Shown piece after piece: positions 1-64,000 of a stretch of DNA of 64,000 nucleotides (the stretch's first letter is position 1; each line of letters begins with the position of its first letter). A program made the position numbers and the translations under genes. Origin of the DNA: Bacteroidales bacterium (GTDB lineage: Bacteria > Bacteroidota > Bacteroidia > Bacteroidales > P3); assembly GCA_017940465.1 (NCBI GenBank), contig JAGAYN010000040.1, forward strand, positions 44,219 to 108,218, given 5' to 3'. The notes under the pieces are model-generated. The model was not told where the DNA came from, did not search any database, and saw only the letters and a list, made by a program, of their open reading frames with translations.

Positions 1-1027
1 CGAGTTCCTCCATCATTTCGGCAAAGGTGTTCACCTCCACCCCCGCGATGCGGAGCACGATGTCGCCCACCTGCATGCCGGCACGCTCGGCGGCGCAGTC
101 GTGGGTCACCTTGACCACATAGAGCCCTTTGACGGCACGCGCGCCGGTCTGCCGGGCCAGCTTGGCGTCCACCTCGGTGACCTGCACCCCCAGGTAGCCG
201 CGCTGCACGTAGCCATAGTGCTGCAGGTCGGAAGCCACCTTGACGGCAAGATTTGAGGGAATTGCGAAGCTGTAGCCGGTATAGTATCCGTTGCCGGAGG
301 CGATGGCGGTGACCACCCCGATGAGCTCGGCGCGGGAATTGACCAACGCACCGCCGCTATTGCCCGAATTGACGGCCGCATCTGTCTGAATAAAAGACTC
401 TAACGGCGTCTCCTGCCCTCGCGGATTCTCGATGATGTTCACGTTGCGCGCCTTGGCGCTGATGATGCCCGAGGTGACGGTGGAGGTGAGGTTGAAAGGG
501 TTGCCGATGGCCAGCACAGGCTCGCCGATGCGGGCCTGGTCGCTATTGCCGAAGGGAATGTAGGTAAGTCCCTCGGCCTCAATCTTTATCACGGCCAGGT
601 CGGTGGCGGGGTCGTTGCCTATCAGCGTGGCAGGCAGTTCGCGCCGGTCATTGAGCGTCACGTAGATACGCTCGGCATCCTGCACCACGTGGTTGTTGGT
701 GAGGATGTAGCCGTCGGTGGTGATGATGACACCCGAACCGTAGGCGTTATATACCTGGCGGCGAGTGCCTTGCGGAATGATAAAGCCGAAGAACGACTGG
801 TAGAGGGGGGTGATCTGCGTCATCTCGGTCTTGATGTGGACCACGCCGTCGATCGTGGCGGCGGCCACATCGGTGAAGTCAGTGAGCGTCAGGCGCGAAT
901 GCTGTGCAACACTCTGCGAAACAGCGGGTTCCGACTGCTGCCTGGCCTGGGTTTCGGTGGGTTGCGCCTGACAGCCCTGCAGGGCCAGCGAGGCGACGGC
1001 CAAAGATACGATGAATGTCCTTTTCAT
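1..1027 (-). CDS. HtrA/DegP-family periplasmic serine protease, lipoprotein (3' end cut by window edge)
   Basis: Translation from ATG at 1027 gives a trypsin-like serine protease of the Do/HtrA family, which degrades or refolds misfolded envelope proteins. The triad is visible: His113 in TNNHVV, Asp143 in ATDLAVIK and Ser224 in GNSGGAL. A PDZ domain begins near residue 265 (GYLGVQV, then AGMQVGDIVLRIAG) and runs off the left edge, so the length and any second PDZ are unknown. The N-terminus is a signal peptide ending in a lipobox (LALQGC, Cys19), so the protease is predicted to be membrane-anchored rather than soluble like E. coli DegP. It is transcribed divergently from the DUF6266 gene, with repeat element copy 1 between them. 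Confidence 0.93.
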   Translation of the reverse strand, partial: MKRTFIVSLAVASLALQGCQAQPTETQARQQSEPAVSQSVAQHSRLTLTDFTDVAAATIDGVVHIKTEMTQITPLYQSFFGFIIPQGTRRQVYNAYGSGVIITTDGYILTNNHVVQDAERIYVTLNDRRELPATLIGNDPATDLAVIKIEAEGLTYIPFGNSDQARIGEPVLAIGNPFNLTSTVTSGIISAKARNVNIIENPRGQETPLESFIQTDAAVNSGNSGGALVNSRAELIGVVTAIASGNGYYTGYSFAIPSNLAVKVASDLQHYGYVQRGYLGVQVTEVDAKLARQTGARAVKGLYVVKVTHDCAAERAGMQVGDIVLRIAGVEVNTFAEMMEEL

Positions 1028-1052
1028 GTTCAATGGGTTTTGTGTTTCACTT

Positions 1053-1175
1053 CCGTAACAAAAAAATTGCCGTTTTATTGCCTTGACAAGCAAAAAAGGT
1101 GCCAATCCAGCCCCGATGCAACAGGCTGGCAACTAACATCTTATAAGCATCCCCTTTTTCTCTCCTTTTTATCCT
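1053..1175 (+). repeat. Dispersed intergenic element, copy 1 (long subtype)
   Basis: Noncoding block between divergent genes. It has an A/T-rich left part, a core GCAACAGGCTGG at about 1118-1130, and a pyrimidine-rich right part (CATCCCCTTTTTCTCTCC, then TTTTTATCC). Five more copies with the same order of parts and the same orientation lie near 7.95, 15.3, 34.5, 58.7 and 63.75 kb. In this copy CCAGCC and GGCTGG flank the core as a short inverted repeat. No reading frame is shared between copies. Confidence 0.7.
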
Positions 1176-1239
1176 GTTCGTATCCACATACTAAAACCGG
1201 AGAATGTGCGTTACATTATGGAAACAAATATAAAAAGAC

Positions 1240-2016
1240 ATGGCAAAAATCGATCAAGGCATCCTGGGCGGCTACAGCGGCCGCATCGGCAGCGTGGTGG
1301 GCTACTACCGCAAGGGCAAATGGTGCGTGCGCGCCTACCAGCCCACCATCAACGACGCCAAGAGCGCGGCGCAGCTGCAGCAACGCTCCATCTTCAAGGC
1401 GATGATCCAGTTCGCCTCGCGCACGCTGGCTCCTATCCGGTTGGGAATGAAGCAGATATCCGACATGGAAGAAATCACCGAGTGCAACCTATTCATGCGC
1501 ATGAACAGTCAGAATTTCAAGCACATAGACGGCACAGTGCAAATCGTCTACAGCGGACTCCAATTCTCGATGGGCGACCTCCCGGGCGTGGATTTCCGCA
1601 GCCTCCAGGTGGAGGCAGACGGACGCGTAACGGTTGATTATGAGCCCAATAGAATATCGTCGCGTGCCAAGATGGAGGACGAGGTGCACGTCTATGCCTA
1701 CCTGCCCTCCGAGGGCCTCGGCGTGCTCTGCGCCCCCGCCAGCCGCCGCAGCAAGCAGACGGCATTCATGCTGCCCGACGGGTGGGCCTCGCAAGATGTT
1801 CATTTCTACGGATTTACACTCGCTTCCGACGGATGCGCCTCGGAGACCACCTACCTCGGCTCCACCCTCGAGCCGTTGTCGCAACCCGCTGAGAACAAAT
1901 CATCTATCGAAAACAAAAATCCCCTGATTGAATATGAAGAAAGGCAAACTGATCCTGTTTCCGGTCCCCATCGGAGCGGAGGAGACAACCCTCTCACTGC
2001 CAGAGGGAAACCATGA
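1240..2016 (+). CDS. DUF6266 family protein
   Basis: The N-terminus MAKIDQGILGGYSGRIGSVVG and the following basic/aromatic stretch match the Bacteroidota DUF6266 family, whose function is unknown. There is no signal peptide or membrane segment. The frame stays open to 2016 and so overlaps the next gene by 83 bp. The last 30 or so residues (after ENKSSIENKN) are low-complexity and may not be conserved. The start at 1240 is chosen because it begins the family-like GILGG segment. Longer upstream frames run through repeat element copy 1 and were ignored. Confidence 0.75.
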   Translation: MAKIDQGILGGYSGRIGSVVGYYRKGKWCVRAYQPTINDAKSAAQLQQRSIFKAMIQFASRTLAPIRLGMKQISDMEEITECNLFMRMNSQNFKHIDGTVQIVYSGLQFSMGDLPGVDFRSLQVEADGRVTVDYEPNRISSRAKMEDEVHVYAYLPSEGLGVLCAPASRRSKQTAFMLPDGWASQDVHFYGFTLASDGCASETTYLGSTLEPLSQPAENKSSIENKNPLIEYEERQTDPVSGPHRSGGDNPLTARGKP

Positions 2017-2653
2017 CCTGCTGGGCACATGCCGCACCTTTATCGTGGAGGAGCTGCGCACGGCGCGGCGATTCCTGAAAAAGGCGCGCTACCCCTACCC
2101 TATCGACGAGACAGAATTCTTCATCCTCAACGAGCATACGACGCACGGCGAGATCGGGGGCTACCTGGACGCCATCGAGCGAGGCGACAACATCGGCCTG
2201 CTCTCCGAGGCCGGGCTGCCCTGCGTGGCCGACCCGGGGGCGATGATTGTGCGCGTGGCGCAACGGCGTGGTATCGAGGTGGTTCCGCTCGTGGGCCCCT
2301 CGTCGCTCATGCTCGCCCTGATGGCCAGTGGGCTGAACGGACAGAGTTTCGCCTTCAACGGCTACCTGCCCGTGGACAAAAGCCAGAGGGCCAGCGCCAT
2401 ACGCCGTCTCGAAGAACGCGCCCGCCGCGAGCGGCAGACCCAACTCTTCATCGAAGCGCCCTACCGCAACAACCAACTGCTGGAGGCGCTATGCACTGTG
2501 CTCCAGCCTGATACCGACATCTGCGTAGCTTGCGACCTCACGCTCCCCTCGCAGTATATCCGCACCCTCCCCGCCAAGCAATGGCAAAAAGAGCGCGAGA
2601 AAACCAACCTCCACAAACGCAACACCGTCTTCCTGATAGGCACAGCCGGGTAA
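1934..2653 (+). CDS. RsmI-like SAM-dependent tetrapyrrole-methylase-fold methyltransferase
   Basis: 239 residues of the TP_methylase fold. PVPIG near the start, SEAGLPCVADPG (about 90-101) and VPLVGPSS (about 114-121) are the SAM/substrate loops seen in RsmI, the 16S rRNA C1402 2'-O-methyltransferase. It is shorter than classical RsmI and its early motif (FIVEELRTARRFLKK) differs from the usual AEDTR region. It is therefore probably the second RsmI-like paralogue often present in Bacteroidota, and the rRNA target is inferred only. The ATG at 1934 is preferred over a TTG at 1928. The stop codon overlaps the first unit of a 9-bp tandem array. Confidence 0.8.
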   Translation: MKKGKLILFPVPIGAEETTLSLPEGNHDLLGTCRTFIVEELRTARRFLKKARYPYPIDETEFFILNEHTTHGEIGGYLDAIERGDNIGLLSEAGLPCVADPGAMIVRVAQRRGIEVVPLVGPSSLMLALMASGLNGQSFAFNGYLPVDKSQRASAIRRLEERARRERQTQLFIEAPYRNNQLLEALCTVLQPDTDICVACDLTLPSQYIRTLPAKQWQKEREKTNLHKRNTVFLIGTAG

Positions 2654-2733
2654 ATCGGAGTAATCGGAATAATCAGAATAATCAGAATAATCAGATTAAT
2701 CAGATTAATCAGACTAATCAGAAAAATCATATT
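2653..2733 (+). repeat. 9-bp tandem array, unit AATCAGAAT
   Basis: Nine consecutive 9-bp units of the form AATC[A/G]GA[A/G/T][T/C], starting on the last base of the rsmI-like stop codon and ending 25 bp before the next ATG. The same unit class occurs at 3428-3470 and, in frame, inside leuS at 31970-32032. Confidence 0.9.
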
Positions 2734-2758
2734 AACCACCCAAAAAACCAAACCACCC

Positions 2759-3427
2759 ATGCCCAATTCCAACACCCCCCAGCACCTCTTCCTGCCTCAG
2801 CGGGGTCACTACCGGCAGCTGCGTGTCTACCATGTGACCGAAGCCCTATACGACCTCACCTACCTCTTCTGCCGGCGCTTCCTGCCGCCCCACGGCGACC
2901 GCACGGTGGACCAGATGGTGCAGGCCGCCCGCAGCGGCAAACAGAACATAGCCGAAGGCAACCAAGCCGCCACCACATCGAGCGAGACCGAAATCAAGCT
3001 GACCAACGTGGCCCGCGCCAGCATCGAGGAACTGCTGGCCGACTACGAAGACTACCTCCGCACGCGCTCGCTTCCCCAATGGGACCGCCACCATCCGCGC
3101 TTCGAGCCCCTGCGCCGTTGGGCCAGCAGCAACACCTTCCTGCTGGAATATACCCCCAAGGCCGCCTCGATGACCGACGAGGAACTGGCCAACCTCTGCA
3201 TCACCCTCTGCCACCAGACCATCTACATGCTCGGCCGCCTGCTGCGCACCCAGCAGGAGCGCTTCGTCACCCAAGGCGGCATCCGCGAACAGATGACAGC
3301 CGCCCGCCTCGGCTACCGCACCGAACAACGCTCCCAAATCGAAGCCCTGCAGCAGGAAAACGCCGCCCTACGAGAAAAGGTAGCCCAGCTGGAAGCCCTG
3401 GTAAAGACCCTCCAAGGGAAAAATTAG
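2759..3427 (+). CDS. Four-helix-bundle protein with suffix domain (S23/IVP-like)
   Basis: 222 residues, largely helical and cytosolic. The segment TVDQMVQAARSGKQNIAEGN (about 50-69) is the signature of the S23/four-helix-bundle family (TIGR02436 type), which is also the fold of DGR accessory Avd. The C-terminal third continues with a suffix region ending in a heptad-rich coiled coil (about 190-218). Family members are often linked to rRNA intervening sequences, but no molecular role is established. It follows the rsmI-like gene after a 9-bp tandem array and ends at a hairpin shared with the convergent GNAT gene. It lies about 36 kb from the DGR, so no link to the DGR is claimed. Confidence 0.8.
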   Translation: MPNSNTPQHLFLPQRGHYRQLRVYHVTEALYDLTYLFCRRFLPPHGDRTVDQMVQAARSGKQNIAEGNQAATTSSETEIKLTNVARASIEELLADYEDYLRTRSLPQWDRHHPRFEPLRRWASSNTFLLEYTPKAASMTDEELANLCITLCHQTIYMLGRLLRTQQERFVTQGGIREQMTAARLGYRTEQRSQIEALQQENAALREKVAQLEALVKTLQGKN

Positions 3428-3470
3428 TCGGAGTAGTCCGATTAATCAGATTAATCCGACTACTCAGACA
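3428..3470. terminator. Inverted repeat between convergent genes, built from 9-bp units
   Basis: GTAGTCCGATTAATC and GATTAATCCGACTAC (about 3436-3466) form a 15-bp stem with one mismatch and a one-base gap. It is made of the same 9-bp units as the array at 2653. It lies between the ends of two convergent genes and overlaps the last GNAT codons, so it probably acts as a two-way terminator. Confidence 0.55.
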
Positions 3471-3948
3471 CCCTCAACCAATAATACACACAATCCGCAT
3501 CGCGGAAGAACTCCCGCGCGCCCCAGCGTTGCCAGTACCGGTGCGTCTTAAGTCGGTGAAGCACAGGGACAAAGACGAAGTCATAGTTCGCGCACAGCTC
3601 AGGCATGATGGACATCAGCATGTCGTAGTTGAGGCGCGTGCCACGGTAGTCGGGCGACACTATAAAGGAGAAGACCGCCGTGTAGCGCAACGCGTTCAAC
3701 TCGGCCAGCAGGGCGGGCTGCTCGGTGGCGATGAGGGGTGTCTCCTCCTCGATGCGGTAGTCGCTCATGTTCAGCAGGCCCACCACCCTGCCCTGCCCGT
3801 CCAATGCCTTGACGCTCAGCGGCCAGTTGAAGTGCAGGTGCTGCACCCAGTCCTCCACCTCCTCGCGGTCGAAGCCGTACTGCCGCACCAGCCAGTCGAC
3901 GGTCAGCGGCGCATCGGCGGCAGTCATCCTATTTAATATGTACGACAT
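3460..3948 (-). CDS. GNAT-family acetyltransferase-like protein
   Basis: 162 residues. The centre (SFIVSPDYRGTRLNYDMLMSI) resembles the GNAT acetyl-CoA-binding motif A, where a V-x-P-x-[FY]-R-G-x-x-[IL] pattern precedes a helix. The C-terminal part (YWQRWGAREFF) fits motif B. The substrate is unknown. The start at 3948 overlaps the end of the upstream DUF2156 frame by 20 bp. An alternative ATG at 3927 lies just after that stop. It is the last gene of the minus-strand run that begins near 8 kb. Confidence 0.7.
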   Translation of the reverse strand: MSYILNRMTAADAPLTVDWLVRQYGFDREEVEDWVQHLHFNWPLSVKALDGQGRVVGLLNMSDYRIEEETPLIATEQPALLAELNALRYTAVFSFIVSPDYRGTRLNYDMLMSIMPELCANYDFVFVPVLHRLKTHRYWQRWGAREFFRDADCVYYWLRVSE

Positions 3949-4829
3949 TGTAAGTGAGCAGGATTTCAGGGTGATACGACAACTTGGCCTTGCGCAGACC
4001 CTCGAGGCCCATATCCTCCTCGCGGTTCAAGTAGACGAACTGCTCCGGCAGGTGGGCGGCGAACTGCTGGTTGATGGCCGAGAAGAGGCCGTCGATGTTG
4101 CGGTCGGCCTTCTCGACGCAGACGTCGAGCGTGTCGTCGGTAACGGGCGCGCCGTAGGTGAAGGCCACCATGCGGCCGTCGAGCCAAATGCTGCCGCCCA
4201 GCATGCCCAGCGCGTCCCCAGTGGGCGAAGACGTTCTCCACCACGCGCTGCTCGGCGGCGATGGTGTCGCCGTAGGAGGGGTTGTCGTGCGGCTTCTCGT
4301 CGCGCCAGAGGGCTTCGAGGCGGCGGCAGTCGTCGAACATCGCGGGCGTGAGGGGGCGGTACTCGAAGTCGGGGTGCTCGGCACGGAACTTATTGACGTG
4401 GTTGCGCTTGGCCTTCAGTTTGCCACCCGCCAGCGAGGCCAGGTCGGCGCGGCGGTAGATATAGTCGTACTGGTTGCGGCGGGACTCGACGGTGATGCCG
4501 ATGCCCTCGCGGCAGGCGTTCTGCTGCAGCGCCAGGGCGGCCTCGTCCTCGAGGCCGAGGAGGGTCAGGCGGCCGCCGCAGTCATCGCAGATGGCCTGCA
4601 GCAAGTCGCAACCCGGCGTGCCGGCGCAGCAGAGCATGTAGGCCCGCTCGCCCTCCATGTCGAACCGCAGCACGGCGGCATCGGGCAGGATGCACACCTC
4701 GGTCCGGAACCAGAACTGCCAGCCGATGAGGTTGGCGAAGGTGAAGTTGCAGTTGCGCCGCCCGCTGCCCAGGCTCACGGCCTGGTAGGCTTCGCGGTCG
4801 GCGATGGTGAGATGGTGGAATTCTAGCAT
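3929..4829 (-). pseudogene. DUF2156 (aminoacyl-phosphatidylglycerol synthase C-terminal-like) gene with a frameshift
   Basis: From ATG 4829 (MLEFHHLTIADREAYQ) the frame encodes a DUF2156 protein, a double-GNAT fold related to the lysyl-phosphatidylglycerol synthase catalytic domain, up to NVFAHW. The family sequence then continues in another frame (DALGMLGGSIWLDGRMVAF through to NVVHIK, ending at 3929). The switch lies at a run of four C (4217-4220 on the plus strand). Removing one base rejoins HW and DALG. Either the gene is broken by a 1-bp insertion or this is a homopolymer sequencing error. An upstream ATG at 4850 overlaps the preceding gene and is less likely. Both halves look otherwise intact, which favours a recent change or an error. 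Confidence 0.75.
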
Positions 4830-4840
4830 TAGATTGGTTT

Positions 4841-5620
4841 TCAATAACATTTTCCGTCGGGGGTACAGTAGCGCTGGGGGCGGTAGGTGCGGAAGCCGAC
4901 GGTGTCGTGGATGGCATACATGCCGACGGTGTCGTAGGCGAAGCTGTAGCGCAGGGTGTCTATGCGGTCGTAGTCAAGCTGGTAGACCGTCAGGCTGTCG
5001 CGGTGCACCATGTCGCGCAGGTCGTAGGCATTCAGGCGGCTGTAGTCGGCGAACTGCTCGTAGACCTGCTTCACACGTCCGTCGGGACTGACGATGAGGG
5101 TGAGCGGTTTACCGCCGCAGTCGGTGAAGGCGCGGCGCGGCTGGAGGGCGTAGTTGACGATGGCGGTCCAGTCGTGCAGGTTCAGCATCTTGCCCTTGTT
5201 GAAGAGATGGAAGAGGCTGTCGGCGTCGCGCATATAGTAGCGAGTGGCGATGCCGTAGGCGGCCAGGTAGTCGGCGTTCCAGGGGAGCGAGCCGCAGTCG
5301 TCGAGAATGAAGTACATGCGGCAGCGCGCGGTGTCGAGGTTGCGCAGCAGGGGCACGTAGGTGTCGCGCATGGCCTCCCGGCAGGGGCCGCAGCAGTAGC
5401 TGTAGACGATAGCAATCTTGTAGTGCACGGTGTCGTCCAGCATCCAGTGGCGCAGGTCGTCGGCGGTGAGCGGCGTGTGGTCGGCGTACTTGGTGCCGGC
5501 CTGTCGCAGCAGGCGGTCGGTGGGGTGGCATACCCTGACCAGCGAGTGCTTGCTTTGGAAACAACCCGGGAGCAGCAGCGTGGCCGCCAGGGCGAGGAGC
5601 AGTGTGCGTGTGTGTTTCAT
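4841..5620 (-). CDS. Thioredoxin-fold lipoprotein
   Basis: 259 residues with a lipoprotein signal (LLPGC, Cys20). The segment IAIVYSYCCGPCREAM (about 69-84) places a CCGPC motif after a beta strand, as in thioredoxin or TlpA-like redox proteins. TLIVSPDGRVKQVYEQ (about 172-187) fits the cis-proline side of the fold, although the Pro itself is not obvious. It is probably exposed to the periplasm and involved in thiol chemistry, but the substrate is unknown. It sits in the minus-strand operon, 52 bp after the DUF1905 gene. Confidence 0.7.
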   Translation of the reverse strand: MKHTRTLLLALAATLLLPGCFQSKHSLVRVCHPTDRLLRQAGTKYADHTPLTADDLRHWMLDDTVHYKIAIVYSYCCGPCREAMRDTYVPLLRNLDTARCRMYFILDDCGSLPWNADYLAAYGIATRYYMRDADSLFHLFNKGKMLNLHDWTAIVNYALQPRRAFTDCGGKPLTLIVSPDGRVKQVYEQFADYSRLNAYDLRDMVHRDSLTVYQLDYDRIDTLRYSFAYDTVGMYAIHDTVGFRTYRPQRYCTPDGKCY

Positions 5621-5672
5621 GTCGCTTTCGATTGAATGTTCTGCCTGGTAGTCGTAGAAGCATGATGAAATC

Positions 5673-5960
5673 TTACACCGAGGGTTGAATTGGGGTTATG
5701 CCCACCTCCACCTCGTCGCCGAAGGTCTTCCCTATCGCCGTGCGCACGGCTTTGGGGATGCCGAGGATGTAGCAGATGTTGCCCTCGGCGTCCTTCACGC
5801 CCATGTTGACCACGCTGCCGCTGTATGGATAGCCGTCGAACGTAGCCTCCACCTTCAGCCGCCCCTTGCCGTACAGGGCGCGGATGTCAACAGGCACAAC
5901 GATATACGCGGCGTCCATGTCGCCGTTGCGGATGACGGTGGCTGTGAATCGGTGGGTCAT
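5673..5960 (-). CDS. DUF1905 domain protein
   Basis: 95 residues from the ATG at 5960 (MTHRFTATVIRNG). The small beta-barrel-like pattern, with YIVVPVDIRALYGKGRLKV and GIPKAVRTAIGKTFGDEVEV, is typical of DUF1905. The domain occurs alone or with a YdeI-like domain and has no established function. The ATG overlaps the stop codon of the upstream gene by 4 bp (ATGA), which suggests translational coupling and decides this start over a longer upstream frame. Confidence 0.8.
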   Translation of the reverse strand: MTHRFTATVIRNGDMDAAYIVVPVDIRALYGKGRLKVEATFDGYPYSGSVVNMGVKDAEGNICYILGIPKAVRTAIGKTFGDEVEVGITPIQPSV

Positions 5961-6448
5961 AACAACCTTATAGCAAGTCCTACAAAACAACAAATGGCTG
6001 TCGCTGCCGGCACCATTATTATTATTATCGCCGTCCAAAGGTTCTTATCCGTCGTTCTGTCGCGAATCACACCGTTCGGCCACACTGCCTTTTGGCCGAC
6101 AACGTCGTAATACGTCAAACCGTGTTTCCTTGCGATTGAATAGACCTCGGTCAGAACGTTTCTCTCATGGACATCTGTGAATGCCAGTTCAATCCAGATG
6201 GCGTCTTGGGAGAATCCGTAATCCGAGGCATAGTATTTCTCCGAATCAAATTCAACGTCCGTAGCCGCAAATTCTCCGTTAAGTGGACGGACAATATCTT
6301 TGAGTTCCAAGAAGAAGTCTTGCAGCCGCCGCGAGGAAACCGCATGATTCTGGCCATCGGCATACTCCGACATTCCGTCATAGCGTTCCTTGTATGACTT
6401 GAAGAACAGCTTTTTCTTGGTGTCAACTATGGCAACCAGGTATCCCAT
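5957..6448 (-). CDS. Uncharacterised protein with C-terminal membrane anchor
   Basis: 163 residues that I do not recognise as a named family. The N-terminal part (MGYLVAIVDTKKKLFFKSYKERYDGM) looks like a soluble alpha/beta domain. The C-terminus is a single hydrophobic helix (AIIIIMVPAATAICCFVGLA, about 140-159), so it is probably tail-anchored in the inner membrane. It starts 4 bp after the rluB stop and overlaps the DUF1905 gene, so the three are likely one transcript. Confidence 0.6.
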   Translation of the reverse strand: MGYLVAIVDTKKKLFFKSYKERYDGMSEYADGQNHAVSSRRLQDFFLELKDIVRPLNGEFAATDVEFDSEKYYASDYGFSQDAIWIELAFTDVHERNVLTEVYSIARKHGLTYYDVVGQKAVWPNGVIRDRTTDKNLWTAIIIIMVPAATAICCFVGLAIRLL

Positions 6449-6452
6449 TGGA

Positions 6453-7409
6453 CTATATCATTTTGAGGTAGCCGACTTCCTTGTCGGTGAGTTCGCGCCA
6501 GCGGCCGCGGGGGAGGTCCTTCTTGGTGAGGCCGGCGAAGACGGTGCGGTCGAGCTTGTGCACCTCGTAGCCGAGGGTCTCAAACAAGCGGCGAACGATG
6601 CGGTTGCGGCCGCTGTGCAGCTCGACGCCGACGATGCGCTTGTCGATGGTGCTGCCGGTGGCGGCGTACTGAATGTCGTCCACGTGCATGGGGCCGTCCT
6701 CGAGCTCGATGCCGTCGAGGAGCTTCTTCATGTCCTCCTTGGTGACGGGCTTGTTGAGCTCGACCTGGTAGATTTTGTAGACCTGCGTGGAGGGGTGCGT
6801 GAGGCGCTTGGCGAGCTCGCCGTCGTTGGTGAAGAGGAGCAGGCCGGTGGTGGCGCGGTCGAGGCGGCCGACGGGATAGATGCGCTCGGCGCAGCAGCCG
6901 TCCATGAGCATCATGACGGTGCGGCGCTCCTGCGGGTCGTCGGTAGTGGTGATGAAGCCTTTGGGCTTGTTGAGGAGGAAGTAGCGCGGGCGCTCGGAAC
7001 GGAGCTTCTCGCCGCCATACTGCACCTCGTCGCCGGGCATGACCTGGTAGCCCATCTCGGTAACCACGCGGCCGTTGACCTTGACGCTGCCGGCGGCGAT
7101 GAGCTCGTCGGCCTCGCGGCGCGAGCAGATGCCGGCATGGGCAATGTACTTGTTGAGGCGCATGGCGCCCTCGGGGTGCTCCTGCTTGGGGCGCTGCCTG
7201 ATGGGCCTCGCTCCACCTCGGTCGCGTTGCCCACTGACAGGCCTGTTGCCGGCAGGGCGGGCTGTCCTGGTTTCTTTGGTTTTACTAGTTTCTCTAGTTT
7301 TACTAGTCGAACTAGTTTTACTAGAATAACTAGCCTTACCACCCTTTCCAGCTCTGCCGGGCTCTTTATTCTCTTTCTGCGGTTTGCGGTTGTCTTTCTT
7401 CTGTATCAT
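6453..7409 (-). CDS. rluB: RluB-type 23S rRNA pseudouridine synthase
   Basis: 318 residues. An S4 RNA-binding domain begins at RLNKYIAHAGICSRREAD (about 84-101). The RsuA/RluB catalytic motif GRLDRATTGLLL (about 190-201) carries the nucleophilic Asp. It probably makes Psi2605 in 23S rRNA. The first 80 residues are a basic Lys/Arg/Ser/Thr-rich extension, a common feature of Bacteroidota members, and part of it (about 26-46, SYSSKTSSTSKTRETSK) is encoded by a 9-bp tandem array. Its start overlaps the upstream gene by 44 bp. Confidence 0.9.
   Translation of the reverse strand: MIQKKDNRKPQKENKEPGRAGKGGKASYSSKTSSTSKTRETSKTKETRTARPAGNRPVSGQRDRGGARPIRQRPKQEHPEGAMRLNKYIAHAGICSRREADELIAAGSVKVNGRVVTEMGYQVMPGDEVQYGGEKLRSERPRYFLLNKPKGFITTTDDPQERRTVMMLMDGCCAERIYPVGRLDRATTGLLLFTNDGELAKRLTHPSTQVYKIYQVELNKPVTKEDMKKLLDGIELEDGPMHVDDIQYAATGSTIDKRIVGVELHSGRNRIVRRLFETLGYEVHKLDRTVFAGLTKKDLPRGRWRELTDKEVGYLKMI
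7272..7334 (-). repeat. 9-bp tandem array inside rluB, unit ACTAGTAAA
   Basis: Seven 9-bp units with the constant core ACTAG, encoding three residues each (S/T-K-T/S-rich) in the N-terminal extension of RluB. The period preserves the frame. The unit differs in sequence from the AATCAGAAT class but has the same length. Confidence 0.85.
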
Positions 7410-8004
7410 TGTCTTGTTGGTTTTTCCATTCTTCCAAGTCTTTCATGGCGCGGTAGTGGCCACCGAAGTGCATCACGTAGGGCCAGGTGTACTCCTTCTC
7501 CTGGTATTTCAGGAACTTCTCCACTTCGCGCACCAGCATCAGCAGCACGCCGAGCTTGCGCTGGTAGAGCCACTTGAGCGAGTCAACATCATGCCTGCAG
7601 GCCAGGGCGAAGCGCAGGTTGACGGGCGTCAGGCCGCGGCGCACCCAGTCGATGGCCTGCCCGTCGCCGTCGCAGGCGTTGCTGAGGATGGCCAGCCAGG
7701 CGTAGTCGTGCTTGAAGAGCCACACCATGGCGTCGTCGTCGCCCCGGATGGCGTTGCTGAAGGCGGCCAACTCGGGCTTTGTCTGCACCAGCACCTTGAA
7801 GAAATCGACGCGTCCGCTGACGCTCTTCACCAGCGCCAGCAGCAGCTTCACGTCGTATTGCTCCAAGCCTTTCACCTGCTTTCCATAACTTGGAAACGGG
7901 CAGTTTATTGTGCGCCGGTTGCAATAAATAAGGTACGGCAGAACAGACTCTCCATTTTGGCCAAAAAAAGAGGCGAGAGAACGCCCCCAACAGGCAAAAT
8001 GCAA
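7366..8004 (-). CDS. Conserved uncharacterised protein (ankyrin-like helical pattern); start uncertain
   Basis: The frame is open from ATG 8004, but the first 43 residues are encoded by repeat element copy 2 and its flank and look non-coding. The conserved part begins near VKGLEQYDVKLLLALV. A GTG at 7875 or a TTG at 7866 is therefore the likelier start, giving about 166-170 residues. The sequence shows repeated helical segments (ELAAFSNAIRGDDDAMVWLF, then LAILSNACDGDGQAIDWVRR) that resemble ankyrin-like helix pairs. No function can be assigned. It is first in the minus-strand operon and overlaps rluB by 44 bp. Confidence 0.6.
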   Translation of the reverse strand: MHFACWGRSLASFFGQNGESVLPYLIYCNRRTINCPFPSYGKQVKGLEQYDVKLLLALVKSVSGRVDFFKVLVQTKPELAAFSNAIRGDDDAMVWLFKHDYAWLAILSNACDGDGQAIDWVRRGLTPVNLRFALACRHDVDSLKWLYQRKLGVLLMLVREVEKFLKYQEKEYTWPYVMHFGGHYRAMKDLEEWKNQQDNDTEERQPQTAERE

Positions 8005-8100
8005 CAGACTGACAATAAGGACGAAAAAGCGTTCCCCTTTTTCTCCCCTTTTTCTCTCCTTTTTCTCCTCTTCCTATGCTCTTGGAGACACCGTACCCTC
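7945..8100 (+). repeat. Dispersed intergenic element, copy 2 (long subtype)
   Basis: Core TGCAACAGACTGACAAT (about 7999-8015) is followed by an expanded pyrimidine tract of three TTCCCCTTTTTCTC-like units (8030-8075), then CTCTTCCTATGCTC. It has the same order and orientation as the other copies and lies between two divergent genes. Confidence 0.65.
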
Positions 8101-8505
8101 CCCTGGCGGAGCTGCTGCATTTTTTTTTGCTGTCGGAACTCATGATGGGGGCAATAAAACTGCCGCCGCGCCGTTATGGAGACAAAAAAAGGCACCGAAT
8201 GACATGACACGATAACATAGCAAAGACATAGACCGAGCCGGACGCTCTCGATTTTCTCCTGTAGGACAGCTGGTTACTTTTCTTTTGGAGAGGGAATGGG
8301 ACGCGGAGGGTTCACGCCTTGCGGCGTGGATTGTTTCGCAGACTTGTTTTCTCCAAAGGTTCAACCAGCACCTCCTACAGAAACAGGCAAACCGACACGA
8401 AAACAGTTCGCGCCTCTCTTTTTTTTTGCTGGCGGCCTTGCGCCCCAAAGGGATTCTGCGCACTTGACACCAAAAACTAAAAAAAAACAAAAACTAAAAA
8501 AAAAG
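8101..8505. other. Noncoding leader region before the barrel gene
   Basis: About 400 bp with no supportable gene. A nine-T run followed by GCTGTCGG or GCTGGCGG occurs twice (about 8121-8136 and 8421-8436), and a small hairpin CACGCCTTGCGGCGTG lies near 8311. The last 45 bp are an A-rich leader. I could not place a clear TAnnTTTG promoter here. Confidence 0.4.
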
Positions 8506-10938
8506 ATGAAAAAGCAAGCAATCTTTGCACTGATGACGGCCGCGGCACTTGGCCTTGCGGCACAGACTTTCACCATCAACGGCACCCTGCGCGATGGGCA
8601 GACGGGCGAGGCTATGGCATTTGCCAACTGTGTGCTGTTGCACGAGGACAGCACATTCGCCCGCCTCGGCGCCACTACGGGGCTGTCGGGCGCGTTCCGC
8701 ATCGGGCAGGCGACCGACACTGCCTACCTGTTGCGCATCACCGCCGTGGGCTACGAGCCCTACTGGCAGCGCTTGCGCCTGCCGCAAGACACCGCCGTGG
8801 GCACCATCAGCCTCTTCCACAGCAGCACCACGCTGGGGGAGGTGGCTGTCGTGGCCGAGAAACCCCTCTACAGCGCCGACGGCGAGAAGGTGTTCTACCA
8901 CGTGGAGGACGACCCGAGCGTGCAGACCGGCACGATGGCCGATGCCCTGCAAAATGCGCCCGGCGTGGAGGTGGACCCCGAGGGCAACATCACCCTGCGC
9001 GGCAGCGGCGACGTAACCGTCTGGCTAAACGACCGCCCCTCGAACCTCAGTGGCGAGGCCCTGAAGCAATACATCAAGACCCTGCCCGCCAGCAGTGTGA
9101 AACGTGTCGAGGTGCTCAGCAACCCCTCGGCCCGCTACGGCTCGACGGGAGCCATCATCAACATCAACATCATCACCGACCAGCGCGTGCAGCTCAACTC
9201 GCTGCTCTCCATCGGCCTCAACGCCAGCACCACGCCCTACCTGCAGCCGTGGCTCTCCTATGTGTGGGCCAACGACAAGGTGAGCGTCAACGCATGGATG
9301 AATGGCCACGGCAGCCGCACCGACGTACAGATACACAACGAGGAGCGCCTCTATGCCGACGACGGAAGTCTCTCGACGGAGTACTCCTACGGCGGCACCG
9401 AAGAGCAGCGCCGCACCAACGGCAACATAGGTGCGGAACTGACGTGGCAGGTGGACAGCCTGACGAGCCTAACCCTCTGGGGCGGCGCTTACGGCGGTGG
9501 ACAATACACAGGCAGCCAGTACGACATCGCCCGGGAGGAGCACCTCTATAATCCGGGCGACTACAGCTACCGAAGCAACATCGCCGTGGACCCCAACCGC
9601 AACGGATCGCTCTACTACGGCCTCTACCTCGAGCGACAACTGGACACCCTCGGGCAGAAGATAAGTCTCGACGCCAGCGGCCAGTACAGCCACCAGCACC
9701 AGCTCTTCGACAAGGAACGGCTCTACACCGTCATGCAGCAGCACAACATGCACACCTTGCGCGACTATACCTATTTCTCCTTCTGGAACAGCATCGACCT
9801 CGACTACGTGAAACCCTACAGCACCACTGGCCAGGTGGAGGCCGGCGCAAGCCTCGTGCTTGGCCGCAACAACAACCAGCAGCTGTGGGACAGCCTCGAC
9901 TTCGCCACGCATCTTTACGGCCGCGATGCCGACCGCACTTTCAGCAACCGCATTGTGGACAACGAGCTGAACGCCTACTTCGCCGTGCAGCAGAAGGTGC
10001 AGCGCCTCACCCTCAAGGGCGGTGTGCGCGTCTACCGCAAGTGGAAGCAGGCCTACTTCATCGACCTGCCCATCGAGACCACGCAATACGATGTGGACAA
10101 AGCCTTCTGGGACTTCATCCCTTCGCTCCACGCCAGCTACTCCACCGAGAGCGGCCACAATTTCACCATCAGCTACACGCGTCGTTTCATGTCGCCCGGC
10201 GCGCAGCTGTGGAGCCCGTATGTGGAACTGAAAGAAGAAAGCTACGGCATAGGCAACCCCGACCTGCGCTTCAGCCACACCCACAACCTCGAAGGCGGCT
10301 GGACGATGTACCAAGGGTGGGGTAGTGTGAGCCTGACTGGCTACCTGCGCGCCAACACTGACGAGATGCAGTCCCTCGAAGACGTGGCCTACAGCCTCTT
10401 TTTTGGCCGCATTGTGAAGTACAGTCAGTACCGCAATATCGGCGACAGCCGCACCATCGGCGCCGAGGCCAACGTCACGTGGCGACCCAGACCTTTCATG
10501 AACATCCGCCTCTACGCCAACCTCTACGACTACCATTACAACATGGAGTTCCGCCCCGGCGAGTGGGACGAGCGCCACCTGCCCACCTTCAGCGGACGGC
10601 TCAACGTCACGGGCAAACTGTGGAGCGTGCTGCAGGTCTACGCCAACGCCCGATACTCCACCGCCGCGCTGTCGCTGATGAGCAAGAGCCAGCCCACGTT
10701 CCAGCTAGACCTGGGCCTCAGTGCCGACCTGCTGGAGCGTCGCCTGTCGCTCTTCCTCAACGCCAGCGACATCTTCGCCAGCGCACAGGCAGGAGATGCC
10801 TCGCTCAACCCCTACTACCGCACCGACTTCCGCTACACCTGGGGCAGCCGCTCCATCACCCTCGGCCTCACCTACCGCTTCGGCAGGCTGGAACTGCAAG
10901 GCCGCGCCCGCGAAGGCGTCAGCGCCCCGACGATATAG
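8506..10938 (+). CDS. TonB-dependent-receptor-like outer-membrane barrel (OMP_b-brl_3 type)
   Basis: 810 residues from ATG 8506. A signal peptide (MKKQAIFALMTAAALGLAAQ) is followed by a carboxypeptidase-regulatory-like domain (about 20-105, INGTLRDGQTGEAMAFANC), a plug-like domain (about 125-225, with GVEVDPEGNITLRGSGDVTV and PSARYGSTGAIININ), then a long beta barrel with many aromatic-ended strands to the C-terminus (ITLGLTYRFG). The TonB box is not obvious, as usual for this subfamily. Likely role: outer-membrane transport or assembly, ligand unknown. An upstream in-frame ATG at 8296 would put noncoding sequence before the signal peptide, so it is rejected. Confidence 0.88.
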   Translation: MKKQAIFALMTAAALGLAAQTFTINGTLRDGQTGEAMAFANCVLLHEDSTFARLGATTGLSGAFRIGQATDTAYLLRITAVGYEPYWQRLRLPQDTAVGTISLFHSSTTLGEVAVVAEKPLYSADGEKVFYHVEDDPSVQTGTMADALQNAPGVEVDPEGNITLRGSGDVTVWLNDRPSNLSGEALKQYIKTLPASSVKRVEVLSNPSARYGSTGAIININIITDQRVQLNSLLSIGLNASTTPYLQPWLSYVWANDKVSVNAWMNGHGSRTDVQIHNEERLYADDGSLSTEYSYGGTEEQRRTNGNIGAELTWQVDSLTSLTLWGGAYGGGQYTGSQYDIAREEHLYNPGDYSYRSNIAVDPNRNGSLYYGLYLERQLDTLGQKISLDASGQYSHQHQLFDKERLYTVMQQHNMHTLRDYTYFSFWNSIDLDYVKPYSTTGQVEAGASLVLGRNNNQQLWDSLDFATHLYGRDADRTFSNRIVDNELNAYFAVQQKVQRLTLKGGVRVYRKWKQAYFIDLPIETTQYDVDKAFWDFIPSLHASYSTESGHNFTISYTRRFMSPGAQLWSPYVELKEESYGIGNPDLRFSHTHNLEGGWTMYQGWGSVSLTGYLRANTDEMQSLEDVAYSLFFGRIVKYSQYRNIGDSRTIGAEANVTWRPRPFMNIRLYANLYDYHYNMEFRPGEWDERHLPTFSGRLNVTGKLWSVLQVYANARYSTAALSLMSKSQPTFQLDLGLSADLLERRLSLFLNASDIFASAQAGDASLNPYYRTDFRYTWGSRSITLGLTYRFGRLELQGRAREGVSAPTI

Positions 10939-10951
10939 AAGCCCTCGCGTC

Positions 10952-10997
10952 GACAGACTTATCCGCCGTGCACGATTGCCCGGCGGATAAATTTGTC
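10952..10997. terminator. Two-way terminator hairpin
   Basis: TTATCCGCCG and CGGCGGATAA form a perfect 10-bp stem, extended by GACAGAC/ATTTGTC with mismatches. It lies between the convergent barrel gene and pheT and overlaps the pheT stop codon. Confidence 0.6.
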
Positions 10998-13476
10998 AGC
11001 CGCGAATCTTGGCGCCGAGTTGGGTCTCGAGGGCTTTCTGGATTTTGGCCATGGCGGATTCTATCTGCTTGTCGCCCATGGTCTTGTCCTTGTCCTGCAG
11101 GATGAAGCTGACGGCGTAGGACTTGAATCCCTCGGCAATGCCCTTGCCCTCGTAGACGTCGAAGAGGCCTACGGACTTGAGGAGTTTTTTCTCGCACTGC
11201 ATGGCCACCTGCTCCACCTGGGCGAAGGTCACCTCCTTCCCCAGCACCAGCGCCAGGTCGCGCCGCACCTCGGGGAACTTGGCCACCTCCTGATACTGCA
11301 CCTCCTTGGTGGGGTATTGCTTGAGGAGGAGCGTCCAGTTGAGGTCAGCGTAGTAGACGGGCTGCTTGATGTCCATGCGCTTCAGCGTCTCGCGGCCGAG
11401 GACGCCGAGGGTGGCGATGACCTTCTTGCTGTCGCGCATGACGAGGTCGAGGCCTTCGGAATAGTAGCGCGCCTGCGAGGGGAGCATCTCCACGCGGCTC
11501 ATGTTGACGCGCATACGATGGAGGATGGTCATGACGTAGGACTTGAGGCTGTAGAAGTCGGCCTCGGGGCTCTTCTGGCGCCAACTTTCGGCAGCCATGC
11601 GCCCGGTGAGGAAGAGGCTGACGTGCTCGGTCTCGGAGAAGCGCCTGGTGACGGGCAGGTCAGAGTCGTCGGACATGTCGGACTTCTGATAACTCCTGCC
11701 AAACTCGTAGAGTTTCTGGTCGAGGATGCGGTAGTTGATGTTGCGCGCCACGCACTCCAGTCCGCTGTAGAGCAGTGTCTGGCGCATGACGTTGAGTTCC
11801 TTGGAGAGGGGGTTGAGTATCTGCACCGAGGCCTCGGCGGGGAAGTCGGGGTTGCCCTCGTAGTATTCGCCCTTGGTGAGCGAGTTGTTCATGATTTCGG
11901 AGAAGCCGTTGTCGGTGAGGTAGTCGGCGACGGCATTCTTGAGCTTTGCGGGGTTGGGCTTTCGTCCATAGGAGAGGCAACTGTTGAGGCGCTCGTCGAA
12001 GGTGATGTTGTTGTAGCCGTAGATGCGCATGATTTCCTCCACGATGTCGCACTCGCGCGTTACGTCGGCCTTGCAGGTGGGCACGCGGAGGGTCATTCCG
12101 TCGGCATCCTCGCGGGAGATCTCGATGTCGAGCGAGGTGAGGGCCGTGCGGACAGCCTCGAGGGGGATGTCCTGCCCGATGAGGTCGAACATGCGGCGGA
12201 AGTTCACCTCCACCACCGGGCGTTCTATCTTGTTGGGGTAGAGGTCAATCATGCTTCCGCAGACCTCGCCGCCGGCCACCTCCTGGATGAGCTTCACGGC
12301 GCGGCGCAGGGCCCAGGGGGTGATGTTGGGGTCGCAGGTGCGCTCGTAGCGGTAGGAGGCGTCGGTCTTCAGCCCATGGCGCTGGCTGGTCTTGCGGACG
12401 GAGACGGGATTGAAGTAGGCGCTCTCGAGGAAGACATTGACGGTATCCACCGAGACGCCGCTCTTCTGCCCGCCGAAGACGCCGGCGATGCACATGCCCT
12501 CGTTCTCGTCGCATATCATCAGGTCGCGGGCGTCGAGCGTGCGCTCCACGCCGTCGAGGGTGACGAACTTGGTGCCCTGCGGGAGGGTCTTCACCACCAC
12601 CTGGCCACCGGCAATCCTGTCTGCGTCGAAGGCATGCAGCGGCTGGCCGACCTCCATCATGACGAAGTTGGTTACGTCGACCACGTTGTTGATGGGGCGC
12701 AGGCCGACGGTGCGCAGGCGGTTCTGCAGCCACTCGGGGCTCTCCCCCACCCTGACGCCACGAAGCGTGATGCCGGTGTAGCGCGGGCAGAGGTCTGTGT
12801 TTTCCACTGTTACCTTGACAGCGTCCGGGCTATCCGGCTGCTCCGGAAGTTCCGGAGCCTCCGGCCACCGGATGGAGAGTTGCTTCCCCTCGCGGGTGTT
12901 TTTGACGGCCACCACGTCGCGCGCCACGCCGATGTGCGAGATGGCGTCCATGCGGTTGGCGGTGATGGCCACCTCCAGCAGGTAGTCGTCCTGCACATGG
13001 AAGTATTCCTTGGCGGGCATCCCCACGGGGGCGTCGTCGGGCAGCACCATGATGCCGGCGTGGTCGGTGCCGAGCTGCAGCTCGTCGGCAGCGCAGAGCA
13101 TACCTTCGCTGACGGCACCGCGCAGCTTGCCCTTCTTGATCTCGTAGTATTCTGTGTCCGAAGTGTATATCTTCGTGCCAATCTGCGCGCACACCACCTT
13201 CTGCCCTGCGGCCACATTGGGGGCGCCACAGACGATGTTAAGCGGCGTGCCCGAGCCCACGTCGACCGTAGTCAGGTGCAGGTGGTCACTGTCCGGATGG
13301 GGCTCGCAGGTCAGCACCTGGGCTATCACCACATGCTCCAGCCCCCCTTTGATGGTCTCCACCTTCTCCATGCCGTCCACTTCCAGACCGCTGAAGGTCA
13401 GCAGGTCGTCCAGCTCCTGGGGCGTCATGCCGCCCAAATCCACATACTCTTTAAGCCACGAAAACGATATATTCAT
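10996..13476 (-). CDS. pheT: Phenylalanine--tRNA ligase beta subunit
   Basis: 826 residues, full bacterial length. Domains run in the usual order: N-terminal B1, tRNA-binding OB fold (about 42-150, CEPHPDSDHLHLTTVDVG), B3/B4 editing domain (about 215-390), B5 (about 405-480), catalytic-like core, and the C-terminal ferredoxin-fold anticodon-binding domain (FPEVRRDLALVLGKEVTF to the end). It partners PheS, which is not in this window. It lies 27 bp downstream of glnS, so the two are probably co-transcribed. A 9-bp tandem array is inserted in frame between the OB-fold region and B3/B4, giving PEAPELPEQPDSPDA. Confidence 0.95.
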   Translation of the reverse strand: MNISFSWLKEYVDLGGMTPQELDDLLTFSGLEVDGMEKVETIKGGLEHVVIAQVLTCEPHPDSDHLHLTTVDVGSGTPLNIVCGAPNVAAGQKVVCAQIGTKIYTSDTEYYEIKKGKLRGAVSEGMLCAADELQLGTDHAGIMVLPDDAPVGMPAKEYFHVQDDYLLEVAITANRMDAISHIGVARDVVAVKNTREGKQLSIRWPEAPELPEQPDSPDAVKVTVENTDLCPRYTGITLRGVRVGESPEWLQNRLRTVGLRPINNVVDVTNFVMMEVGQPLHAFDADRIAGGQVVVKTLPQGTKFVTLDGVERTLDARDLMICDENEGMCIAGVFGGQKSGVSVDTVNVFLESAYFNPVSVRKTSQRHGLKTDASYRYERTCDPNITPWALRRAVKLIQEVAGGEVCGSMIDLYPNKIERPVVEVNFRRMFDLIGQDIPLEAVRTALTSLDIEISREDADGMTLRVPTCKADVTRECDIVEEIMRIYGYNNITFDERLNSCLSYGRKPNPAKLKNAVADYLTDNGFSEIMNNSLTKGEYYEGNPDFPAEASVQILNPLSKELNVMRQTLLYSGLECVARNINYRILDQKLYEFGRSYQKSDMSDDSDLPVTRRFSETEHVSLFLTGRMAAESWRQKSPEADFYSLKSYVMTILHRMRVNMSRVEMLPSQARYYSEGLDLVMRDSKKVIATLGVLGRETLKRMDIKQPVYYADLNWTLLLKQYPTKEVQYQEVAKFPEVRRDLALVLGKEVTFAQVEQVAMQCEKKLLKSVGLFDVYEGKGIAEGFKSYAVSFILQDKDKTMGDKQIESAMAKIQKALETQLGAKIRG
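12824..12868 (-). repeat. 9-bp tandem array inside pheT, unit containing TCCGGA
   Basis: Five 9-bp units with constant TCCGG on the plus strand encode a Pro/Glu/Asp-rich linker of PheT. The period keeps the frame open. Confidence 0.8.
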
Positions 13477-13503
13477 AATTCTTAAACTCTTGGTTATTAA
13501 CTC

Positions 13504-15189
13504 TTACTTCACTTTTGCCCAGCTGTCCTTGAGGGTGCAGGTGCGGTTGAAGACGGGGCGGGCGGGGGTGCTGTCGGGGTCGGTGCAGAAGTAGCCCATG
13601 CGCTCGAACTGGTAGCGGGCGATGCCGTCGGCGAACTGGCCGTGGTCGGTGTCGGCGAGGGCGGGCTCGCACTTGGCGGCGACCACGCGGAGGCTGTCGG
13701 GGTTGAGGTTGTCGAGGAAGGTTTTTCCTTCGGGGGCCTCGTCGGGGGCCTCGGTGGCGAAGAGGCGGTCGAAGAGGCGCACCTCGGCGTCGACGGCGTG
13801 CTGCGCGCTGACCCAGTGGATAGTGCCCTTCACCTTGCGCCCGTCGGGGGCGTCGCCACCGCGCGTGGCGGGGTCGTAGGTGCAGTGGATGCAGGTGATG
13901 CGGCCCTCGGCGTCCTTCTCGACGCTCTGCGCGGTGACGAAGTAGGCGTAGCGCAGACGCACCTCCTGGCCGATGGCCATGCGGAAGTATTTCTTGGGGG
14001 CCACCTCCATGAAGTCCTCGCGCTCGATATAGAGCTCGCGGCCGAAGGGTACCTCGCGGGTGCCGTCGGCCTCGCATTCGGGGTTATTGACGGCGGTGAG
14101 CATCTCGGTCTGCCCTTCGGGATAGTTGTCGATGACCACCTTCACGGGGTCTAAAACGGCCATGCGCCTCTGCGCCACCTTATTGAGATGCTCGCGAAGC
14201 GAGAACTCAAGGAGGCCGTAGTCGATGATGTTGTCGCGCTTGGCGACGCCGATGCGGTCGCAGAAGGCGCGGATGCTCTCGGGCGTGTAGCCGCGGCGGC
14301 GGAAGCCGCAGATGGTGGGCATGCGGGGGTCGTCCCAGCCGCTGACGTGGTTTTCCTTCACCAGCTGCAGCAGTTTGCGCTTGGACATGACGGTGTAGTT
14401 GATGTTGAGGCGGGCGAACTCGTACTGGTGCGAGGGCCAGATGCCAAGCTGCTCGATGAACCAGTCGTACAAAGGGCGGTGTATATCGAACTCCAACGTG
14501 CAGATACTGTGTGTGATATGCTCGATGGAATCGGACTGGCCGTGGGCGTAGTCGTACATGGGGTAGATGCACCAGCGGTCGCCCGTGCGGTGGTGGTGGG
14601 CGTGGAGGATGCGGTACATGATGGGGTCGCGGAACATCATGTTGGGGTGCGCCATGTCGATCTTGGCGCGGAGCACCTTGGCGCCGTCGGGAAATTCGCC
14701 GGCACGCATACGCTGGAAGAGGTCGATGTTCTCCTCTACGGAGCGGTTGCGGTAGGGGCTGTCGGTGCCGGGGGTGGTTACCGTGCCGCGGCCGGCACGG
14801 ATTTCGTCCAGCGTCTGGTCGTCCACGTAGGCCAACCCCTTGCGTATCAACTCGCAGGCCCATTCGTAAAGTTGCTCGAAATAGTCGGAGGCGTAGTGCA
14901 TCTCGGCCCAGTCGAAGCCGAGCCAACGGATGTCCTGCTGGATGGAATCGACATACTCGGTGTCCTCTTTGACGGGGTTCGTGTCGTCGAAGCGGAGGTT
15001 GGTCTTGCCACCGTACTTCTTGGCGAGGCCGAAGTTGATGCAGATGCTCTTGGCGTGGCCGATGTGGAGGTAGCCGTTGGGCTCGGGGGGGAAGCGGGTC
15101 TGTATGGCGGTGCAGCGGCCTTCGCTCAGGTCGCGCTCAATGATTTCTTCCAGAAAGTTGAGCTGGCGCTCGGTGGTGTTTTCTTCCAT
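13504..15189 (-). CDS. glnS: Glutamine--tRNA ligase
   Basis: 561 residues, class I synthetase. The HIGH motif is [15 protein letters not shown] (about 29-43) and the KMSKS equivalent is VMSKRKL near 266-272. The C-terminal half carries the two beta-barrel anticodon-binding domains (from about 340). It charges tRNA-Gln directly, so this organism does not depend only on the GatCAB route. The minus-strand promoter is visible upstream and glnS leads the glnS-pheT pair. Confidence 0.96.
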
Positions 15190-15242
15190 AACGGGTTGAA
15201 TGATTAATAATTATGTACAATATATATAGTGGTTTCAGGCAA

Positions 15243-15278
15243 CAAAGATAGCAAATTTTCCCCAATCGCGACCGAAAA
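15243..15278 (-). promoter_or_regulatory. glnS promoter
   Basis: On the minus strand TATCTTTG (plus 15243-15250) is the Bacteroidota -7 box. TTTTCGG about 21 bp upstream (plus 15272-15278) stands in for the -33 TTTG. It lies 54 bp from the glnS start. Confidence 0.65.
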
Positions 15279-15314
15279 TATTGCCATTTTTAAGCAAAAC
15301 ACTGTGTATCAGCA

Positions 15315-15450
15315 TGGTATAAAACCCGCACATTTTTTGGGAAAAACAGCCGGAAACCCCGATTTTTGCCCATTTGCAACTGGCTGATTCCTAAGAGCTT
15401 GTTACCTTCCCCTTTTTCTCCTCTTTTTCTCAACTTCGTATCCTCCTGGT
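15315..15450 (+). repeat. Dispersed intergenic element, copy 3 (long subtype)
   Basis: A/T-rich left part (TTTTTTGGGAAAAACAGCCGG), core TTGCAACTGGCTGATT at about 15373-15388, then pyrimidine tracts TTCCCCTTTTTCTCCTC (15407-15430) and TATCCTCC. Same orientation as the other copies. It lies between the divergent glnS and the lipoprotein gene at 15513. Confidence 0.75.
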
Positions 15451-15475
15451 GTGCTCCCGGGGTGTGGAAAAAAAA

Positions 15476-15512
15476 TTGTTGGTGATTCAGAAAATGTTCT
15501 TATCTTTGCACC
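15476..15512 (+). promoter_or_regulatory. Promoter placing the start codon at the expected transcription start
   Basis: TTG at 15476 and TATCTTTG at 15501-15508 are spaced as in Bacteroidota promoters. The ATG of the next gene follows only 4 bp later (CACC), at or next to the expected transcription start, so the mRNA is probably leaderless. Confidence 0.6.
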
Positions 15513-16112
15513 ATGAAAAAAATAACATTAGCATTGGCATTGGCAGGATGTATCACACTGACATCCTGCGACATAGTGAACCAACTGGCCGGTCAGGTGC
15601 AGAGTGTGGCCAACCTGGCGAACTGCGATTTCTCGCTCAAGAACGTCAATAACGTCAGCGTGGCGGGGGTGAATGTGAAGAATCTGACCCAGGGCAAGCT
15701 CTCGGCCACCGACGTGGTGAACCTCGTGGCCGCCTATCAGACCAAGCAGGTGCCGCTGGCGATGGACGTGAACGTGAACGTGAAGAACCCCACCAAGACG
15801 CAGGCCGCCCTGACGGCGATGGACTGGATACTGGCCATCGACGGCAGCGACGTGGCCAACGGCGTGAGCAACAAGGGCTTCACCGTGAAACCCAGCACCA
15901 CCACCACCGTGCCGCTGGGCGTGAAGACCGACCTCGGCAACGTCTTCTCCAGCAAGGGAGTGGAGAGCCTGAAGAACTTCGCCTCGAGCTTCACCACCGA
16001 AGGCGTCTCGTCGAAGGTGGGCCTCCGCGTGCGACCCAGCCTCTCGGTCGGCAGCACCCAGGTGCCTTTCCCCAACTACATCAAGCTGGAGAAGAAGACC
16101 GGCCGCGGATAA
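15513..16112 (+). CDS. LEA-type-2-like lipoprotein
   Basis: 199 residues with a lipoprotein signal (CITLTSC, Cys19). The body (MDVNVNVKNPTKTQAALTAM and following) resembles the water-stress/LEA14-like beta-sandwich found in small bacterial lipoproteins, where an N-P motif follows the second strand. Function unknown, probably envelope-located. The start codon is fixed by the signal peptide, and there is almost no 5' leader after the promoter. Confidence 0.72.
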   Translation: MKKITLALALAGCITLTSCDIVNQLAGQVQSVANLANCDFSLKNVNNVSVAGVNVKNLTQGKLSATDVVNLVAAYQTKQVPLAMDVNVNVKNPTKTQAALTAMDWILAIDGSDVANGVSNKGFTVKPSTTTTVPLGVKTDLGNVFSSKGVESLKNFASSFTTEGVSSKVGLRVRPSLSVGSTQVPFPNYIKLEKKTGRG

Positions 16113-16154
16113 ACAATCTAATTTCGTGATTACAAAAGGAAGCTTTTTATTAAA

Positions 16155-16562
16155 ATGAAACAATATAAATATAAAAAGGCTCTTGTTATCGCCGCTGCCC
16201 CATTGCTGTTTTTCGCCGGATGCGAAAAAGACGAACAAGAAACACCCACACAACAAACCAGTACAACAATTACATTTATTGGACGAAATTATTCTAAACA
16301 ATTACACGATACAACTATAGCACCACTATGTAAAAAATATGATATAGTATATGCAGAAGCTATTTATGATGGTTGGGATAATTTTGGAATAAACGACATT
16401 CGCGTTATGGCGCGTACGGTAGTTGATCAATTTGATAAATATAATCAATTGAAAGCCAAGTGTGGATTTGAATTTGTAGATACAGTTGGTGCAGGATTAA
16501 TGTGTAAAAAATTAGAAAATCTGGGCTACACAATTAAACTGTCACAAGACATCGCTAAATAA
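16155..16562 (+). CDS. Small lipoprotein, AT-rich, function unknown
   Basis: 135 residues with a lipobox (LLFFAGC, Cys23) and a mature part carrying ITFIGRNYSKQLHDTTIAPLC and two further Cys. I do not recognise the family. Codon use is strongly AT-rich (AAA, ATA, TTA), unlike the GC-rich genes on both sides, which suggests acquisition from elsewhere. It lies 42 bp after the LEA-like gene and ends at a strong terminator. Confidence 0.65.
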   Translation: MKQYKYKKALVIAAAPLLFFAGCEKDEQETPTQQTSTTITFIGRNYSKQLHDTTIAPLCKKYDIVYAEAIYDGWDNFGINDIRVMARTVVDQFDKYNQLKAKCGFEFVDTVGAGLMCKKLENLGYTIKLSQDIAK

Positions 16563-16566
16563 TAGT

Positions 16567-16597
16567 AATACCACCCATATCCGGGTGGTATTTTTTA
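16567..16597 (+). terminator. Rho-independent terminator
   Basis: AATACCACCC, loop ATATCC, GGGTGGTATT, then a T run: a perfect 10-bp stem just after the small lipoprotein gene. Confidence 0.85.
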
Positions 16598-16653
16598 CCT
16601 GTGCTTACCCACGCATACATTACGAGCCGGCACAGTTTTAGACTGCGCCTGCG

Positions 16654-17730
16654 CTAACCTACCTGCGTCAGGCGGAAGAACAGCCGGGCGGCTGGCTCGA
16701 TGAGGGCATCGGGGAAGTCGTAGTCGGGATGATGCAGCTCGGGCTGCCCTTCCCCGCTCCCCAAGCCGAACATAGCCCCCTGGAAGTGAAGCAGGTACTC
16801 GGCGAAGTCCTCGCTCCACCGATTGGGCAGTTGCTGCTCCTGCACCTTAAGCGGCACCGCTGCGGCCGCCGCTCTGATTTTCTCCACACATGAGGCGTGG
16901 TTCTCCGTGGCGCGGAAGGGCTCCACCAGCGAGCGGCCCACCTGCAGGCCGTGCCGCCCGGCCACCTCGTCCACCACGGCATTGGCCTCGGCCAGGAGGC
17001 ATTCCATCGCCTTGTTGGAAAAGGCGCGGAGGGTGAACATCACCTCGGCATGCCCTGCCGAGGTGCCGAAGGCAGGCTCGCCAAGGCGGACGCAGATGAG
17101 GGTGCTTTGGCGGAAATCCCCTCCCCTGCCGTTGAATTCATCGAAACGCCTGACAATCTCGGCCACCGCGAGGCCCGGATTGAGGCCCAACTCGGGCGTC
17201 GAGGCGTGGGTCTCGCGCCCGTCGAGGCGGTAGACCACCCCCGTGGAGGCGGCGGCAAAGGTCTCGGGGCAGAGCACCACGGTGCCCAGCGGGTAGCCCG
17301 GCAGGTTGTGCAACGCATAGATCGACTGTATGTTGTACTGCTGCAGGATGCCGCTCTCGAGCACCGCGCGCGCCCCCTCGCCGGTCTCCTCGGCAGGCTG
17401 CCAGAGCAACAGAATTGAAAATTGGGAGTTGTGAATTGAAAATTCCTCATCTATCAATTCGGCCAGGCGGAGCAGGACGGTGGTGTGGCCGTCGTGTCCG
17501 CAGCGGTGGCCGATGGGGAGGGCGTCGGTGTCGGCACGGAAGGCGATGGTGGGTGCCTGCGGGTCCCGGCCCCACACGGCAACGAAGCCCCAGCCGCCGA
17601 CATGGGTGTAGACCTTGTCCGGATGCAGACCCTGCAGGTGCTTGAGGATGAGGTCGTGGGCATAGCGCTCGTTGCCGGCGGTCTGCGGGTGGGCATGCAG
17701 GTCGCGCCGCAGGGAAAGGTAGTCAGTCAT
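16654..17730 (-). CDS. M20-family amidohydrolase/peptidase
   Basis: 358 residues of the M20D type (N-acyl amino acid amidohydrolases and relatives). RRDLHAHPQTAGNE near the start, RADTDALPIGHRCGHDGHTT (about 64-83) and QPAEETGEGARAV (about 110-122) contain the metal-binding Asp, His and Glu-Glu positions. The C-terminal metal His is in PELHHPDYDFPD. It overlaps the murD stop by 8 bp, so it belongs to the murL-murD operon. A role in trimming or recycling muropeptide-related amides is plausible but is only inferred from context. Confidence 0.82.
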   Translation of the reverse strand: MTDYLSLRRDLHAHPQTAGNERYAHDLILKHLQGLHPDKVYTHVGGWGFVAVWGRDPQAPTIAFRADTDALPIGHRCGHDGHTTVLLRLAELIDEEFSIHNSQFSILLLWQPAEETGEGARAVLESGILQQYNIQSIYALHNLPGYPLGTVVLCPETFAAASTGVVYRLDGRETHASTPELGLNPGLAVAEIVRRFDEFNGRGGDFRQSTLICVRLGEPAFGTSAGHAEVMFTLRAFSNKAMECLLAEANAVVDEVAGRHGLQVGRSLVEPFRATENHASCVEKIRAAAAAVPLKVQEQQLPNRWSEDFAEYLLHFQGAMFGLGSGEGQPELHHPDYDFPDALIEPAARLFFRLTQVG

Positions 17731-19009
17731 TGCCGGGAAGCTTTTGGATCAATTTCATAAAGTGGTCGCCCCGCGCCTCGAAATTCTTGAACGAGTCGTA
17801 GCTGGCCGCCGCGGGCGAAAGGAGGCAGATGGAGCGCCGGTGGGTGTGCTTGGCACACCAGGGCACGATGTTCTCATAGTCATCCTCTTCTATGCACAGA
17901 CACTGGTAGCCGCTCTCCTGCAGCAGGGCATGGATGCGGCGGCCGGCGGCGCCCACGAAGGCGATGTTCCTCACCGGGTTCTCCTGCACGAGGTAGTCGG
18001 CCAGCGGCGCGTAGTCGATTCCACGGTCGAAACCGCCGAGTATCAGCGTCATCACCTTGCCGACCGGCTGCAGGGCCTTCAAGGCGGCGATTGTGGCCTC
18101 GGGAATGGTGGAGATGCTGTCGTTGTACCAGATGACCCCCCGGCGGTCGCCCGGCACATGCTCCAGGCGGTGGCGGAGGCCCCGGAAGGTGGAGAGGCGG
18201 CTACGGAATGAGGTGGCCGGCTGCCGCCTCGCAAGCGAGGCGATGCGGCATGCCACCAGGGCGTTGCTCCTGTTGTGTTCGCCCAGCAGGGGGCTGGACT
18301 CCAGCAGGGTCTGCTCCTCCGCCGCAAGGGTGGCGGCGCTGTAGGGGTGCTGTATCCCGCGCAGCTCTGCCGTCAGGCGCTCTGCCAGCCGGCGCAGCTC
18401 CTCGTTGTCGGTGCAGAAGAAGAAGTGGTCGTCGGGCTGCTGGTGGAGGGCAATCTGCATCTTGGCCATCTTGTAGGCCTCGTAGTCCTTATAGTGGTCC
18501 AAGTGCTCCTGGAACAGATTGAGCACCAATGCAATATGCGGCGAGCGATGCAGCACCTCCAGTTGGTGGCACGAGAGTTCGGCCACCACCGTGCTCTGCT
18601 CGTCCAGCTGTTCAATCACGTCGAACATGGGTATGCCGATGTTGCCAGCCAGGATGCTGTCGGGCAGCAGGTGGGCGATGAGGCTGGCGGTGGTGGACTT
18701 GCCCTTGGTGCCGGTGACGCCGATGGTGCGGTCGGCGTAGACCTGCAAAAAAAGGTCCACCTGCGAGGTGACCACGGCGGGGTCCTGCGCCTTGACGAGG
18801 CGCATAGGCACACCGGGCGACTTGATAATCATGTCGTAAGGCGCCGCCGTCATGGTGCGGATCTGGTCGTTGCCGTCGGCGATGGAGATGTCGGCCTCCG
18901 GCAGGAGCGCACGGACCATGCGCTCGGTACTGCGCCCTTCGCGCCCGTAGCCTGCCAGAAGGATGCGCCTGCCCTCCAGCAGGGATTTCAGTTCTTGTTC
19001 GCGATACAT
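17723..19009 (-). CDS. MurD-family Mur ligase, probably MurD2 (L-glutamate-adding)
   Basis: 428 residues. An N-terminal Rossmann-like domain (ILLAGYGREGRSTERM) precedes the ATP-binding GVTGTKGKSTTASL (about 98-111), the central ligase domain (AELSCHQLEVL, NLFQEHLDHY) and the C-terminal domain with YNDSISTIPEATIAAL and SPAAASYDSFKNFEARGDHF. This is the MurD architecture, ligating glutamate to UDP-MurNAc-L-Ala. Overlap by 22 bp with the murL-like gene suggests the MurD2 variant that adds L-Glu, which MurL then epimerises. Specificity cannot be read from sequence alone. Confidence 0.82.
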   Translation of the reverse strand: MYREQELKSLLEGRRILLAGYGREGRSTERMVRALLPEADISIADGNDQIRTMTAAPYDMIIKSPGVPMRLVKAQDPAVVTSQVDLFLQVYADRTIGVTGTKGKSTTASLIAHLLPDSILAGNIGIPMFDVIEQLDEQSTVVAELSCHQLEVLHRSPHIALVLNLFQEHLDHYKDYEAYKMAKMQIALHQQPDDHFFFCTDNEELRRLAERLTAELRGIQHPYSAATLAAEEQTLLESSPLLGEHNRSNALVACRIASLARRQPATSFRSRLSTFRGLRHRLEHVPGDRRGVIWYNDSISTIPEATIAALKALQPVGKVMTLILGGFDRGIDYAPLADYLVQENPVRNIAFVGAAGRRIHALLQESGYQCLCIEEDDYENIVPWCAKHTHRRSICLLSPAAASYDSFKNFEARGDHFMKLIQKLPGND

Positions 19010-20409
19010 TGCTCTATGATGTTGCGCTCCCCGGCGTTGAGGTTGCCGATAGGAAGGAGCGTGGAGAGGGAATTCCGGATTGAGGATACAGCATCATGAA
19101 TATCCTCATAATCAACCAAAAGGGACGGCCTTCCACGGTCGGCGTACCAGCGGCGCAGCGTCATGGCGAGCGCCTGGCGCACTTCGCCGACGGTGCCCAC
19201 ACACTCGAAGGGCTTCGTCTCGGCCTGGCCCACCAACTGCTCGAACTCGGCACAGAGCGACCTGTCGTCCAGCAGGTTGTGGCCAAATATAGCGGACATA
19301 CGCGACGGCTCGATAAAAGGCGACAGGATGATGTAGGCGAAGAGGCACTTGGCACAATGGCCGCACCACACATCCTGTTTGCTCCCCACGTTGCACGAGC
19401 GGAAGACGTCGTGGTAGTCGGTGAAACGGCTGAAGAGCATGGCAATCTGCAGTTCCGACAGGGGGCGGAGGAATGAGAAGTAATTGTATGAAGAATCATC
19501 ATTCTTCATTCTCATTTCTTCATTCCCGACATAGGCCCTGAAGTCGTCCTCGAATTCCAGGCTCTTGCTGTACTGGTGGTTCACATAGGAGCCCTTGACA
19601 GTGCTCTCGTTGGCCGAACTCTCGTTGCTGAGCGCCACGTTGGGGATGCCGCTCAGGGCGGAGGCCAGGCGTGTGTAGAACGCCAGCATGGCCGAGAAGG
19701 GGGTGTGGCCGTTGAGGTAGCCCTGCTGGTTGAGTTGCAGGAGCGTAGGGTCGATGGCGCGACGGATGACCAGCACCTCCTCCAGCGGGAAGCCCGCCAC
19801 GCGGCAGCACTCGGTGGTGGCCCCGCGAGGGTTCATCACCAGGGGACGGATGACCTTGCCTGCACGGCGCAGCAGTTCCAGCGTCACCACGCTGTCCTTG
19901 CCACCACCCACGGGGACAAGGTAGTCCTCCCCCCTGCCCCTCGCCGGAACGGAGGGAATCCGGCACGCATCGCCGGAGCATTCTATCGTCATAAAATTCT
20001 CACTGTCGGGCGCAACCTCCGCACCCTCCCGGAGATGGGCCGGGGTGAGGCCGTTGGTGTAGTAGAATTCCCCCAGGCCGTTCCAGTAGAGCTTCTTCCA
20101 GAAAGCCACCTGCACCTCGTCGAGGCCGCCACATGCGACGCGCACCACCGGGGGGCAGGCGCACTTCCAGTAGCTGACCAGTTCGGCCATGCCGATATCG
20201 AACACCATCCGGTCCATTGCCTCCCTGTCGAGGCCGAAATCCAGGAACGGGCGCCGCTCGATGAGCGAGGTGGGGTGGAACTCGATGTCGCCCATCCGGA
20301 AATCGTACGTCAGGCGCAGGCCCTCGTCGCACGGATGCCACGAGTAGCCCGCGTATTCAAACAGCGGGTATCGCCGGCGCAATTCACTGTATCTGCTCAT
20401 TTCACTCAT
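18988..20409 (-). CDS. murL: MurL-like UDP-MurNAc-L-Ala-L-Glu epimerase
   Basis: About 473 residues from ATG 20409 (MSEMSRYSEL; a second ATG lies at 20400). ECSGDACRIPSVPARGRGED followed by LVPVGGGKDSVVTLELL (about 160-175) gives a PP-loop-like GGGKDS motif. A Cys-rich site CGHCAKCLFAY occurs near residue 360. These features match my memory of MurL, which in Xanthomonas epimerises the terminal L-Glu of UDP-MurNAc-L-Ala-L-Glu. The adjacent murD-type gene supports this. A generic PP-loop ATPase is the main alternative. The start is preferred over a longer frame from 20511 that runs across the promoter region. Confidence 0.72.
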   Translation of the reverse strand: MSEMSRYSELRRRYPLFEYAGYSWHPCDEGLRLTYDFRMGDIEFHPTSLIERRPFLDFGLDREAMDRMVFDIGMAELVSYWKCACPPVVRVACGGLDEVQVAFWKKLYWNGLGEFYYTNGLTPAHLREGAEVAPDSENFMTIECSGDACRIPSVPARGRGEDYLVPVGGGKDSVVTLELLRRAGKVIRPLVMNPRGATTECCRVAGFPLEEVLVIRRAIDPTLLQLNQQGYLNGHTPFSAMLAFYTRLASALSGIPNVALSNESSANESTVKGSYVNHQYSKSLEFEDDFRAYVGNEEMRMKNDDSSYNYFSFLRPLSELQIAMLFSRFTDYHDVFRSCNVGSKQDVWCGHCAKCLFAYIILSPFIEPSRMSAIFGHNLLDDRSLCAEFEQLVGQAETKPFECVGTVGEVRQALAMTLRRWYADRGRPSLLVDYEDIHDAVSSIRNSLSTLLPIGNLNAGERNIIEQCIANKN

Positions 20410-20443
20410 GCCTCCACTAACGTCGCCGGAGGGAAAATATTGC

Positions 20444-20480
20444 TTTTTTTGCTCTATTTCAAAAAGTTTTAGTAATTTTG
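20444..20480 (+). promoter_or_regulatory. Promoter of the exported S/T-rich protein gene
   Basis: TTTTTTTG (20444-20451) and TAATTTTG (20473-20480) are spaced 21 bp apart, 37 bp before the ATG at 20518. The same 110-bp gap must also hold the divergent murL promoter. Confidence 0.65.
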
Positions 20481-20517
20481 CAGTACGAAACAATAGAATC
20501 TGATAAAACAAAAAGAG

Positions 20518-21651
20518 ATGAAACGCATTGCAATCTTTGTAGTTATGGCCATGATGGCCTTTACGGCCTCGGCACGGTCAGTGCACTATTTCACCCACAG
20601 CCAGGCTGTGAGGACGGTCAATTACCTCAACGCGCAGAACGAGATGATGATCTACTGCGGGTTCGACTACGAGATCGAGACCTACGTGCTGATCAACGAG
20701 GTGTGGATGGAGCGCGTGAATTCGGCCTACTATGAAATCTGGGTCTATGGCTACGATGCCTATACGGGCGACGAGATCTACATGCCGCTCGACCTGCAGT
20801 GTGTGTGGCTTTTCAGCGGAAGCCGCATCTACAACGCAGCCCAATACCTGCGCTTCCATGTCACGGTGAACCAGCCCACTTTCGTGTGGCACATCCCTGC
20901 CTACAGACCCTTTGTGCGGGTGATACACAGCCCCAGCTATGCACGCACCTATCACTACACCATCCACCGTCACGGCTGGATGCCCCCGGCACCACCCGCC
21001 CCCGGCTACTCCGCCCCCCTGCCCCCCTACTATATGCGCCGTCCCAGCACCCCGGCTCCCACGCCCACCGCTGTATGGACACCTGGGAAAGAGCAGCCCA
21101 GGGTGAGCACCCCCACGGCACAGCCTTCGCGCGATGCCGGCACCTCCTCCACCCGCAATGTCACCACCACTCCCTCCACCAACAGCAGCACCGCCACCCC
21201 GGCCTCTTCCTCCAGCACACGCTCGGCCTCCACCAGCAACACCAGCCGCGCCACCACGACAACGCCCAGCCGTTCCTCTGCCTCCGCCACCTCCGGCAGC
21301 ACCGCCACTCCCAGCCGCAGCACCGCTACCCCCAGCCGCAGTTCTGCCTCCACCACGCCTACCCGCAGCAACACCAGCTCGCGCAGCAGTGCCACCTCCA
21401 CTACCACCTCCGCCCCCCCCTCCACCACACGCAGCAGCGCCACGGCTACTTCCACGCGCAGCACCACCTCCACGGCGGCGCCTTCGCCCACGACGGCACG
21501 TAAAAACGCCACCTCCACCAGCCGCGCCACCACCACAGAGAGCACCTCTTCCAGCCGCAGCGCCGCCACGCCAAGCAGCAGTACCGGAAGCAGCAGCACC
21601 CGCAGCGCCTCCTCCTCACGCAACGCCACCGCAACACGCAATTCCAGATAA
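20518..21651 (+). CDS. Exported protein with a long Ser/Thr/Arg-rich low-complexity tail
   Basis: 377 residues with signal peptide MKRIAIFVVMAMMAFTASA. Residues 21-140 form a compact aromatic-rich domain (MIYCGFDYEIETYVLINEVW) that I do not recognise. It is followed by a Pro-rich linker (about 155-180) and about 190 residues that are almost only Ser, Thr, Arg, Ala and Pro in short variations of TPSRS and SSTRSAS. Such a tail could be O-glycosylated or bind the cell wall or polyanions. No anchor or sorting signal is seen at the C-terminus. It lies 5 bp before the nucleoside phosphorylase gene. Confidence 0.7.
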   Translation: MKRIAIFVVMAMMAFTASARSVHYFTHSQAVRTVNYLNAQNEMMIYCGFDYEIETYVLINEVWMERVNSAYYEIWVYGYDAYTGDEIYMPLDLQCVWLFSGSRIYNAAQYLRFHVTVNQPTFVWHIPAYRPFVRVIHSPSYARTYHYTIHRHGWMPPAPPAPGYSAPLPPYYMRRPSTPAPTPTAVWTPGKEQPRVSTPTAQPSRDAGTSSTRNVTTTPSTNSSTATPASSSSTRSASTSNTSRATTTTPSRSSASATSGSTATPSRSTATPSRSSASTTPTRSNTSSRSSATSTTTSAPPSTTRSSATATSTRSTTSTAAPSPTTARKNATSTSRATTTESTSSSRSAATPSSSTGSSSTRSASSSRNATATRNSR

Positions 21652-21656
21652 GACAG

Positions 21657-22514
21657 ATGAAAGCCAGCGAACTGGTACTGGCCCCCGACGGCACATTGTA
21701 CCACATACGTCTACAGAGCAGCACCTTGGCCGACAAGGTGCTGCTTGTCGGTGATCCTGCAAGGGTCAACATGTTCAAGGAGATATTCGATGCCATCGAA
21801 TACGAAAGCGACAACCGCGAGATTCATGCCCTCACGGGTACCTATCACGGTGTGCGGATGACCGCCCTCAGCACCGGCATGGGATGCGACAACATCGACA
21901 TTGTGCTCACCGAGCTCGACGCAGCCCTGCACGTGGAGCAGGGGCGGTGGACAGACGCCTGCAGCCGCTGCCTGCAGATGGTGCGCATCGGCACCAGCGG
22001 CTCGCTGCAGGAGGAGATCGACTGCGGCAGCCATGTGGCTGCGGCCTACGCCATAGGGTTGGACGGACTGATGAACTACTACCGCGAGTGGGACACGCCC
22101 CTGCCGGCCATGGAGGAGGCGTTGGGGAGCCACATGGCATTCCCTACCCCGGTGGCACGTCCTTACTGTGTGCAGGGGAGCCAGCGGCTGCTGGAACAGG
22201 TGGGGCGAGGGATGCACCACGGCATCACCGCCACCGCACCGGGCTTCTACGGTCCGCAAGGGCGCACTGTGCGCCTGCATCCCAGTCTCGAGGGGCTCAA
22301 CGAGCGGCTGGCCTCCTTCCGCTGGGAGGGGATACCGGTCACCAACCTCGAGATGGAGACGTCGGCCATCTATGGCTTCAGCCACCTGCTGGGCCACGAG
22401 GCGCTTACGGCCTGCCTCATCATCGCCAACCGCCCGCGCGGCACATTCCTCAACGACTACCACCACGAGATGCGCCAACTGGTCGGCACGGTGGTGGAAC
22501 GGCTGGCCGTGTGA
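21657..22514 (+). CDS. Nucleoside phosphorylase (uridine phosphorylase-like)
   Basis: 285 residues of the PNP/UDP phosphorylase family. VLLVGDPARV (about 28-37) and MVRIGTSGSLQ (about 103-113) are phosphate- and base-binding segments, and NLEMETSAIYGFSHLLGH (about 229-246) carries the Glu-Met-Glu ribose-binding motif. It cleaves nucleosides with phosphate for salvage. Uridine is the likelier substrate given the length and overall pattern, but purine specificity is not excluded. It is probably co-transcribed with the upstream exported-protein gene. Confidence 0.88.
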   Translation: MKASELVLAPDGTLYHIRLQSSTLADKVLLVGDPARVNMFKEIFDAIEYESDNREIHALTGTYHGVRMTALSTGMGCDNIDIVLTELDAALHVEQGRWTDACSRCLQMVRIGTSGSLQEEIDCGSHVAAAYAIGLDGLMNYYREWDTPLPAMEEALGSHMAFPTPVARPYCVQGSQRLLEQVGRGMHHGITATAPGFYGPQGRTVRLHPSLEGLNERLASFRWEGIPVTNLEMETSAIYGFSHLLGHEALTACLIIANRPRGTFLNDYHHEMRQLVGTVVERLAV

Positions 22515-22520
22515 AAAAAA

Positions 22521-22556
22521 ATCCAGTGGGCGGCACGAGGCGGCCCACTGGATATA
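22521..22556 (-). terminator. Terminator of the fimbrillin-like operon
   Basis: ATCCAGTGGGC and GCCCACTGGAT form a perfect 11-bp stem. On the minus strand it is followed by a run of eight T, so it acts best for the minus-strand gene ending at 22608. It is also the 3' end for the plus-strand phosphorylase gene. Confidence 0.8.
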
Positions 22557-22607
22557 GGGGTGTTGTGTGTGGTGGGTGTGTGTGCGGTGAGGGGGGGGGT
22601 AGTGGGT

Positions 22608-24302
22608 TTAGTTTCCGTAGTTTACGTAGCGGGCGAGGCGGACGGCGAGTTTGCCTTTGCGGTTTTTGCCCCAGAGGCCGCGGTCGGCTGCCAACGGGCG
22701 GCTGTCGGAGGTTTTGGTGGCCAGGCCACGCTTGTTGAAGAAGAGGTTGTAGGCGAAAGGTTTAGAGTTTGTGCCATCGTCGTATATGGAACCTGTCCAG
22801 TAGACGCCGTTGTGCCCTTCTGTGAATTCATTTTTATCGTTGATCCATCCGTCGGCCACGAGGAAGACGCAGCCTTCGGTTTCGAGGATGGGCCAGTCGT
22901 TGGTGATGTCGAGGTATGTATAGTCTACGACGGCACCAGTGTTGGTGGCATTGACTGTGTTCCAGGTGGAGTAGTCGACGGAGATTTGGGGCATGCTGAA
23001 GTGGTCGGGGAAGAGGAGGATGCCGTTGTTGTCGTGGATGATGCAGAGGGCGTAGCGGGCGTCTGAAACGCCGCCTATGGTGAGGCCGGTTTGGCGTTGC
23101 TTGAGGAGGTACATCCACTGGGCGTTGGTGAGGGATCTGAATTCGAGGGGGGTGGTGCTGTTGCCATCGGTGCACTGGATGGCGTTGTTGCCCCAGTCTT
23201 TAGTGGTGCCGGCGATGTCGGTATTGACGGTGCTTGACGTGGCGGAGCCGTTCTCGCCGTAGCAGAAGAGGTCCACTTCGTCGCCACCAACATTGGCGGT
23301 GTTGAAGGTGGTGTACTGGTTGACGGAGAAGCGGTACTGGCCGGTGGATTTCTTGTAGACGAGGTCGCCTTCGGCGAAGTAGACTTGTGTGCCGTTGGCA
23401 TCGATGGAGAACTTGGATTCGGTGTAAGCCACTTTTTCACTGCTTTGCTTGATTTCGATGCTCGGTGTGGAGATGACTTTGGCACGGGCTATTTCGGCGG
23501 TGATGGGCACTTCGTTGTTGTAGGCGTAGGCGGCGGTGATGATGACGCCGGAGATTTTCTTTTCGCCGGCGTAGATGGTGAATGTGAGGTTGTCGTTTTC
23601 TTCAATGGGGTAGACGGGGAGCTGGAAGGTTTTTTCCTGGTTCACGGCGAGGATGGCGTCGCTCTCGCCGAGGGTGAGGCTCACGCGGCGGTCCTTTGCC
23701 GTGGCGGTCTCCTGTGCAGGGACGGTGAAGTTGCCGTCGAGGTTGTCAAGCGAGATGGTGCGCTGGCCGCAGAGTTGTGATTTCTCAGCGGTGAGGGAGA
23801 TGGTGCGGACCACGAGGGGATAGTCGGTGGTGTTTTTCACCGTGACGATGACACCGGCGCAGAGGTGCTTGAAGTAGAGGCTTCCGTTCTCCTCCATAAT
23901 GCCTTTGGAGACGAGGGGGAAGTCGATTTTCTGCATGCTGGCGTCGGTGGGGTCCACTTCGTAGGCGTAGTGGGTGGGGAGGGTGACGGTGACGCTCGAT
24001 TCCGTCATGGCTTTTTTGATGCCGGCGGGGTAGCAGGCCATGAGGGTGGCGCCTTCATTTTCGGTTACGTTCACCGAGGCATTGCTGATGGTGTAGGGGG
24101 TGCCGTTGATGTCCACCTGGTCGCCGTCCACCCACTGGATGGAGGCTCCGTCGAGGGAGGTCTTGGCGTTGCTGTGGTGCTGTTCAGCCACGAGTTTGAG
24201 GGTACCGGTTTTTTCTTTTTCGCAGGCGGTCATGACGAGGCCCGCGAGGCTGGCCGCAACGATGGCAAGGGCCATACGGCGGTATGGATGATTGGTTTTC
24301 AT
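22608..24302 (-). CDS. Fimbrillin/Mfa-like lipoprotein with C-type-lectin-like end
   Basis: 564 residues with a lipoprotein signal (GLVMTACEKEKTG, Cys27). Residues about 40-290 resemble the fimbrillin-A/Mfa-like N-terminal fold (TSLDGASIQWVDGDQVDING, then LPTHYAYEVDPTD). Residues about 310-564 look like a Fibrobacter-major-paralogue/C-lectin domain (EFRSLTNAQWMYLLKQRQ, ILLFPDHF, VYWTGSIYDD, GKLAVRLARYV). It is likely a surface or pilus-associated adhesin. The end has the same general layout as the DGR target but no template-like repeat, so it is not a second variable region. Confidence 0.75.
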   Translation of the reverse strand: MKTNHPYRRMALAIVAASLAGLVMTACEKEKTGTLKLVAEQHHSNAKTSLDGASIQWVDGDQVDINGTPYTISNASVNVTENEGATLMACYPAGIKKAMTESSVTVTLPTHYAYEVDPTDASMQKIDFPLVSKGIMEENGSLYFKHLCAGVIVTVKNTTDYPLVVRTISLTAEKSQLCGQRTISLDNLDGNFTVPAQETATAKDRRVSLTLGESDAILAVNQEKTFQLPVYPIEENDNLTFTIYAGEKKISGVIITAAYAYNNEVPITAEIARAKVISTPSIEIKQSSEKVAYTESKFSIDANGTQVYFAEGDLVYKKSTGQYRFSVNQYTTFNTANVGGDEVDLFCYGENGSATSSTVNTDIAGTTKDWGNNAIQCTDGNSTTPLEFRSLTNAQWMYLLKQRQTGLTIGGVSDARYALCIIHDNNGILLFPDHFSMPQISVDYSTWNTVNATNTGAVVDYTYLDITNDWPILETEGCVFLVADGWINDKNEFTEGHNGVYWTGSIYDDGTNSKPFAYNLFFNKRGLATKTSDSRPLAADRGLWGKNRKGKLAVRLARYVNYGN

Positions 24303-24348
24303 CTTGTTCTGTTTTGGGGTTGAGACGATGTTTTACGTGGACGGCTCT

Positions 24349-24549
24349 CTACCAGCTGGTGCTGCTGGTCCAACTGGAGATTTCCTCGCGCTGTTCCACG
24401 CCGCCGAGGCCGCTGCCGCCGGACTGCGAGTCGCCGAAGAGGGCCTTGAGGCTGAAGGTCTGCTCCTGTCCGGCGCTGGCCTGGTAGCCCCGCTCGCTGC
24501 GGAATGTCACCACGGTGAGTGACGGGGGTTGATAGGTGTTTTTTTTCAT
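24349..24549 (-). CDS. Small partner protein of surface lipoprotein locus
   Basis: 66 residues (MKKNTYQPPSLTVVTFRSER to ISSWTSSTSW). Similar short proteins starting MKK-x-Y-x-x-P and ending in Ser/Trp-rich sequence often sit directly upstream of fimbrillin-like or lectin-like lipoprotein genes in Bacteroidales. No function is established. It precedes the large lipoprotein gene by 46 bp and shares its promoter. There is no signal peptide or membrane segment. Confidence 0.6.
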   Translation of the reverse strand: MKKNTYQPPSLTVVTFRSERGYQASAGQEQTFSLKALFGDSQSGGSGLGGVEQREEISSWTSSTSW

Positions 24550-24800
24550 AGTCGTATTGTTTTTTGTTCAATTCAAAACCAATAGCACGAGGAGCCAACG
24601 GTCGACCCGGCCGCTGCCGGGTAGCATGGCTTCATAGCATTTTCCGGATTCCTAAACAGGCAAAACAGGTAATTGCTCCTCTCTATGAAAAGCGTAGGGG
24701 TGGGGTAACTACTTGACAATCCGATACTTACACACTGTGTACAGTTTCTTTTCATCGGGACAAAAGTACACTCCTTTATGGACACCGAAAAGTTAAATAT
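24550..24800 (-). promoter_or_regulatory. Promoter and ~200-nt leader of the fimbrillin-like operon
   Basis: On the minus strand TACTTTTG (plus about 24757-24764) fits the -7 box, with AACTTTTCGG about 25 bp upstream. The leader of about 200 nt contains a CCCGGCCGCTGCCGGG hairpin (plus 24606-24621). Confidence 0.5.
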
Positions 24801-24829
24801 TCTTAATTAACATTTCAGTGGTCCAAATC

Positions 24830-24893
24830 CGTTCATATCGGTTCTCAGTCGAAGTAAATACCTACAGGATACCTACCGGATACCTAGGGGGTC
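24830..24893 (-). repeat. 11-bp-unit flanking repeat, copy A (inverted relative to B and C)
   Basis: On the minus strand: two units of the TAGGTATCCGG type, then TAGGTATTTACTTCGACTG and AGAACCGATATGAACG. The same roughly 60-bp block flanks the DGR on both sides (copies B and C). Here it lies upstream of the fimbrillin-like operon, with no DGR nearby. Confidence 0.85.
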
Positions 24894-24953
24894 CCTGCCG
24901 GGTGCGGTGGGGGGAGCGAGGGGGCAAGGATGCACGGTTTCCCTTGCGGAGCG

Positions 24954-25760
24954 CTATTTGAGGTTGGGGCGGAGGTGTTTGATTTGTTCGTAGGCTTGGT
25001 TCACGGCTTTCATCTGCTCGGAGGCGTTGCGCTGCAGTTCCTCGCTCATGCCGGCCACACGGTCGGGGTGGTACTTCATGGCCATGCGGCGGTAGGCTTT
25101 TTTCACTTCGTCGTCGGTGGCGCTGCTGTCGATGCCGAGGATTTTGTAGGGGTCCTTGCCGTAGGAGCCGGTGCGCGGGCGGCTGGACTGGCTGGAGCCT
25201 CCGCCGTAGCCGTAGCCGGTGCTGCCGACGTGTCGCTCGTGGATGGAGGTGTAGTCGCTGGAGGAGAGGCCGAGGTGGAGGGCGATCTGGCGCAGGGTGT
25301 GGAGTTCGGCCTGGTGGAAATGGCCGTCGGCCCCGCCGAGTCCGAAGAGGAAGTCGGTCATGTGGTAGCGCGTGTTGTAGTCGGTGTTCACTTTGATCTG
25401 CGCGCATACGTCGGCCACGGGTATGTCTTGCTCGACAAGTTGCTGGAGGAGTTTGAGCATCTGTTTGCCGCGTTGTTCGCCGTAGTTCTGGAGGAGGAAG
25501 CGCTTGACGTAGTCGAGTTCGCTGCGTTTGACCTGTCCGTCGGCTTTCATGACGGCGGCGATGAGTACCATGAGGGCTGCGTTTATGTCCTGTTGCGAGC
25601 CGGTGTTGCGGTAGGGGCCGCGGTGGGATGCCTGCGGGGGGGCTTCGGTCAGCCTGTCGGGTGCGATGGCTTTCCCGAGGAACCAGCCGAGGAGTGCGCC
25701 GATGGGGCCGCCGATGGCCCATCCGAGGCCGGCGAATAGCCATTTGGTGATGGAACTCAT
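24954..25760 (-). CDS. TerB and DnaJ-domain protein (DjlA-like)
   Basis: 268 residues. An N-terminal Gly-rich membrane segment ([20 protein letters not shown]) is followed by a TerB-like helical domain (about 55-170, [20 protein letters not shown]) and a C-terminal J domain (about 200-268) with the HPD motif in MKYHPDRV. This is the DjlA architecture, a membrane-bound co-chaperone that stimulates DnaK. It overlaps the upstream GH3 gene by 4 bp (ATGA), so they are coupled. Confidence 0.88.
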
Positions 25761-28036
25761 TTCTTTTTGTTTATGTGTTCATATATGATGGACTGGAGGT
25801 CGGTGCGGACGTTCATCTGTGCCAGTCGGTTGGGGGTGGCAGAGGGGTGCACGCGGTTGGAGAGGAAGACGAAGACGAGGTCGGCCTCTGGGTCGACCCA
25901 TAGCATGGTGCCGGTGAAGCCTGTATGGCCGTAGGAGGCCTGCGATGCTTCGGGGCATACCTGCGCATTGGCCGAGGGGCTGAAGAGCTGCTTGTCGAAG
26001 CCGAGGGCGCGTCGGTTGTTCTGCTTGGCGTAGTGGCGACGGGTGAAGAGGTCGATGGTCTCCGGCTTGAGGTAGCGCTCCCCGTGGTATACGCCTCCGT
26101 CCAGCAACATTTGCATGAGGATGGCGACTTCGCGTGCGGTGGAGAAGAGGCCGGCATGGCCGCTGACACCGCCCATGGCGTAGGCGTTGGGGTCGTGGAC
26201 ACGGCCGCGGATGAGGCCGCGGTGGGGGTCGAGCTCGGTAGGTGCAATGCGGAATGGTTCTATGTCGCCGGTGCGGCTGGGCATGTAGGAGGTGGAGCGC
26301 AGGCCCATGGGCTGGTAGAAGTGCTCGTGCATGTATAGGTCGAGCGGAAGGCCGCTGATGCGTCGCACGAGATCGGAGAGGAGCATGAAGCCGAGGTCGC
26401 TGTAGAGGTAGCCTTCGCGGTCGTTGAGGGGTGTGTCCGCTACGAGGCGGAGGATGCTGTCGTAGTCGGGGGTTGTCTGCCAGTAGGCGTCGAAGGCTTT
26501 GAGGCGTGCCTGGTGGCTCATGGCTTGTTTCACGGTGATGGGTTCCTTGTCAGTGCCAAGGAGGTAGGGGAGATATTTGGAGAGGCGGTCGTCGATACCG
26601 AGTTGTCCCTCTTCCACCAGCTTCATGATGGCCAGGGTGGTGGCGCAGACTTTGGTGAGGGATGCGAGGTCATAGACGGTGGATGGGGTGACGGTGTCGG
26701 AGGGTTGGTCGTAGGTGAAGGTGCCGAATGCACGGTCTACGGCAACGCGCCCCTTGTGCATGACGACGAGTTGGCATCCCGGCATGGCCTGGACCTCTAT
26801 GGCATTGGCTACAATGGAGTCGATGCGTGGGTCGGTGTTGATATCCAATGCGAGGACAATCTCCTCGCATTCCTCGCGGCGGTCGTTGCCGGGCACCTGG
26901 ATGGGATGGTGGATAGTGGGGAGGACGAGGCGGTATTTGGCATGGAGCACACGGCGACAGTGGTAGTCGATGCTTTGCATAAGGGAGGTATCCACCCGGG
27001 CGGCGGCCCGTATGACGGCGATGGATTGCTCGACATCGGGAGGCAGCAGGAGGAGGTCGTTGCCGGCACGCAGGGCGGCCAGCTCGCCGAGCCCCTGGCC
27101 ATAGGTGTTGGTCACGCCTTTCATATCCAGCCCGTCGGTAACGACAAGCCCGTCGAATCCGAGCCGTTTCTTAAGCAGATCGGTGACCAATACGGGGCTG
27201 AGCGAGGAGGGGCGGTCGGGATCGTAGGCGTTTACCTGAAGGTGTGCCACCATGACTCCGCCCACTCCGGCTGCTATGAGGCGTTTGAATGGGTAGAGGT
27301 CTATGGTGTCGATGTAGGGCAATGTGTGGTTGATGACAGGGAGCTCGAGGTGGCTGTCTGCCTCGGTGTCCCCGTGGCCGGGGAAGTGTTTGGCAGTGGC
27401 CAGTACCCTCTGGCTCTGCTGCCCCAGGGTATACATGATGCCCAGCCGGGAGACGCGTTCGCGATCGGTTCCGAAAGCGCGGGTACCGATGACGGGGTTC
27501 CTGGGATTGGAGTTGATATCTACTACGGGGGCGAAGTTGATATGGATGCCCATCATGCGGCATTGGCGGCCGATTTCCTGACCCATGCGGAAGACGATGC
27601 TGTCGGCATCGGGCGGCAGTTTGCCGAAACGCGCGTTGCGTGGGAAGGAGAACATGTCCTTGAGCCTCATGCCGAGGCCCCATTCCCCGTCGATGCTGAC
27701 GAGGAGCGGCACCCGGGCGTCGCGCTGGAGGCGTCGGGTCACGGCGGCCTGGTGGGGCGCATTGCCTGCGAAGAAGCAGACGCCACCGACGCCGAGCGCG
27801 TTGATTTTCTGCGAGAACCGGGCAACGTCGGCATCGGACATGTTGCGGGGCACGCGGGCGATGACGAGCTGTGCGATGCGTTGCTCGAGGGAAAGTGTGC
27901 CCATTACGGAGTCGACCCACCGCTGTTCCTGGTCGGGCTGCATCCAGCTGTCGGCGCAGAAGCGTGCCGGCTGTGCCCGGAGGGTGGCCGCAAGGGGGAG
28001 GGATATGGCGAGGATGAGGAGGCTGATGCGTTTCAT
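25757..28036 (-). CDS. GH3 beta-N-acetylhexosaminidase fused to a serine beta-lactamase-like hydrolase
   Basis: 759 residues from ATG 28036, which overlaps the coaE stop as ATGA. Signal peptide, then a GH3 NagZ-type barrel (about 45-385) with KHFPGHGD (about 216-223) and nucleophile Asp in [10 protein letters not shown] (about 299-308). The C-terminal half (about 405-755) is a serine beta-lactamase/DD-peptidase fold with SLTK (about 459-462), YSDLGF and GHTGFTG motifs. This fusion is common in Bacteroidota and probably acts in periplasmic peptidoglycan turnover, removing GlcNAc and cutting peptides or esters. Which substrate the second domain uses is not known. Confidence 0.92.
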
Positions 28037-28620
28037 TTTTTCAAGCATTTATCGATGTATTCCACCTGGCGCTGCCGGGGGTTGCCCTCATAGTTGAGGA
28101 TGACATAGTCGGCCCTTCGGAGGATTTCCGCGGCGGGCAGCTGGCTACGGATGCGCGCCATGAGGGACTGCTCGTCGGCCCCGTCGCGCAGCATCAGGCG
28201 GCTCAGGCGCTCTTCGAGCGAGAGGTAGACGCCGATGACGGCATCCATCTGTCGGTCGAAGCCGTGGTCGTAGAGGATAGCGCTCTCGAAGAGGACGTAG
28301 GGCGCGTCGGCATGGAGGGCGCAGAAGCGGTCGAATGCGTCGCGGACCCTGGGGTGCACCAGGGCGTTGAGGGCCTGGAGGGAGGCGTTGTCGGCGAAGA
28401 CGATGCGTGCGACGGCCCGTTTGTCGGCCTGCCCGTCGGGGGTGAAGACGGCGTTGCCGAAGAGATTCCGCAGCTGATGCAGGAAGGCTGGGTCGGCATA
28501 GCATTCGGCCCCTGCCCTGTCCGCCACGAAAGCGGGCACACCCAGCCCCCGGAACGCCTCCACAACGGTGCTCTTTCCGCAGCCCATGCCGCCGGTGATG
28601 CCTATGCGACGTGTACTCAT
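28033..28620 (-). CDS. coaE: Dephospho-CoA kinase
   Basis: 195 residues. The P-loop GGMGCGKSTV (about 9-18) and the CoaE-type lid and DxD-like region (ADRAGAECYADPAFL, about 34-48) are present, with normal length. It phosphorylates the 3'-OH of dephospho-CoA in the last step of CoA synthesis. It overlaps both neighbours by 4 bp (ybbR-like upstream, GH3 fusion downstream), so it is translationally coupled in this operon. Confidence 0.93.
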   Translation of the reverse strand: MSTRRIGITGGMGCGKSTVVEAFRGLGVPAFVADRAGAECYADPAFLHQLRNLFGNAVFTPDGQADKRAVARIVFADNASLQALNALVHPRVRDAFDRFCALHADAPYVLFESAILYDHGFDRQMDAVIGVYLSLEERLSRLMLRDGADEQSLMARIRSQLPAAEILRRADYVILNYEGNPRQRQVEYIDKCLKK

Positions 28621-29636
28621 CGGATGACAACGTATTGGATTTCAGACGGCTCCATACTGCGTACCCTCACCTGTTCCGGGAAGCGTACCAGGCGGGGTTC
28701 GAGGTGGGGTTTACCCGAAAGGACGTCGGCATAGTCGGCCTCGACATCGAATCCCGAGGCGGATACGGTGGCGAGGTCGCACCATGCCACCCACACCTTC
28801 AAGTCCACGCGGTCGGGATAGAGCTGCAGGCGCGAGGTGCTGTCCGGCTGCGCCACGCGGACGGGGACGGTGTAGGCGCGCTCGACATAGGGCTGCACGG
28901 GGATGTACACCTGGACATGCGAGGCGGAGCTGACCACGTTGCCATACTGTTCCCACACCGGCTCGAGGGGGAGGCGCAGCGAGTCGGAGGCTTTCACGCC
29001 GGCCACCGCCGCGGGGCTGAGCCGCAGGGCGTCGATGCGGTCCAGGGATTCCTGCGGGCCATAGAGGGTCACCTCCGAGGGGACCACCGTGGGCTCGCCG
29101 TAGAGCCCGTAGCCGTCGGCGAAGGATACCTTGAGGTTGTCGATGGATACCTTGAGGGTCTTGCTGGCACGCGCCGCCAGCACCAGGCGCAGCGAGTCGC
29201 GGCCGGCGCCGGACATGCGTACCCCATATCGTGCAAGCTGTCCGCGGAGCGATTCGCTCACGTCGTCGATGCCCACGGCATAGCACAGGTGCCGCCCCGT
29301 GCCCCCGGGCGAGGCCAGGGGGTAGCGCTTGACGGCGGGGCCGTGCATGTCGAGGGTGAGCACCACGGGCGTGCGGCGCAGGCTGAAGAGGAGGGCCGAG
29401 AATCCGGTGGCCTGGGCCTGGAAGGCCAGGGCGCTGTCGGCCGACACGGCGGCGTAGCGGCGGTTGTCGTAGCCCGTCATGGCCACCTTCACCTGGAAGG
29501 GATACTCGCGGATTTCAGACATGCTGAGGACAAGCCACACCAAGGCCGTGATTCCCAGGATGACAAGGAATCGGTTGAAGTGCAGCCCGCGACGGCGACG
29601 CTGCGGCGATGCGGTAGGTATCTCCCTGCTGTCCAC
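28617..29636 (-). CDS. YbbR-like domain protein
   Basis: 339 residues. One N-terminal membrane helix (FLVILGITALVWLVLSM, about 23-39) is followed by repeated beta-rich YbbR-type segments (about 45-130, 190-250, 255-330). EVTLYGPQESLDRIDAL is the recurring strand-helix unit. Homologues sit beside coaE and yajC in Bacteroidota. In other phyla YbbR accompanies DacA (diadenylate cyclase), but no dacA is seen here. It is probably an inner-membrane-anchored periplasmic protein. Confidence 0.82.
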   Translation of the reverse strand: MDSREIPTASPQRRRRGLHFNRFLVILGITALVWLVLSMSEIREYPFQVKVAMTGYDNRRYAAVSADSALAFQAQATGFSALLFSLRRTPVVLTLDMHGPAVKRYPLASPGGTGRHLCYAVGIDDVSESLRGQLARYGVRMSGAGRDSLRLVLAARASKTLKVSIDNLKVSFADGYGLYGEPTVVPSEVTLYGPQESLDRIDALRLSPAAVAGVKASDSLRLPLEPVWEQYGNVVSSASHVQVYIPVQPYVERAYTVPVRVAQPDSTSRLQLYPDRVDLKVWVAWCDLATVSASGFDVEADYADVLSGKPHLEPRLVRFPEQVRVRSMEPSEIQYVVIR

Positions 29637-29652
29637 CAGGTATCCTCGAGGT

Positions 29653-29696
29653 CTGTTCTTTAACTGTTCCTTAACTGTTCTATAACTGTTCTATAT
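29653..29696 (-). repeat. 11-bp tandem array, unit CTGTTCTTTAA
   Basis: Four 11-bp units CTGTTC[T/C][T/A][T/A/]AA in the 81-bp gap between yajC and the ybbR-like gene. The preceding GGTATCCTCGA is also 11 bp long and resembles the unit of the DGR-flanking repeats. Confidence 0.75.
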
Positions 29697-29717
29697 CTTT
29701 CGGGCCTCTCCCACGGG

Positions 29718-30035
29718 CTATTTTTTCGCCTCCTCCTTGGGTTCGGGGGCGGGCTGGATCATGGATTTCTCGACCGTCAGCACCACGCCGTTGCCGACCT
29801 CCACCTCCACCGTGTGGCTGTCCACCGAGTGCACCTTGCCGTACACGCCGCCGCTGAAGAGCACGCGGTCGCCCTTCTTGAGGGCCTCGCGGAACTGACG
29901 CTCCTCCTTTTCTTTCTTGCGCTGCGGACGCATCATGAGTATCCACATGATGGCGAAGATGGCTATGATCCAGAGCATGGATCCCATGCCGCCGCCAGAC
30001 GGGGCGGCCTCCAGTAAGATAACGTTTAGATTCAT
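29718..30035 (-). CDS. yajC: Preprotein translocase subunit YajC
   Basis: 105 residues. One membrane helix (SMLWIIAIFAIMWILMMRPQRK, about 19-40) ending in RPQRKKEKE, then the small cytosolic domain (LKKGDRVLFSGGVYGKVHSV, about 52-71). It is the accessory subunit of SecDF-YajC in protein export. It stands between the DUF1573 and ybbR-like genes, as in many Bacteroidota. Confidence 0.93.
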   Translation of the reverse strand: MNLNVILLEAAPSGGGMGSMLWIIAIFAIMWILMMRPQRKKEKEERQFREALKKGDRVLFSGGVYGKVHSVDSHTVEVEVGNGVVLTVEKSMIQPAPEPKEEAKK

Positions 30036-30080
30036 TGTATATTGTTTTATGTGATGGATTTCTTTTTTCCTTCCCGCGGG

Positions 30081-30533
30081 TCAGTTGCCCACACGGGCGG
30101 TGATTTTCAGCTTGGTTTTGGCAGGTTGCGCGTTGGACACTACGGTTACCTCCTGGTACTGCTGGCCCGACTTGCCGAGGGATTTGAACGTGACTGTGAT
30201 GTAGCCCTCCCCGCCCGGGGCGATGCGCTCCTCGGGGTAGGATGCCACGGTGCAGCCGCAGGTGGCGGAGCAGGAAGAGATGACCAAGTCGGCCGTGCCG
30301 GTGTTGCGGAAGTGGAAGCTGTAGCTGATGCTCTCGCCCGAGGAGAGGCGCCCGAAATCGTGCATCTCCTTGTCGAATGTCATCACAGGCACCTTCGCGC
30401 TGTCGTCGTAGCCCGAGGCGCTCTGGGGGTTGTTGATGAGGTCCACGTCCGAAGCCTGCCCGCCGCCACCGCCGCATCCGGCGGCCAGCAGGAGCGCGAG
30501 GGTCAGCGCGGCCAGGGTGTGTCGTGCTTTCAT
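30081..30533 (-). CDS. DUF1573 lipoprotein
   Basis: 150 residues. Lipobox LLLAAGC (Cys20), then an immunoglobulin-like DUF1573 domain (about 50-148) with MTFDKEMHDFGRLSSGES, FHFRNTGTADLVIS and the paired Cys of CSATCGCTV. The family is abundant in Bacteroidota, periplasmic, and of unknown function. It starts 3 bp after the nusB stop. Confidence 0.9.
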   Translation of the reverse strand: MKARHTLAALTLALLLAAGCGGGGGQASDVDLINNPQSASGYDDSAKVPVMTFDKEMHDFGRLSSGESISYSFHFRNTGTADLVISSCSATCGCTVASYPEERIAPGGEGYITVTFKSLGKSGQQYQEVTVVSNAQPAKTKLKITARVGN

Positions 30534-30536
30534 GGG

Positions 30537-31508
30537 TCAGTCGGTATTAAGGTTGTAGTCGATCAGGCCCCGTCCCGTCTTGTTGATGCGGCCGCGCGAA
30601 CGCAGCTCGAGCACCATGCGGTCCAGGATGCCGTTGATGAAAAGGCGGCTGCGGTCGGAGCTGAACTCCTTGGAGAGCTCGATGTATTCGTCCACGGTCA
30701 CCTTCTCCGGGATGGTGGGGCAGCCGGTGAACTCGGCCACCGCCATGTTGATCAGCAGGATGTCCATGCGCGACACGCGCTCGAACTCCCAGCCCTGCAG
30801 ATACCGGCGTGCCAGCTCGTCGCTCTCCTCGCGGCAGGCCAGCGTGTCGCGCAGCAGTTGGCGTGCGAACGTCATGTCCTCCTCGTCCTTCTCACGCCGC
30901 CGGTCGTACATCAGGGGCCACATCATGGCCTCGTCGAAGGTATCCTCCTCCAGCGTCTTGAGCATCATGAAGTTGTACTGCGCAATCTGGTCGAAGTCGT
31001 CCTCCCAGAGGAGGCTGCGGCTGGCGATCATCTCGCACAGCGCCTCGCGGTTCATCAGGTAGCGGAAAAGGAAGACGGCGAAGTCCTTGTCGGTCTCGAA
31101 ACCGGGCTCGGCCTCGAGGTACTCCTTGTACTCGGGCCGCTGGCGGAAGTCGAGGAAGGCCTCGCGCACCAGGTTGTCGTGCAGCTTCCAGCAGTTGCAC
31201 CATTTCTCCATGCACTGCTTCAACTCGAAATTGTCGGCCATCCGGCGGATGAACTCATTGTGGGCCAGCTTGGGGTTGGGGTTGAGGTCGTCCTCGGTGG
31301 GGCGGAACTTGCCCTTGCCCTCCTCCAGAATCCGCCCCGCGGCATCGGCCACGGCGGGCAGCAGCGACACCTGCAGCACACCCAGCTCGTTGAGCTTGCC
31401 GATGTGGTACTCGAACACAGCCGACAGGTTGGCGTCGCTGACACTCTCGTATCGGCCCGAATAGATGATCTGGAGCACCTTGCTCCTCAAAAAATGGCGG
31501 CTTAGCAT
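30537..31508 (-). CDS. nusB: Transcription antitermination factor NusB (long Bacteroidota form)
   Basis: 323 residues from ATG 31508 ([18 protein letters not shown]), overlapping the leuS stop by 7 bp. The C-terminal NusB fold (about 200-310) shows [13 protein letters not shown] and [20 protein letters not shown]. The long N-terminal helical domain is typical of the phylum. NusB with NusE binds boxA RNA during rRNA antitermination. A longer upstream frame to 31571 lies wholly inside leuS and is rejected. Confidence 0.92.
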
Positions 31509-34336
31509 ACGATGTTGATGATTTTCTTGGGTACAAAGATCACTTTCCTGGGCTCCTTGCCTCCGAGCCACTTGGCACTCTCCGGCGCGCCCAGCACGGC
31601 CGCCACGGCCTCCTCCTGCGTGGCCGCGGCCGGCAGGTCAAGAGTGAAGCGCATCTTCCCGTTGAACTGCACGGGATACTTCACCGTGTCCTCCACCAGG
31701 TACTGCGCCTCGCACTCCGGCCACTGCGCCCTGCACACCGTATCCCCCTCGCCCATGCGGTGCCACAGCTCCTCGGCTATGTGCGGCGCGAAAGGCGACA
31801 GCAGCACCAGCAGCGGCTTCAACACCTCGGAGCTGGCGCACTTGAGGTCGGTCAACTGATTGCAGCAGATCATGAAGGTGGAAACCGAGGTATTGAACGA
31901 GAAGCGCTCGATGTCGTCCGTGATTTTCTTGATGGTCTGATGCAGCACCTTCATCTCCTCCTTACCCGGATTACTCTGATTACTCCGATTATTCAGATTA
32001 CTCAGATCACTCTGACCACTCAGATTATTCAGATAATTGTCATACAGCTTCCACAGTTTCTTCAGGAAGCGGTGCACGCCTTCGATGCCGCCGGTGTCCC
32101 ACGGCTTGGCCTGCTCCACAGGGCCGAGGAACATCTCGTACAGGCGCAGCGTGTCGGCGCCGTAGCGCGCCACCAGGTCGTCCGGGTTCTGCACATTGTA
32201 CATGCTCTTGGACATCTTTTCAATCTCCCAGCCGCACACATACTTGCCATCCTCCAGCTCGAACCGCGCCTCCGCAAACTCGGGGCGCCAGGCTTTGAAC
32301 TTCTCCAGGTCGAGCACATCGTTGTCCACGATGTTGATGTCCACATGGATGGCGGTCACCTCCTCCATGTTCTTCACCAATCCCTTGGATATATAGAGGT
32401 TGTTGTCCTGCTTCGAGCGGTAGACGAAGTTGCTCCGCCCCTGTATCATGCCCTGGTTGATGAGCTTCTGGAAGGGCTCGTCCTTGGCGGCCAGGCCAAG
32501 GTCGAAGAGGAACTTGTTCCAGAAGCGGGCGTAGATGAGGTGGCCTGTGCCATGTTCCGCACCGCCCACGTAGAGGTCCACGTTCTGCCAGTACTGCACC
32601 GCCTGCTGCGAGAAGTACTCCTTCTCGTTCCCCGGATCCATATATCGCAGGTAGTATCCACTGCTGCCCGCAAAGCCCGGCATGGTGCTCAGCTCCAGCG
32701 GGAAGACGGTCTTGTGGTCGATTTTGGAGGTCTCCACCACGCAGCGGCTCGCCTCGTCCCAGGCCCACTTCTGTGCGTGGCCCAGCGGCGGCTCGCCCGT
32801 GGCGGTGGGCTTGAAGTCGCTCACCTCCGGCAACTCCAGCGGCAGGCACTCCTCCGGCAGCATCCGCGGCCGCCCCTCCTTGTAGTAGACAGGGAACGGC
32901 TCGCCCCAATAGCGCTGACGGCTGAAGATGGCGTCGCGCAGGCGGTAGTTCACCGTGCGGTGGCCGATGCCCATCTCCTCGATTTTCGCAATCACCGCCG
33001 CCATGGCTTCCTTCACCTTCATGCCGCTGACGAAGCCGCTGTTGACCGAATAGCCCGACTTGCTGTCGAGGCTCTCCTGCCAGGTGGCGGGGTCGCTGAC
33101 GGCGTCCCGCTCGGGCGCCACCACCTGCCGGATAGGCAACCCAAAGTGGCGCGCGAAGGCGAAGTCGCGGCTGTCGTGTGCAGGCACCGCCATGATGGCG
33201 CCGGTGCCGTAGCCGGCCAGCACGTATTCCGACACCCAGATGGGGATCTTCTCCTCGGTGAGCGGATTGAAGGCATAGGCTCCGGTGAAGACACCGCTCA
33301 CCTTCTTTACCTCGGCCTGCCGCTCGCGCTCGGAACGGTTCTTGGCCCAGGCCACATATGCTTCCACCTCGGCCTTGCGGTCGGGAGTGGTGATTTCGGT
33401 AATCAACTCGTGTTCGGGGCAGAGCACCATGAAGGTGACGCCGAAGATGGTGTCCGGACGGGTGGTGAATATCTCGAACTTCAGCGCATCGCTCACGGGG
33501 AACCACACGGCGGCCCCCTCGCTCCGGCCAATCCAGTTGCGCTGTATCTCCTTGAGACTGTCGGTCCACTCCACCTGTTCCAACCCGTCCACCAGCCGTT
33601 GCGCGTAGGCCGTGATGCGGAGGCTCCACTGGCGCATCAGCTTGCGCTCCACGGGATAGCCGCCACGGACGGAGAGGCCGCCCACCACCTCGTCGTTGGC
33701 CAGCACGGTGCCCAGCTCGGCGCACCAGTTGACCGGTATGTCGGCCAGGTAGGCCAGGCGGTGGCCCATCAGGTAGTCCTCGCGCTCACCCTCGCTCATC
33801 CCGGCCCACGCCTTGCCGCCCTCGGGCTGCACGACGCCGCGTTCCAGTTTGGACACCAACTCGCTTATCGGCCGTGCCTTCTGCAACTCGTTGTCGTAGT
33901 AATGGTTGAAGAGCTGGATGAAGGTCCATTGCGTCCACTTGTAGTACTGCGGGTCGCAGGTGCGCACCTCGCGGCTCCAGTCGAAGCTGAAGCCTATCTT
34001 GTCCAACTGCTCGCGGTAGCGGCGGATGTTCTGCTCGGTGGTGACGGCGGGATGCTGGCCCGTCTGGATGGCATACTGCTCGGCCGGCAGGCCGTAGGCG
34101 TCGTAGCCCATAGGGTGCAGCACGTTATAGCCGCGCAACCGCTTGTAGCGGCTGTAGATGTCGCTGGCGATATAGCCCAGCGGATGCCCGACGTGGAGGC
34201 CGGCACCCGAGGGGTAGGGAAACATGTCCAGTACGTAGTAATGCGGGCGCCCGGCGGACTCCTCGGTCCGGTAGACTCCCTGCTCGCGCCACGCCTTCTG
34301 CCAGCGCGCTTCAATCTCGTTGAAATTGTATTCCAT
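31502..34336 (-). CDS. leuS: Leucine--tRNA ligase
   Basis: 944 residues. HIGH motif in [16 protein letters not shown] (about 36-51), editing domain (about 230-430), KMSKS in EKMSKSMYN (about 707-715), then the anticodon-binding helical domain. An Asn/Ser-rich insertion near residues 768-789 ([18 protein letters not shown]) is encoded by a 9-bp tandem array and sits in the first loop of the anticodon-binding domain, away from the active sites. It heads the leuS-nusB-DUF1573-yajC group. The -7 box TATCTTTG (minus strand, plus 34382-34389) lies 46 bp upstream. Confidence 0.96.
31970..32032 (-). repeat. 9-bp tandem array inside leuS, unit AATC[A/C/G]GAGT
   Basis: Seven 9-bp units of the same class as the intergenic array at 2653 encode 21 Asn/Ser/Leu-rich residues in a surface loop of LeuRS. 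The reading frame is kept. Confidence 0.9.
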
Positions 34337-34439
34337 TCTCTTTTAATACATTACGTGCAACCTTCCGCTCGGTTGCCGTTGCAAAGATACACATTTTCTT
34401 TGAATTACAGCCCCCCGAACCGCAAAAAATCCGCAACCC

Positions 34440-34600
34440 ACTGGCATCCAGCCTGATGCACCATCGCCCGTTTTTTGAAATTTTTTCGCACAAAAACTGG
34501 GAAAAGCCCGATTTTGGCCCATCCGCAACAGGCTGGTTGTCAGCACCGAAGAAGCACCCTCTTCTTCCCCTCTCCTACCCCTCCAAGTGTCCTATTGGTC
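34440..34600 (+). repeat. Dispersed intergenic element, copy 4 (short subtype)
   Basis: A/T-rich left part with AAATTTTTTCGCACAAAAAC, core CCGCAACAGGCTGGTTG at about 34521-34537, then CACCCTCTTCTTCCCCTCTCC (34556-34577). GGCTGGTTGTCAGCACC has partial dyad symmetry. It lies between leuS and the divergent patatin gene. Confidence 0.75.
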
Positions 34601-34835
34601 ATCGGGAGGGGTATCGGTTATATTGGCTTTGTATAAGGATGATTTTTTTAAAATTTCCAAAGGTAACCTGACTGATAGAAGTGCCATGCGGATGAATCCA
34701 ACAAAGATAGATACCACACTTTATAAAAAAGCACTTATTACAGATTTGGGGATGATTATTTTAATATTGTACACAATAACAAAACGTGACAATCGTTATT
34801 TTCTTAAATTGAAGAAACGAAACAAGTAATATAGA
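34601..34835 (+). other. AT-rich stretch with a doubtful small ORF
   Basis: This 235-bp block is far richer in A/T than its surroundings. A frame from 34587 to 34829 (80 residues, or 47 from an ATG at 34689) would encode one membrane helix (LITDLGMIILILYTITK) and a basic tail. No promoter or family match is seen. It may be a small membrane protein, a decayed insertion or plain leader sequence. Confidence 0.3.
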
Positions 34836-34837
34836 AT

Positions 34838-35695
34838 GTGAAAACAGAACAGAACACCATCGCCCTCGTCCTCTCCAGCGGAGGGGCACGCGGGCTGGCG
34901 CATATCGGTGTGATTGAGGAACTTGAGGCCCACGGCTACCGCATCGCCTCGGTGGCGGGCTGCTCCATGGGGGCACTCGTGGGCGGCGCCTTCGCCACCG
35001 GACGGCTCGCCGAACTGAAGGAACTGGTCCTCAGTCTGGACAAGCGCAAGATGCTCTCGCTGGTCGATTTCTCGTTCAGCCTCAACCACTTGGTGAAAGG
35101 TGACAAGGTGGTGGACACCCTCCGCACCGTCATCCCCGACCTCCCCATCGAGACCCTCCCCCTCCCCTACTGCGCCATCTCCACCGACTGGGAACGCGGC
35201 GAGGAGGTGGTCTTCCGCTCCGGCAGCCTCCTCGAGGCCATCCGCGCCTCCATCTCGCTGCCCGCACTCTTCAACCCTGTGCAGGCCGGCGGACGCATCC
35301 TCATCGACGGCGGCGTACTCAACCCCCTGCCGCTCAACCGCGTGCAGCGCACCGAGGGCGACCTGCTGGTAGGCGTCGACCTCAGCGGACACGACTACTG
35401 GGGCCAACGCCAGGTGCAGCTCAAAGCCCGCTCCCGAAGCCGCAATCCATTGACACGCAAGCAGACAGCCCCCGATTCCGACGTGAACTACCTCTCGCTC
35501 CTCGCCCGCGCCAGCTCGCTCATGATCCGCCAGAACTCCCTGCTCATGGAGCAACTCACCCGCCCCGACCTCCTCATCGACATACAGATGTCGCGCTATG
35601 ACGGCCTCGACTACGACAAGGCCGACCGCCTCATCGCCATCGGCCGCCAGGCCACACGCCAGGCCCTGAAGAAAAAAGCACTTCCCTCAAAGTGA
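34838..35695 (+). CDS. Patatin-like phospholipase
   Basis: 285 residues starting at GTG 34838; an overlapping ATG at 34836 is followed directly by a stop. The patatin hallmarks are present: oxyanion loop SSGGARGLAH (about 13-22), nucleophile elbow GCSMGALVGG (about 41-50) and DGGVLNPLP (about 153-161), whose Asp completes the Ser-Asp dyad. It is probably a cytosolic or membrane-associated lipid acyl hydrolase, without a signal peptide. Substrate unknown. Confidence 0.92.
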   Translation: MKTEQNTIALVLSSGGARGLAHIGVIEELEAHGYRIASVAGCSMGALVGGAFATGRLAELKELVLSLDKRKMLSLVDFSFSLNHLVKGDKVVDTLRTVIPDLPIETLPLPYCAISTDWERGEEVVFRSGSLLEAIRASISLPALFNPVQAGGRILIDGGVLNPLPLNRVQRTEGDLLVGVDLSGHDYWGQRQVQLKARSRSRNPLTRKQTAPDSDVNYLSLLARASSLMIRQNSLLMEQLTRPDLLIDIQMSRYDGLDYDKADRLIAIGRQATRQALKKKALPSK

Positions 35696-35806
35696 AACGG
35701 ATGGGATACCCCTCAAAAAAAAGCACAAAATATTTTCAAATATCCGATAGCGCCACAACGGCCTTTACCTATACCTATTTTCAACAGGAAAATGTTCAAA
35801 ACATTA

Positions 35807-35838
35807 TTTGGCCATTCGGGGGAATGGTTGTAACTTTG
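35807..35838 (+). promoter_or_regulatory. Promoter upstream of the B12 riboswitch
   Basis: TTTG (35807-35810), 20-bp spacer, TAACTTTG (35831-35838). The spacer resembles those of the two tRNA promoters. The transcript would start about 50 nt before the riboswitch aptamer. Confidence 0.75.
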
Positions 35839-35889
35839 CAGCGTCGAAGGTGAAATCCGCGACACATGTAAGTACATTGAAATTAGAAT

Positions 35890-36065
35890 TTTGCCGTGGT
35901 CCTCACCCGCTGCGGCGGGAGGCCAAGAGGGAATCGCGTGCGAATCGCGAGCTGTCGCGCAACTGTAAGCCCGCACACCTGCCGCCGGAGCACAAGCCAT
36001 TGAGGTTCACCACCTTGAGAAGGCGCACCGGCGGAGCGGGGAAGCCAGGAGACCTGCCACGGCGC
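35890..36065 (+). ncRNA. Cobalamin (B12) riboswitch
   Basis: The aptamer core is recognisable: AAGAGGGAATCGCGTGCGAA (35925-35944), GCTGTCGCGCAACTGTAAGC (35951-35970) and the B12 box GAAGCCAGGAGACCTGCC (36041-36058). CCGTGG (35894-35899) and CCACGG (36057-36062) close stem P1. It sits in the roughly 350-nt leader of nrdD-nrdG, so it should lower expression of the anaerobic ribonucleotide reductase when adenosylcobalamin is present. The sequence to 36150 (GGTTGCCGTTGCC, GATGCCGTCGGC) probably holds the expression platform. Confidence 0.93.
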
Positions 36066-36192
36066 AAACAAAAGAATAGAACAAACCGCTTTCGCGTCAA
36101 AAGCCGGTTGCCGTTGCCTGTCCCCGATGCCGTCGGCTCCCATGCGCGAGAGTTATATAAACATAAATAGTAACAATATATAGCAATAACAC

Positions 36193-38301
36193 ATGGAGAC
36201 CAACAGTTTCAGCATCACCAAGCGCGACGGGCAGACCGAACGCTTCTCATTGGACAAGATAATGAATGCCATCATCAAGGCATTCAACTCGATAGGCGAA
36301 CCCATCGACCTGGGGCGCCTCTCGAAGATACTCTCGCGTCTGGACATCCACAACGGCATCACCGTCGAGGAGATACAGAACCAGGTGGAGGTGGCCCTGA
36401 TGCAGGAGGGCTACTACCAAGTGGCGAAGAACTTCATCCTCTACCGCCAGCAGCACACCGAGGACCGCGAGACCCTCGAAAAGATGAAGTTCCTCTCCGA
36501 CTACATGGACGCCGCCAACGCCGCCTCGGGCTCGAAATACGACGCCAACGCCAACGTCGAGCACAAGAACATCGCCACCCTCATAGGCGAGCTGCCCAAG
36601 AGCGGCTTCATCCGCCTCAACCGCCGCCTGCTCGTCGACCGCATCAAGAAGATGTACGGCAAGGAACTGGCCGACAAGTATATCGACCTCCTCACCCACC
36701 ACTTCATCTACAAGAACGACGAGACCTCGCTGGCCAACTACTGCGCCTCCATCACCATGTATCCCTGGCTCCTCGGCGGCACCATGAGCATCGGCGGCAA
36801 CAGCACGGCGCCGACCAACCTCAAGTCGTTCTGCGGCGGCTTCATCAACATGGTATTCATGGTCTCCTCCATGCTCAGCGGCGCCTGCGCCACGCCGGAA
36901 TTCCTGATGTACCTCAACTACTTCATCGGCCTCGACTACGGCAAGGACTACTACAAGGACCCCGCCCGCGTGGTGGACCTCTCACTCAAACAGCGCACCG
37001 TGGACAAGGTGATCACCGACTGCTTCGAGCAGATCGTCTACAGCCTCAACCAGCCCACCGGCGCCCGCAACTACCAGGCCGTCTTCTGGAACATAGCCTA
37101 TTACGACCGCCCCTACTTCGACTCCATCTTCGGCGAGTTCCGCTTCCCCGACGGATCCGCCCCCGACTGGAACGGCCTCTGCTGGCTGCAGAAACGCTTC
37201 ATGCGTTGGTTCAACGAGGAGCGCACCAAGGCCGTCCTCACCTTCCCCGTCGAGACAATGGCCCTCCTCTACAACCCCGACCACACTTTCGCCGACCCAG
37301 ACATGGCGCAGTTCACCGCCGAGATGTACGCCGAAGGCCACTCTTTCTTCACCTACATGAGCGACAACGCCGACTCCCTCTCCAGCTGCTGCCGCCTCCG
37401 CAACGAAATCACCGACAACGGCTTCAGCTACACCCTCGGCGCCGGCGGCGTCAGCACCGGCAGCAAGAGCGTCCTCACCATCAACCTCAACCGCTGCATC
37501 CAGTACGCGGTGAACCACGAGATGGACTACCGCGAGTACCTCACCGACATCATCGACCTCTGCCACAAGGTGCAGACCGCCTACAACGAGAACCTCAAGG
37601 AACTGGCCGACCACGGCATGCTGCCCCTCTTCGACGCAGGCTACATCAACATCGCCCGCCAGTACCTCACCATCGGCGTCAATGGCCTGGTCGAGGCCGC
37701 CGAATTCATGGGCATCCCCATCACCGACAACCCCCAGTACCGCGAGTTCGTGCAGACCGTCCTCGGCCTCGTCGAAAAGAAAAACAAGGAGTACCGCACC
37801 AAGGAACTCATGTTCAACTGCGAGATGATCCCCGCCGAGAACGTGGGCGTCAAGCACGCCAAATGGGACCGCGAGGACGGCTACTACGTGCCCCGCGACT
37901 GCTACAATTCCTACTTCTATATCGTTGAAGACCAGTCGCTCAGCATCATCGACAAGTTCCGCCTCCACGGCGCCCCTTATATCGAGCACCTCACCGGCGG
38001 CAGCGCCCTGCACATGAACCTCGACGAACACCTCACCCAGGAGCAGTACATGCAACTCCTCCAGGTAGCCGCCAAGGAAGGCTGCAACTACTTCACCTTC
38101 AACGTCCCCAACACCATCTGCAACGACTGCGGACACATCGACAAGCGCAACCTCAAAGAGTGCCCCCACTGCCACTCGAAGAACGTGGACTACATGACCC
38201 GCATCATCGGCTACCTCAAGCGCGTCTCCAACTTCAGCCAGCCCCGCCAACAGGAAGCCGCCCGACGCTACTACGCCACGCCCGAGCACATGGAGGCCTG
38301 A
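36193..38301 (+). CDS. nrdD: Anaerobic (class III) ribonucleoside-triphosphate reductase
   Basis: 702 residues. N-terminal ATP-cone (about 4-95, FSITKRDGQTERFSLDKIMN), then the ten-stranded barrel. A Zn site is formed by Cys643, Cys646, Cys657 and Cys660 (CNDCGHID, CPHCHSKN). The glycyl radical is expected at Gly673 in TRIIGYLKR. It reduces ribonucleotides without oxygen, with the radical installed by NrdG. The stop shares its A with the nrdG start (TGATG). Expression is placed under B12 control by the upstream riboswitch. Confidence 0.96.
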   Translation: METNSFSITKRDGQTERFSLDKIMNAIIKAFNSIGEPIDLGRLSKILSRLDIHNGITVEEIQNQVEVALMQEGYYQVAKNFILYRQQHTEDRETLEKMKFLSDYMDAANAASGSKYDANANVEHKNIATLIGELPKSGFIRLNRRLLVDRIKKMYGKELADKYIDLLTHHFIYKNDETSLANYCASITMYPWLLGGTMSIGGNSTAPTNLKSFCGGFINMVFMVSSMLSGACATPEFLMYLNYFIGLDYGKDYYKDPARVVDLSLKQRTVDKVITDCFEQIVYSLNQPTGARNYQAVFWNIAYYDRPYFDSIFGEFRFPDGSAPDWNGLCWLQKRFMRWFNEERTKAVLTFPVETMALLYNPDHTFADPDMAQFTAEMYAEGHSFFTYMSDNADSLSSCCRLRNEITDNGFSYTLGAGGVSTGSKSVLTINLNRCIQYAVNHEMDYREYLTDIIDLCHKVQTAYNENLKELADHGMLPLFDAGYINIARQYLTIGVNGLVEAAEFMGIPITDNPQYREFVQTVLGLVEKKNKEYRTKELMFNCEMIPAENVGVKHAKWDREDGYYVPRDCYNSYFYIVEDQSLSIIDKFRLHGAPYIEHLTGGSALHMNLDEHLTQEQYMQLLQVAAKEGCNYFTFNVPNTICNDCGHIDKRNLKECPHCHSKNVDYMTRIIGYLKRVSNFSQPRQQEAARRYYATPEHMEA

Positions 38302-38765
38302 TGCTCAAGTATGTAGACAGTGCCGTAGTGTTCCAGGAGATACCCGATGAGGTGACGCTGGCCGTCAACCTCTCGGGTTGCCCGTGCCGATGCCCGGGAT
38401 GCCACTCGAAACACCTGTGGGCCGACACTGGCAACGAGCTGACCGACAGCGAAGTGGACCGTCTCCTGCAGGAACACAAAGGGCACGTCACATGCCTCGC
38501 CCTCATGGGCGGAGACGCCGCACCTGCCGAAGTGGACGGCCTTTTCGCGCGTCTGCGCGAGAGGCACAAGGGAATGCACACCGCCTGGTACAGCGGCCGG
38601 TCGCTGCTGGCCAAGGAGATGGACCTCAACCACTTGGACTACCTCAAGCTCGGCCCCTACCTCGCCCACCTCGGCCCCTTGAAACACCGCACCACCAACC
38701 AGCGCCTCTACCGCGTCCGCGGCGGCACCCTCGAGGACATCACGGCGCACTTCTGGCGCAAGTAG
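38301..38765 (+). CDS. nrdG: Anaerobic ribonucleotide reductase activase (radical SAM)
   Basis: 154 residues. The radical SAM cluster motif is CPCRCPGC with Cys27, Cys31 and Cys34 in the CxxxCxxC spacing, followed by MGGDAAP as the SAM-binding GGE-like turn. It uses a [4Fe-4S] cluster and SAM to form the glycyl radical on NrdD. It is directly coupled to nrdD (TGATG overlap). Confidence 0.94.
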   Translation: MLKYVDSAVVFQEIPDEVTLAVNLSGCPCRCPGCHSKHLWADTGNELTDSEVDRLLQEHKGHVTCLALMGGDAAPAEVDGLFARLRERHKGMHTAWYSGRSLLAKEMDLNHLDYLKLGPYLAHLGPLKHRTTNQRLYRVRGGTLEDITAHFWRK

Positions 38766-38796
38766 ACCTCAATCCCTTTGAATCCGGCAGGCACCC

Positions 38797-38858
38797 TATA
38801 GGTATCCAGTAGGTATCCGGTAGGTATTTACTTCGACTGAGAACCGATATGAACGCTT
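38797..38858 (+). repeat. 11-bp-unit flanking repeat, copy B (left of DGR)
   Basis: TAGGTATCCAG, TAGGTATCCGG, TAGGTATTTACTTCGACTG, AGAACCGATATGAACGCTTATG. Nearly identical to copy C on the other side of the DGR, in the same orientation, and to copy A at 24.85 kb in the opposite orientation. Confidence 0.9.
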
Positions 38859-38908
38859 ATGACCCCTCCACCCCCGGCCCACAGGGCGAAGCCGCCCTCC
38901 CGCCACCG

Positions 38909-40150
38909 CTACCTGTAATGCCGCACCGCCTGGTCGAACACCCCGCCGGCGCCGAACGCCTCGTTCCCGGCCAGCAGGTGCCGCCGCAGGCGGTAGTTCT
39001 GCCAGTGCGCCAGCAGGCCGCAGTAGGAGTTCAGCGGCGCCTCCCACTCCCCGGGGGCGCACGCCGCCAGCCGTTCCAGCTTGCGCCCGATGCGCCGCAC
39101 GCTGGTGCGCGAGGCGTAGATGCGGTGCGGCTTCAGCCAGTGACCCAGGAACTCCACGCCGTGCCACACCGACGAGAGGGTGGTCTTCCCCTCGTGCAGT
39201 TCCAGCCCCAGCCGCCCGCGCAGCAGCGCGTCCACCTGCGGCACCAGCGACAGCAGCCACCCGCGGTCGGCGCCGACCACGTAGAAGTCGTCCACGTAGC
39301 GCCCGTAGTGGCGGCACCCCAGCACGCGCTTCATATACTGGTCCAGCACGTTGAGGTACACGTTGCTGAACAGCTGGCTGGTGAGGTTGCCTATCGGCAG
39401 GCCGCAACCGGGGGGCGAGTGGAAGAGGCTCTTGTCGTGCGGCAGGCCGTGCCAGTCGGCCGCGCTGCCCGCCATGCGGCAGTCCCTTGTGGGGTCGAGC
39501 AGGGCGATGACCTCGGTCAGGTAGCGCACGAAGCCGAGGTCCAGCACGTCGCCCCAGCGGCGGTCGCGGCTGGGCGAGACGTAGTGCGGAGCCATCCCCG
39601 CGAGGGTCTCCTCGCAGATGCCGAGCAGCCGCCGGCGGTCGATGTGCATGAAGTAGCCCCGGATGTCCATCTTCAGCACGTAGCAGGGCACCGTGTAGCC
39701 CTGGCTCTCCTGGCGGATGTGCCGCGCCAGCCGCGCCACGCCGTAGTGCGTCCCCCGGCCGGGGATGCAGCTGTAGCTGTCGTGGATGAAGGTGCGCTCG
39801 TAGAGCACATGCGTGTAGTTGTAGTAGAGGTGGTGCACGATGCGGTCGCGGAAGTCGGCGGCAAACACCTCGCGCTGCTTCGGGTCGGTGATGATGAAGC
39901 ACTGCGAGGGGCGCGGGCGGTAGCGGCGCTCGTAGAGCTCGTCGCACAGCTCGGCGAGGTTCTCCTCCAGCCGCGCCTCGAAGCGTTGCACGTAGGGCTT
40001 GCCGCCCTTGTGCCGCCGCGCATCGAGAAAAGCCTGGCGCAGGTCGGCCATCAGGCCTTCCCGCGTCAGGCGGAAAACGGAATCTGTTTCAGGCAAGGGC
40101 TGACGCACAGCGCGGACGGATTGACCGTTGTTGCGGTTGTTGTTGTTCAT
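38909..40150 (-). CDS. DGR reverse transcriptase
   Basis: 413 residues from ATG 40150. RT motifs: MDIRGYF (161-167), PIGNLTSQLFSNVYLN (252-267, DGR/group II-like motif 4) and the catalytic YVDD (285-288), then motifs to WLKPHRIY. It copies the TR RNA with errors at adenines and the cDNA replaces VR in the target gene. The first 17 codons (MNNNNRNNGQSVRAVRQ) lie inside TR. If translation really starts there, TR is also RT coding sequence. The next in-frame ATG (40051, MADLRQAFLDARRHK) is an alternative start preceded by GGGAAGG. Confidence 0.95.
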   Translation of the reverse strand: MNNNNRNNGQSVRAVRQPLPETDSVFRLTREGLMADLRQAFLDARRHKGGKPYVQRFEARLEENLAELCDELYERRYRPRPSQCFIITDPKQREVFAADFRDRIVHHLYYNYTHVLYERTFIHDSYSCIPGRGTHYGVARLARHIRQESQGYTVPCYVLKMDIRGYFMHIDRRRLLGICEETLAGMAPHYVSPSRDRRWGDVLDLGFVRYLTEVIALLDPTRDCRMAGSAADWHGLPHDKSLFHSPPGCGLPIGNLTSQLFSNVYLNVLDQYMKRVLGCRHYGRYVDDFYVVGADRGWLLSLVPQVDALLRGRLGLELHEGKTTLSSVWHGVEFLGHWLKPHRIYASRTSVRRIGRKLERLAACAPGEWEAPLNSYCGLLAHWQNYRLRRHLLAGNEAFGAGGVFDQAVRHYR

Positions 40151-40293
40151 GTTCTGGTCGTCCGAGTTGAAGTTGAAGTTCCACGCGTTGTTCGGGTTGT
40201 CCGCGTTGAGCGACGAGGACCAGTAGTTGCCGTTCTCACCCGCGTTGTTGAGCTCGCTGTCCCAGCGGTTGCCGGCGGCGGGCAGGAAGAGGC
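40100..40293 (-). repeat. DGR template repeat (TR)
   Basis: 194 bp aligning without gaps to VR (41115-41308). All 28 mismatches are at positions where the TR coding strand (minus) has A; every other base is identical. Read in the target frame, TR is Asn-rich (AAC codons at the variable sites), ending GQSVRAVRQ. The right edge (GAAGAGGC on plus) and left edge (CTGACGC) are sharp. Confidence 0.97.
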
Positions 40294-40379
40294 CCCCTTG
40301 TTAGCGTCAGTGGCCAAAGGTTGTTTTCGAAGCCGAAGGAATGCCTCCTTGCGCAAGCCAACGGCCCCATCGGCGTTGT

Positions 40380-40403
40380 CCCTCCGCGCCGTGGCGCGGA
40401 GGG
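40380..40403 (-). other. Perfect hairpin upstream of TR
   Basis: CCCTCCGCGCC, GT, GGCGCGGAGGG: an 11-bp stem in the 148-bp gap between the accessory gene and TR. It could be a structured part of the DGR RNA or a weak terminator. No T run follows. Confidence 0.6.
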
Positions 40404-40441
40404 CCGGCCACCTGTGAACTTACCTTGTTCTCGTTCCGTTG

Positions 40442-40981
40442 CTACAATATCTGCGATATCTGCTGCTTCACATCCGAAAGAAAAGCCATGCACTCCATAG
40501 GCGAATGCTGCTCCACCGGGTAGGCCACGATGCGGAGCATGATGTCCGTCAGCCGCGGATGGGCGTTGCGGTCGGCCGCGCGCTTCTCCTCGTCGGCCTT
40601 CTTCTTCGAGGCCTCGGTCAAAGGCTGCGCCTGCTTCCAGTCGGCAAATCCGGCCTGCAGCGTGCCGGCGTCGGCGTCGGGCGGAAAGGCCGTCTCCGGC
40701 AGCCTGACCTCCACCACCGCCTCGCCCGAGGGCTGCACGTCGGCGCCCTGGGGCACGTACCGCTCGAGGCTCGTCAGCGGGAATCCCACGAAGACGATGT
40801 CCTCGCCGCCCTTGAGCAGGCGGTGCGTGACCTTCAGTTCCGTGAAGTAATGCACCATCAGCCAGGCGCTCCACTCGTAGGCACGGTAGAAAGTGCCCTC
40901 TTTGAACAGGTGCATCGTCGCGCACTGCTCCGCAGTGCCGCGACGTCTCTCCATTTCAAGAATGTCTTTCAGTTGTGGCAT
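40442..40981 (-). CDS. DGR accessory protein, MutS-like (MSL) type
   Basis: 179 residues. The segment ATMHLFKEGTFYRAYEWSAW (about 21-40) and VFVGFPLTSLERYV (about 62-75) aligns with MutS domain I (LFYRMGDFYELFYDDA and MAGIPYHAVENYL). This is the feature of the MSL accessory proteins described for DGRs that lack Avd. The C-terminal part has a charged helix (EASKKKADEEKRAADRNA). The position between the variable gene and TR supports an accessory role in mutagenic retrohoming. The fold match is by eye; biochemical function is unknown. No Avd-like gene is present in the cassette. Confidence 0.75.
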   Translation of the reverse strand: MPQLKDILEMERRRGTAEQCATMHLFKEGTFYRAYEWSAWLMVHYFTELKVTHRLLKGGEDIVFVGFPLTSLERYVPQGADVQPSGEAVVEVRLPETAFPPDADAGTLQAGFADWKQAQPLTEASKKKADEEKRAADRNAHPRLTDIMLRIVAYPVEQHSPMECMAFLSDVKQQISQIL

Positions 40982-41007
40982 CTGTATTCATTTTTTTTAA
41001 GTTACCG

Positions 41008-41080
41008 AAGGAGGAAGAGGCCGCGCGTGGGCTGGGTAGCTCGCCTCCGGCGAGCGCCCACGCCCGACCTCTTCCTCCTT
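41008..41080. repeat. Long inverted repeat just 3' of VR
   Basis: AAGGAGGAAGAGG with the extension CGCGCGTGGGC (left arm) pairs with the right arm GCCCACGCCCGA and CCTCTTCCTCCTT: about 24 bp with two mismatches. The loop carries a nested GCTCGCC/GGCGAGC hairpin. It begins 34 bp beyond VR, where DGRs such as that of phage BPP-1 have a DNA hairpin/cruciform that marks the target. Confidence 0.85.
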
Positions 41081-41108
41081 TGCCCGTTGCGGGGGGAACG
41101 GAACAAGG

Positions 41109-41837
41109 TTAGTTCTGACGCACAGCGCGGACGGACTGACCGTCGCCGCGGCCGTAGTCGCTCATGTCCTGGCCGCCCGAGTAGAAGTAGAAGCCCCACG
41201 CGTCGCCCGGGGAGTCCGCGTAGAGCGACGAGGACCAGTAGTAGCCGTACTCACCCGCGTCGTAGAGCCCGCTGTCCCAGCGGTAGCCGGCGGCGGGCAG
41301 GAAGAGGCTGTTGCCGTTAGCGGCGGTGAACTTTCTTCCGTTGACACCGTTCATGGTGGTCCACTCGGCAGTGGTGTTGTTGATGAGTTCTTCCCATTCC
41401 GCTCTGGTCGGAATGCGGGCACCGTTGCCAAGTTTGGCGGTGGCAACATCATCGGAGGCTTGCAGGGTGGTCTGGCCGTCGGTGGTGCCGTAGTCAGAGT
41501 CGGTGTTGTACTTGGTCAGCGTCTCTAATCCGCCCTCCGCATCCACGGTGCAGTACTTGTACGTGCTCCAGTTGTAAACGCTCTTGGTCGCAGTCTCGCC
41601 CCAGGCATAGTAATCGCCAGGCTCCTCGGGGCTGGTGGCTCCGAGGTTCCACTTGGCCCACAACAGGCCACTGGGCAGCCCCAGGTCTACCCACTCGGCG
41701 GTCTCCGTGCCGCTGCCGCCGCCGGAGCCGCCACCCGTGGGGTTGTCGTTCTTGTCATCGTCGTCCTTGCCGCAGGCTGCAAACAGCAGCCCTGCGCTCA
41801 TGGCCACCAGGGCCAGCATCTTGAAGGTCTTTTTCAT
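41109..41837 (-). CDS. DGR target: variable C-type-lectin-fold lipoprotein
   Basis: 242 residues. Lipobox LLFAAC (Cys21) followed by GKDDDDKND, an acidic stretch like the Bacteroidota lipoprotein surface-export signal. A Gly/Ser linker precedes a Fibrobacter-major-paralogue/C-lectin domain (WVDLGLPSGLLWAKWNLGA; GARIPTRAEWEELI; LFLPAAGYRWDS; YYWSSSLY). VR covers residues 177-241. The variable residues are those encoded by template AAC/AAT/GAC codons: Tyr, Asp, Gly and Ser now replace template Asn. It is probably a surface adhesin whose ligand-binding face is diversified. No TAnnTTTG box is obvious upstream. Confidence 0.93.
   Translation of the reverse strand: MKKTFKMLALVAMSAGLLFAACGKDDDDKNDNPTGGGSGGGSGTETAEWVDLGLPSGLLWAKWNLGATSPEEPGDYYAWGETATKSVYNWSTYKYCTVDAEGGLETLTKYNTDSDYGTTDGQTTLQASDDVATAKLGNGARIPTRAEWEELINNTTAEWTTMNGVNGRKFTAANGNSLFLPAAGYRWDSGLYDAGEYGYYWSSSLYADSPGDAWGFYFYSGGQDMSDYGRGDGQSVRAVRQN
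41115..41308 (-). repeat. DGR variable repeat (VR)
   Basis: Last 194 bp of the target gene (65 codons) up to one codon before its stop. Differs from TR at 28 sites, all at template adenines, with A to G, A to T and one A to C changes on the coding strand. The final 26 bp (TCCGTCCGCGCTGTGCGTCAG side) are almost invariant and serve as the initiation-of-homing region. Confidence 0.97.
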
Positions 41838-41875
41838 GTTGCTTTTTTTTAAATGAATAATAAAATTGAATTAAA

Positions 41876-42210
41876 TTACAGGCAGGGGTGGAGCGCAGCG
41901 CAACCCCTGCACCCCTTCCGCCACCCGACATGGAACCCCGGAGGGGTGGCAGGAACACATAAACCGATATCCTGCCGCCCCTACGGGGCTCTGTGTATTA
42001 TTGTGCCGCCATTTACAGGGGTTCCGGCCTGCGGCCTCCACCCCTGCCTGTATTCCGACGTCCCCTCCGGGGACTTGCGCATGCCCCCCAACTATCCGAT
42101 TTTTCCCCAAGTCCGGAGGACGCAGGATTACAGGCAGGGGTGGAGCGTAGCGCAACCCCTGCGACGCTTCCAGCATACAACACGGAACCCCGGAGGGGTG
42201 GCAGGAACAC
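41876..42210. repeat. 83-bp direct repeat pair and GC-rich palindromes upstream of the DGR target
   Basis: 41876-41958 and 42128-42210 are direct repeats: TTACAGGCAGGGGTGGAGCG, CGCAACCCCTGC, a diverged centre, then GGAACCCCGGAGGGGTGGCA and GGAACAC. Between them lie CCCCTACGGGG, GGCCTGCGGCC and CCCCTCCGGGG palindromes and an inverted copy of the CAGGCAGGGGTGGA motif. Nothing codes here. It looks like a cluster of REP-like palindromic units. Confidence 0.85.
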
Positions 42211-42250
42211 GAACCCAAAACCCCGCCCCTTCTCTACTCCACATTCCACG

Positions 42251-42278
42251 CCCCCTCTCTTGAAAGGAGAGGGGGATG
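42251..42278. terminator. Small GC hairpin
   Basis: CCCCCTCTC, loop TTGAAA, GGAGAGGGGG: stem of about 9 bp in the noncoding region between the palindrome cluster and repeat copy C. No T run, so terminator function is weak. Confidence 0.35.
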
Positions 42279-42298
42279 GGGGGTGAGGCCCTCCGAAC

Positions 42299-42366
42299 CC
42301 GGTAGGTATCCGGTAGGTATCCCATAGGTATTTACTTCGACTGTGAACCGATATGAACGCTTATGG
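42299..42366 (+). repeat. 11-bp-unit flanking repeat, copy C (right of DGR)
   Basis: CGGTAGGTATCC, GGTAGGTATCC, CATAGGTATTTACTTCGACTG, TGAACCGATATGAACGCTTATG. Same orientation as copy B; together they bracket a segment of about 3.5 kb holding the whole DGR. Confidence 0.9.
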
Positions 42367-42373
42367 ACCGGCA

Positions 42374-42408
42374 AAAAAGATAGCGGAGCCCTGCGGGCTC
42401 CGCTATCG
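42374..42408 (-). terminator. Terminator of the DUF4332-like gene
   Basis: GATAGCGGAGCCC and GGGCTCCGCTATC: a perfect 13-bp stem, followed on the minus strand by six T. Confidence 0.85.
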
Positions 42409-42424
42409 GCTGTGTTTCAACAGG

Positions 42425-42832
42425 TTAGTATTTCACGATGGGCTCCATCTCCTTGGCCTGGGCGATCATCTTCTCGATCTCCTTGACGGCGGGGACGCGG
42501 TTGGTGAGGTTCTTCTCGGCGTTCACGGCCTCCATCTTGGCGTGGAGGTTGGCGGGGACGCGGTGGCGGAACTCCTTGATGGTGTCCACCCCGGCGGCCT
42601 CCAGCAGCTCGGCGAACTGCCCGGCCACGCCCTTGATGCGGAAGAGGTCGGCGTGGTTGGTCCACTTGAGGATGAGTTTCTCGCTGATTTCCGACGCCTC
42701 GGCCACTTTCCTGCGGCCGCTCTTGGTGGCGCATTGGGCCAGGAGGTCGTCTGTGGTTTTCAGGCCTGCTTTTTTGAGTTTGGCAGCGTAGACGTCGCCG
42801 ATGCCTTCGATTTGTTCCAGTTTGTATGCCAT
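42425..42832 (-). CDS. Helix-hairpin-helix DUF4332-like protein
   Basis: 135 residues from ATG 42832 (MAYKLEQIEGIGDVYAAKLKK). Two helix-hairpin-helix units (IEGIGDVYAAKLKKAGL, about 8-24, and IKGVAGQFAELLEAAGV, about 66-82) give the DUF4332 pattern. Such domains bind DNA or act in protein contacts, and the role here is unknown. A minus-strand -7 box TACATTTG (plus 42903-42910) lies about 70 bp upstream and its own terminator follows, so it is a single-gene unit. A longer frame to 42925 runs across that promoter and is rejected. Confidence 0.82.
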   Translation of the reverse strand: MAYKLEQIEGIGDVYAAKLKKAGLKTTDDLLAQCATKSGRRKVAEASEISEKLILKWTNHADLFRIKGVAGQFAELLEAAGVDTIKEFRHRVPANLHAKMEAVNAEKNLTNRVPAVKEIEKMIAQAKEMEPIVKY

Positions 42833-43016
42833 AATGTGTTGATTGTTTGTGCGCCTACTCTTTGAAAGGATTTTCGGCACCCTCCTTGATGTTTTGACGG
42901 TGCAAATGTACGAACTTTTTTGCAAAGGGGAGGAAAAAGTTTTTCAACAGGATGTGTTGAAAGTGCCGGCTAACGGCCTCGTAGCCAGTCCGGACAGAGT
43001 TTTTTTGAAAAACAAT

Positions 43017-43047
43017 TTTGCCATGTCGGAAAATGTTCGTACCTTTG
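43017..43047 (+). promoter_or_regulatory. tRNA-Ser promoter
   Basis: TTTG (43017-43020), spacer CCATGTCGGAAAATGTTCG, TACCTTTG (43040-43047). The spacer shares 17 bases with that of the tRNA-Leu promoter. Confidence 0.85.
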
Positions 43048-43078
43048 CACCCGTTTTCCGCAAGAGGAGGACGCACAC

Positions 43079-43166
43079 GGAAAGATGCCGGAGTGGTCGA
43101 TCGGGGCGGTCTCGAAAACCGTTGACCCCCTCGCGGGGTCCCAGGGTTCGAATCCCTGTCTTTCCG
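43079..43166 (+). tRNA. tRNA-Ser (anticodon CGA)
   Basis: Acceptor GGAAAGA pairs with TCTTTCC, discriminator G at 43166, and CCA is not encoded. The anticodon loop CTCGAAA gives CGA, reading UCG. A long variable arm (ACCCCCTCGCGGGGTC) and the T arm CAGGGTTCGAATCCCTG confirm a class II tRNA-Ser. Confidence 0.95.
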
Positions 43167-43169
43167 CCG

Positions 43170-43204
43170 GAATGCGCAGCCGAAGAGGGCGGCGCATTTT
43201 TTTT
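43170..43204 (+). terminator. tRNA-Ser terminator
   Basis: AATGCGCAGCC and GGCGGCGCATT with a central mismatch, then eight T. It also lies at the 3' end of the convergent rnz gene. Confidence 0.75.
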
Positions 43205-43205
43205 G

Positions 43206-44006
43206 TCATTCGTGCCGGGCGGAGGCGCGCAGGTCGAGCCGCAGGCCGTCGGCGGCCACGGTGGTGTTGGGGAAGTGGGCCTGGGCCTGGGAGAGGAGCA
43301 GGTCGGGCTCCTTGTAGCGGGCGGAGATGTGGGTCAGCAGCAGCTGGCGCGCACCCGCCTGGGCGGCGAGGCGTGCGGCCTGGCCGGCGGTGAGGTGGAG
43401 CCGTTTCTCGGCCAGGGGGGCGTATTCGTCGGTGAAGGTGCTCTCGAGGCACAGCAGGTCGACCCCCTCCACATAGGGCAGGATGGCCTCGGTGTAGACG
43501 GTGTCGCAGCAGTAGGCATAGCGCAGCCGCCCGCGCGAACCCTCCGGCCTGTCGCCCACGAGGAAGCCGTAGGTGGGCACCGAGTGCGTCAGCGGGAATG
43601 CATCGACGGTGCACTTCGCATTCTCGAACACGCGGTGCAGGCCCTCGGTGAAGTCCATCTCGTGCCACTCGATGGGGTAGGATATGTTGTTGCCCGTCAG
43701 GCGGAAGGTGGTCTCGATCACCTCGCGCGCCCCGACCGGGGCCACCACCGTCGCCGGCTCGGTGCGTCCGCAGAGGTGCATGGTGGAGAGCAGGCCGGGC
43801 AGGCCGAAGAAGTGGTCGCCGTGGAGATGCGAGATGAGGATGGTGGAGATGCTCTGCAGGCGGAACCGCATGCGGCGGATGCCGTTCTGGGTCCCCTCGG
43901 CACAGTCGATGAGCATCTTGAAGCCATTGACATTCAGCACCTGTGCGCTGCAGCAGCGATGGCCTGTGGGGAGGGCGGCTCCGGAGCCTAAGACGGTGAG
44001 TATCAT
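43206..44006 (-). CDS. rnz: Ribonuclease Z
   Basis: 266 residues of the metallo-beta-lactamase fold. The Zn motif is HLHGDHFFGLPGLL (about 60-73). GSGAALPTGHRCCSAQV at the N-terminus and LLLTHISARY near the C-terminus are typical of short bacterial RNase Z, although this protein is slightly shorter than the usual 305 or so residues. It matures the 3' end of tRNA precursors, and both tRNA genes here lack an encoded CCA, consistent with a need for it. It lies convergent to tRNA-Ser. Confidence 0.9.
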   Translation of the reverse strand: MILTVLGSGAALPTGHRCCSAQVLNVNGFKMLIDCAEGTQNGIRRMRFRLQSISTILISHLHGDHFFGLPGLLSTMHLCGRTEPATVVAPVGAREVIETTFRLTGNNISYPIEWHEMDFTEGLHRVFENAKCTVDAFPLTHSVPTYGFLVGDRPEGSRGRLRYAYCCDTVYTEAILPYVEGVDLLCLESTFTDEYAPLAEKRLHLTAGQAARLAAQAGARQLLLTHISARYKEPDLLLSQAQAHFPNTTVAADGLRLDLRASARHE

Positions 44007-44024
44007 GGTCTTGTTCCTTTGGTT

Positions 44025-45506
44025 TTAACGTTTGGGAAAGCAAAGCAGGAGGATGAAGGTGACGAGGCCGTTGAGAATCAGGATCTCGAATCCAAAAGCG
44101 TAGCCGAACCACTGCATGGAGTTGGCTTTCAGCAGATAGCACACCACCGGCGAAGCCACGGCAACGAAGGGGACGGCCCCGTCGCGCACGCCGCGACGGG
44201 TGAAGAGGCCGAAGGCGTAGAGGCCCAGCAGGGGGCCGTAGGTGAAGCCCGCCACGTCGAACAGCGTGTCGATGAGCGACTGATTGTGGAACGGCCGGAA
44301 CGCGATGATTACCAGCAGGTAAAGCAGCGCAAACCCCACATGCACCAGGCGGCGGATCCTGGTCCGCCCCGCTTCATTGGAAATACTGTTTTCACTATCA
44401 TCCTTGAATTTCAAGAAATCATAGCAGAACGTAGTAGTGAGTGCCGTCAGCGTGCCGTCGGCGCTGCTGTAGCCCGCCGCCACCATGCCCAGCACAAAGC
44501 AGACGGCTGTGAACCCGCTGAGGCTGAAGGCGATGGAGGGGAATATCTTGTCGGGCACCACTCCCCCACCCTCGCCCACCGGCAGCGCAAAGCCTGTCTG
44601 CGAGGCATAGGCCAGCAGGGCGGCGCCGAGGCTGAGGAAGAGGATGTTCACCACGATGAAGAGCAGGCTGGAGGTCATGACATTCTTCTGCGCATCGCGC
44701 AACGTCTTGCAGGTGAGGTTTTTCTGCATCATGTCCTGGTCCAGTCCGGTCATGGTGATGGTAATGAACATGCCGGCCAGCACCTGTTTCACCCAGAATT
44801 TGGGAGCCGTCGGGTCGGTGTCGAACATGCGCGTGTAGCCCTGCCCGGACGACGTGCGTATCAACTCCACAAAGTTCATATCCAACCGGTTGAGTATGGC
44901 CACCACCGTGGCCGCCGCGGCGGCCAGGAGGAAGGTGGTCTGCAGCATGTCGGTCCACACCACCGTCTTGATGCCGCCGCGGAAAGTGTATAACAATATG
45001 ATGGCGATGAACACCACCGCCGGCACCCAGAAAGGTACCCCCCAGGCGCGGAAGACGAACTCATAGAGCACAAACACAACGAGATACATCCTCAGCGCCG
45101 AACCCAGCAGACGCGACACGATGAAGAACAGGGCGCCCGTCTTCTCGCTCCGCGGACCGAAGCGCTGGTCGAGGTAGGTGTAGATAGATGTGAGGTTCAG
45201 CTTGTAGTACAACGGCAAGAGTATCAGTGCAATGGCAGCGTAGCCCAACACGTAGCCGAACACCAGCGGCATGTAGGTCCACTGGCCGCTGTAGACGCCG
45301 CCCGGCACCGACATGAAGGTGACGCCGCTCAGCGACGCGCCCACCATGCCGTAGGCCACCACCGGCCACGGCGACCGCCGACCGGCACGGAAGAAAGCCT
45401 CGTTGCCACTCGCCCCGCGCCGCCCCGTCAGCCACATCACCCCGAACAGCAGCGCCGTATAGGCCACAAAACACAGCAGTATAGTCAGTTCCATATTGTC
45501 AGCCAC
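44025..45506 (-). CDS. Sodium:solute symporter (SSF family)
   Basis: 493 residues with about 13 membrane helices. ASLSGVTFMSVPGGVYSGQW (about 57-76), the signature-like GMVAAGYSSADGTLTALTTT (about 340-359) and the final hydrophobic helices mark the SSF/SLC5 family. It uses the Na+ gradient to import a small solute. The substrate is not deducible from this neighbourhood (rnz on one side, a divergent exported protein on the other). Confidence 0.9.
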   Translation of the reverse strand: MADNMELTILLCFVAYTALLFGVMWLTGRRGASGNEAFFRAGRRSPWPVVAYGMVGASLSGVTFMSVPGGVYSGQWTYMPLVFGYVLGYAAIALILLPLYYKLNLTSIYTYLDQRFGPRSEKTGALFFIVSRLLGSALRMYLVVFVLYEFVFRAWGVPFWVPAVVFIAIILLYTFRGGIKTVVWTDMLQTTFLLAAAAATVVAILNRLDMNFVELIRTSSGQGYTRMFDTDPTAPKFWVKQVLAGMFITITMTGLDQDMMQKNLTCKTLRDAQKNVMTSSLLFIVVNILFLSLGAALLAYASQTGFALPVGEGGGVVPDKIFPSIAFSLSGFTAVCFVLGMVAAGYSSADGTLTALTTTFCYDFLKFKDDSENSISNEAGRTRIRRLVHVGFALLYLLVIIAFRPFHNQSLIDTLFDVAGFTYGPLLGLYAFGLFTRRGVRDGAVPFVAVASPVVCYLLKANSMQWFGYAFGFEILILNGLVTFILLLCFPKR

Positions 45507-45520
45507 TGTTAATCAGACTG

Positions 45521-45590
45521 CAAAGATACGAAAAATATACCGAGCCACACAAAATAAATTTGGCCGTATGGGGAAATGTGCGTACCTTTG
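45521..45590. promoter_or_regulatory. Back-to-back promoters for the symporter (minus) and the 45709 gene (plus)
   Basis: Minus strand: TTTG (plus 45550-45553) and TATCTTTG (plus 45521-45528). Plus strand: TTTGG (45559-45563) and TACCTTTG (45583-45590). The -33 boxes of the two promoters are only about 5 bp apart, so the promoters may compete. Confidence 0.75.
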
Positions 45591-45708
45591 CATCTTGCAA
45601 ATCAGAGCCACACCATGGCCTTCTGAAGGCAGTTTTCCATTTTTTTCACTGGAAAACACAATAATATAATAAGGTGTGCGTTACACGTACTAAAATAAAA
45701 AACGGACA

Positions 45709-46488
45709 ATGAACATAGCGAAACTCCTGACGGCCCTGGCCGTCGCACTGATCCCCCTCACCGCCGCCGCCCAGACGGGCCACGACCTGCAGGACGACGG
45801 CCTGCGCGGCACCGTGAAGCGCGTGGACGCCACCATGTACGAGGCTTCCTACGACATGAACGACAATGTGAGCCGTGGCGACCAGCTGGAGCACCTCGTC
45901 ACCGAATACAACCAGCGTGGACAGCGCCGCAGCCAGACCTATCTCTCTGTGGCCGAGGACATCATCTTCCGCACCCGCTACAAGCACGACGGCTTCGGCC
46001 TGACCACCCTCGAACACGTCGTCGACAACCAGGAGCGTGTCATCGGCCGCACCTACTACGTCTATGACGCCGACCACCGGCTGATTGAAGTCTATGTGGA
46101 GGATGCCGAGCGGCAGGTGGAGAGCCGTATGCGGCTGAAACACGACAAGCTGGGCCGCATCGAGCAGCGCTCCTACAACGACCACGTGAACGAAATATTC
46201 AAGCGCGAGAAGTATCTCTTCAACGCCGACGGCACCGTGAACAAAGCCATGATCTACGACCGCTCCAAGCAGAAAGTGCAGGAGAAGCGGTGGGAATACG
46301 ACGCCCAGGGCGAGCCCACCAGTTACACCCTCTACGACTACACCGAAGCCGAGCCCGAAATGTTCGTCACCCTCTACGAACGCGAGTACGACAGCCACGG
46401 CAACTGGGTGCGCTGCACCGAATATGAGGTGCTTGGCGACCGCAAATTCCCCACCTACACCACCATACGCACCATAGAATACTTCTAA
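45709..46488 (+). CDS. Exported protein with YD/RHS-like beta repeats
   Basis: 259 residues with signal peptide MNIAKLLTALAVALIPLTAAAQ. The rest is a run of short beta-strand units such as TEYNQRGQRRSQTY, YVYDADHRLIEVYV, MRLKHDKLGRIEQRSY and WEYDAQGEPTSYTLYDY, each with an aromatic-x-x-x-G/D-x-x pattern like YD or MORN-type sheets. Function unknown, probably periplasmic. It has its own promoter and a leader of about 115 nt containing a TTTTCCA/TGGAAAA hairpin. It ends 1 bp before era. Confidence 0.7.
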   Translation: MNIAKLLTALAVALIPLTAAAQTGHDLQDDGLRGTVKRVDATMYEASYDMNDNVSRGDQLEHLVTEYNQRGQRRSQTYLSVAEDIIFRTRYKHDGFGLTTLEHVVDNQERVIGRTYYVYDADHRLIEVYVEDAERQVESRMRLKHDKLGRIEQRSYNDHVNEIFKREKYLFNADGTVNKAMIYDRSKQKVQEKRWEYDAQGEPTSYTLYDYTEAEPEMFVTLYEREYDSHGNWVRCTEYEVLGDRKFPTYTTIRTIEYF

Positions 46489-46489
46489 T

Positions 46490-47374
46490 ATGGCGCACCG
46501 TGCAGGCTTTGTAAACATCATAGGGAACCCCAACGTCGGCAAGTCGACGCTGATGAACGCCCTGGTGGGCGAGAAACTGAGCATCATCACCAGCAAGGCA
46601 CAGACCACCCGCAAGCGCGTGATGGGCATCGTGAACGGCGACGATTTCCAGATTGTCTACACCGACACCCCCGGCATCGTCAACCCTGCCAACAAGCTGC
46701 ACGAGCAGATGATGGGCTTCATCGGCACCGCACTGCAGGATGCCGATCTCTTCCTGCTGGTGACCGAAAAGGGGGCCCCGGTGAAGAACGAGGCCGTCAT
46801 GGAGCGCGTCCGCCGCTCCAACATCCCGGTGCTGCTCATCATCAACAAGATAGACCTCTCCGACCAAGAGACCATACGCGAGCGGATGGACTACTGGCAA
46901 CGCGAGATACCGCGCGCCACAGTCATCCCCTGCTCCGCCACAGAGCGCTTCAATATCGACGTGATTTTCAACTGCATCCTGCAACTGCTGCCGGAACACC
47001 CCGCCTATTTCCCCAAGGACGAACTGACCGACCGCACCATGCGCTTCTTTGTCAGCGAGATCGTGCGCGAGAAGATACTGCTCTACTACCAGAAAGAAAT
47101 CCCCTACAGTTGCGAGGTGGCGGTGGAAAGCTACGAGGAGCGCGACGGGATAGACAACATCTCGTGCCTCATCTTCGTGGAGCGCGAGAGCCAGAAAGCC
47201 ATCCTCATCGGCCACCAAGGCAAGGCCATCAAGAAACTCGGCACCGAGGCGCGCAAGGACATCGAGGAGTTCACGGGGAAGAAATGCTTCCTCAGCCTCC
47301 ACATCAAGGTGCTCAAAGACTGGCGCAACAGCGAGCGCGCCCTGAAGAGTTTCGGCTACGCACTTGAAGACTAA
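46490..47374 (+). CDS. era: GTPase Era
   Basis: 294 residues. G1 GNPNVGKSTL (about 11-20), G3 DTPG (about 60-63), G4 NKID (about 120-123), then a C-terminal KH domain (about 200-290) with ILIGHQGKAIKKLGTEAR. Era binds the 3' end of 16S rRNA and helps 30S assembly. It follows the exported-protein gene with a 1-bp gap and is 11 bp before the hexapeptide transferase gene, so the three probably form one transcript. Confidence 0.96.
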   Translation: MAHRAGFVNIIGNPNVGKSTLMNALVGEKLSIITSKAQTTRKRVMGIVNGDDFQIVYTDTPGIVNPANKLHEQMMGFIGTALQDADLFLLVTEKGAPVKNEAVMERVRRSNIPVLLIINKIDLSDQETIRERMDYWQREIPRATVIPCSATERFNIDVIFNCILQLLPEHPAYFPKDELTDRTMRFFVSEIVREKILLYYQKEIPYSCEVAVESYEERDGIDNISCLIFVERESQKAILIGHQGKAIKKLGTEARKDIEEFTGKKCFLSLHIKVLKDWRNSERALKSFGYALED

Positions 47375-47385
47375 CCCGTTCCCCC

Positions 47386-47961
47386 ATGATACAGACCCGC
47401 GACGACCTACGACTCTACCTGCAGGAGGACCGCCGAGTGAACCTCGGCAACATCACACGCAAGCAGCTCCTCAAGGCACGCATCAAGGACATCGGCGGCT
47501 ACTCGGCCTACCGCTTTCTCTATGCACTACGGCATCTGGAGTACTATATCAACAACAGCCGCCGCTCGCCCCTGCACAAGTTGGCATGTGGCTACTGGCG
47601 CATGCGCTACGGCCGTCTGGCCAAACGCTACCGCATCGAGATACCTCCCCTCACCACAGGCTACGGCCTCCGCATCAGCCATACGATAGGCGGAGGCATC
47701 GTGTTCAGCATCTGCACCGTGGGCAACTACCTGGACGTGCGCCAGTTCACCACCATCGGCATCAAGACCGACGGACGTGCCGAGGAGCGTCCCGTGCTGG
47801 GCGACCACGTCTACCTGGGCTGCGGCGTGAGCATCATCGGGAATGTGCACATCGGCGACCACGCCGTAATCGGGGCCGGCTCGGTGGTGACCAAAGACAT
47901 CCCCGCCCATGCCATAGCGGTGGGCAACCCCTGCCGGGTGATTTCCATCAAAGAAGCATAA
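47386..47961 (+). CDS. Left-handed beta-helix (hexapeptide) acyltransferase, CysE/LpxA superfamily
   Basis: 191 residues. A helical N-terminal region (about 1-75) precedes a hexapeptide-repeat beta helix (GLRISHTIGGGIVFSICTVG, then VYLGCGVSIIGNVHIGDHAV) and the IGAGSVVTKDIPAHAIAVGNP terminus. This resembles serine acetyltransferases and related O-acetyltransferases, but the CysE dimer helices are poorly matched, so the acceptor is uncertain. It ends at a strong two-way terminator. Confidence 0.85.
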   Translation: MIQTRDDLRLYLQEDRRVNLGNITRKQLLKARIKDIGGYSAYRFLYALRHLEYYINNSRRSPLHKLACGYWRMRYGRLAKRYRIEIPPLTTGYGLRISHTIGGGIVFSICTVGNYLDVRQFTTIGIKTDGRAEERPVLGDHVYLGCGVSIIGNVHIGDHAVIGAGSVVTKDIPAHAIAVGNPCRVISIKEA

Positions 47962-48000
47962 ACAAAGAGGGCCTTTGCAGCAGCAAAGGCCCTCTTTGTT
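47961..48000. terminator. Perfect 18-bp two-way terminator
   Basis: AACAAAGAGGGCCTTTGC, loop AGCA, GCAAAGGCCCTCTTTGTT between the convergent hexapeptide transferase and rplY genes. Confidence 0.9.
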
Positions 48001-48013
48001 TGTATATCCGCGC

Positions 48014-48595
48014 TTATTCGGCTGCGGCTTCCTCAGTGGCGGCGGTGGCGCTGGCACGGGTGCTGACCACGTTGACCACCTCGCTGCTCTTGGGATTGAG
48101 CACTTCGTACTTCTCGGTGGCGATGTCCTGCACACGTATGCGCTGGGCCACGTCGAGGTTGGTGATGTCGAGCAGAATCTCGCTCGGCATGTCGGCCGGC
48201 AGGGCTTTCACCTTGAGGCGCTTCTGCTTGTAGACCAGTTTGCCGCCCTTCATGACGCCCTTGGAGGTGCCGGTGGTGTGGACGGGGATGGACATGACGA
48301 TGGCCTTGTCGTCGCTCAGCTCGTAGAAGTCGGCGTGGTAGACGATGTCGGTCACGGGGTGGAAGTCGATGTCCTTCAGCATGGCGCGACGGACGGTGCC
48401 GTTGATGTCGATGTCGCAATAGCAAGGTTCGGGGTTGAACAGAATGCGCTGGAAAGCTTTCTGCTCGACGCTGAACATGACCTGTTCGGCCTTGCCGTAC
48501 ATGACGCAGGGCACGCGGTCCTCGCGGCGCAGAGCCTTAGCATCCTTTTTCCCTACGTTCTCGCGAAGAGAACCGCTCATTGATACTATTCTCAT
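48014..48595 (-). CDS. rplY: 50S ribosomal protein L25/general stress protein Ctc
   Basis: 193 residues. An N-terminal L25 5S-rRNA-binding domain (about 8-95, LRENVGKKDAKALRREDRVP) and a C-terminal TL5/Ctc beta domain (about 100-180) are followed by an Ala/Glu-rich tail (ATAATEEAAAE). The second ATG (48580, MSGSLREN) may be the true start. It lies 42 bp downstream of prs, as in many bacteria where ctc follows prs. Confidence 0.93.
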   Translation of the reverse strand: MRIVSMSGSLRENVGKKDAKALRREDRVPCVMYGKAEQVMFSVEQKAFQRILFNPEPCYCDIDINGTVRRAMLKDIDFHPVTDIVYHADFYELSDDKAIVMSIPVHTTGTSKGVMKGGKLVYKQKRLKVKALPADMPSEILLDITNLDVAQRIRVQDIATEKYEVLNPKSSEVVNVVSTRASATAATEEAAAE

Positions 48596-48637
48596 GGTTG
48601 TTTGAATTTAGGTTGGTTAATAAATGATATGTATTGA

Positions 48638-49627
48638 TTAATCGTTCATGCGCTTGATGACGCCCTTGCGGTGCAGGGTGGTCTCGTAGAGGTTGTCGAG
48701 GCTCTCGTAGTTCACCACGCGGCGGATGGCCTCGGCCAGCAGCCAGTCGCAGCTGAGGACGTGTATTTTCTCGCTCTCGCGTTTGAGGGGGATGGTGTCG
48801 GTCACCACCAGTTCCTCCAGCACCGAGGCTTCCACCTTCTCGATGGCGTTGCCGCTGAGCACGGGATGGGTGATCATGGCCCGCACGCTCTTGGCGCCGC
48901 TCTCCTTGATGATGCCGGCGGCCTTGCAGATGGTGGAGCCTGTGTCGATGATGTCGTCCAGCAGGATGACGTGCTTGTCCTGCACGTCGCCTATGAGGCG
49001 CATCTCACCGATCTCGTTGGGCTTGGAGCGGTGCTTGTAGCAGATGACGAAGCTGTTGTTGAGCGTCTTGGCGTAGATTCCGGCACGTTTGCTGCCTCCC
49101 ATGTCGGGGCTGGCGAACATGACATCGTCGATGTCGAACTTCTCGCGGATATAGGGCATGAAGACGCTGGAGCCGTAGAGGTGGTCGACCGGCACATTGA
49201 AGAAGGCCTGTATCTGGTCGGCATGGAGGTCCATGGCGATGATGCGGTCCACACCCGCCACGGTGATCATGTCGGCGATGAGCTTGGAGGCTATCGGCAC
49301 ATGGGGTTTGTCCTTACGGTCCTGCCGCGCGAAGCCGTAGTAGGGGATGACGGCCACGATCTTCTGCGCCGAGGCGCGCTTGGCGGCATCGATCATCATC
49401 AGGAGTTCGAAGAGGTTGTCCGTGGGCGGGAGTGTGCTCTGGACGATGAAGACAATACCGCCGCGGATGGTTTCCTCGTAGGAGGGCTGGAACTCGCCGT
49501 CGGCATACTGGAAAACGGTCGAATTGCCCAGCGGGATGCCATAGATTTCAGCCACGCGGCGCGCGAGGTTCTCGGTGGCGCGGCCCGCGAATATGAACAC
49601 TTTGTCCGAACGCATACTGCTCATCAT
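48638..49627 (-). CDS. prs: Ribose-phosphate pyrophosphokinase
   Basis: About 329 residues from ATG 49627 (MMSSMRSDKVFIFAGRATEN; an ATG at 49615 is also possible). The class I PRPP synthetase features are present: YGFARQDRKDKPHVPIASKL flexible loop (about 93-112), MDLHADQIQAFF (about 125-136) and the PRPP-binding VILLDDIIDTGSTI (about 219-232). It makes PRPP for nucleotide, His and Trp synthesis. The promoter is clear 64-94 bp upstream. An upstream ATG at 49666 is too close to the transcription start and is less likely. Confidence 0.95.
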   Translation of the reverse strand: MMSSMRSDKVFIFAGRATENLARRVAEIYGIPLGNSTVFQYADGEFQPSYEETIRGGIVFIVQSTLPPTDNLFELLMMIDAAKRASAQKIVAVIPYYGFARQDRKDKPHVPIASKLIADMITVAGVDRIIAMDLHADQIQAFFNVPVDHLYGSSVFMPYIREKFDIDDVMFASPDMGGSKRAGIYAKTLNNSFVICYKHRSKPNEIGEMRLIGDVQDKHVILLDDIIDTGSTICKAAGIIKESGAKSVRAMITHPVLSGNAIEKVEASVLEELVVTDTIPLKRESEKIHVLSCDWLLAEAIRRVVNYESLDNLYETTLHRKGVIKRMND

Positions 49628-49690
49628 CTTGTTGGTTTTCAGAGTTCTTATACCGGTGCGAGGCACGACATGGGCCTCTCATTCCGAGTG

Positions 49691-49721
49691 CAAAGATACA
49701 CATTTTTGCACGAATGGCAAA
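49691..49721 (-). promoter_or_regulatory. prs promoter
   Basis: Minus strand TTTG (plus 49718-49721), 19-bp spacer, TATCTTTG (plus 49691-49698). It is back to back with the tRNA-Leu promoter, whose TTTG starts 7 bp away. Confidence 0.8.
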
Positions 49722-49727
49722 CTTTTT

Positions 49728-49759
49728 TTTGGCCATGTCGGAAAATGTTAGTACTTTTG
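49728..49759 (+). promoter_or_regulatory. tRNA-Leu promoter
   Basis: TTTG (49728-49731), spacer GCCATGTCGGAAAATGTTAG, TACTTTTG (49752-49759). The spacer nearly equals that of the tRNA-Ser promoter. Confidence 0.85.
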
Positions 49760-49775
49760 CACCCGAAATCCGAGA

Positions 49776-49858
49776 GCCCTGGTGGTGGAATGGTAGACAC
49801 GGTAGACTCAAAATCTGCTGCTCGCAAGGGCGTGTGGGTTCAAGTCCCACCCGGGGTA
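49776..49858 (+). tRNA. tRNA-Leu (anticodon CAA)
   Basis: Acceptor GCCCTGG pairs with CCGGGGT (two G-U pairs), discriminator A. The anticodon loop CTCAAAA gives CAA, reading UUG. A variable arm of the Leu type (TGCTCGCAAGGGCG) and the T arm GTGGGTTCAAGTCCCAC are present. CCA is not encoded (ACA follows). Confidence 0.93.
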
Positions 49859-49860
49859 CA

Positions 49861-49895
49861 GGAGGCGGCGGCCGTAGGGCCGCCGCCTCCCTTTC
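49861..49895 (+). terminator. tRNA-Leu terminator
   Basis: GGAGGCGGCGGCC, loop GTAG, GGCCGCCGCCTCC, then CTTTCTT. Perfect 13-bp stem directly after the tRNA. Confidence 0.85.
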
Positions 49896-49911
49896 TTCCC
49901 AAACGCGCAGC

Positions 49912-50032
49912 AACTCCATACCAACTCCATACCAAGTCCATACCAACTCTATACCAACTCTATAGTAAGTCCGTGATTGCTCCGTGATTGCTCCGTGATT
50001 GGTCCGAGAATACTCCGTGAATGCTCCGTGTC
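49912..50032 (+). repeat. 11-bp tandem array, units AACTCCATACC and TGCTCCGTGAT
   Basis: Eleven 11-bp units in a row. The first five are of the AACTCCATACC kind and the last six of the TGCTCCGTGAT kind, with TCC constant. The 269-bp gap around it holds no gene. The period equals about one DNA helical turn. Confidence 0.9.
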
Positions 50033-50072
50033 TAGTGCGGCATGGATACGGCCTTGGGATGAGGATGCAGAA

Positions 50073-50106
50073 AAGACAGCGGGTGCGCCGGAGGCGCACC
50101 CGCTGA
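50073..50106 (-). terminator. Terminator of the barrel gene at 50128
   Basis: CAGCGGGTGCGCC and GGCGCACCCGCTG, a perfect 13-bp stem, followed on the minus strand by TCTTTTC. Confidence 0.8.
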
Positions 50107-50127
50107 TTCTCAAGCCCTGACGGGGCG

Positions 50128-50763
50128 TTAGAGCATGTAGCTCAGACCGACAAAAATGTTGTTGCCCTTGATGGTGGTGTCGTCCTTGCCGCTGGTGTTG
50201 AGCAGGCCCATGTTGTAGCCGCCGTAGAGACGGAAGTCGGTGAAGTTGATACAGAGGCCGAAGGTGAGGCCGATATCAAATTTCGTGCGGTCGCTATGCT
50301 CGCCGTACCAGTCGTACTCATGGTCGCCGTTCAGCGAAAGGCTAAGGGCACTGACGTTGCCCTCATACTTGTCCTTGCCGTTGAGGGCGAATGTGAACGT
50401 GGGGCCCGCGAAGGCTCCGAGGCGGAAGTCGCTCGAGAACGGGATGCTGTAGTTGAACAGCACGGGCACATCGACCAGCATGTGCTTTGCCTTGCGCTCC
50501 ACCGTTTCCAGACCATAGGTCTCATCATCGGAGGCCATGTGGTAGCGGAACTGGCCACCCACAGCCACACCAAGCTGGTCGGCAAGCTCGATGTTGTAGT
50601 TGAGGCCGATGAAGCCGCCATGGAGGTCGCGCGTGTTGTCGCCGATCTTGTACGACTGGTTGGCGTAGCCGACATTCACTCCCAGGCGGAACTGCTGGGC
50701 ACTGGCGTGGCCGGCGACGAGCATTGCCGCCGCGAGGGCCACCATTGAAAACATTTTTTTCAT
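50128..50763 (-). CDS. Small outer-membrane beta-barrel protein
   Basis: 211 residues. Signal peptide MKKMFSMVALAAAMLVAGHASAQ, then eight or so amphipathic strands (FRLGVNVGYAN, GGFIGLNYNIEL, LGVAVGGQFRYHM, FRLGAFAGPTFTF, DIGLTFGLCINF, FRLYGGYNMGLL) ending in FVGLSYML with an aromatic near the end. It matches the porin/OmpW-OprF-like small barrel class (outer membrane protein beta-barrel domain). Role unknown. Single-gene unit with its own terminator. Confidence 0.85.
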   Translation of the reverse strand: MKKMFSMVALAAAMLVAGHASAQQFRLGVNVGYANQSYKIGDNTRDLHGGFIGLNYNIELADQLGVAVGGQFRYHMASDDETYGLETVERKAKHMLVDVPVLFNYSIPFSSDFRLGAFAGPTFTFALNGKDKYEGNVSALSLSLNGDHEYDWYGEHSDRTKFDIGLTFGLCINFTDFRLYGGYNMGLLNTSGKDDTTIKGNNIFVGLSYML

Positions 50764-50788
50764 GACTATTTGTGTTTGTTTAAAGGAT

Positions 50789-52861
50789 TTACTTTTCGAG
50801 CCGTATACGTGCGTCGACGGCGGTGACGTAGCGGGGGGTGCCGAGGAGGGGGTTGAGGTCCATCTCCGCTATCTCGGGCGCGGCCTGCACCAGGGCGCTG
50901 ACGCGGGCCACCTGGTCGGCGTAGAGGTCGAGGTTGACGCCCTCCTGTCCGCGCACGCCTTCGAGAATCTTGTAGCCCTTGAGGTTGAGGAGCATCTCCT
51001 TGGCTTCGGCGGCGGTGATGGGTGCGAGGGCGCTCTGCACGTCCTTGAGCACCTCGATGAAGATGCCGCCCAGGCCGAAGAAGATCTGGTGGCCGAATTT
51101 CTCGTCGCGGATGGCACCGATGTAGACGTCGGTGCCGTCGAGCATGGGGTACATCTCCACGGCGTAGGTCTCGGGGATGACGATGAGGCGGTCGAACTCC
51201 TTGGCGACGGTGTCCAAATCCTTGACGCCGAGGGTGACGCCGCCGACGTCGCTCTTGTGGAGCGGACCCACCACCTTCATCACCAGCGGCACCTCCTTCG
51301 AGCAGCCCACCTCGCGGGCGAAGGCCAGGGCGTCCTCCTTTTTGGAGACCTCGACGCTCTTCTTGCGGCTGATGCCGGCGGCGTCGAGGAGCTCGTTGTA
51401 GTCGCTGATTTCCATGTAGCCGTCGTTGCAGCGGTCGATGGTGCGGCGGATGCGGGCCGTGTCGATCTGCGGCAGCTCCACCTGCTCGGGCTGCGGCTTG
51501 GGGGTGTGGTAGACCTTGCAGATGGCGTTGCCCAGCACACACTCCTCGGGGAAGTTGATGCGGCCGCGCGAGATGAACTCCTCGATTTCCTCCTTGACGT
51601 TGATGATCGAGGGCAGGACGGGGAAGATGGGCTTGCGGCAGGTCTTCATCTTCTCGTCAAGCAGGGCGTAGACCTCGCGGTTGGAGAAGAGTCCGGGCGA
51701 GCCGAAGATGACCACCGAAAAGTCGATGTCGTCGTATTCGTTCTCCACGGTGTCGATGATGTGGCCCAGCTGCTCGGCGGTGCCGGTGGCCAGGAAGTCG
51801 ATCGGGTTGCCCACCGACGAGCCCGGGAACAGTTTCTCCAGCAGGGCCGGGCTGGCAGGGTGCTCCTTCAGCGATGGCACCTCCATGCCGCCGTTGCTGA
51901 GCACGTCGGTCAGCATCACGGCCGGGCCGCCGGCGTGGGTGATGACGGCGCAGCGTTTGCCGCGGATCTCGGGGTGCATGAAGACGGCGCAGACGGTGGT
52001 CAGCTCCTGACGGTTCTGGCAACGGACGATGCCCGCCTTGCGGAAGAGTGCGTCCACGGCGGCGTCGTTGGTGGCCAGCGCTCCGGTATGGCTCGAGGCG
52101 GCACGGCTGCCCGCCGCGCTGCCGCCGCTCTTGATGGCGGCGATGTGGCAGCCTTTGTTGATGAGGCTGCGGCTGTGCTTGAGCAGACGCTGCGGGTCAC
52201 CGATCTTCTCCATATAGAGCATGATCACGCGCGAGGAGGTCTCCGGGTTGAAGCTCTCGTCCAGATGCTCCAGCACGTCCTCGATACCCAGCTGGGCGCT
52301 GTTGCCCACGGCCCACACGCTGTTGAACTTCAGGCCGTTGCTCATGCCGTATTCCTTGATGAAGACGGCCGTGGCGCCGCTGCCGGTGATGAAGTCCACG
52401 CCCTTGGGGTCGAGCTTGGGGATGGGGGCGTCGAAGCAGCCGCTATAGTTGGTGTTGAGGAATCCGGTGCAGTTGGGGCCGATGAGGCTGCCGCCCACAC
52501 TGTTGATAGTGTCCACGATGTGGCGCTCGATGGCGGCGCCCTCCTCGTTCTCCTCGGAGAAGCCGGCGCTGACGATGATGAAGCCCTTGCAGCCCTTCTC
52601 CTTGGCCAGCACGTCGACGGTCTGGGCGCAGAACTTGGCGGCGATGCAGAGGATGGCGCAGTCCACCTGCGGCAGGTCCTCCACCGCAGCGTAGCACTTC
52701 ACGCCCTGCACCTCGCTCTCCTTTGGGTTCACGGCATAGACCTGCCCCTTGAAGGGGCTTTCGAGGAGGTTCTTGAGCGATTTACCGCCGGGCTTGTGCA
52801 CGTCGCTGGAGGCACCGCAGACGACGATGCTCTTGGGGTTGAGTAGTTCTTTTGCTATCAT
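50789..52861 (-). CDS. ADP-forming acyl-CoA (acetate--CoA) synthetase, fused alpha and beta parts
   Basis: 690 residues. CoA-binding domain (about 5-130, IVVCGASSDVHKPGGKSLKN), succinyl-CoA-ligase-like domains (about 150-460) with the phospho-His segment SHTGALATND (about 254-263), and a C-terminal ATP-grasp beta domain (about 475-690, FAREVGCSKEVPLVMKV). It converts acyl-CoA, ADP and Pi to acid, CoA and ATP, an energy-saving step in anaerobic fermentation. Substrate range (acetate, propionate or aryl acids) cannot be read off. Confidence 0.92.
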   Translation of the reverse strand: MIAKELLNPKSIVVCGASSDVHKPGGKSLKNLLESPFKGQVYAVNPKESEVQGVKCYAAVEDLPQVDCAILCIAAKFCAQTVDVLAKEKGCKGFIIVSAGFSEENEEGAAIERHIVDTINSVGGSLIGPNCTGFLNTNYSGCFDAPIPKLDPKGVDFITGSGATAVFIKEYGMSNGLKFNSVWAVGNSAQLGIEDVLEHLDESFNPETSSRVIMLYMEKIGDPQRLLKHSRSLINKGCHIAAIKSGGSAAGSRAASSHTGALATNDAAVDALFRKAGIVRCQNRQELTTVCAVFMHPEIRGKRCAVITHAGGPAVMLTDVLSNGGMEVPSLKEHPASPALLEKLFPGSSVGNPIDFLATGTAEQLGHIIDTVENEYDDIDFSVVIFGSPGLFSNREVYALLDEKMKTCRKPIFPVLPSIINVKEEIEEFISRGRINFPEECVLGNAICKVYHTPKPQPEQVELPQIDTARIRRTIDRCNDGYMEISDYNELLDAAGISRKKSVEVSKKEDALAFAREVGCSKEVPLVMKVVGPLHKSDVGGVTLGVKDLDTVAKEFDRLIVIPETYAVEMYPMLDGTDVYIGAIRDEKFGHQIFFGLGGIFIEVLKDVQSALAPITAAEAKEMLLNLKGYKILEGVRGQEGVNLDLYADQVARVSALVQAAPEIAEMDLNPLLGTPRYVTAVDARIRLEK

Positions 52862-52917
52862 GTTCGATTATATTTTGATTTAACATTAAATAACGTCGTA
52901 ACGCACAATGTATCTTA

Positions 52918-53943
52918 TTATTGTACAGAGGCCTGATTTTTGGTCCCCTGGTAGTCGCCCCGCTCGGTGGGCACCTCCATGCCGATGGCCTTCATGCGGG
53001 CCCGGATGTCGGCGGCGCTCTCGGCGGCCTCGCTGCCGGTGGCCAATTTGTTGTTGTAGATGGAGTAGAGGGCGCGGGTGTCCTGCGGCGAGAGATTGGG
53101 CATCACCACGTTGGCTCCGGCACGGATGGCGCGCTCGCGCCCCTGCGGGTGGAGGGTGCCCAGGGCCGAGGTGGCGGGCAGGAGCACGTGGGGGTGCATG
53201 ATGCGGATAATCGCCAGCAGGCGCAGCGTAAGCTCCACGCTGCCCGCCGGCTCATGCTCGAAGGGCGTGCCCGCAGCCGGGATGAAAGGCCCAATGCCCA
53301 CCATCTCGGGACGGAAGCGGTCGATGAACTCCAGGTCCTTCATCAGCGTGGCGATGCTCTGGTCCGGCGAGCCCACCATGAAGCCCGCGCCCACCTGGAA
53401 GCCCAGCTCGCGCAGGTCCTGCAGGCACTGCATGCGGTGCTCGAAGCGCATCTCGGCGGGGTGCAGGCGGGCGTAGTGGGCGGGGTCGGCGGTCTCGTGG
53501 CGCAGCAGGTAGCGGTCGGCCCCGGCCTCGCGCAGGCGTGCAAAGCTCTCGCGGCCGCGCTCGCCGAGCGAGAGGGTGACGGCGCAGTCGGGGAACTCGG
53601 CCTTGACCGCCCGCACTATGTCGCACACGCGCTCATCGGTCATCCAGCCATCCTCGCCGCCCTGCATCACAAAGGTGCGGAAACCGAGCCCGTAGCCGGT
53701 GCGGCAGCAGTGGAGGATCTGCTCCTTGGAGAGGCGGTAGCGCTCGCACTTCATGTCGCGCCGCAGGCCGCAGTAGAGGCAGTTGTTGCGGCAATGGCTG
53801 CTCACTTCGATGAGGCCGCGCATGAACACCTTGCGCCCATAGACCGCGTCGCGCTGGCGGCAAGCCTCTTCATAGAGGTCGTCGACAGCCACCGGGTCGC
53901 TGGTGGTGAGCAGGCGCTCGAGGTTACTTGATGACAAATTCAT
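52918..53943 (-). CDS. hydE: [FeFe]-hydrogenase maturase HydE (radical SAM)
   Basis: 341 residues. The radical SAM motif CRNNCLYC has Cys51, Cys55 and Cys58. QGGEDGWMTDE, TLSLGERGRESF (about 123-134) and RLHPAEMRFEHRM follow the biotin-synthase-like HydE pattern. HydE takes part in building the 2Fe subcluster of [FeFe] hydrogenase. hydF, hydG and the hydrogenase are not in this window. It overlaps the GH20-like gene by 20 bp. A methylornithine synthase (PylB) is the nearest alternative, but the neighbourhood has no pyl genes. Confidence 0.85.
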   Translation of the reverse strand: MNLSSSNLERLLTTSDPVAVDDLYEEACRQRDAVYGRKVFMRGLIEVSSHCRNNCLYCGLRRDMKCERYRLSKEQILHCCRTGYGLGFRTFVMQGGEDGWMTDERVCDIVRAVKAEFPDCAVTLSLGERGRESFARLREAGADRYLLRHETADPAHYARLHPAEMRFEHRMQCLQDLRELGFQVGAGFMVGSPDQSIATLMKDLEFIDRFRPEMVGIGPFIPAAGTPFEHEPAGSVELTLRLLAIIRIMHPHVLLPATSALGTLHPQGRERAIRAGANVVMPNLSPQDTRALYSIYNNKLATGSEAAESAADIRARMKAIGMEVPTERGDYQGTKNQASVQ

Positions 53944-55294
53944 AGACAGAGTCGCGTTCTACGTCCTTGTATACAGGGAGTATCTTGATATGTGTGCCGC
54001 GGCGGAGATTGACCGGGCCGATGTAAATCGGCGACTGCCGCGTGGGCGTGGTGGTGTCGGTGGTGTAGAAGATGTAGGTGTTGGGCACCTCGGTCTCGAT
54101 GGCGATGTTCATCGTGTGGGCATCCACCTTGGTGGCACGGAAGAGGGGGGTGAACGACCCCTCGCAGTAGGCATAGCCCTTGATCTGCAGGCGCTCCTTC
54201 TGCCCCTCCACCTTCTTGCGGAAGCGCTGCCAGTCGCGCTTGTCGTCGGGCGACCACAGGCACTCGGCCACGGCCAGCAGCCTCGGCAGGAGCATGTATT
54301 CGGCCTGCCGCTGGTCGGCGATGCACTCGGTCCGCAGACGCGCCTGCCCTCCCCTCACCCTGGCCTGCAGGGCGGACGACACGCCGGACGGCAGAAGGCT
54401 GTGGCGATAGAAGGTGCCGAGGGTGGAGACCCCCTCGGTGGCTTCGGGCTGATAGCGCGGGTTGGCCTGATAGCGGTCCAGGTCCCACACCCCGTCAGGC
54501 TGCACCACCACCTCGTCGCCCATCCGCACCCGGCGCAGCCCCTCGGCGGCATCCAGGGCCAGCGACGGGAGGCTGTCCCACAACAGGGCGATGCCCAGGT
54601 CGGCGCCATACTCGGCCAGGCTGCTGATATCGGAAAGCGTGAAGTAGGAGAGCGAATCGGTGTGCCACTGCAGGCTGTCCGCGCTCCACCGGCCACCGTC
54701 AATGCACAGGCGGTTCATCTTGTAGGTGGCCATGGCGTCCATCACCTTGCGCAGCTGCTTCGCGCCCACCACGTTGTTGGCCAGGTTGAGGCTCAAGCCG
54801 CGCCACTCGTAGCGCGGACGGTCCAGAATGGTGCACTCCGGGAGGAGCACCGAGCGGTAGGTGCGGTCGACCATGTCGGCCGGAAGCATCTGCATCAGCG
54901 ACTGGTAGGCGTAGAACAGTCCGCGCTCGCTGTTGGCCGAAAGGCATACCCCCGTGGGTCTCACCTCCAGCAGGTAGCCCTCCTCCCCCAGTTCGGGATT
55001 GACCGTGTCGTTGAGCTTCAGCACGATGTCGCTGGCTTCGCTCAGCGCCACCAGCGAAGGCCGCATGTGGGCATGGCGGAGCGACTTCATGATGTACTTC
55101 ACCGTGGGCGAGTTCTGCCCCACCCCGTTCACCGCCACAGAGAGGGTGCGCGAGAGGACGTAGTAGCCCTCCTTCTGCACCATGAACATGGGCTCGGGCA
55201 CAATGTCCACCTCCGACACCGCCGTGGCCCGGCCACAGCCCCACAGCGTCAGCGCCAAAGCCGCGGCGCACAGTATATGTCTCACTGCCTTCAT
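53924..55294 (-). CDS. Degenerate GH20 beta-hexosaminidase-like lipoprotein
   Basis: 456 residues from ATG 55294. Lipobox LTLWGC (Cys20). Residues about 25-150 match the GH20b N-terminal domain (GEEGYLLEV, GVCLSANSERGLFYAYQSLM). RYEWRGLSLNLANNVVG opens a GH20 barrel. The middle is shortened, and the catalytic Asp-Glu pair expected after an H-x-G-G motif is absent. The barrel end (QRQAEYMLLPRLLAVAECLW) and a C-terminal Fn3-like domain (TYIFYTTDTTTPTRQSP) remain. It is probably a non-catalytic sugar-binding derivative. The start lies 1 bp after the upstream stop. Confidence 0.78.
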   Translation of the reverse strand: MKAVRHILCAAALALTLWGCGRATAVSEVDIVPEPMFMVQKEGYYVLSRTLSVAVNGVGQNSPTVKYIMKSLRHAHMRPSLVALSEASDIVLKLNDTVNPELGEEGYLLEVRPTGVCLSANSERGLFYAYQSLMQMLPADMVDRTYRSVLLPECTILDRPRYEWRGLSLNLANNVVGAKQLRKVMDAMATYKMNRLCIDGGRWSADSLQWHTDSLSYFTLSDISSLAEYGADLGIALLWDSLPSLALDAAEGLRRVRMGDEVVVQPDGVWDLDRYQANPRYQPEATEGVSTLGTFYRHSLLPSGVSSALQARVRGGQARLRTECIADQRQAEYMLLPRLLAVAECLWSPDDKRDWQRFRKKVEGQKERLQIKGYAYCEGSFTPLFRATKVDAHTMNIAIETEVPNTYIFYTTDTTTPTRQSPIYIGPVNLRRGTHIKILPVYKDVERDSVYEFVIK

Positions 55295-55295
55295 G

Positions 55296-57110
55296 TCAAT
55301 CCATTCCCAGCACAATCTTGATCTTGGAGATATCCGTCTCGCGATGCAGCATGTTGTCGCTCTCCATCGCATGCTCGGAAGCCACCAGCGCCACAAACGC
55401 CTGCTGCATCTTCGCAATGGCCGTGCACTGGCGGCCGTAGCGGTTCAGGTCGTCCAGCGTGATGATATCCGACAGCCCCTCGTAGGCCTTCTCCATGCGC
55501 TGGTACGCCTTGGCAATGTTGCGGTAGGGGTTGCTCTTGCCGGTGATGCTGCTTGCGGTGGAGGCAATCTGCTTGCGCTGGCCGAAGATGCGGAGCACCT
55601 GGCGCTGGATGGCGATATGCTCCTTGAGGGCCGCGATGAAGGACTCGCCGCGGTCGACGGTGACGAAGTTGGGCGTGAACTGCACATGCTGCTGCAACTG
55701 GCGGTAGCCGTTCCACAGCACACGGTCCACCCGGCGCATGGAATTGATGGAGTCGGTATTGACACGGAGGGTGTCGCGGCAGGCAATCACGCCGAGATAC
55801 TGCCGCTGGATAACATCCACCTGGCGCAACTGCTCCAGGTACTGCTCCGCCTCGCGCGGGTTCTTGAACATAGGCATGGGCTGCAGCGACGGACGCAGTT
55901 CGCGGTAGGAGGCCGCCACGTCGCGGTAGGCCGACTGTGAGGTGGCGATGATGGTGTCCGACCGCCGCGTCAGCTCCTCCAGCGTGGAGTAGCTGTCCAG
56001 GTACACCTGCTGCGCCTCGATGAATTCCTGCAGGGCACGTATGAAGCTCAGGCTCTCGGCATTGGTGGTGAAGGCAGGCAGCATGTTGAGCGACCGCACC
56101 GTCTCCTTGTAGGAGTTGGCCACGTCGCGGTACTTCTTGCTGTAGCGTCTCAGTATCTGTTCCGAGTTCTGCTCGATGGTGTTGCGCAGGTCGATGGCGT
56201 CCAGGTAGCGCTGCTGCACCGCCACGATGGTACGCATGCGGTTGGTGTAGTCGCCATACTCCTTGATGTCGGCGAAGGAGATAGGCACCGAGGTGTTCTT
56301 GAACACCTTGGTGTAGGAGCGGTATACGTCGGTATTGTCTTTCTCGCAGCGCGCCTTAAGCTGGTTCTTGAAGTTGTCTATCTGCTGCGGCAGCGAGTGG
56401 CCGCCGAGCACATTCTCCAGCAAGTCGTTCTGGAAGCCGTTGAGTTCCTCCAGCTGCTTGAGCGACTGCGGCGAGGCGTTGGTGGCCGAGAGGTCGTACT
56501 TGTTGTAGACCATGAGGTAGGAATAGTAGAGGTCCTTGAGTTCCTTGAGTTTGGCCTTGTCCGTGATGCCTGCGCCGTCGCAGGCGGCTATGATGGTGCG
56601 GTGGTGGTGGTCGATGGACTGTTTCAAGGCCATGGCCTGCTGGTTGCGCTCTTCCTGCTGGCGACGCTGCTCCTCGAGGGCGCGTTGGCGGGCCGCCTCT
56701 TTCTCGGCCTCCAGCCGCTGCTGCTCCAGGCGCGAGTAGCGTATGCTCATGCGCCCCATGAGGTCGGCGAAGGCACGGAGCTTGTATTCATAGAGGGCAT
56801 AGTCGGTCACCACCACATGGCTGTCGATCCATATCAGGCTGTCCCTCATGGGATACTCGCTGCCGAGCGAGGTGATGGCGCGCTGTGCCTGCGAGCGCAT
56901 GAGGACGCACTGGTTGGTGAGGGCCACATAGTCCTGCGGCTGGCCGGCGAGCCAGTCCATGGCCGCTGCCGTGTCGGCCACCAGCGTCGAGTCGAGCCCG
57001 TAGGTCTCGAGCAGGTCGGCCACCGAGAGGCGTATGGGCTCGGTGGGGGTCTGGCCGCACAGGCGCACGGCCACCAGGAGGGATAGCAGAAGCAGTTGTA
57101 GTTTCTTCAT
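55296..57110 (-). CDS. Exported coiled-coil protein with internal ~85-residue repeats
   Basis: 604 residues, signal peptide MKKLQLLLLSLLVAVRLCGQ. A strong Glu/Arg/Gln coiled coil (about 125-160, LEQQRLEAEKEAARQRALEE) is followed by at least four helical repeats of about 80-90 residues, each with a [V/I]-x-x-Q-x-x-[Y/V]-L core (VAVQQRYLDAIDL, IEAQQVYLDSYST, VIQRQYLGVIACR, IAIQRQVLRIFGQ) followed by a Y-x-x-[V/I]-A-x-[S/A]-Y motif. No known family recognised. It probably forms a periplasmic helical rod or scaffold. It is first in a run with the GH20-like gene and hydE. Confidence 0.7.
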   Translation of the reverse strand: MKKLQLLLLSLLVAVRLCGQTPTEPIRLSVADLLETYGLDSTLVADTAAAMDWLAGQPQDYVALTNQCVLMRSQAQRAITSLGSEYPMRDSLIWIDSHVVVTDYALYEYKLRAFADLMGRMSIRYSRLEQQRLEAEKEAARQRALEEQRRQQEERNQQAMALKQSIDHHHRTIIAACDGAGITDKAKLKELKDLYYSYLMVYNKYDLSATNASPQSLKQLEELNGFQNDLLENVLGGHSLPQQIDNFKNQLKARCEKDNTDVYRSYTKVFKNTSVPISFADIKEYGDYTNRMRTIVAVQQRYLDAIDLRNTIEQNSEQILRRYSKKYRDVANSYKETVRSLNMLPAFTTNAESLSFIRALQEFIEAQQVYLDSYSTLEELTRRSDTIIATSQSAYRDVAASYRELRPSLQPMPMFKNPREAEQYLEQLRQVDVIQRQYLGVIACRDTLRVNTDSINSMRRVDRVLWNGYRQLQQHVQFTPNFVTVDRGESFIAALKEHIAIQRQVLRIFGQRKQIASTASSITGKSNPYRNIAKAYQRMEKAYEGLSDIITLDDLNRYGRQCTAIAKMQQAFVALVASEHAMESDNMLHRETDISKIKIVLGMD

Positions 57111-57138
57111 CGAAGGTTGCTCGGGTTAAGGGTTAGGT

Positions 57139-58551
57139 TCACTTGTCGCCGCACGAGGATGCATCGAAGCAATGCAGGCACAGCTGCTGACGGGGAAGCC
57201 CAACGGCGGCGCACACGTCGTCCACCGTGTTGAAGCGCAGGGTGTCCACCCCTATGTGCTGGCGTATGACCTCCACCATCCTTCCATACTCCGGCGTCGT
57301 GGCATCCTGGTAGGCTTCCAGGCGGCGCACCTCGCCTCCCTCCAGTTCCTCGATGACGCGGCGCGTAATCAGTTCGCGGTCGGTCTTGCTGGCGCTGAAG
57401 TTGAGGAAGCCGCAGCCGTGGACCAGCGGCGGGCAGCTGATGCGGACATGCACCTTCTTGGCGCCGTAGTCGTAGAGCATCTTCACGTTGTCGCGCAGTT
57501 GGGTGCCGCGGACGATGGAGTCGTCGCAGAAGACCACCTCCTTGCCCTGCAGCACGGCGCGGCTGGGGATGAGCTTCATGCGGGCCACCAAGGCGCGGTC
57601 AGCCTGGTTGACGGGCATGAAGGAGCGACTCCACGTGGGCGTGTATTTCAGCAGGCCTCGCTTGTAGGGAATCTGCCTGCCGTTGCTGTAGCCCAGCGCC
57701 ATGCCGATGCCGCTGTCGGGAATGGGGCTCACAAAATCGGCCTCCACGTCGTCGCGACGCCCCATGAGGCGGCCCAGCTCGTAGCGCACCTCCTCGGTGT
57801 TGATGCCTTCGTATTCGGTGCAGGGGTAGCCATAGTATATCCAGAGGAAGGAGCAGATTTGAAGCTTCTCCTCGGCCGGGCGCAGCACCTTGATACCTCC
57901 CTCGACGGTGACCTTGACAATCTCGCCCGGCCCCACAAAGCGGCAGGTCTCAAAGCCCAGATTGACGTAGGAGTGGCTTTCGGAGGCCAGGGCGTAGTCG
58001 TTGCCGCGGCGGCCGATGACGATGGGGGTGCGCCCGTAGCGGTCGCGGGCCGCGATGACGCCGTCGGGCGTGAGGATGAGCATGCTGCAGCTACCCTTGA
58101 CGCGGCTGTAGACGTTCTCGATGCCCTCCACAAAGTCCTTCCCCTGCGAGATGAGCAGCGCCACCAGCTCGGTGGGGTTGGTGCGCCCGATGGAGAGGTC
58201 GGTGAACTGCTGGTGTCGCCTCAGGCAGTCCTGCTCCAACTCGTCCACATTGTTGATTCTCGCCACCGTGGCCACGGCGAAGCGTCCCAGGTGCGAATTG
58301 ACCATCACCGGCTGCGCCTCGGTGTCGCTGATGACGCCCACGCCCACATTGCCCTCCATCTCGGCCAGGTCCTTGGCGAACTTGGGCCGGAAGTGCGCGT
58401 TCTGGATGTTGTGGATGTTCTGGTGCGCGTTCTGGCCGTCGAAAGTGGCCAGGCCGGCACGCTTGGTGCCCAGGTGGGAATGATAGTCCGTCCCGTAGAA
58501 CAGGTCGGTGATGCAGGGATGGTCGCTGACGACGCCGAAAAAACCGCTCAT
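57139..58551 (-). CDS. PurF-like amidophosphoribosyltransferase lacking the N-terminal cysteine nucleophile
   Basis: 470 residues. The N-terminal glutaminase-like (class II GATase) domain starts MSGFFGVVSDHPCITDLFYG, where standard PurF has MCGI with Cys as nucleophile; here residue 2 is Ser. The phosphoribosyltransferase domain has an intact PRPP motif VVFCDDSIVRGTQ (about 336-348). Similar proteins with MSGFFG or MGGFFG starts occur in Bacteroidota beside a normal PurF. It may use ammonia, have another role or be regulatory. The minus-strand promoter TATTTTTG (plus 58634-58641) lies 83 bp upstream. Confidence 0.85.
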   Translation of the reverse strand: MSGFFGVVSDHPCITDLFYGTDYHSHLGTKRAGLATFDGQNAHQNIHNIQNAHFRPKFAKDLAEMEGNVGVGVISDTEAQPVMVNSHLGRFAVATVARINNVDELEQDCLRRHQQFTDLSIGRTNPTELVALLISQGKDFVEGIENVYSRVKGSCSMLILTPDGVIAARDRYGRTPIVIGRRGNDYALASESHSYVNLGFETCRFVGPGEIVKVTVEGGIKVLRPAEEKLQICSFLWIYYGYPCTEYEGINTEEVRYELGRLMGRRDDVEADFVSPIPDSGIGMALGYSNGRQIPYKRGLLKYTPTWSRSFMPVNQADRALVARMKLIPSRAVLQGKEVVFCDDSIVRGTQLRDNVKMLYDYGAKKVHVRISCPPLVHGCGFLNFSASKTDRELITRRVIEELEGGEVRRLEAYQDATTPEYGRMVEVIRQHIGVDTLRFNTVDDVCAAVGLPRQQLCLHCFDASSCGDK

Positions 58552-58699
58552 AATGATGATGTATTAATATAATTGGGTTGTTATACGTTGATTCTTACCA
58601 TTTTACAGGGCACTTCCGCGCTGTTTGAATGTACAAAAATACACAATATCTCGCAATCGGTGGAAAAAAAGTTACCAACCGCTGTGGATAACCCCCTCC

Positions 58700-58845
58700 C
58701 GAGGGCGGCGGAAAGGGGTTCAAAAAACGAAAAATTTTTCGCTCCGAAAGCGGAAAAAGGCCGTTTTTCGTCCATTTCCACTGCGCTGATTCCCAACACC
58801 TTGAACGCATCCTCTTCTTCCCCTCTTCTTCCATGCTCCGGGTAT
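58700..58845 (+). repeat. Dispersed intergenic element, copy 5 (short subtype)
   Basis: A/T-rich left part GAAAAATTTTTCGCTCCGAA, GTCCATTTCCACTGCGCTG at about 58758-58776, ATTCCCAACACC, then GCATCCTCTTCTTCCCCTCT (58809-58828) and TCTTCCATGCTCC. This copy lies between two minus-strand genes, upstream of the PurF-like gene. Confidence 0.75.
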
Positions 58846-58893
58846 GGGCCGACACCGCCCCGCCAGCACCCCGCCACCGGCCGCCGGGGACAC

Positions 58894-58920
58894 AAAAAAA
58901 GCCCCGCCGGGGGACGGGGC
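58894..58920 (-). terminator. Terminator of the ftsK operon
   Basis: GCCCCG and CGGGGC with a GC-rich loop, followed on the minus strand by seven T, 27 bp after the end of the MauE-thioredoxin gene. Confidence 0.8.
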
Positions 58921-58946
58921 CTGGGGGATGGAAAATGCGCGGCGGG

Positions 58947-59810
58947 CTAACGGCCGAGGTGGCGCGCCAACTCCCGCTCGCGGATGTTGCGGAAGTGGTA
59001 GGTCGACACCACCTCGCGCCCGTCCAGCAGCAGCAACAGCGGCCGGGAGCCATAGGTGATGCGCACAAAGAGGTTGTCCGGCAATTCAGAGGGCAGGACG
59101 TAGACAATGTCCTGGCTGTCAATGTGGTGGCGGTCGGCGATGGTGGTGAGTTTCTCACGCGCCATCTTGCAGTAGGGGCAGCCCTGGGTGACGAACACCA
59201 GCAGTTTGTGCCCCTCCCCCAGCCCACGCTGGGCCAGGGCGCCGTCGGGCTCGAGGGCCTCCTGGAGGATGTCCTTGTCGTAGGGCTGACGCTCCGCGCC
59301 GTAGAGCCAGTTGTCAGGAACCGACACCACGAAGGGCACCACCATCAGTCCCACGCCCAGCAGGGCCGCCAGCCAGAGGCGCGGCGCACGCCGGCGGGCG
59401 GGCAGGAGGCGGTAGTGGAGCAGCGTCAAGGCGATAAGCACGGCGTTCTTGAGCAGCGACTGCACGGGGTTCATGTGCACCCACTGCCCGAAGCACTGGC
59501 ACGACTCGTTGCGCCCGATCAGGGCCGCATAGCAAAGGAAAAGGCTGAAAAAGAGCAACATCCCCAGGGTGACCAGCCGCATCGTGCGTGGGAACCAGCC
59601 GCAGAGGGTGAAGGCGGCCACCACCAGCTCCGCTCCAATGCAGAGGCGCGCCAGGAGGAAGCAGGCGTCGAGCGGGAAAAATCCGTAGGAGAAGACGTAC
59701 AACTCGAAGCGGTCGATGCCCATCAACTTGGACACCGCCGACGCCACGAACACCGCACTCAACGCGATGCGCAGCGCCCAGGAGAGGATGAGGCGGCCGT
59801 TAGATGCCAT
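58947..59810 (-). CDS. MauE/DoxX-like membrane protein with C-terminal thioredoxin-like domain
   Basis: 287 residues from ATG 59810 (MASNGRLILSWALRIALSAVF). The N-terminal part has four to five membrane helices in the MauE/DoxD arrangement, with the Cys pair CQCFG (about 130-134). A fifth helix (WLAALLGVGLMVVPFVV) leads to a periplasmic domain with QGCPYCKMAREKL (about 208-220), a thioredoxin-type CPYC site. This fits a membrane thiol-oxidising or reducing couple. It overlaps the upstream small lipoprotein gene by 11 bp. A longer frame to 59939 lies in that gene and is rejected. Confidence 0.8.
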   Translation of the reverse strand: MASNGRLILSWALRIALSAVFVASAVSKLMGIDRFELYVFSYGFFPLDACFLLARLCIGAELVVAAFTLCGWFPRTMRLVTLGMLLFFSLFLCYAALIGRNESCQCFGQWVHMNPVQSLLKNAVLIALTLLHYRLLPARRRAPRLWLAALLGVGLMVVPFVVSVPDNWLYGAERQPYDKDILQEALEPDGALAQRGLGEGHKLLVFVTQGCPYCKMAREKLTTIADRHHIDSQDIVYVLPSELPDNLFVRITYGSRPLLLLLDGREVVSTYHFRNIRERELARHLGR

Positions 59811-60063
59811 GGTCGCGGCAGGTAATCTTGCGCACCTCGTAGCGCTCGAAGCGGTTGCCGCCCTGTCCGTCGGGGACCACGTGCTCGAGGGCCATCTCTG
59901 TGATACCGGCACAGTCGATGCCGTCCACGGTGAAAACATTGTGCTTGCTGTCCCCTTCGAGTTCCTCGTCGAAGGTGCACTTGCACTCGTGCTGCTTGCC
60001 GCAGGCGGCCAGGGCCAGGAGCAGCAGCACGGCGGAAAGCAATGTAAAGGGATTTCGCTTCAT
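59800..60063 (-). CDS. Small Cys-containing lipoprotein (paralogue 1)
   Basis: 87 residues, lipobox LLALAAC (Cys21). The mature part has C-x-C (ECKC), then GIDCAGI and ITCRDHG. The order of Cys residues matches the next gene upstream, so the two are diverged copies. I recognise no family. Placed between another such lipoprotein and a MauE-thioredoxin protein, it may be a substrate or partner of that redox system. Confidence 0.65.
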   Translation of the reverse strand: MKRNPFTLLSAVLLLLALAACGKQHECKCTFDEELEGDSKHNVFTVDGIDCAGITEMALEHVVPDGQGGNRFERYEVRKITCRDHGI

Positions 60064-60068
60064 GGCTG

Positions 60069-60308
60069 TCAGTCGTTTTTGTCTATATCGAACTCATAGT
60101 CGGTGCACAGGAGCGTGTCCACCTTCAGGCTGTCGAGGGCTTCGTGATGGCGGTAGTCCAGGATGTCCTCGCAGTTTCCGGACTCGATGGTAATCACGCG
60201 CACCTTCGAGTTGTCGCGCACCGCGCAGCGGCACCGCTTCTCTCTGGCGCACCCCGCCGCCAACAGGAGCACCGCGGCGGCGGCCGTGAGGATTGTTCTT
60301 GCTTTCAT
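60069..60308 (-). CDS. Small Cys-containing lipoprotein (paralogue 2)
   Basis: 79 residues, lipobox LLLAAGC (Cys20). The mature part has RCRCAV, SGNCEDI and LLCTDY: the same Cys spacing plan as the downstream lipoprotein. Its ATG shares a base with the ftsK stop (TAATG), so it is coupled to ftsK. Function unknown. Confidence 0.65.
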   Translation of the reverse strand: MKARTILTAAAAVLLLAAGCAREKRCRCAVRDNSKVRVITIESGNCEDILDYRHHEALDSLKVDTLLCTDYEFDIDKND

Positions 60309-62881
60309 TATAGGGTCTTTAATAAATCTTCCAGTGTCAATTCGTCGTGTATCAGCACCTCGCGGGGCTTGGAGCCGTTGCTCGGGCCCACGATGCCGGC
60401 GGCCTCGAGCTGGTCGATGATGCGGCCCGCGCGGTTGTAGCCCAGCTGCAGCTTGCGCTGCAGGAGCGAGGTGGAACCGAACTGCGACGAGACCACCAGG
60501 CGCGCCGCGTCGTTGAAGAACTCGTCCTTGCTCTTGGGGTCGAACTCCTTGTTGGGCTCCTCGTTCTCGTCCAGGTACTCCGGGAGTTCGAAACCCTCCG
60601 GATAGCCGCGCTGCTCGCCGATGAACTTCACCAGGCGCTCAATCTCCGGCGTGTCTATCAAGGCGCACTGCAGGCGAATCATGTCCTTGCCCGCCAGCGA
60701 GATAAGCATGTCGCCGCGCCCGATGAGCCGCTGGGCCCCTCCGGTGTCGAGAATGGTCTTGGAGTCGATGCCGGTGGTGACGCGGAAGGCCACGCGGGCC
60801 GGGAAGTTGGCCTTGATGGTGCCGGTGATGATGTTGGTCGTAGGACGCTGGGTGGCTATGATGAGGTGGATGCCGACGGCACGCGCCAGCTGCGCCAGAC
60901 GCGCTATGGGGAGCTCCACCTCCTTGCCCGCCGTCATGATGAGATCGCCGAACTCGTCGATGACCACCACGATGTAGGGCAGATAGCGGTGTCCGTTCTC
61001 GGGGTTCAGCATCCGCTTGCAGAACTTCTCGTTGTATTCCGTAATCTTGCGCACCTTGGCAGCCTTCAGCAGGTCGTAGCGGCTGTCCATCTCGATGCAG
61101 AGGCTGTTGAGGGTGCGCACCACCTTCTTCACGTCGGTGATGACGGCATTGTCCTCGTCCGGCATCTTGGCCAGGTAATGGTGGTCGAGGGCGGAATAGA
61201 GGCTGAACTCCACCTTCTTCGGGTCCACCAGCACCAGCTTCAATTCCGAGGGATGCTTCTTGTAGAGCAGCGAAGCCAGCACGGCGTTGAGGCCTACCGA
61301 CTTGCCCGTGCCCGTGGCACCGGCCATGAGCAGGTGCGGCATCTTGGCCAGATCGGTCACCAAGGGCTTGTTGTTGATGTCCTTGCCAAAGGCGATGGGG
61401 AGCTCCATATTCGCCTCCTGGAACTCGGGGCTTTCGAGCATGCTCTTCATCGCCACTATCTGCGGCTTGGCGTTGGGCACCTCGATGCCCACGTTGCTTT
61501 CGCCCGGAATCGGGGCTATGATGCGGATGCCGAGGGCGGCGAGCGAGAGCGCGATGTCGTCCTCGAGGTTCTTGATCTTGCTGATTTTCACCCCCGGGGC
61601 GGGTTTGACGCGGTAGAGGGTGACGGTGGGGCCGGGGGTGGCGCGGATTTCGGTGATTTCCACGCCGTAGTCCTTGAGAGTCTGGACGATACGGTCCTTG
61701 TTGGCAATCAGTTCCTCCTCGGTGACGCGTGTGTTGGAAGCCTCCCAGTCGTCGAGGAACGAGGTGTCGGGCATGACATAGTCGCCCAGGTCGAGGTGGG
61801 GGTCGTAGGGGTCGTTGAGGCCGTAGTGGCGACGGTAGTCGTCATCGTCCAGCTCCTCGTCGAGGGCTTCGTCCCGGGGCTCCTCCTCCTCGTCGGCGGC
61901 CTCGGCCGGCGGCGCGGCAGGGGACACAGGCGCCTCGACGGCACCCTCGATGGTGAAGGGCACGCCGTCGGACGGCTGCGGGTCGCCCTCCGGGTCGGCA
62001 CCGGCGCGCAGCTTATCGTTGAGCGCGTCGAAAGCGTCGTCTATGTTGAACGGGGGCTCGTCGTCGTCGACCGGGGGCTGCGGCTCCTCCGCAGGCTTCC
62101 GGCCGAAGAGTTTCATCGCCTCCTCGTCGAAGTCGGCCCCCTCGTCCTCCTCCACCGGTGCGGCGGCGGACGCGGACGGGGCCTTGACGGGATCGGGAAC
62201 CATAGGCGGCAGGGGCTCGGACGGGGCGTCCGAGGCGCGGTCGGTGGCCACCTCCTCGATGCCTTTCTCTATGGCATGGGCCACCTTGGGGAGGTCCATC
62301 TTGGGCATGTGCACCTCGGGCAGCTCCATCTTGTGCACCAGCACCAGGAAGAGCACCGCCAGGAAGAGCAGCAGCACAAGCGTCCACCAGCTGATGAGGC
62401 CGTGCAGCGGCTCGGCCAGCCGCAGGCCGATGCCGGCGAAATGCTCGAAGCCGGAGGCGCTGTGGACCCAGGCGCCGCCGATGTAGCCGAGGGTAAGCGA
62501 AAGCCACAGCATCCAGAAGAGGGTGCTGCCGAAGGTCTTCCACCACGGCATGACGGTGACGCCCCACAGGCGCATGCCGTAGACGAAGAAGAGGAGCGAG
62601 AAGCCGAGGGAGCCGATGCCGAAGAGGCGTATGGCGAAGAAGTCCGCCAGGGCCTGCCCCGCGCTGCCGGTCCAGTGGCCGCGCGTGCCGCAGTCGGTGG
62701 CGTAGTAGCCCACGAGCGAGAGGAGGAGGAAGAGTGCGAACAGGATATACACCGCGCCCCGGATGCGGGCGAAACGCCGGCTGCGCAGGAACGCCACAAA
62801 GCCCCCCGAGGCTTTGGCCTTGGGGGCGCTCTTGGTCTTGCTCTTGGAGGATGGCTTCTTAGGCGCTTTCTTCTGTGCCAC
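60308..62881 (-). CDS. ftsK: DNA translocase FtsK/SpoIIIE
   Basis: 857 residues. Four N-terminal membrane helices (about 27-190), an acidic linker (about 225-370, rich in Glu, Asp, Ala and Pro), then the RecA-like motor with Walker A GATGTGKSVGLN (about 520-531), Walker B VVVIDEFGDLIM, and the C-terminal winged-helix gamma domain (TSLLQRKLQLGYNRAGRIID) that reads KOPS. It pumps chromosome ends through the septum and assists dif recombination. It lies 11 bp after the DUF4412-like gene. Confidence 0.95.
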   Translation of the reverse strand: MAQKKAPKKPSSKSKTKSAPKAKASGGFVAFLRSRRFARIRGAVYILFALFLLLSLVGYYATDCGTRGHWTGSAGQALADFFAIRLFGIGSLGFSLLFFVYGMRLWGVTVMPWWKTFGSTLFWMLWLSLTLGYIGGAWVHSASGFEHFAGIGLRLAEPLHGLISWWTLVLLLFLAVLFLVLVHKMELPEVHMPKMDLPKVAHAIEKGIEEVATDRASDAPSEPLPPMVPDPVKAPSASAAAPVEEDEGADFDEEAMKLFGRKPAEEPQPPVDDDEPPFNIDDAFDALNDKLRAGADPEGDPQPSDGVPFTIEGAVEAPVSPAAPPAEAADEEEEPRDEALDEELDDDDYRRHYGLNDPYDPHLDLGDYVMPDTSFLDDWEASNTRVTEEELIANKDRIVQTLKDYGVEITEIRATPGPTVTLYRVKPAPGVKISKIKNLEDDIALSLAALGIRIIAPIPGESNVGIEVPNAKPQIVAMKSMLESPEFQEANMELPIAFGKDINNKPLVTDLAKMPHLLMAGATGTGKSVGLNAVLASLLYKKHPSELKLVLVDPKKVEFSLYSALDHHYLAKMPDEDNAVITDVKKVVRTLNSLCIEMDSRYDLLKAAKVRKITEYNEKFCKRMLNPENGHRYLPYIVVVIDEFGDLIMTAGKEVELPIARLAQLARAVGIHLIIATQRPTTNIITGTIKANFPARVAFRVTTGIDSKTILDTGGAQRLIGRGDMLISLAGKDMIRLQCALIDTPEIERLVKFIGEQRGYPEGFELPEYLDENEEPNKEFDPKSKDEFFNDAARLVVSSQFGSTSLLQRKLQLGYNRAGRIIDQLEAAGIVGPSNGSKPREVLIHDELTLEDLLKTL

Positions 62882-62892
62882 TGCAGCGGGTT

Positions 62893-63648
62893 TTATTCGC
62901 CTTGAAGGAGTTCAATCTCCTCCTGCAGCTGCTCGAAGAGTTCCTGCATGTCGTCGTCGGAGAGGGTCTCGTAGCCGTCGGGCAGGAGGAAGTCGGTCTC
63001 CTTCACCTTGCCGCTCACAATCTCGGTGGCGGTGTAGGTGATGGCGCGGCCCTCGCCCTGGTCGATGGTGCACTCGAGGGGCATGCCCTTGATACCGCCG
63101 AAGATGGCGTTGTAGGCCGGGCCGATATCCTTGGCGTACCACATGATCATCGGGTGGTCCGTGCCCTCCTCGTCATAGAGGTGGCGCACCATCTTGTAGG
63201 CCGTGTGGCCGGCCACCTGCTTGGTCTCGCCGTCGACATACTCGAAGTAGAAATGCCCGGGCTCCTTGTCCACGATGGTCAGCGAGTCGAAGCCCGACGC
63301 GCTGGCCTCGCTGCGCACGATGATCTTGCCCGCACCCTGGTAGGTGAACTCGGAACCCTGCGAACGCAGGTAGCCTATCAGCTGGCTGAAGTCCATGCAC
63401 TGCGTGCTCTTGAGGCCGTTCACCACGACGCACTCCGTCATCGGCGAGCCGAGGAAGATGGCGCTCTTGGTGTACATATTGGCGCCGTCGACCTTGATCT
63501 CGGCCTTCGCCGCCTCCTCGGGGATGGTCATGGCCACCGAGCCGGTGGACTCCACCTTGTACTTCACAATGCCCTTGAACGAGTTCTGGGCCAGCAGGCC
63601 GCTGGCGGTCAGCGCCATGGCAGCGGCCATCACTAAGATTTTCTTCAT
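62893..63648 (-). CDS. Exported DUF4412-like protein
   Basis: 251 residues from ATG 63648 (MKKILVMAAAMALTASGLLAQ, signal peptide). The mature part (FKGIVKYKVESTG, YTKSAIFLGSPMTECVVVNG, MIMWYAKDIGPAYNAIFGGI, GMPLECTI, then TATEIVSGKVKETDFLLPDG) resembles DUF4412/GLPGLI-type proteins of Bacteroidota, a beta-rich LolA-like fold. It is probably periplasmic. A position directly upstream of ftsK is where many relatives carry lolA-type genes on one side. An ATG at 63660 is an alternative start. Confidence 0.72.
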   Translation of the reverse strand: MKKILVMAAAMALTASGLLAQNSFKGIVKYKVESTGSVAMTIPEEAAKAEIKVDGANMYTKSAIFLGSPMTECVVVNGLKSTQCMDFSQLIGYLRSQGSEFTYQGAGKIIVRSEASASGFDSLTIVDKEPGHFYFEYVDGETKQVAGHTAYKMVRHLYDEEGTDHPMIMWYAKDIGPAYNAIFGGIKGMPLECTIDQGEGRAITYTATEIVSGKVKETDFLLPDGYETLSDDDMQELFEQLQEEIELLQGE

Positions 63649-63734
63649 GGTATGTTGCATTCTTGTTGGTTTCTGTTGGATAGGATAACTACACATTGTT
63701 CTATTTATTGTGTACCCGTCAAAAAAAAATCTTG

Positions 63735-63880
63735 CCGACCGATAGCCGAAATTTTTGAAAATTTTTCGGGAAAAATGCGGATTTTTTGCCAATTTCCGCC
63801 GACCGCAATCCGCACATTGACAGCAGTTTGGAGGTATCCTCTTCTTCCCCTCTTCTTCTTTGCGCCGGGAATGGGCCGAC
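63735..63880 (+). repeat. Dispersed intergenic element, copy 6 (short subtype)
   Basis: A/T-rich left part (GAAAATTTTTCGGGAAAAAT), TTTTTTGCCAATTTCCGCC, a diverged core, then GTATCCTCTTCTTCCCCTCT (63834-63853) and TCTTCTTTGCGCC. It lies between divergent genes. Weakest core match, but the same order and orientation. Confidence 0.65.
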
Positions 63881-63982
63881 TTCGGACGCAATATAATCCG
63901 GCATCGGGCGTTGTATAACAGGTGGACCCCTCGGGGGGACACCGGACACTATTCACGTACAACAACCTAAAAACCAATCAAT

Positions 63983-64000
63983 ATGGCAAAAAGTTACCAG
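63983..64000 (+). CDS. Start of a plus-strand gene cut by the right edge
   Basis: ATG 63983 opens MAKSYQ after an A-rich leader (CCTAAAAACCAATCAAT), the usual leader style here. Six codons are too few to identify the product. Confidence 0.35.

Follow-up and report, generated by a model that had tools for sequence, protein, structure and literature searches.

A chromosomal MSL-type diversity-generating retroelement in a Bacteroidales genome, with lipoprotein genes that appear to be rewritten in cis and in trans

Parts of the cassette

The window, a 64,000-nucleotide stretch of a Bacteroidales genome, carries on its minus strand a target lipoprotein gene with a variable repeat (VR), a MutS-like accessory gene (MSL), a template repeat (TR) and a reverse transcriptase (RT) gene. 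Judged by their sequences, these parts together are a complete diversity-generating retroelement (DGR). In window positions, the features are as follows.

38909..40096, minus: DGR reverse transcriptase, with RVT_1 match, motifs and intact frame
40092..40102, minus: IMH*-like junction of TR on its 3' side, CAGCCCTTGCC, which overlaps the likely start of RT
40100..40293, minus: template repeat TR, with 51 A and 19 AAC codons in frame
40294..40441, minus: spacer between MSL and TR, 148 nt
40442..40981, minus: accessory gene MSL, with a 179-aa product resembling MutS domain I
41008..41080, minus: inverted repeat 3' of VR1, a hairpin or cruciform candidate with 25-nt arms, 92% complementary
41107..41117, minus: IMH-like junction CAGAACTAACC at the 3' end of VR1, across the stop codon
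41109..41837, minus: target gene VP1, a 242-aa predicted lipoprotein with the VR in a C-terminal Lcl_C/FISUMP-like domain
41115..41308, minus: variable repeat VR1, 28/28 mismatches to TR on TR adenines

TR and VR1 aligned over 194 bp without gaps. All 28 mismatches fell on the 51 adenines of TR on the coding (minus) strand (A>G 18, A>T 9, A>C 1), for which the hypergeometric chance is 4e-20. An earlier note on this DNA had claimed this exact adenine signature and an open target protein, and we recovered both, the VP1 frame being open throughout 41109-41837. Similarity between TR and VR extends about 9 nt beyond the repeat, with TR-specific and VR-specific differences there. Across VR1 to VR5 (the further copies are described below), the first A of the AAC codons was altered in 80/95 cases and the second in 40/95.

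VP1 starts with a lipobox-like motif (LLFAAC, recognised by eye) followed by CGKDDDDK. VR1 lies at the 3' end of its open frame and stops 6 nt short of the gene end, stop codon included. The variable domain resembles Lcl_C (E=2.4e-7; 31.5 bits, under the 34.9 cut-off) and FISUMP (E=1.4e-5, likewise under its curated cut-off). A C-type-lectin-like fold is a candidate for it. Up to 19 NNC codons may vary on the predicted C-terminal face, and an NNC codon cannot become a stop. VP1 has five paralogues in the genome, one of which, VP2, contains an in-frame stop.

The RT was also correctly named in the earlier note: its translation contains PIGNLTSQ and YVDD, and it matches the RVT_1 profile at E=2.8e-10. 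YxDD together with a GNxxSQ-type motif is the hallmark of DGR-type RTs; among 158 related RTs, YxDD was present in all and the GNxxSQ-type motif in 142. The nearest relatives come mostly from gut and rumen Bacteroidales genomes, and the best sequence match in the PDB was 8ub7 (E=3.4e-30), which we take to be the BPP-1 RT. Translation probably starts at a TTG at 40096, with an ATG at 40051 as a possible start; a related locus (L044) retains the TTG and has no ATG close by. The RT frame stays open back across the entire TR, including an ATG at 40150 within it. TR itself matched no known RNA family in Rfam at gathering score.

The neighbourhood of the cassette is ordinary. Nine neighbour genes were scanned and no phage gene was among them, so a prophage reading was rejected; eight matched leuS, patatin, nrdD, a 4Fe-4S protein, DUF4332, a metallo-beta-lactamase-fold protein, a sodium:solute symporter and a KH-domain GTPase, and the ninth had no match. 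A 69-nt repeat flanks the locus (38793-38861 and 42297-42365). It occurs at least 40 times across the genome (from 40 of 117 candidates scored) and is not DGR-specific, and we discarded the idea of a repeat-bounded DGR. An RT elsewhere (G000:C13) was likewise rejected as a second DGR: it has YCDD, lacks a GNxxSQ motif and is 29% identical over 111 aa.

The MSL gene and related loci

The earlier note described a complete DGR with a single target. All core parts are indeed present. It overlooked the accessory gene, which is MutS-I-like and not Avd, and five further VRs, which bring the candidate targets to six rather than one, as well as the 9-nt continuation of TR-VR similarity and the inverted repeat 3' of VR1. 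The MSL product scored 20.1 bits against PF01624 (E=7.5e-4; cut-off 20.6), or 20.9 bits with frame neighbours included, and profile comparison with MutS domain I gave a probability of 86.7 (E=4.4e-6). Relatives have the same cassette gene order, MSL included. A profile search against solved structures returned nothing at E<=10, and a single-sequence MSL query of 50,697 phage records gave no match at 1e-5. Of the 80 viral contigs with the closest RTs, 71 have MSL upstream of RT; eight of the other nine are cut there and one has a partial MSL inside the RT frame.

Phe-x-Glu is the mismatch-binding motif of MutS, and the MutS proteins of related genomes carry it as FYE in 26/26. At the MSL sites aligned to this motif, an aromatic residue stands in 132/134 rows of an alignment that includes redundant sequences, and the third site is R/H/K in 113/134, S/T in 17, I/C in 3, a gap in 1 and acidic in 0. 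A smaller alignment, of the window and 81 out of 101 non-redundant sequences, is cleaner, with R/H/K in 80/82; the figure we use is 113/134, from all rows. As aligned here, MSL is without the mismatch-binding motif of MutS.

The locus is, by gene content, an MSL-type and not an Avd-type DGR. An Avd profile built from eight related DGR loci matched none of the 129 open frames in window positions 36000-44000, and the 148-nt spacer between MSL and TR is too short to leave room for an Avd gene. bAvd (PF22296) had no match elsewhere in the genome, an absence that weighs little because control genomes were likewise without a match. Two PF05635 proteins above cut-off in the genome were considered as Avd and rejected, with no match to the Avd profile at E<=1.

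In an RT comparison of 160 related loci, the window falls among RTs accompanied by MSL but by no recognisable Avd, and loci with MSL plus Avd or with Avd only lie on other branches. In the Avd-only category of 18 loci, MSL occurs more than 2.5 kb upstream of RT in four and at the 3' end of RT in L217. Related operons carry MSL beside Avd, and in two of these operons the proteins are fused. While DGRs, MSL, remote targets and VR hairpins are already known, the MSL-only grouping may be new. So may a motif at its junctions: AGCAYT ends TR in 59/78 MSL-only loci and VR in 0/78.

Six variable repeats and their rewriting

In the assembly, a draft of 56 contigs and 94% completeness, we found one TR and six VRs (seven matches, with 40 of 45 candidates scored); a second TR or RT may lie in sequence that the draft lacks. 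Over the 194 nt, non-A mismatches to TR number 0 in VR1, 0 in VR2, 9 in VR3, 11 in VR4, 11 in VR5 and 29 in VR6; VR5 and VR6 have already drifted. All 9 of those in VR3, and 9 of the 11 in VR4, lie within the last 25 nt, so that up to position 168 VR3 and VR4 differ from TR at 0 and 2 of 120 non-A sites. Over the same positions VR1, VR2 and VR3 differ pairwise at 0/120 non-A sites, whereas 14-23% of 345 nt differ between their gene bodies (Fisher P 3e-7 to 3e-12). At adenine sites the three differ in 24-28/51. VR2 keeps its identity to TR at non-A sites 3' of the in-frame stop of VP2, which makes protein selection alone unlikely; both VR2 and VR4 are close to the start of a contig, and that stop may be an assembly error.

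The pattern recurs in a sister species (G469), where TR and its five VRs show 0-3/113 non-A and 20-32/51 A mismatches, and one VP body is 42-51% different from the others. In another species (G004), in which RT was not detected, two VRs nonetheless have 0/116 non-A differences, which blurs the comparison with RT-negative genomes. Across the genus, RT was found at E<=1e-20 in 16/119 genomes, our own included, and TR-like DNA in at least 53/119 (up to six candidates scored per genome).

Strong folds lie 3' of VR1, VR2, VR5 and VR6 (z -6.8, -4.6, -3.6 and -4.3, with RNA parameters); the 3' flank of TR has no strong fold (z -1.5). VR3 and VR4 have no hairpin and a different 3' end. A simple IMH-plus-hairpin rule fails to predict the match of VR3 and VR4 to TR up to position 168. 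In L044, the counterpart of the IMH*-like junction of TR is CAGCACTTGCC.

The VRs appear to have been rewritten in concert from one template, in trans, and up to six predicted surface lipoproteins appear to have their tips rewritten by this DGR. The earlier note's view that the system is active, or was recently, is strengthened by this identity at non-A sites set against diverged bodies and by its recurrence in the sister species. It is very probable that the locus is a chromosomal MSL-type DGR, active recently, that rewrites lipoprotein VRs in cis and in trans. We infer from the same sequences that it may be active at present. The BPP-1 model is our source for reverse transcription, priming and retrohoming, and likewise for the role of MSL, surface display and ligand binding. 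On that model the RT, aided by MSL, would copy the TR transcript and err at adenines. The cDNA would replace the VR of the adjacent lipoprotein gene in cis and those of three, and up to five, paralogous genes elsewhere in trans. Copying would begin at the TR-specific IMH*-like 3' junction, itself untransferred, so every target would retain its own 3' end, with a hairpin in four of six. The output would be a predicted surface lipoprotein family with a C-terminal face variable at up to 19 NNC codons.

VR3 and VR4 could have been last rewritten not by the TR of the window but by a second DGR, lost or unassembled, with another TR tail. We regard this as possible though rather unlikely. The two share another C-terminus (SVRPVRSAR) and 3' flank; a decayed MSL follows VR3, a 38-nt fragment like the VP-MSL intergenic stretch follows VR4, and in G001 a VP with the SVRPVRSAR C-terminus adjoins an RT remnant. 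However, no second TR, intact MSL or DGR RT was found in the assembly, the tail pattern is seen only at VR3, VR4 and VR6, and the TR of such an element would need to be identical to that of the window at all 120 non-A sites.

It is less likely still that the DGR died recently and left a fossil pattern in which no VR is changing now. The drift of VR5 and VR6 would fit, as would the frequent failure to find the core in the genus (the 16 genomes with RT against at least 53 with TR-like DNA). Against this, the RT and MSL frames are both intact, and 0 non-A differences over the full repeat in VR1 and VR2 imply little time since the last rewriting. Ordinary homologous gene conversion between the paralogues, whose bodies are similar enough for recombination (73-87% identical), is very improbable as what keeps the VRs alike, given that it would also wipe out the adenine-site differences among VR1, VR2 and VR3 and is not expected to halt at the TR boundaries. 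Protein-level purifying selection, although the VR codes for a conserved domain scaffold, is hardly credible as the preserver of non-adenine sites when all of them, third codon positions too, are kept despite a drifted body, conservation stops at the repeat edges and VR2 sits 3' of a stop, provided that the stop is genuine and not an error of assembly.

Interpretation and comparison with known systems

One further reading, tentative and short of an even chance, joins these observations to the RT comparison. Avd would have been lost once in the RT group to which the window belongs (gut Bacteroidales and phage-like contigs), leaving MSL as the sole accessory. The group would have gained the AGCAYT TR junction, which would mark the start of copying and never be transferred. 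The aromatic and mostly basic residues that replace Phe-x-Glu in MSL would be points of contact with the RNA-cDNA or cDNA-VR duplex, and the surviving core would have taken over VR3 and VR4, targets of a decayed sister DGR. The direction, Avd loss rather than gain elsewhere, would follow from the midpoint root.

With one template and six VR copies graded in distance from it, the genome offers a natural experiment, completed by sister species, some with a detected core and some lacking one; rewriting age should thus be readable from drift at non-adenine sites. Should the MSL-only grouping hold, Avd is dispensable for DGR mutagenesis and MSL is the protein to examine for accessory function. The 3' junction motifs confined to TR or to VR provide a rule on the direction of transfer that can be tested outside the BPP-1 model.

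The DGR of Bordetella phage BPP-1 is a phage element with an Avd accessory and one target. In the window, by contrast, the locus has MSL instead of Avd, the candidate targets number six and the neighbours are ordinary chromosomal genes; its branch has a MutS-like helper where the best-studied system has another protein. The two are alike in their RT, TR, C-terminal VR and adenine-specific substitutions and in differing TR and VR 3' ends (IMH*/IMH) and a hairpin 3' of VR (PMC3240598; PMC12875486). A MutS domain I protein (PF01624) as DGR accessory, as in the window, defines a class attributed to Wu et al. 2018 as cited in PMC10053308. Thiohalocapsa PB-PSB1 is described as having conflict-system targets and several DGR loci (PMC10907252), whereas the window has lipoproteins and one TR found. 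The Treponema denticola DGRs, by the account in PMC4891356, share with the window remote targets, targets left over after core loss, IMH/IMH*-like ends and no association with phage genes. The leftover VR reported there kept its former TR type, in contrast to VR3 and VR4, which look left over and match the surviving TR (PMC4891356). Gut Bacteroides DGRs likewise diversify surface proteins, in that case tip pilins (Macadangdang et al. 2024 as cited in PMC12632263).

Cassette components and the MSL accessory protein

Judged by sequence comparison, the window locus is a complete, recently active, multi-target DGR of the MSL type. Every part lies on the minus strand, in the gene order VP, MSL, TR, RT.

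41109–41837, minus strand: target VP, a predicted lipoprotein of 242 aa with a lipobox-like start
40442–40981, minus strand: MSL gene, 179 aa, with similarity to MutS domain I
38909 to 40096 or 40051, minus strand: RT, with YVDD and PIGNLTSQ motifs and a match to RVT_1

The gapless 194-nt alignment of TR (40100–40293) with VR (41115–41308) reported in the earlier note was borne out, as was its adenine signature: all 28 sites at which VR1 differs from TR fall on TR adenines, which make up 51 of the 194 positions (P = 4e-20; 18 A>G, 9 A>T and 1 A>C). The RT motifs that it had read are present in the translation. The surface lipoprotein to which it gave a lectin fold has the lipobox-like start and a C-terminal domain that weakly matches Lcl_C and FISUMP, both under the curated cut-offs. 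RT, TR, VR and target were correctly recognized, but the MSL gene was missed, and the single VR holds for the window while the genome adds five more on other contigs. No phage genes were found among nine neighbouring genes scanned around the cassette. The nearest titled relatives of the RT, among the matches listed, come mostly from gut and rumen Bacteroidales genomes.

TR (window 40100–40300) and RT share one 463-aa open frame, and TR is also open in the RT frame in three of the compared loci (L044, L145 and L146); TR may be translated as an extension of RT. A 69-nt intergenic repeat flanks the DGR on both sides (38793–38861 and 42297–42365) and occurs 40 times or more in the genome. A cobalamin riboswitch (Rfam RF00174, 35880–36075) directly precedes a gene for an anaerobic ribonucleotide reductase, and a match to the Rfam DUF805b RNA (RF02914, 42852–42887) overlaps the start of a DUF4332 frame (42425–42925).

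Against MutS domain I, the window MSL scored slightly below the cut-off (20.1 bits versus 20.6; E = 7.5e-4), and 19 of 82 aligned relatives matched the domain at E ≤ 0.01. Profile–profile comparison of 82 MSL proteins with MutS domain I of 16 related genomes gave a probability of 86.7 (E = 4.4e-6) and placed MSL ‘FYR’ opposite MutS ‘FYE’. The first residue of the MSL motif is aromatic in 132 of 134 rows (matches spanning at least 140 profile positions, near-duplicates kept). The third is R/H/K in 113, S/T in 17 and I/C in 3; one row has a gap there and no row an acidic residue. In MutS proteins from related genomes the third residue is E in 26 of 26, three of which were checked separately from the pattern scan.

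Probable rewriting of variable repeats in this genome and in sister species

The draft genome (2.24 Mb, 56 contigs, 94% complete) contains at least seven TR matches (40 of 45 candidates scored): TR itself, VR1, and VR2–VR6 on other contigs. The VRs differ from TR at 25 to 31 of the 51 adenine sites. Non-adenine mismatches over the 194 nt number 0 in VR1 and VR2, 9 in VR3, 11 in VR4 and VR5, and 29 in VR6. The last 25 nt, where the C-termini of VR3 and VR4 depart from the TR-type end, hold all 9 of those in VR3 and 9 of the 11 in VR4.

At the 120 non-adenine sites within TR positions 1–168, VR1, VR2 and VR3 show no pairwise differences, and VR4, VR5 and VR6 differ from them at 2, 10 and 14 sites. 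In the 345 nt of gene body that precede the repeat, VR1–VR3 show 49 to 80 pairwise differences (14–23%; Fisher P for body versus VR: 1.9e-7 for VR1/VR2, 3.2e-7 for VR1/VR3, 3.3e-12 for VR2/VR3). At TR adenines the same three repeats differ pairwise at 24 to 28 of 51 sites. Of the note’s ‘active or recently active’, this concerted identity upholds recent activity, which we infer from the sequence comparison. In VP2 (L010, about 640–1372) an in-frame stop precedes the VR, which still matches TR at every non-adenine site, so the match would not be maintained by whole-protein selection, unless the stop is an assembly error, which is possible (the contig begins about 0.8 kb upstream). VR6 looks like a target whose rewriting has ceased, because 16 of its 120 non-adenine VR sites differ from those of VR4, even though these two have the closest bodies (87%). 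In draft genomes, VRs at L291, L293, L294, L295, L281 and L282 lie about 95–360 nt from contig starts; VR repeats may therefore break assemblies.

Four genomes were picked, not as a survey, from the 53 with matches (our own included). The sister species G469, which has an RT, carries its own TR and five VRs, with 0–3 of 113 non-adenine and 20–32 of 51 adenine-site differences; the VP on its contig C41 has a body 42–51% unlike the others and 3–4 of 113 VR differences. Some G469 pairs are non-significant because certain upstream stretches are short or identical. The other three have no listed RT at E ≤ 1e-20, and G457 is assumed to belong to the same sample. With non-adenine sites defined by the window’s TR, VR pairs differ at 10–42 of 116 sites in G001 (six VRs), 17–31 in G457 (three VRs) and 0–47 in G004 (six VRs). 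One G004 pair is at 0 of 116, so the RT there may be unassembled or recently lost. In G001, a 34-aa RT remnant adjoins a VP.

MSL, Avd and the 3' ends of the repeats

Among 80 viral and 80 cellular contigs, the nearest by RT among the matches listed, and with MSL counted when within 2.5 kb upstream of RT, 96 loci were MSL-only, 25 MSL+Avd, 18 Avd-only and 8 neither, and the remaining 13 were truncated where the contig ends. Four Avd-only loci have an MSL farther upstream and one (L217) has it at the RT 3' end; two ‘neither’ loci (L091, L218) hold a partial MSL within the RT frame. Six accessory ORFs from non-MSL loci were scanned: five matched bAvd and one PF05635 only. MSL and Avd frames overlap or lie within 30 nt in 22 of the 25 joint loci (404 nt apart in L214), and two are natural single-ORF fusions (L193, 1366–2268; L220, 1961–2692).

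An RT tree of 158 rows, built quickly by maximum likelihood and with many open forks, puts all 94 MSL-only rows (93 of the 96 loci plus the window) on the same side of one branch (SH-aLRT 95). That side has 105 rows, including nine cut loci and two ‘neither’ but no Avd-bearing row; 77 are viral, and the window’s closest rows are cellular. Avd may have been lost in the MSL-only group rather than gained elsewhere, though the tree is quick and midpoint-rooted for drawing only. None of 129 open frames in window 36000–44000 matched Avd. No bAvd was found elsewhere in the genome, but the search control likewise gave no match; PF05635 proteins do occur there, none matching the Avd profile.

One hundred loci have both MSL and a TR/VR pair; being related, they are not independent. 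AGCA[CT]T stands no more than 22 nt from the TR end at 65 of them and is never found so near a VR end; AG[CT]?AA[CT] is found in 78 VR ends versus 14 TR ends. With near-copies removed, AGCA[CT]T remains in 49 of 83 TRs versus 0 of 83 VRs (shuffled control: mean 1.3, maximum 5). By class, TR ends carry it in 59 of 78 MSL-only, 3 of 21 MSL+Avd and 0 of 13 Avd-only loci; the looser AG[CA]A[CT]T occurs in 60, 12 and 1 of these TRs and in 8, 0 and 3 VRs. The window’s TR junction, CAGCCCTTGCC, misses the strict motif and is one base from CAGCACTTGCC of L044; the VR1 junction is CAGAACTAACC. Absence of the strict form from VRs fits a start of copying there, and by analogy the TR junction would be IMH*-like, as in BPP-1.

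When the 110 nt 3' of each repeat were folded with RNA parameters, z was −6.8 for VR1, −4.6 for VR2, −3.6 for VR5 and −4.3 for VR6, versus −1.3 for VR3, +1.1 for VR4 and −1.5 for TR. VR3 and VR4 are thus without a hairpin, yet match TR. Across non-redundant loci, z fell below −2 in 50 of 86 VR flanks versus 6 of 86 TR flanks (Wilcoxon P = 3e-10), an excess that could come partly from ordinary terminators behind target genes. In BPP-1, efficient homing is reported to need a hairpin of this kind (PMC3240598).

Comparison with known systems

Three features may be new: the MSL-only group without Avd, the junction motif of that group, and the takeover of leftover targets. The AGCAYT junction and the MSL-only group did not appear in the partial texts covered by an open-literature search, whose scope did not extend to Wu et al. 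2018. By eye, the N-terminal part of a DGR target in L146 (1989–3734) is Ser/Thr protein kinase-like in translation, as are those of the VR-bearing ORFs of L160, L044 and L045. MSL with PF01624 is already known as a DGR accessory (PMC10053308, which cites Wu et al. 2018), and a comparable TR/VR end difference has been described in T. denticola, as have remote and leftover targets of DGRs (both PMC4891356). Multiple VRs occur in 271 of 948 non-redundant DGRs (PMC6642488), and a lipoprotein target with a Fib_succ_major domain (PMC4159848), action in trans (PMC10907252) and wide DGR activity in nature (PMC8144416) are all known.
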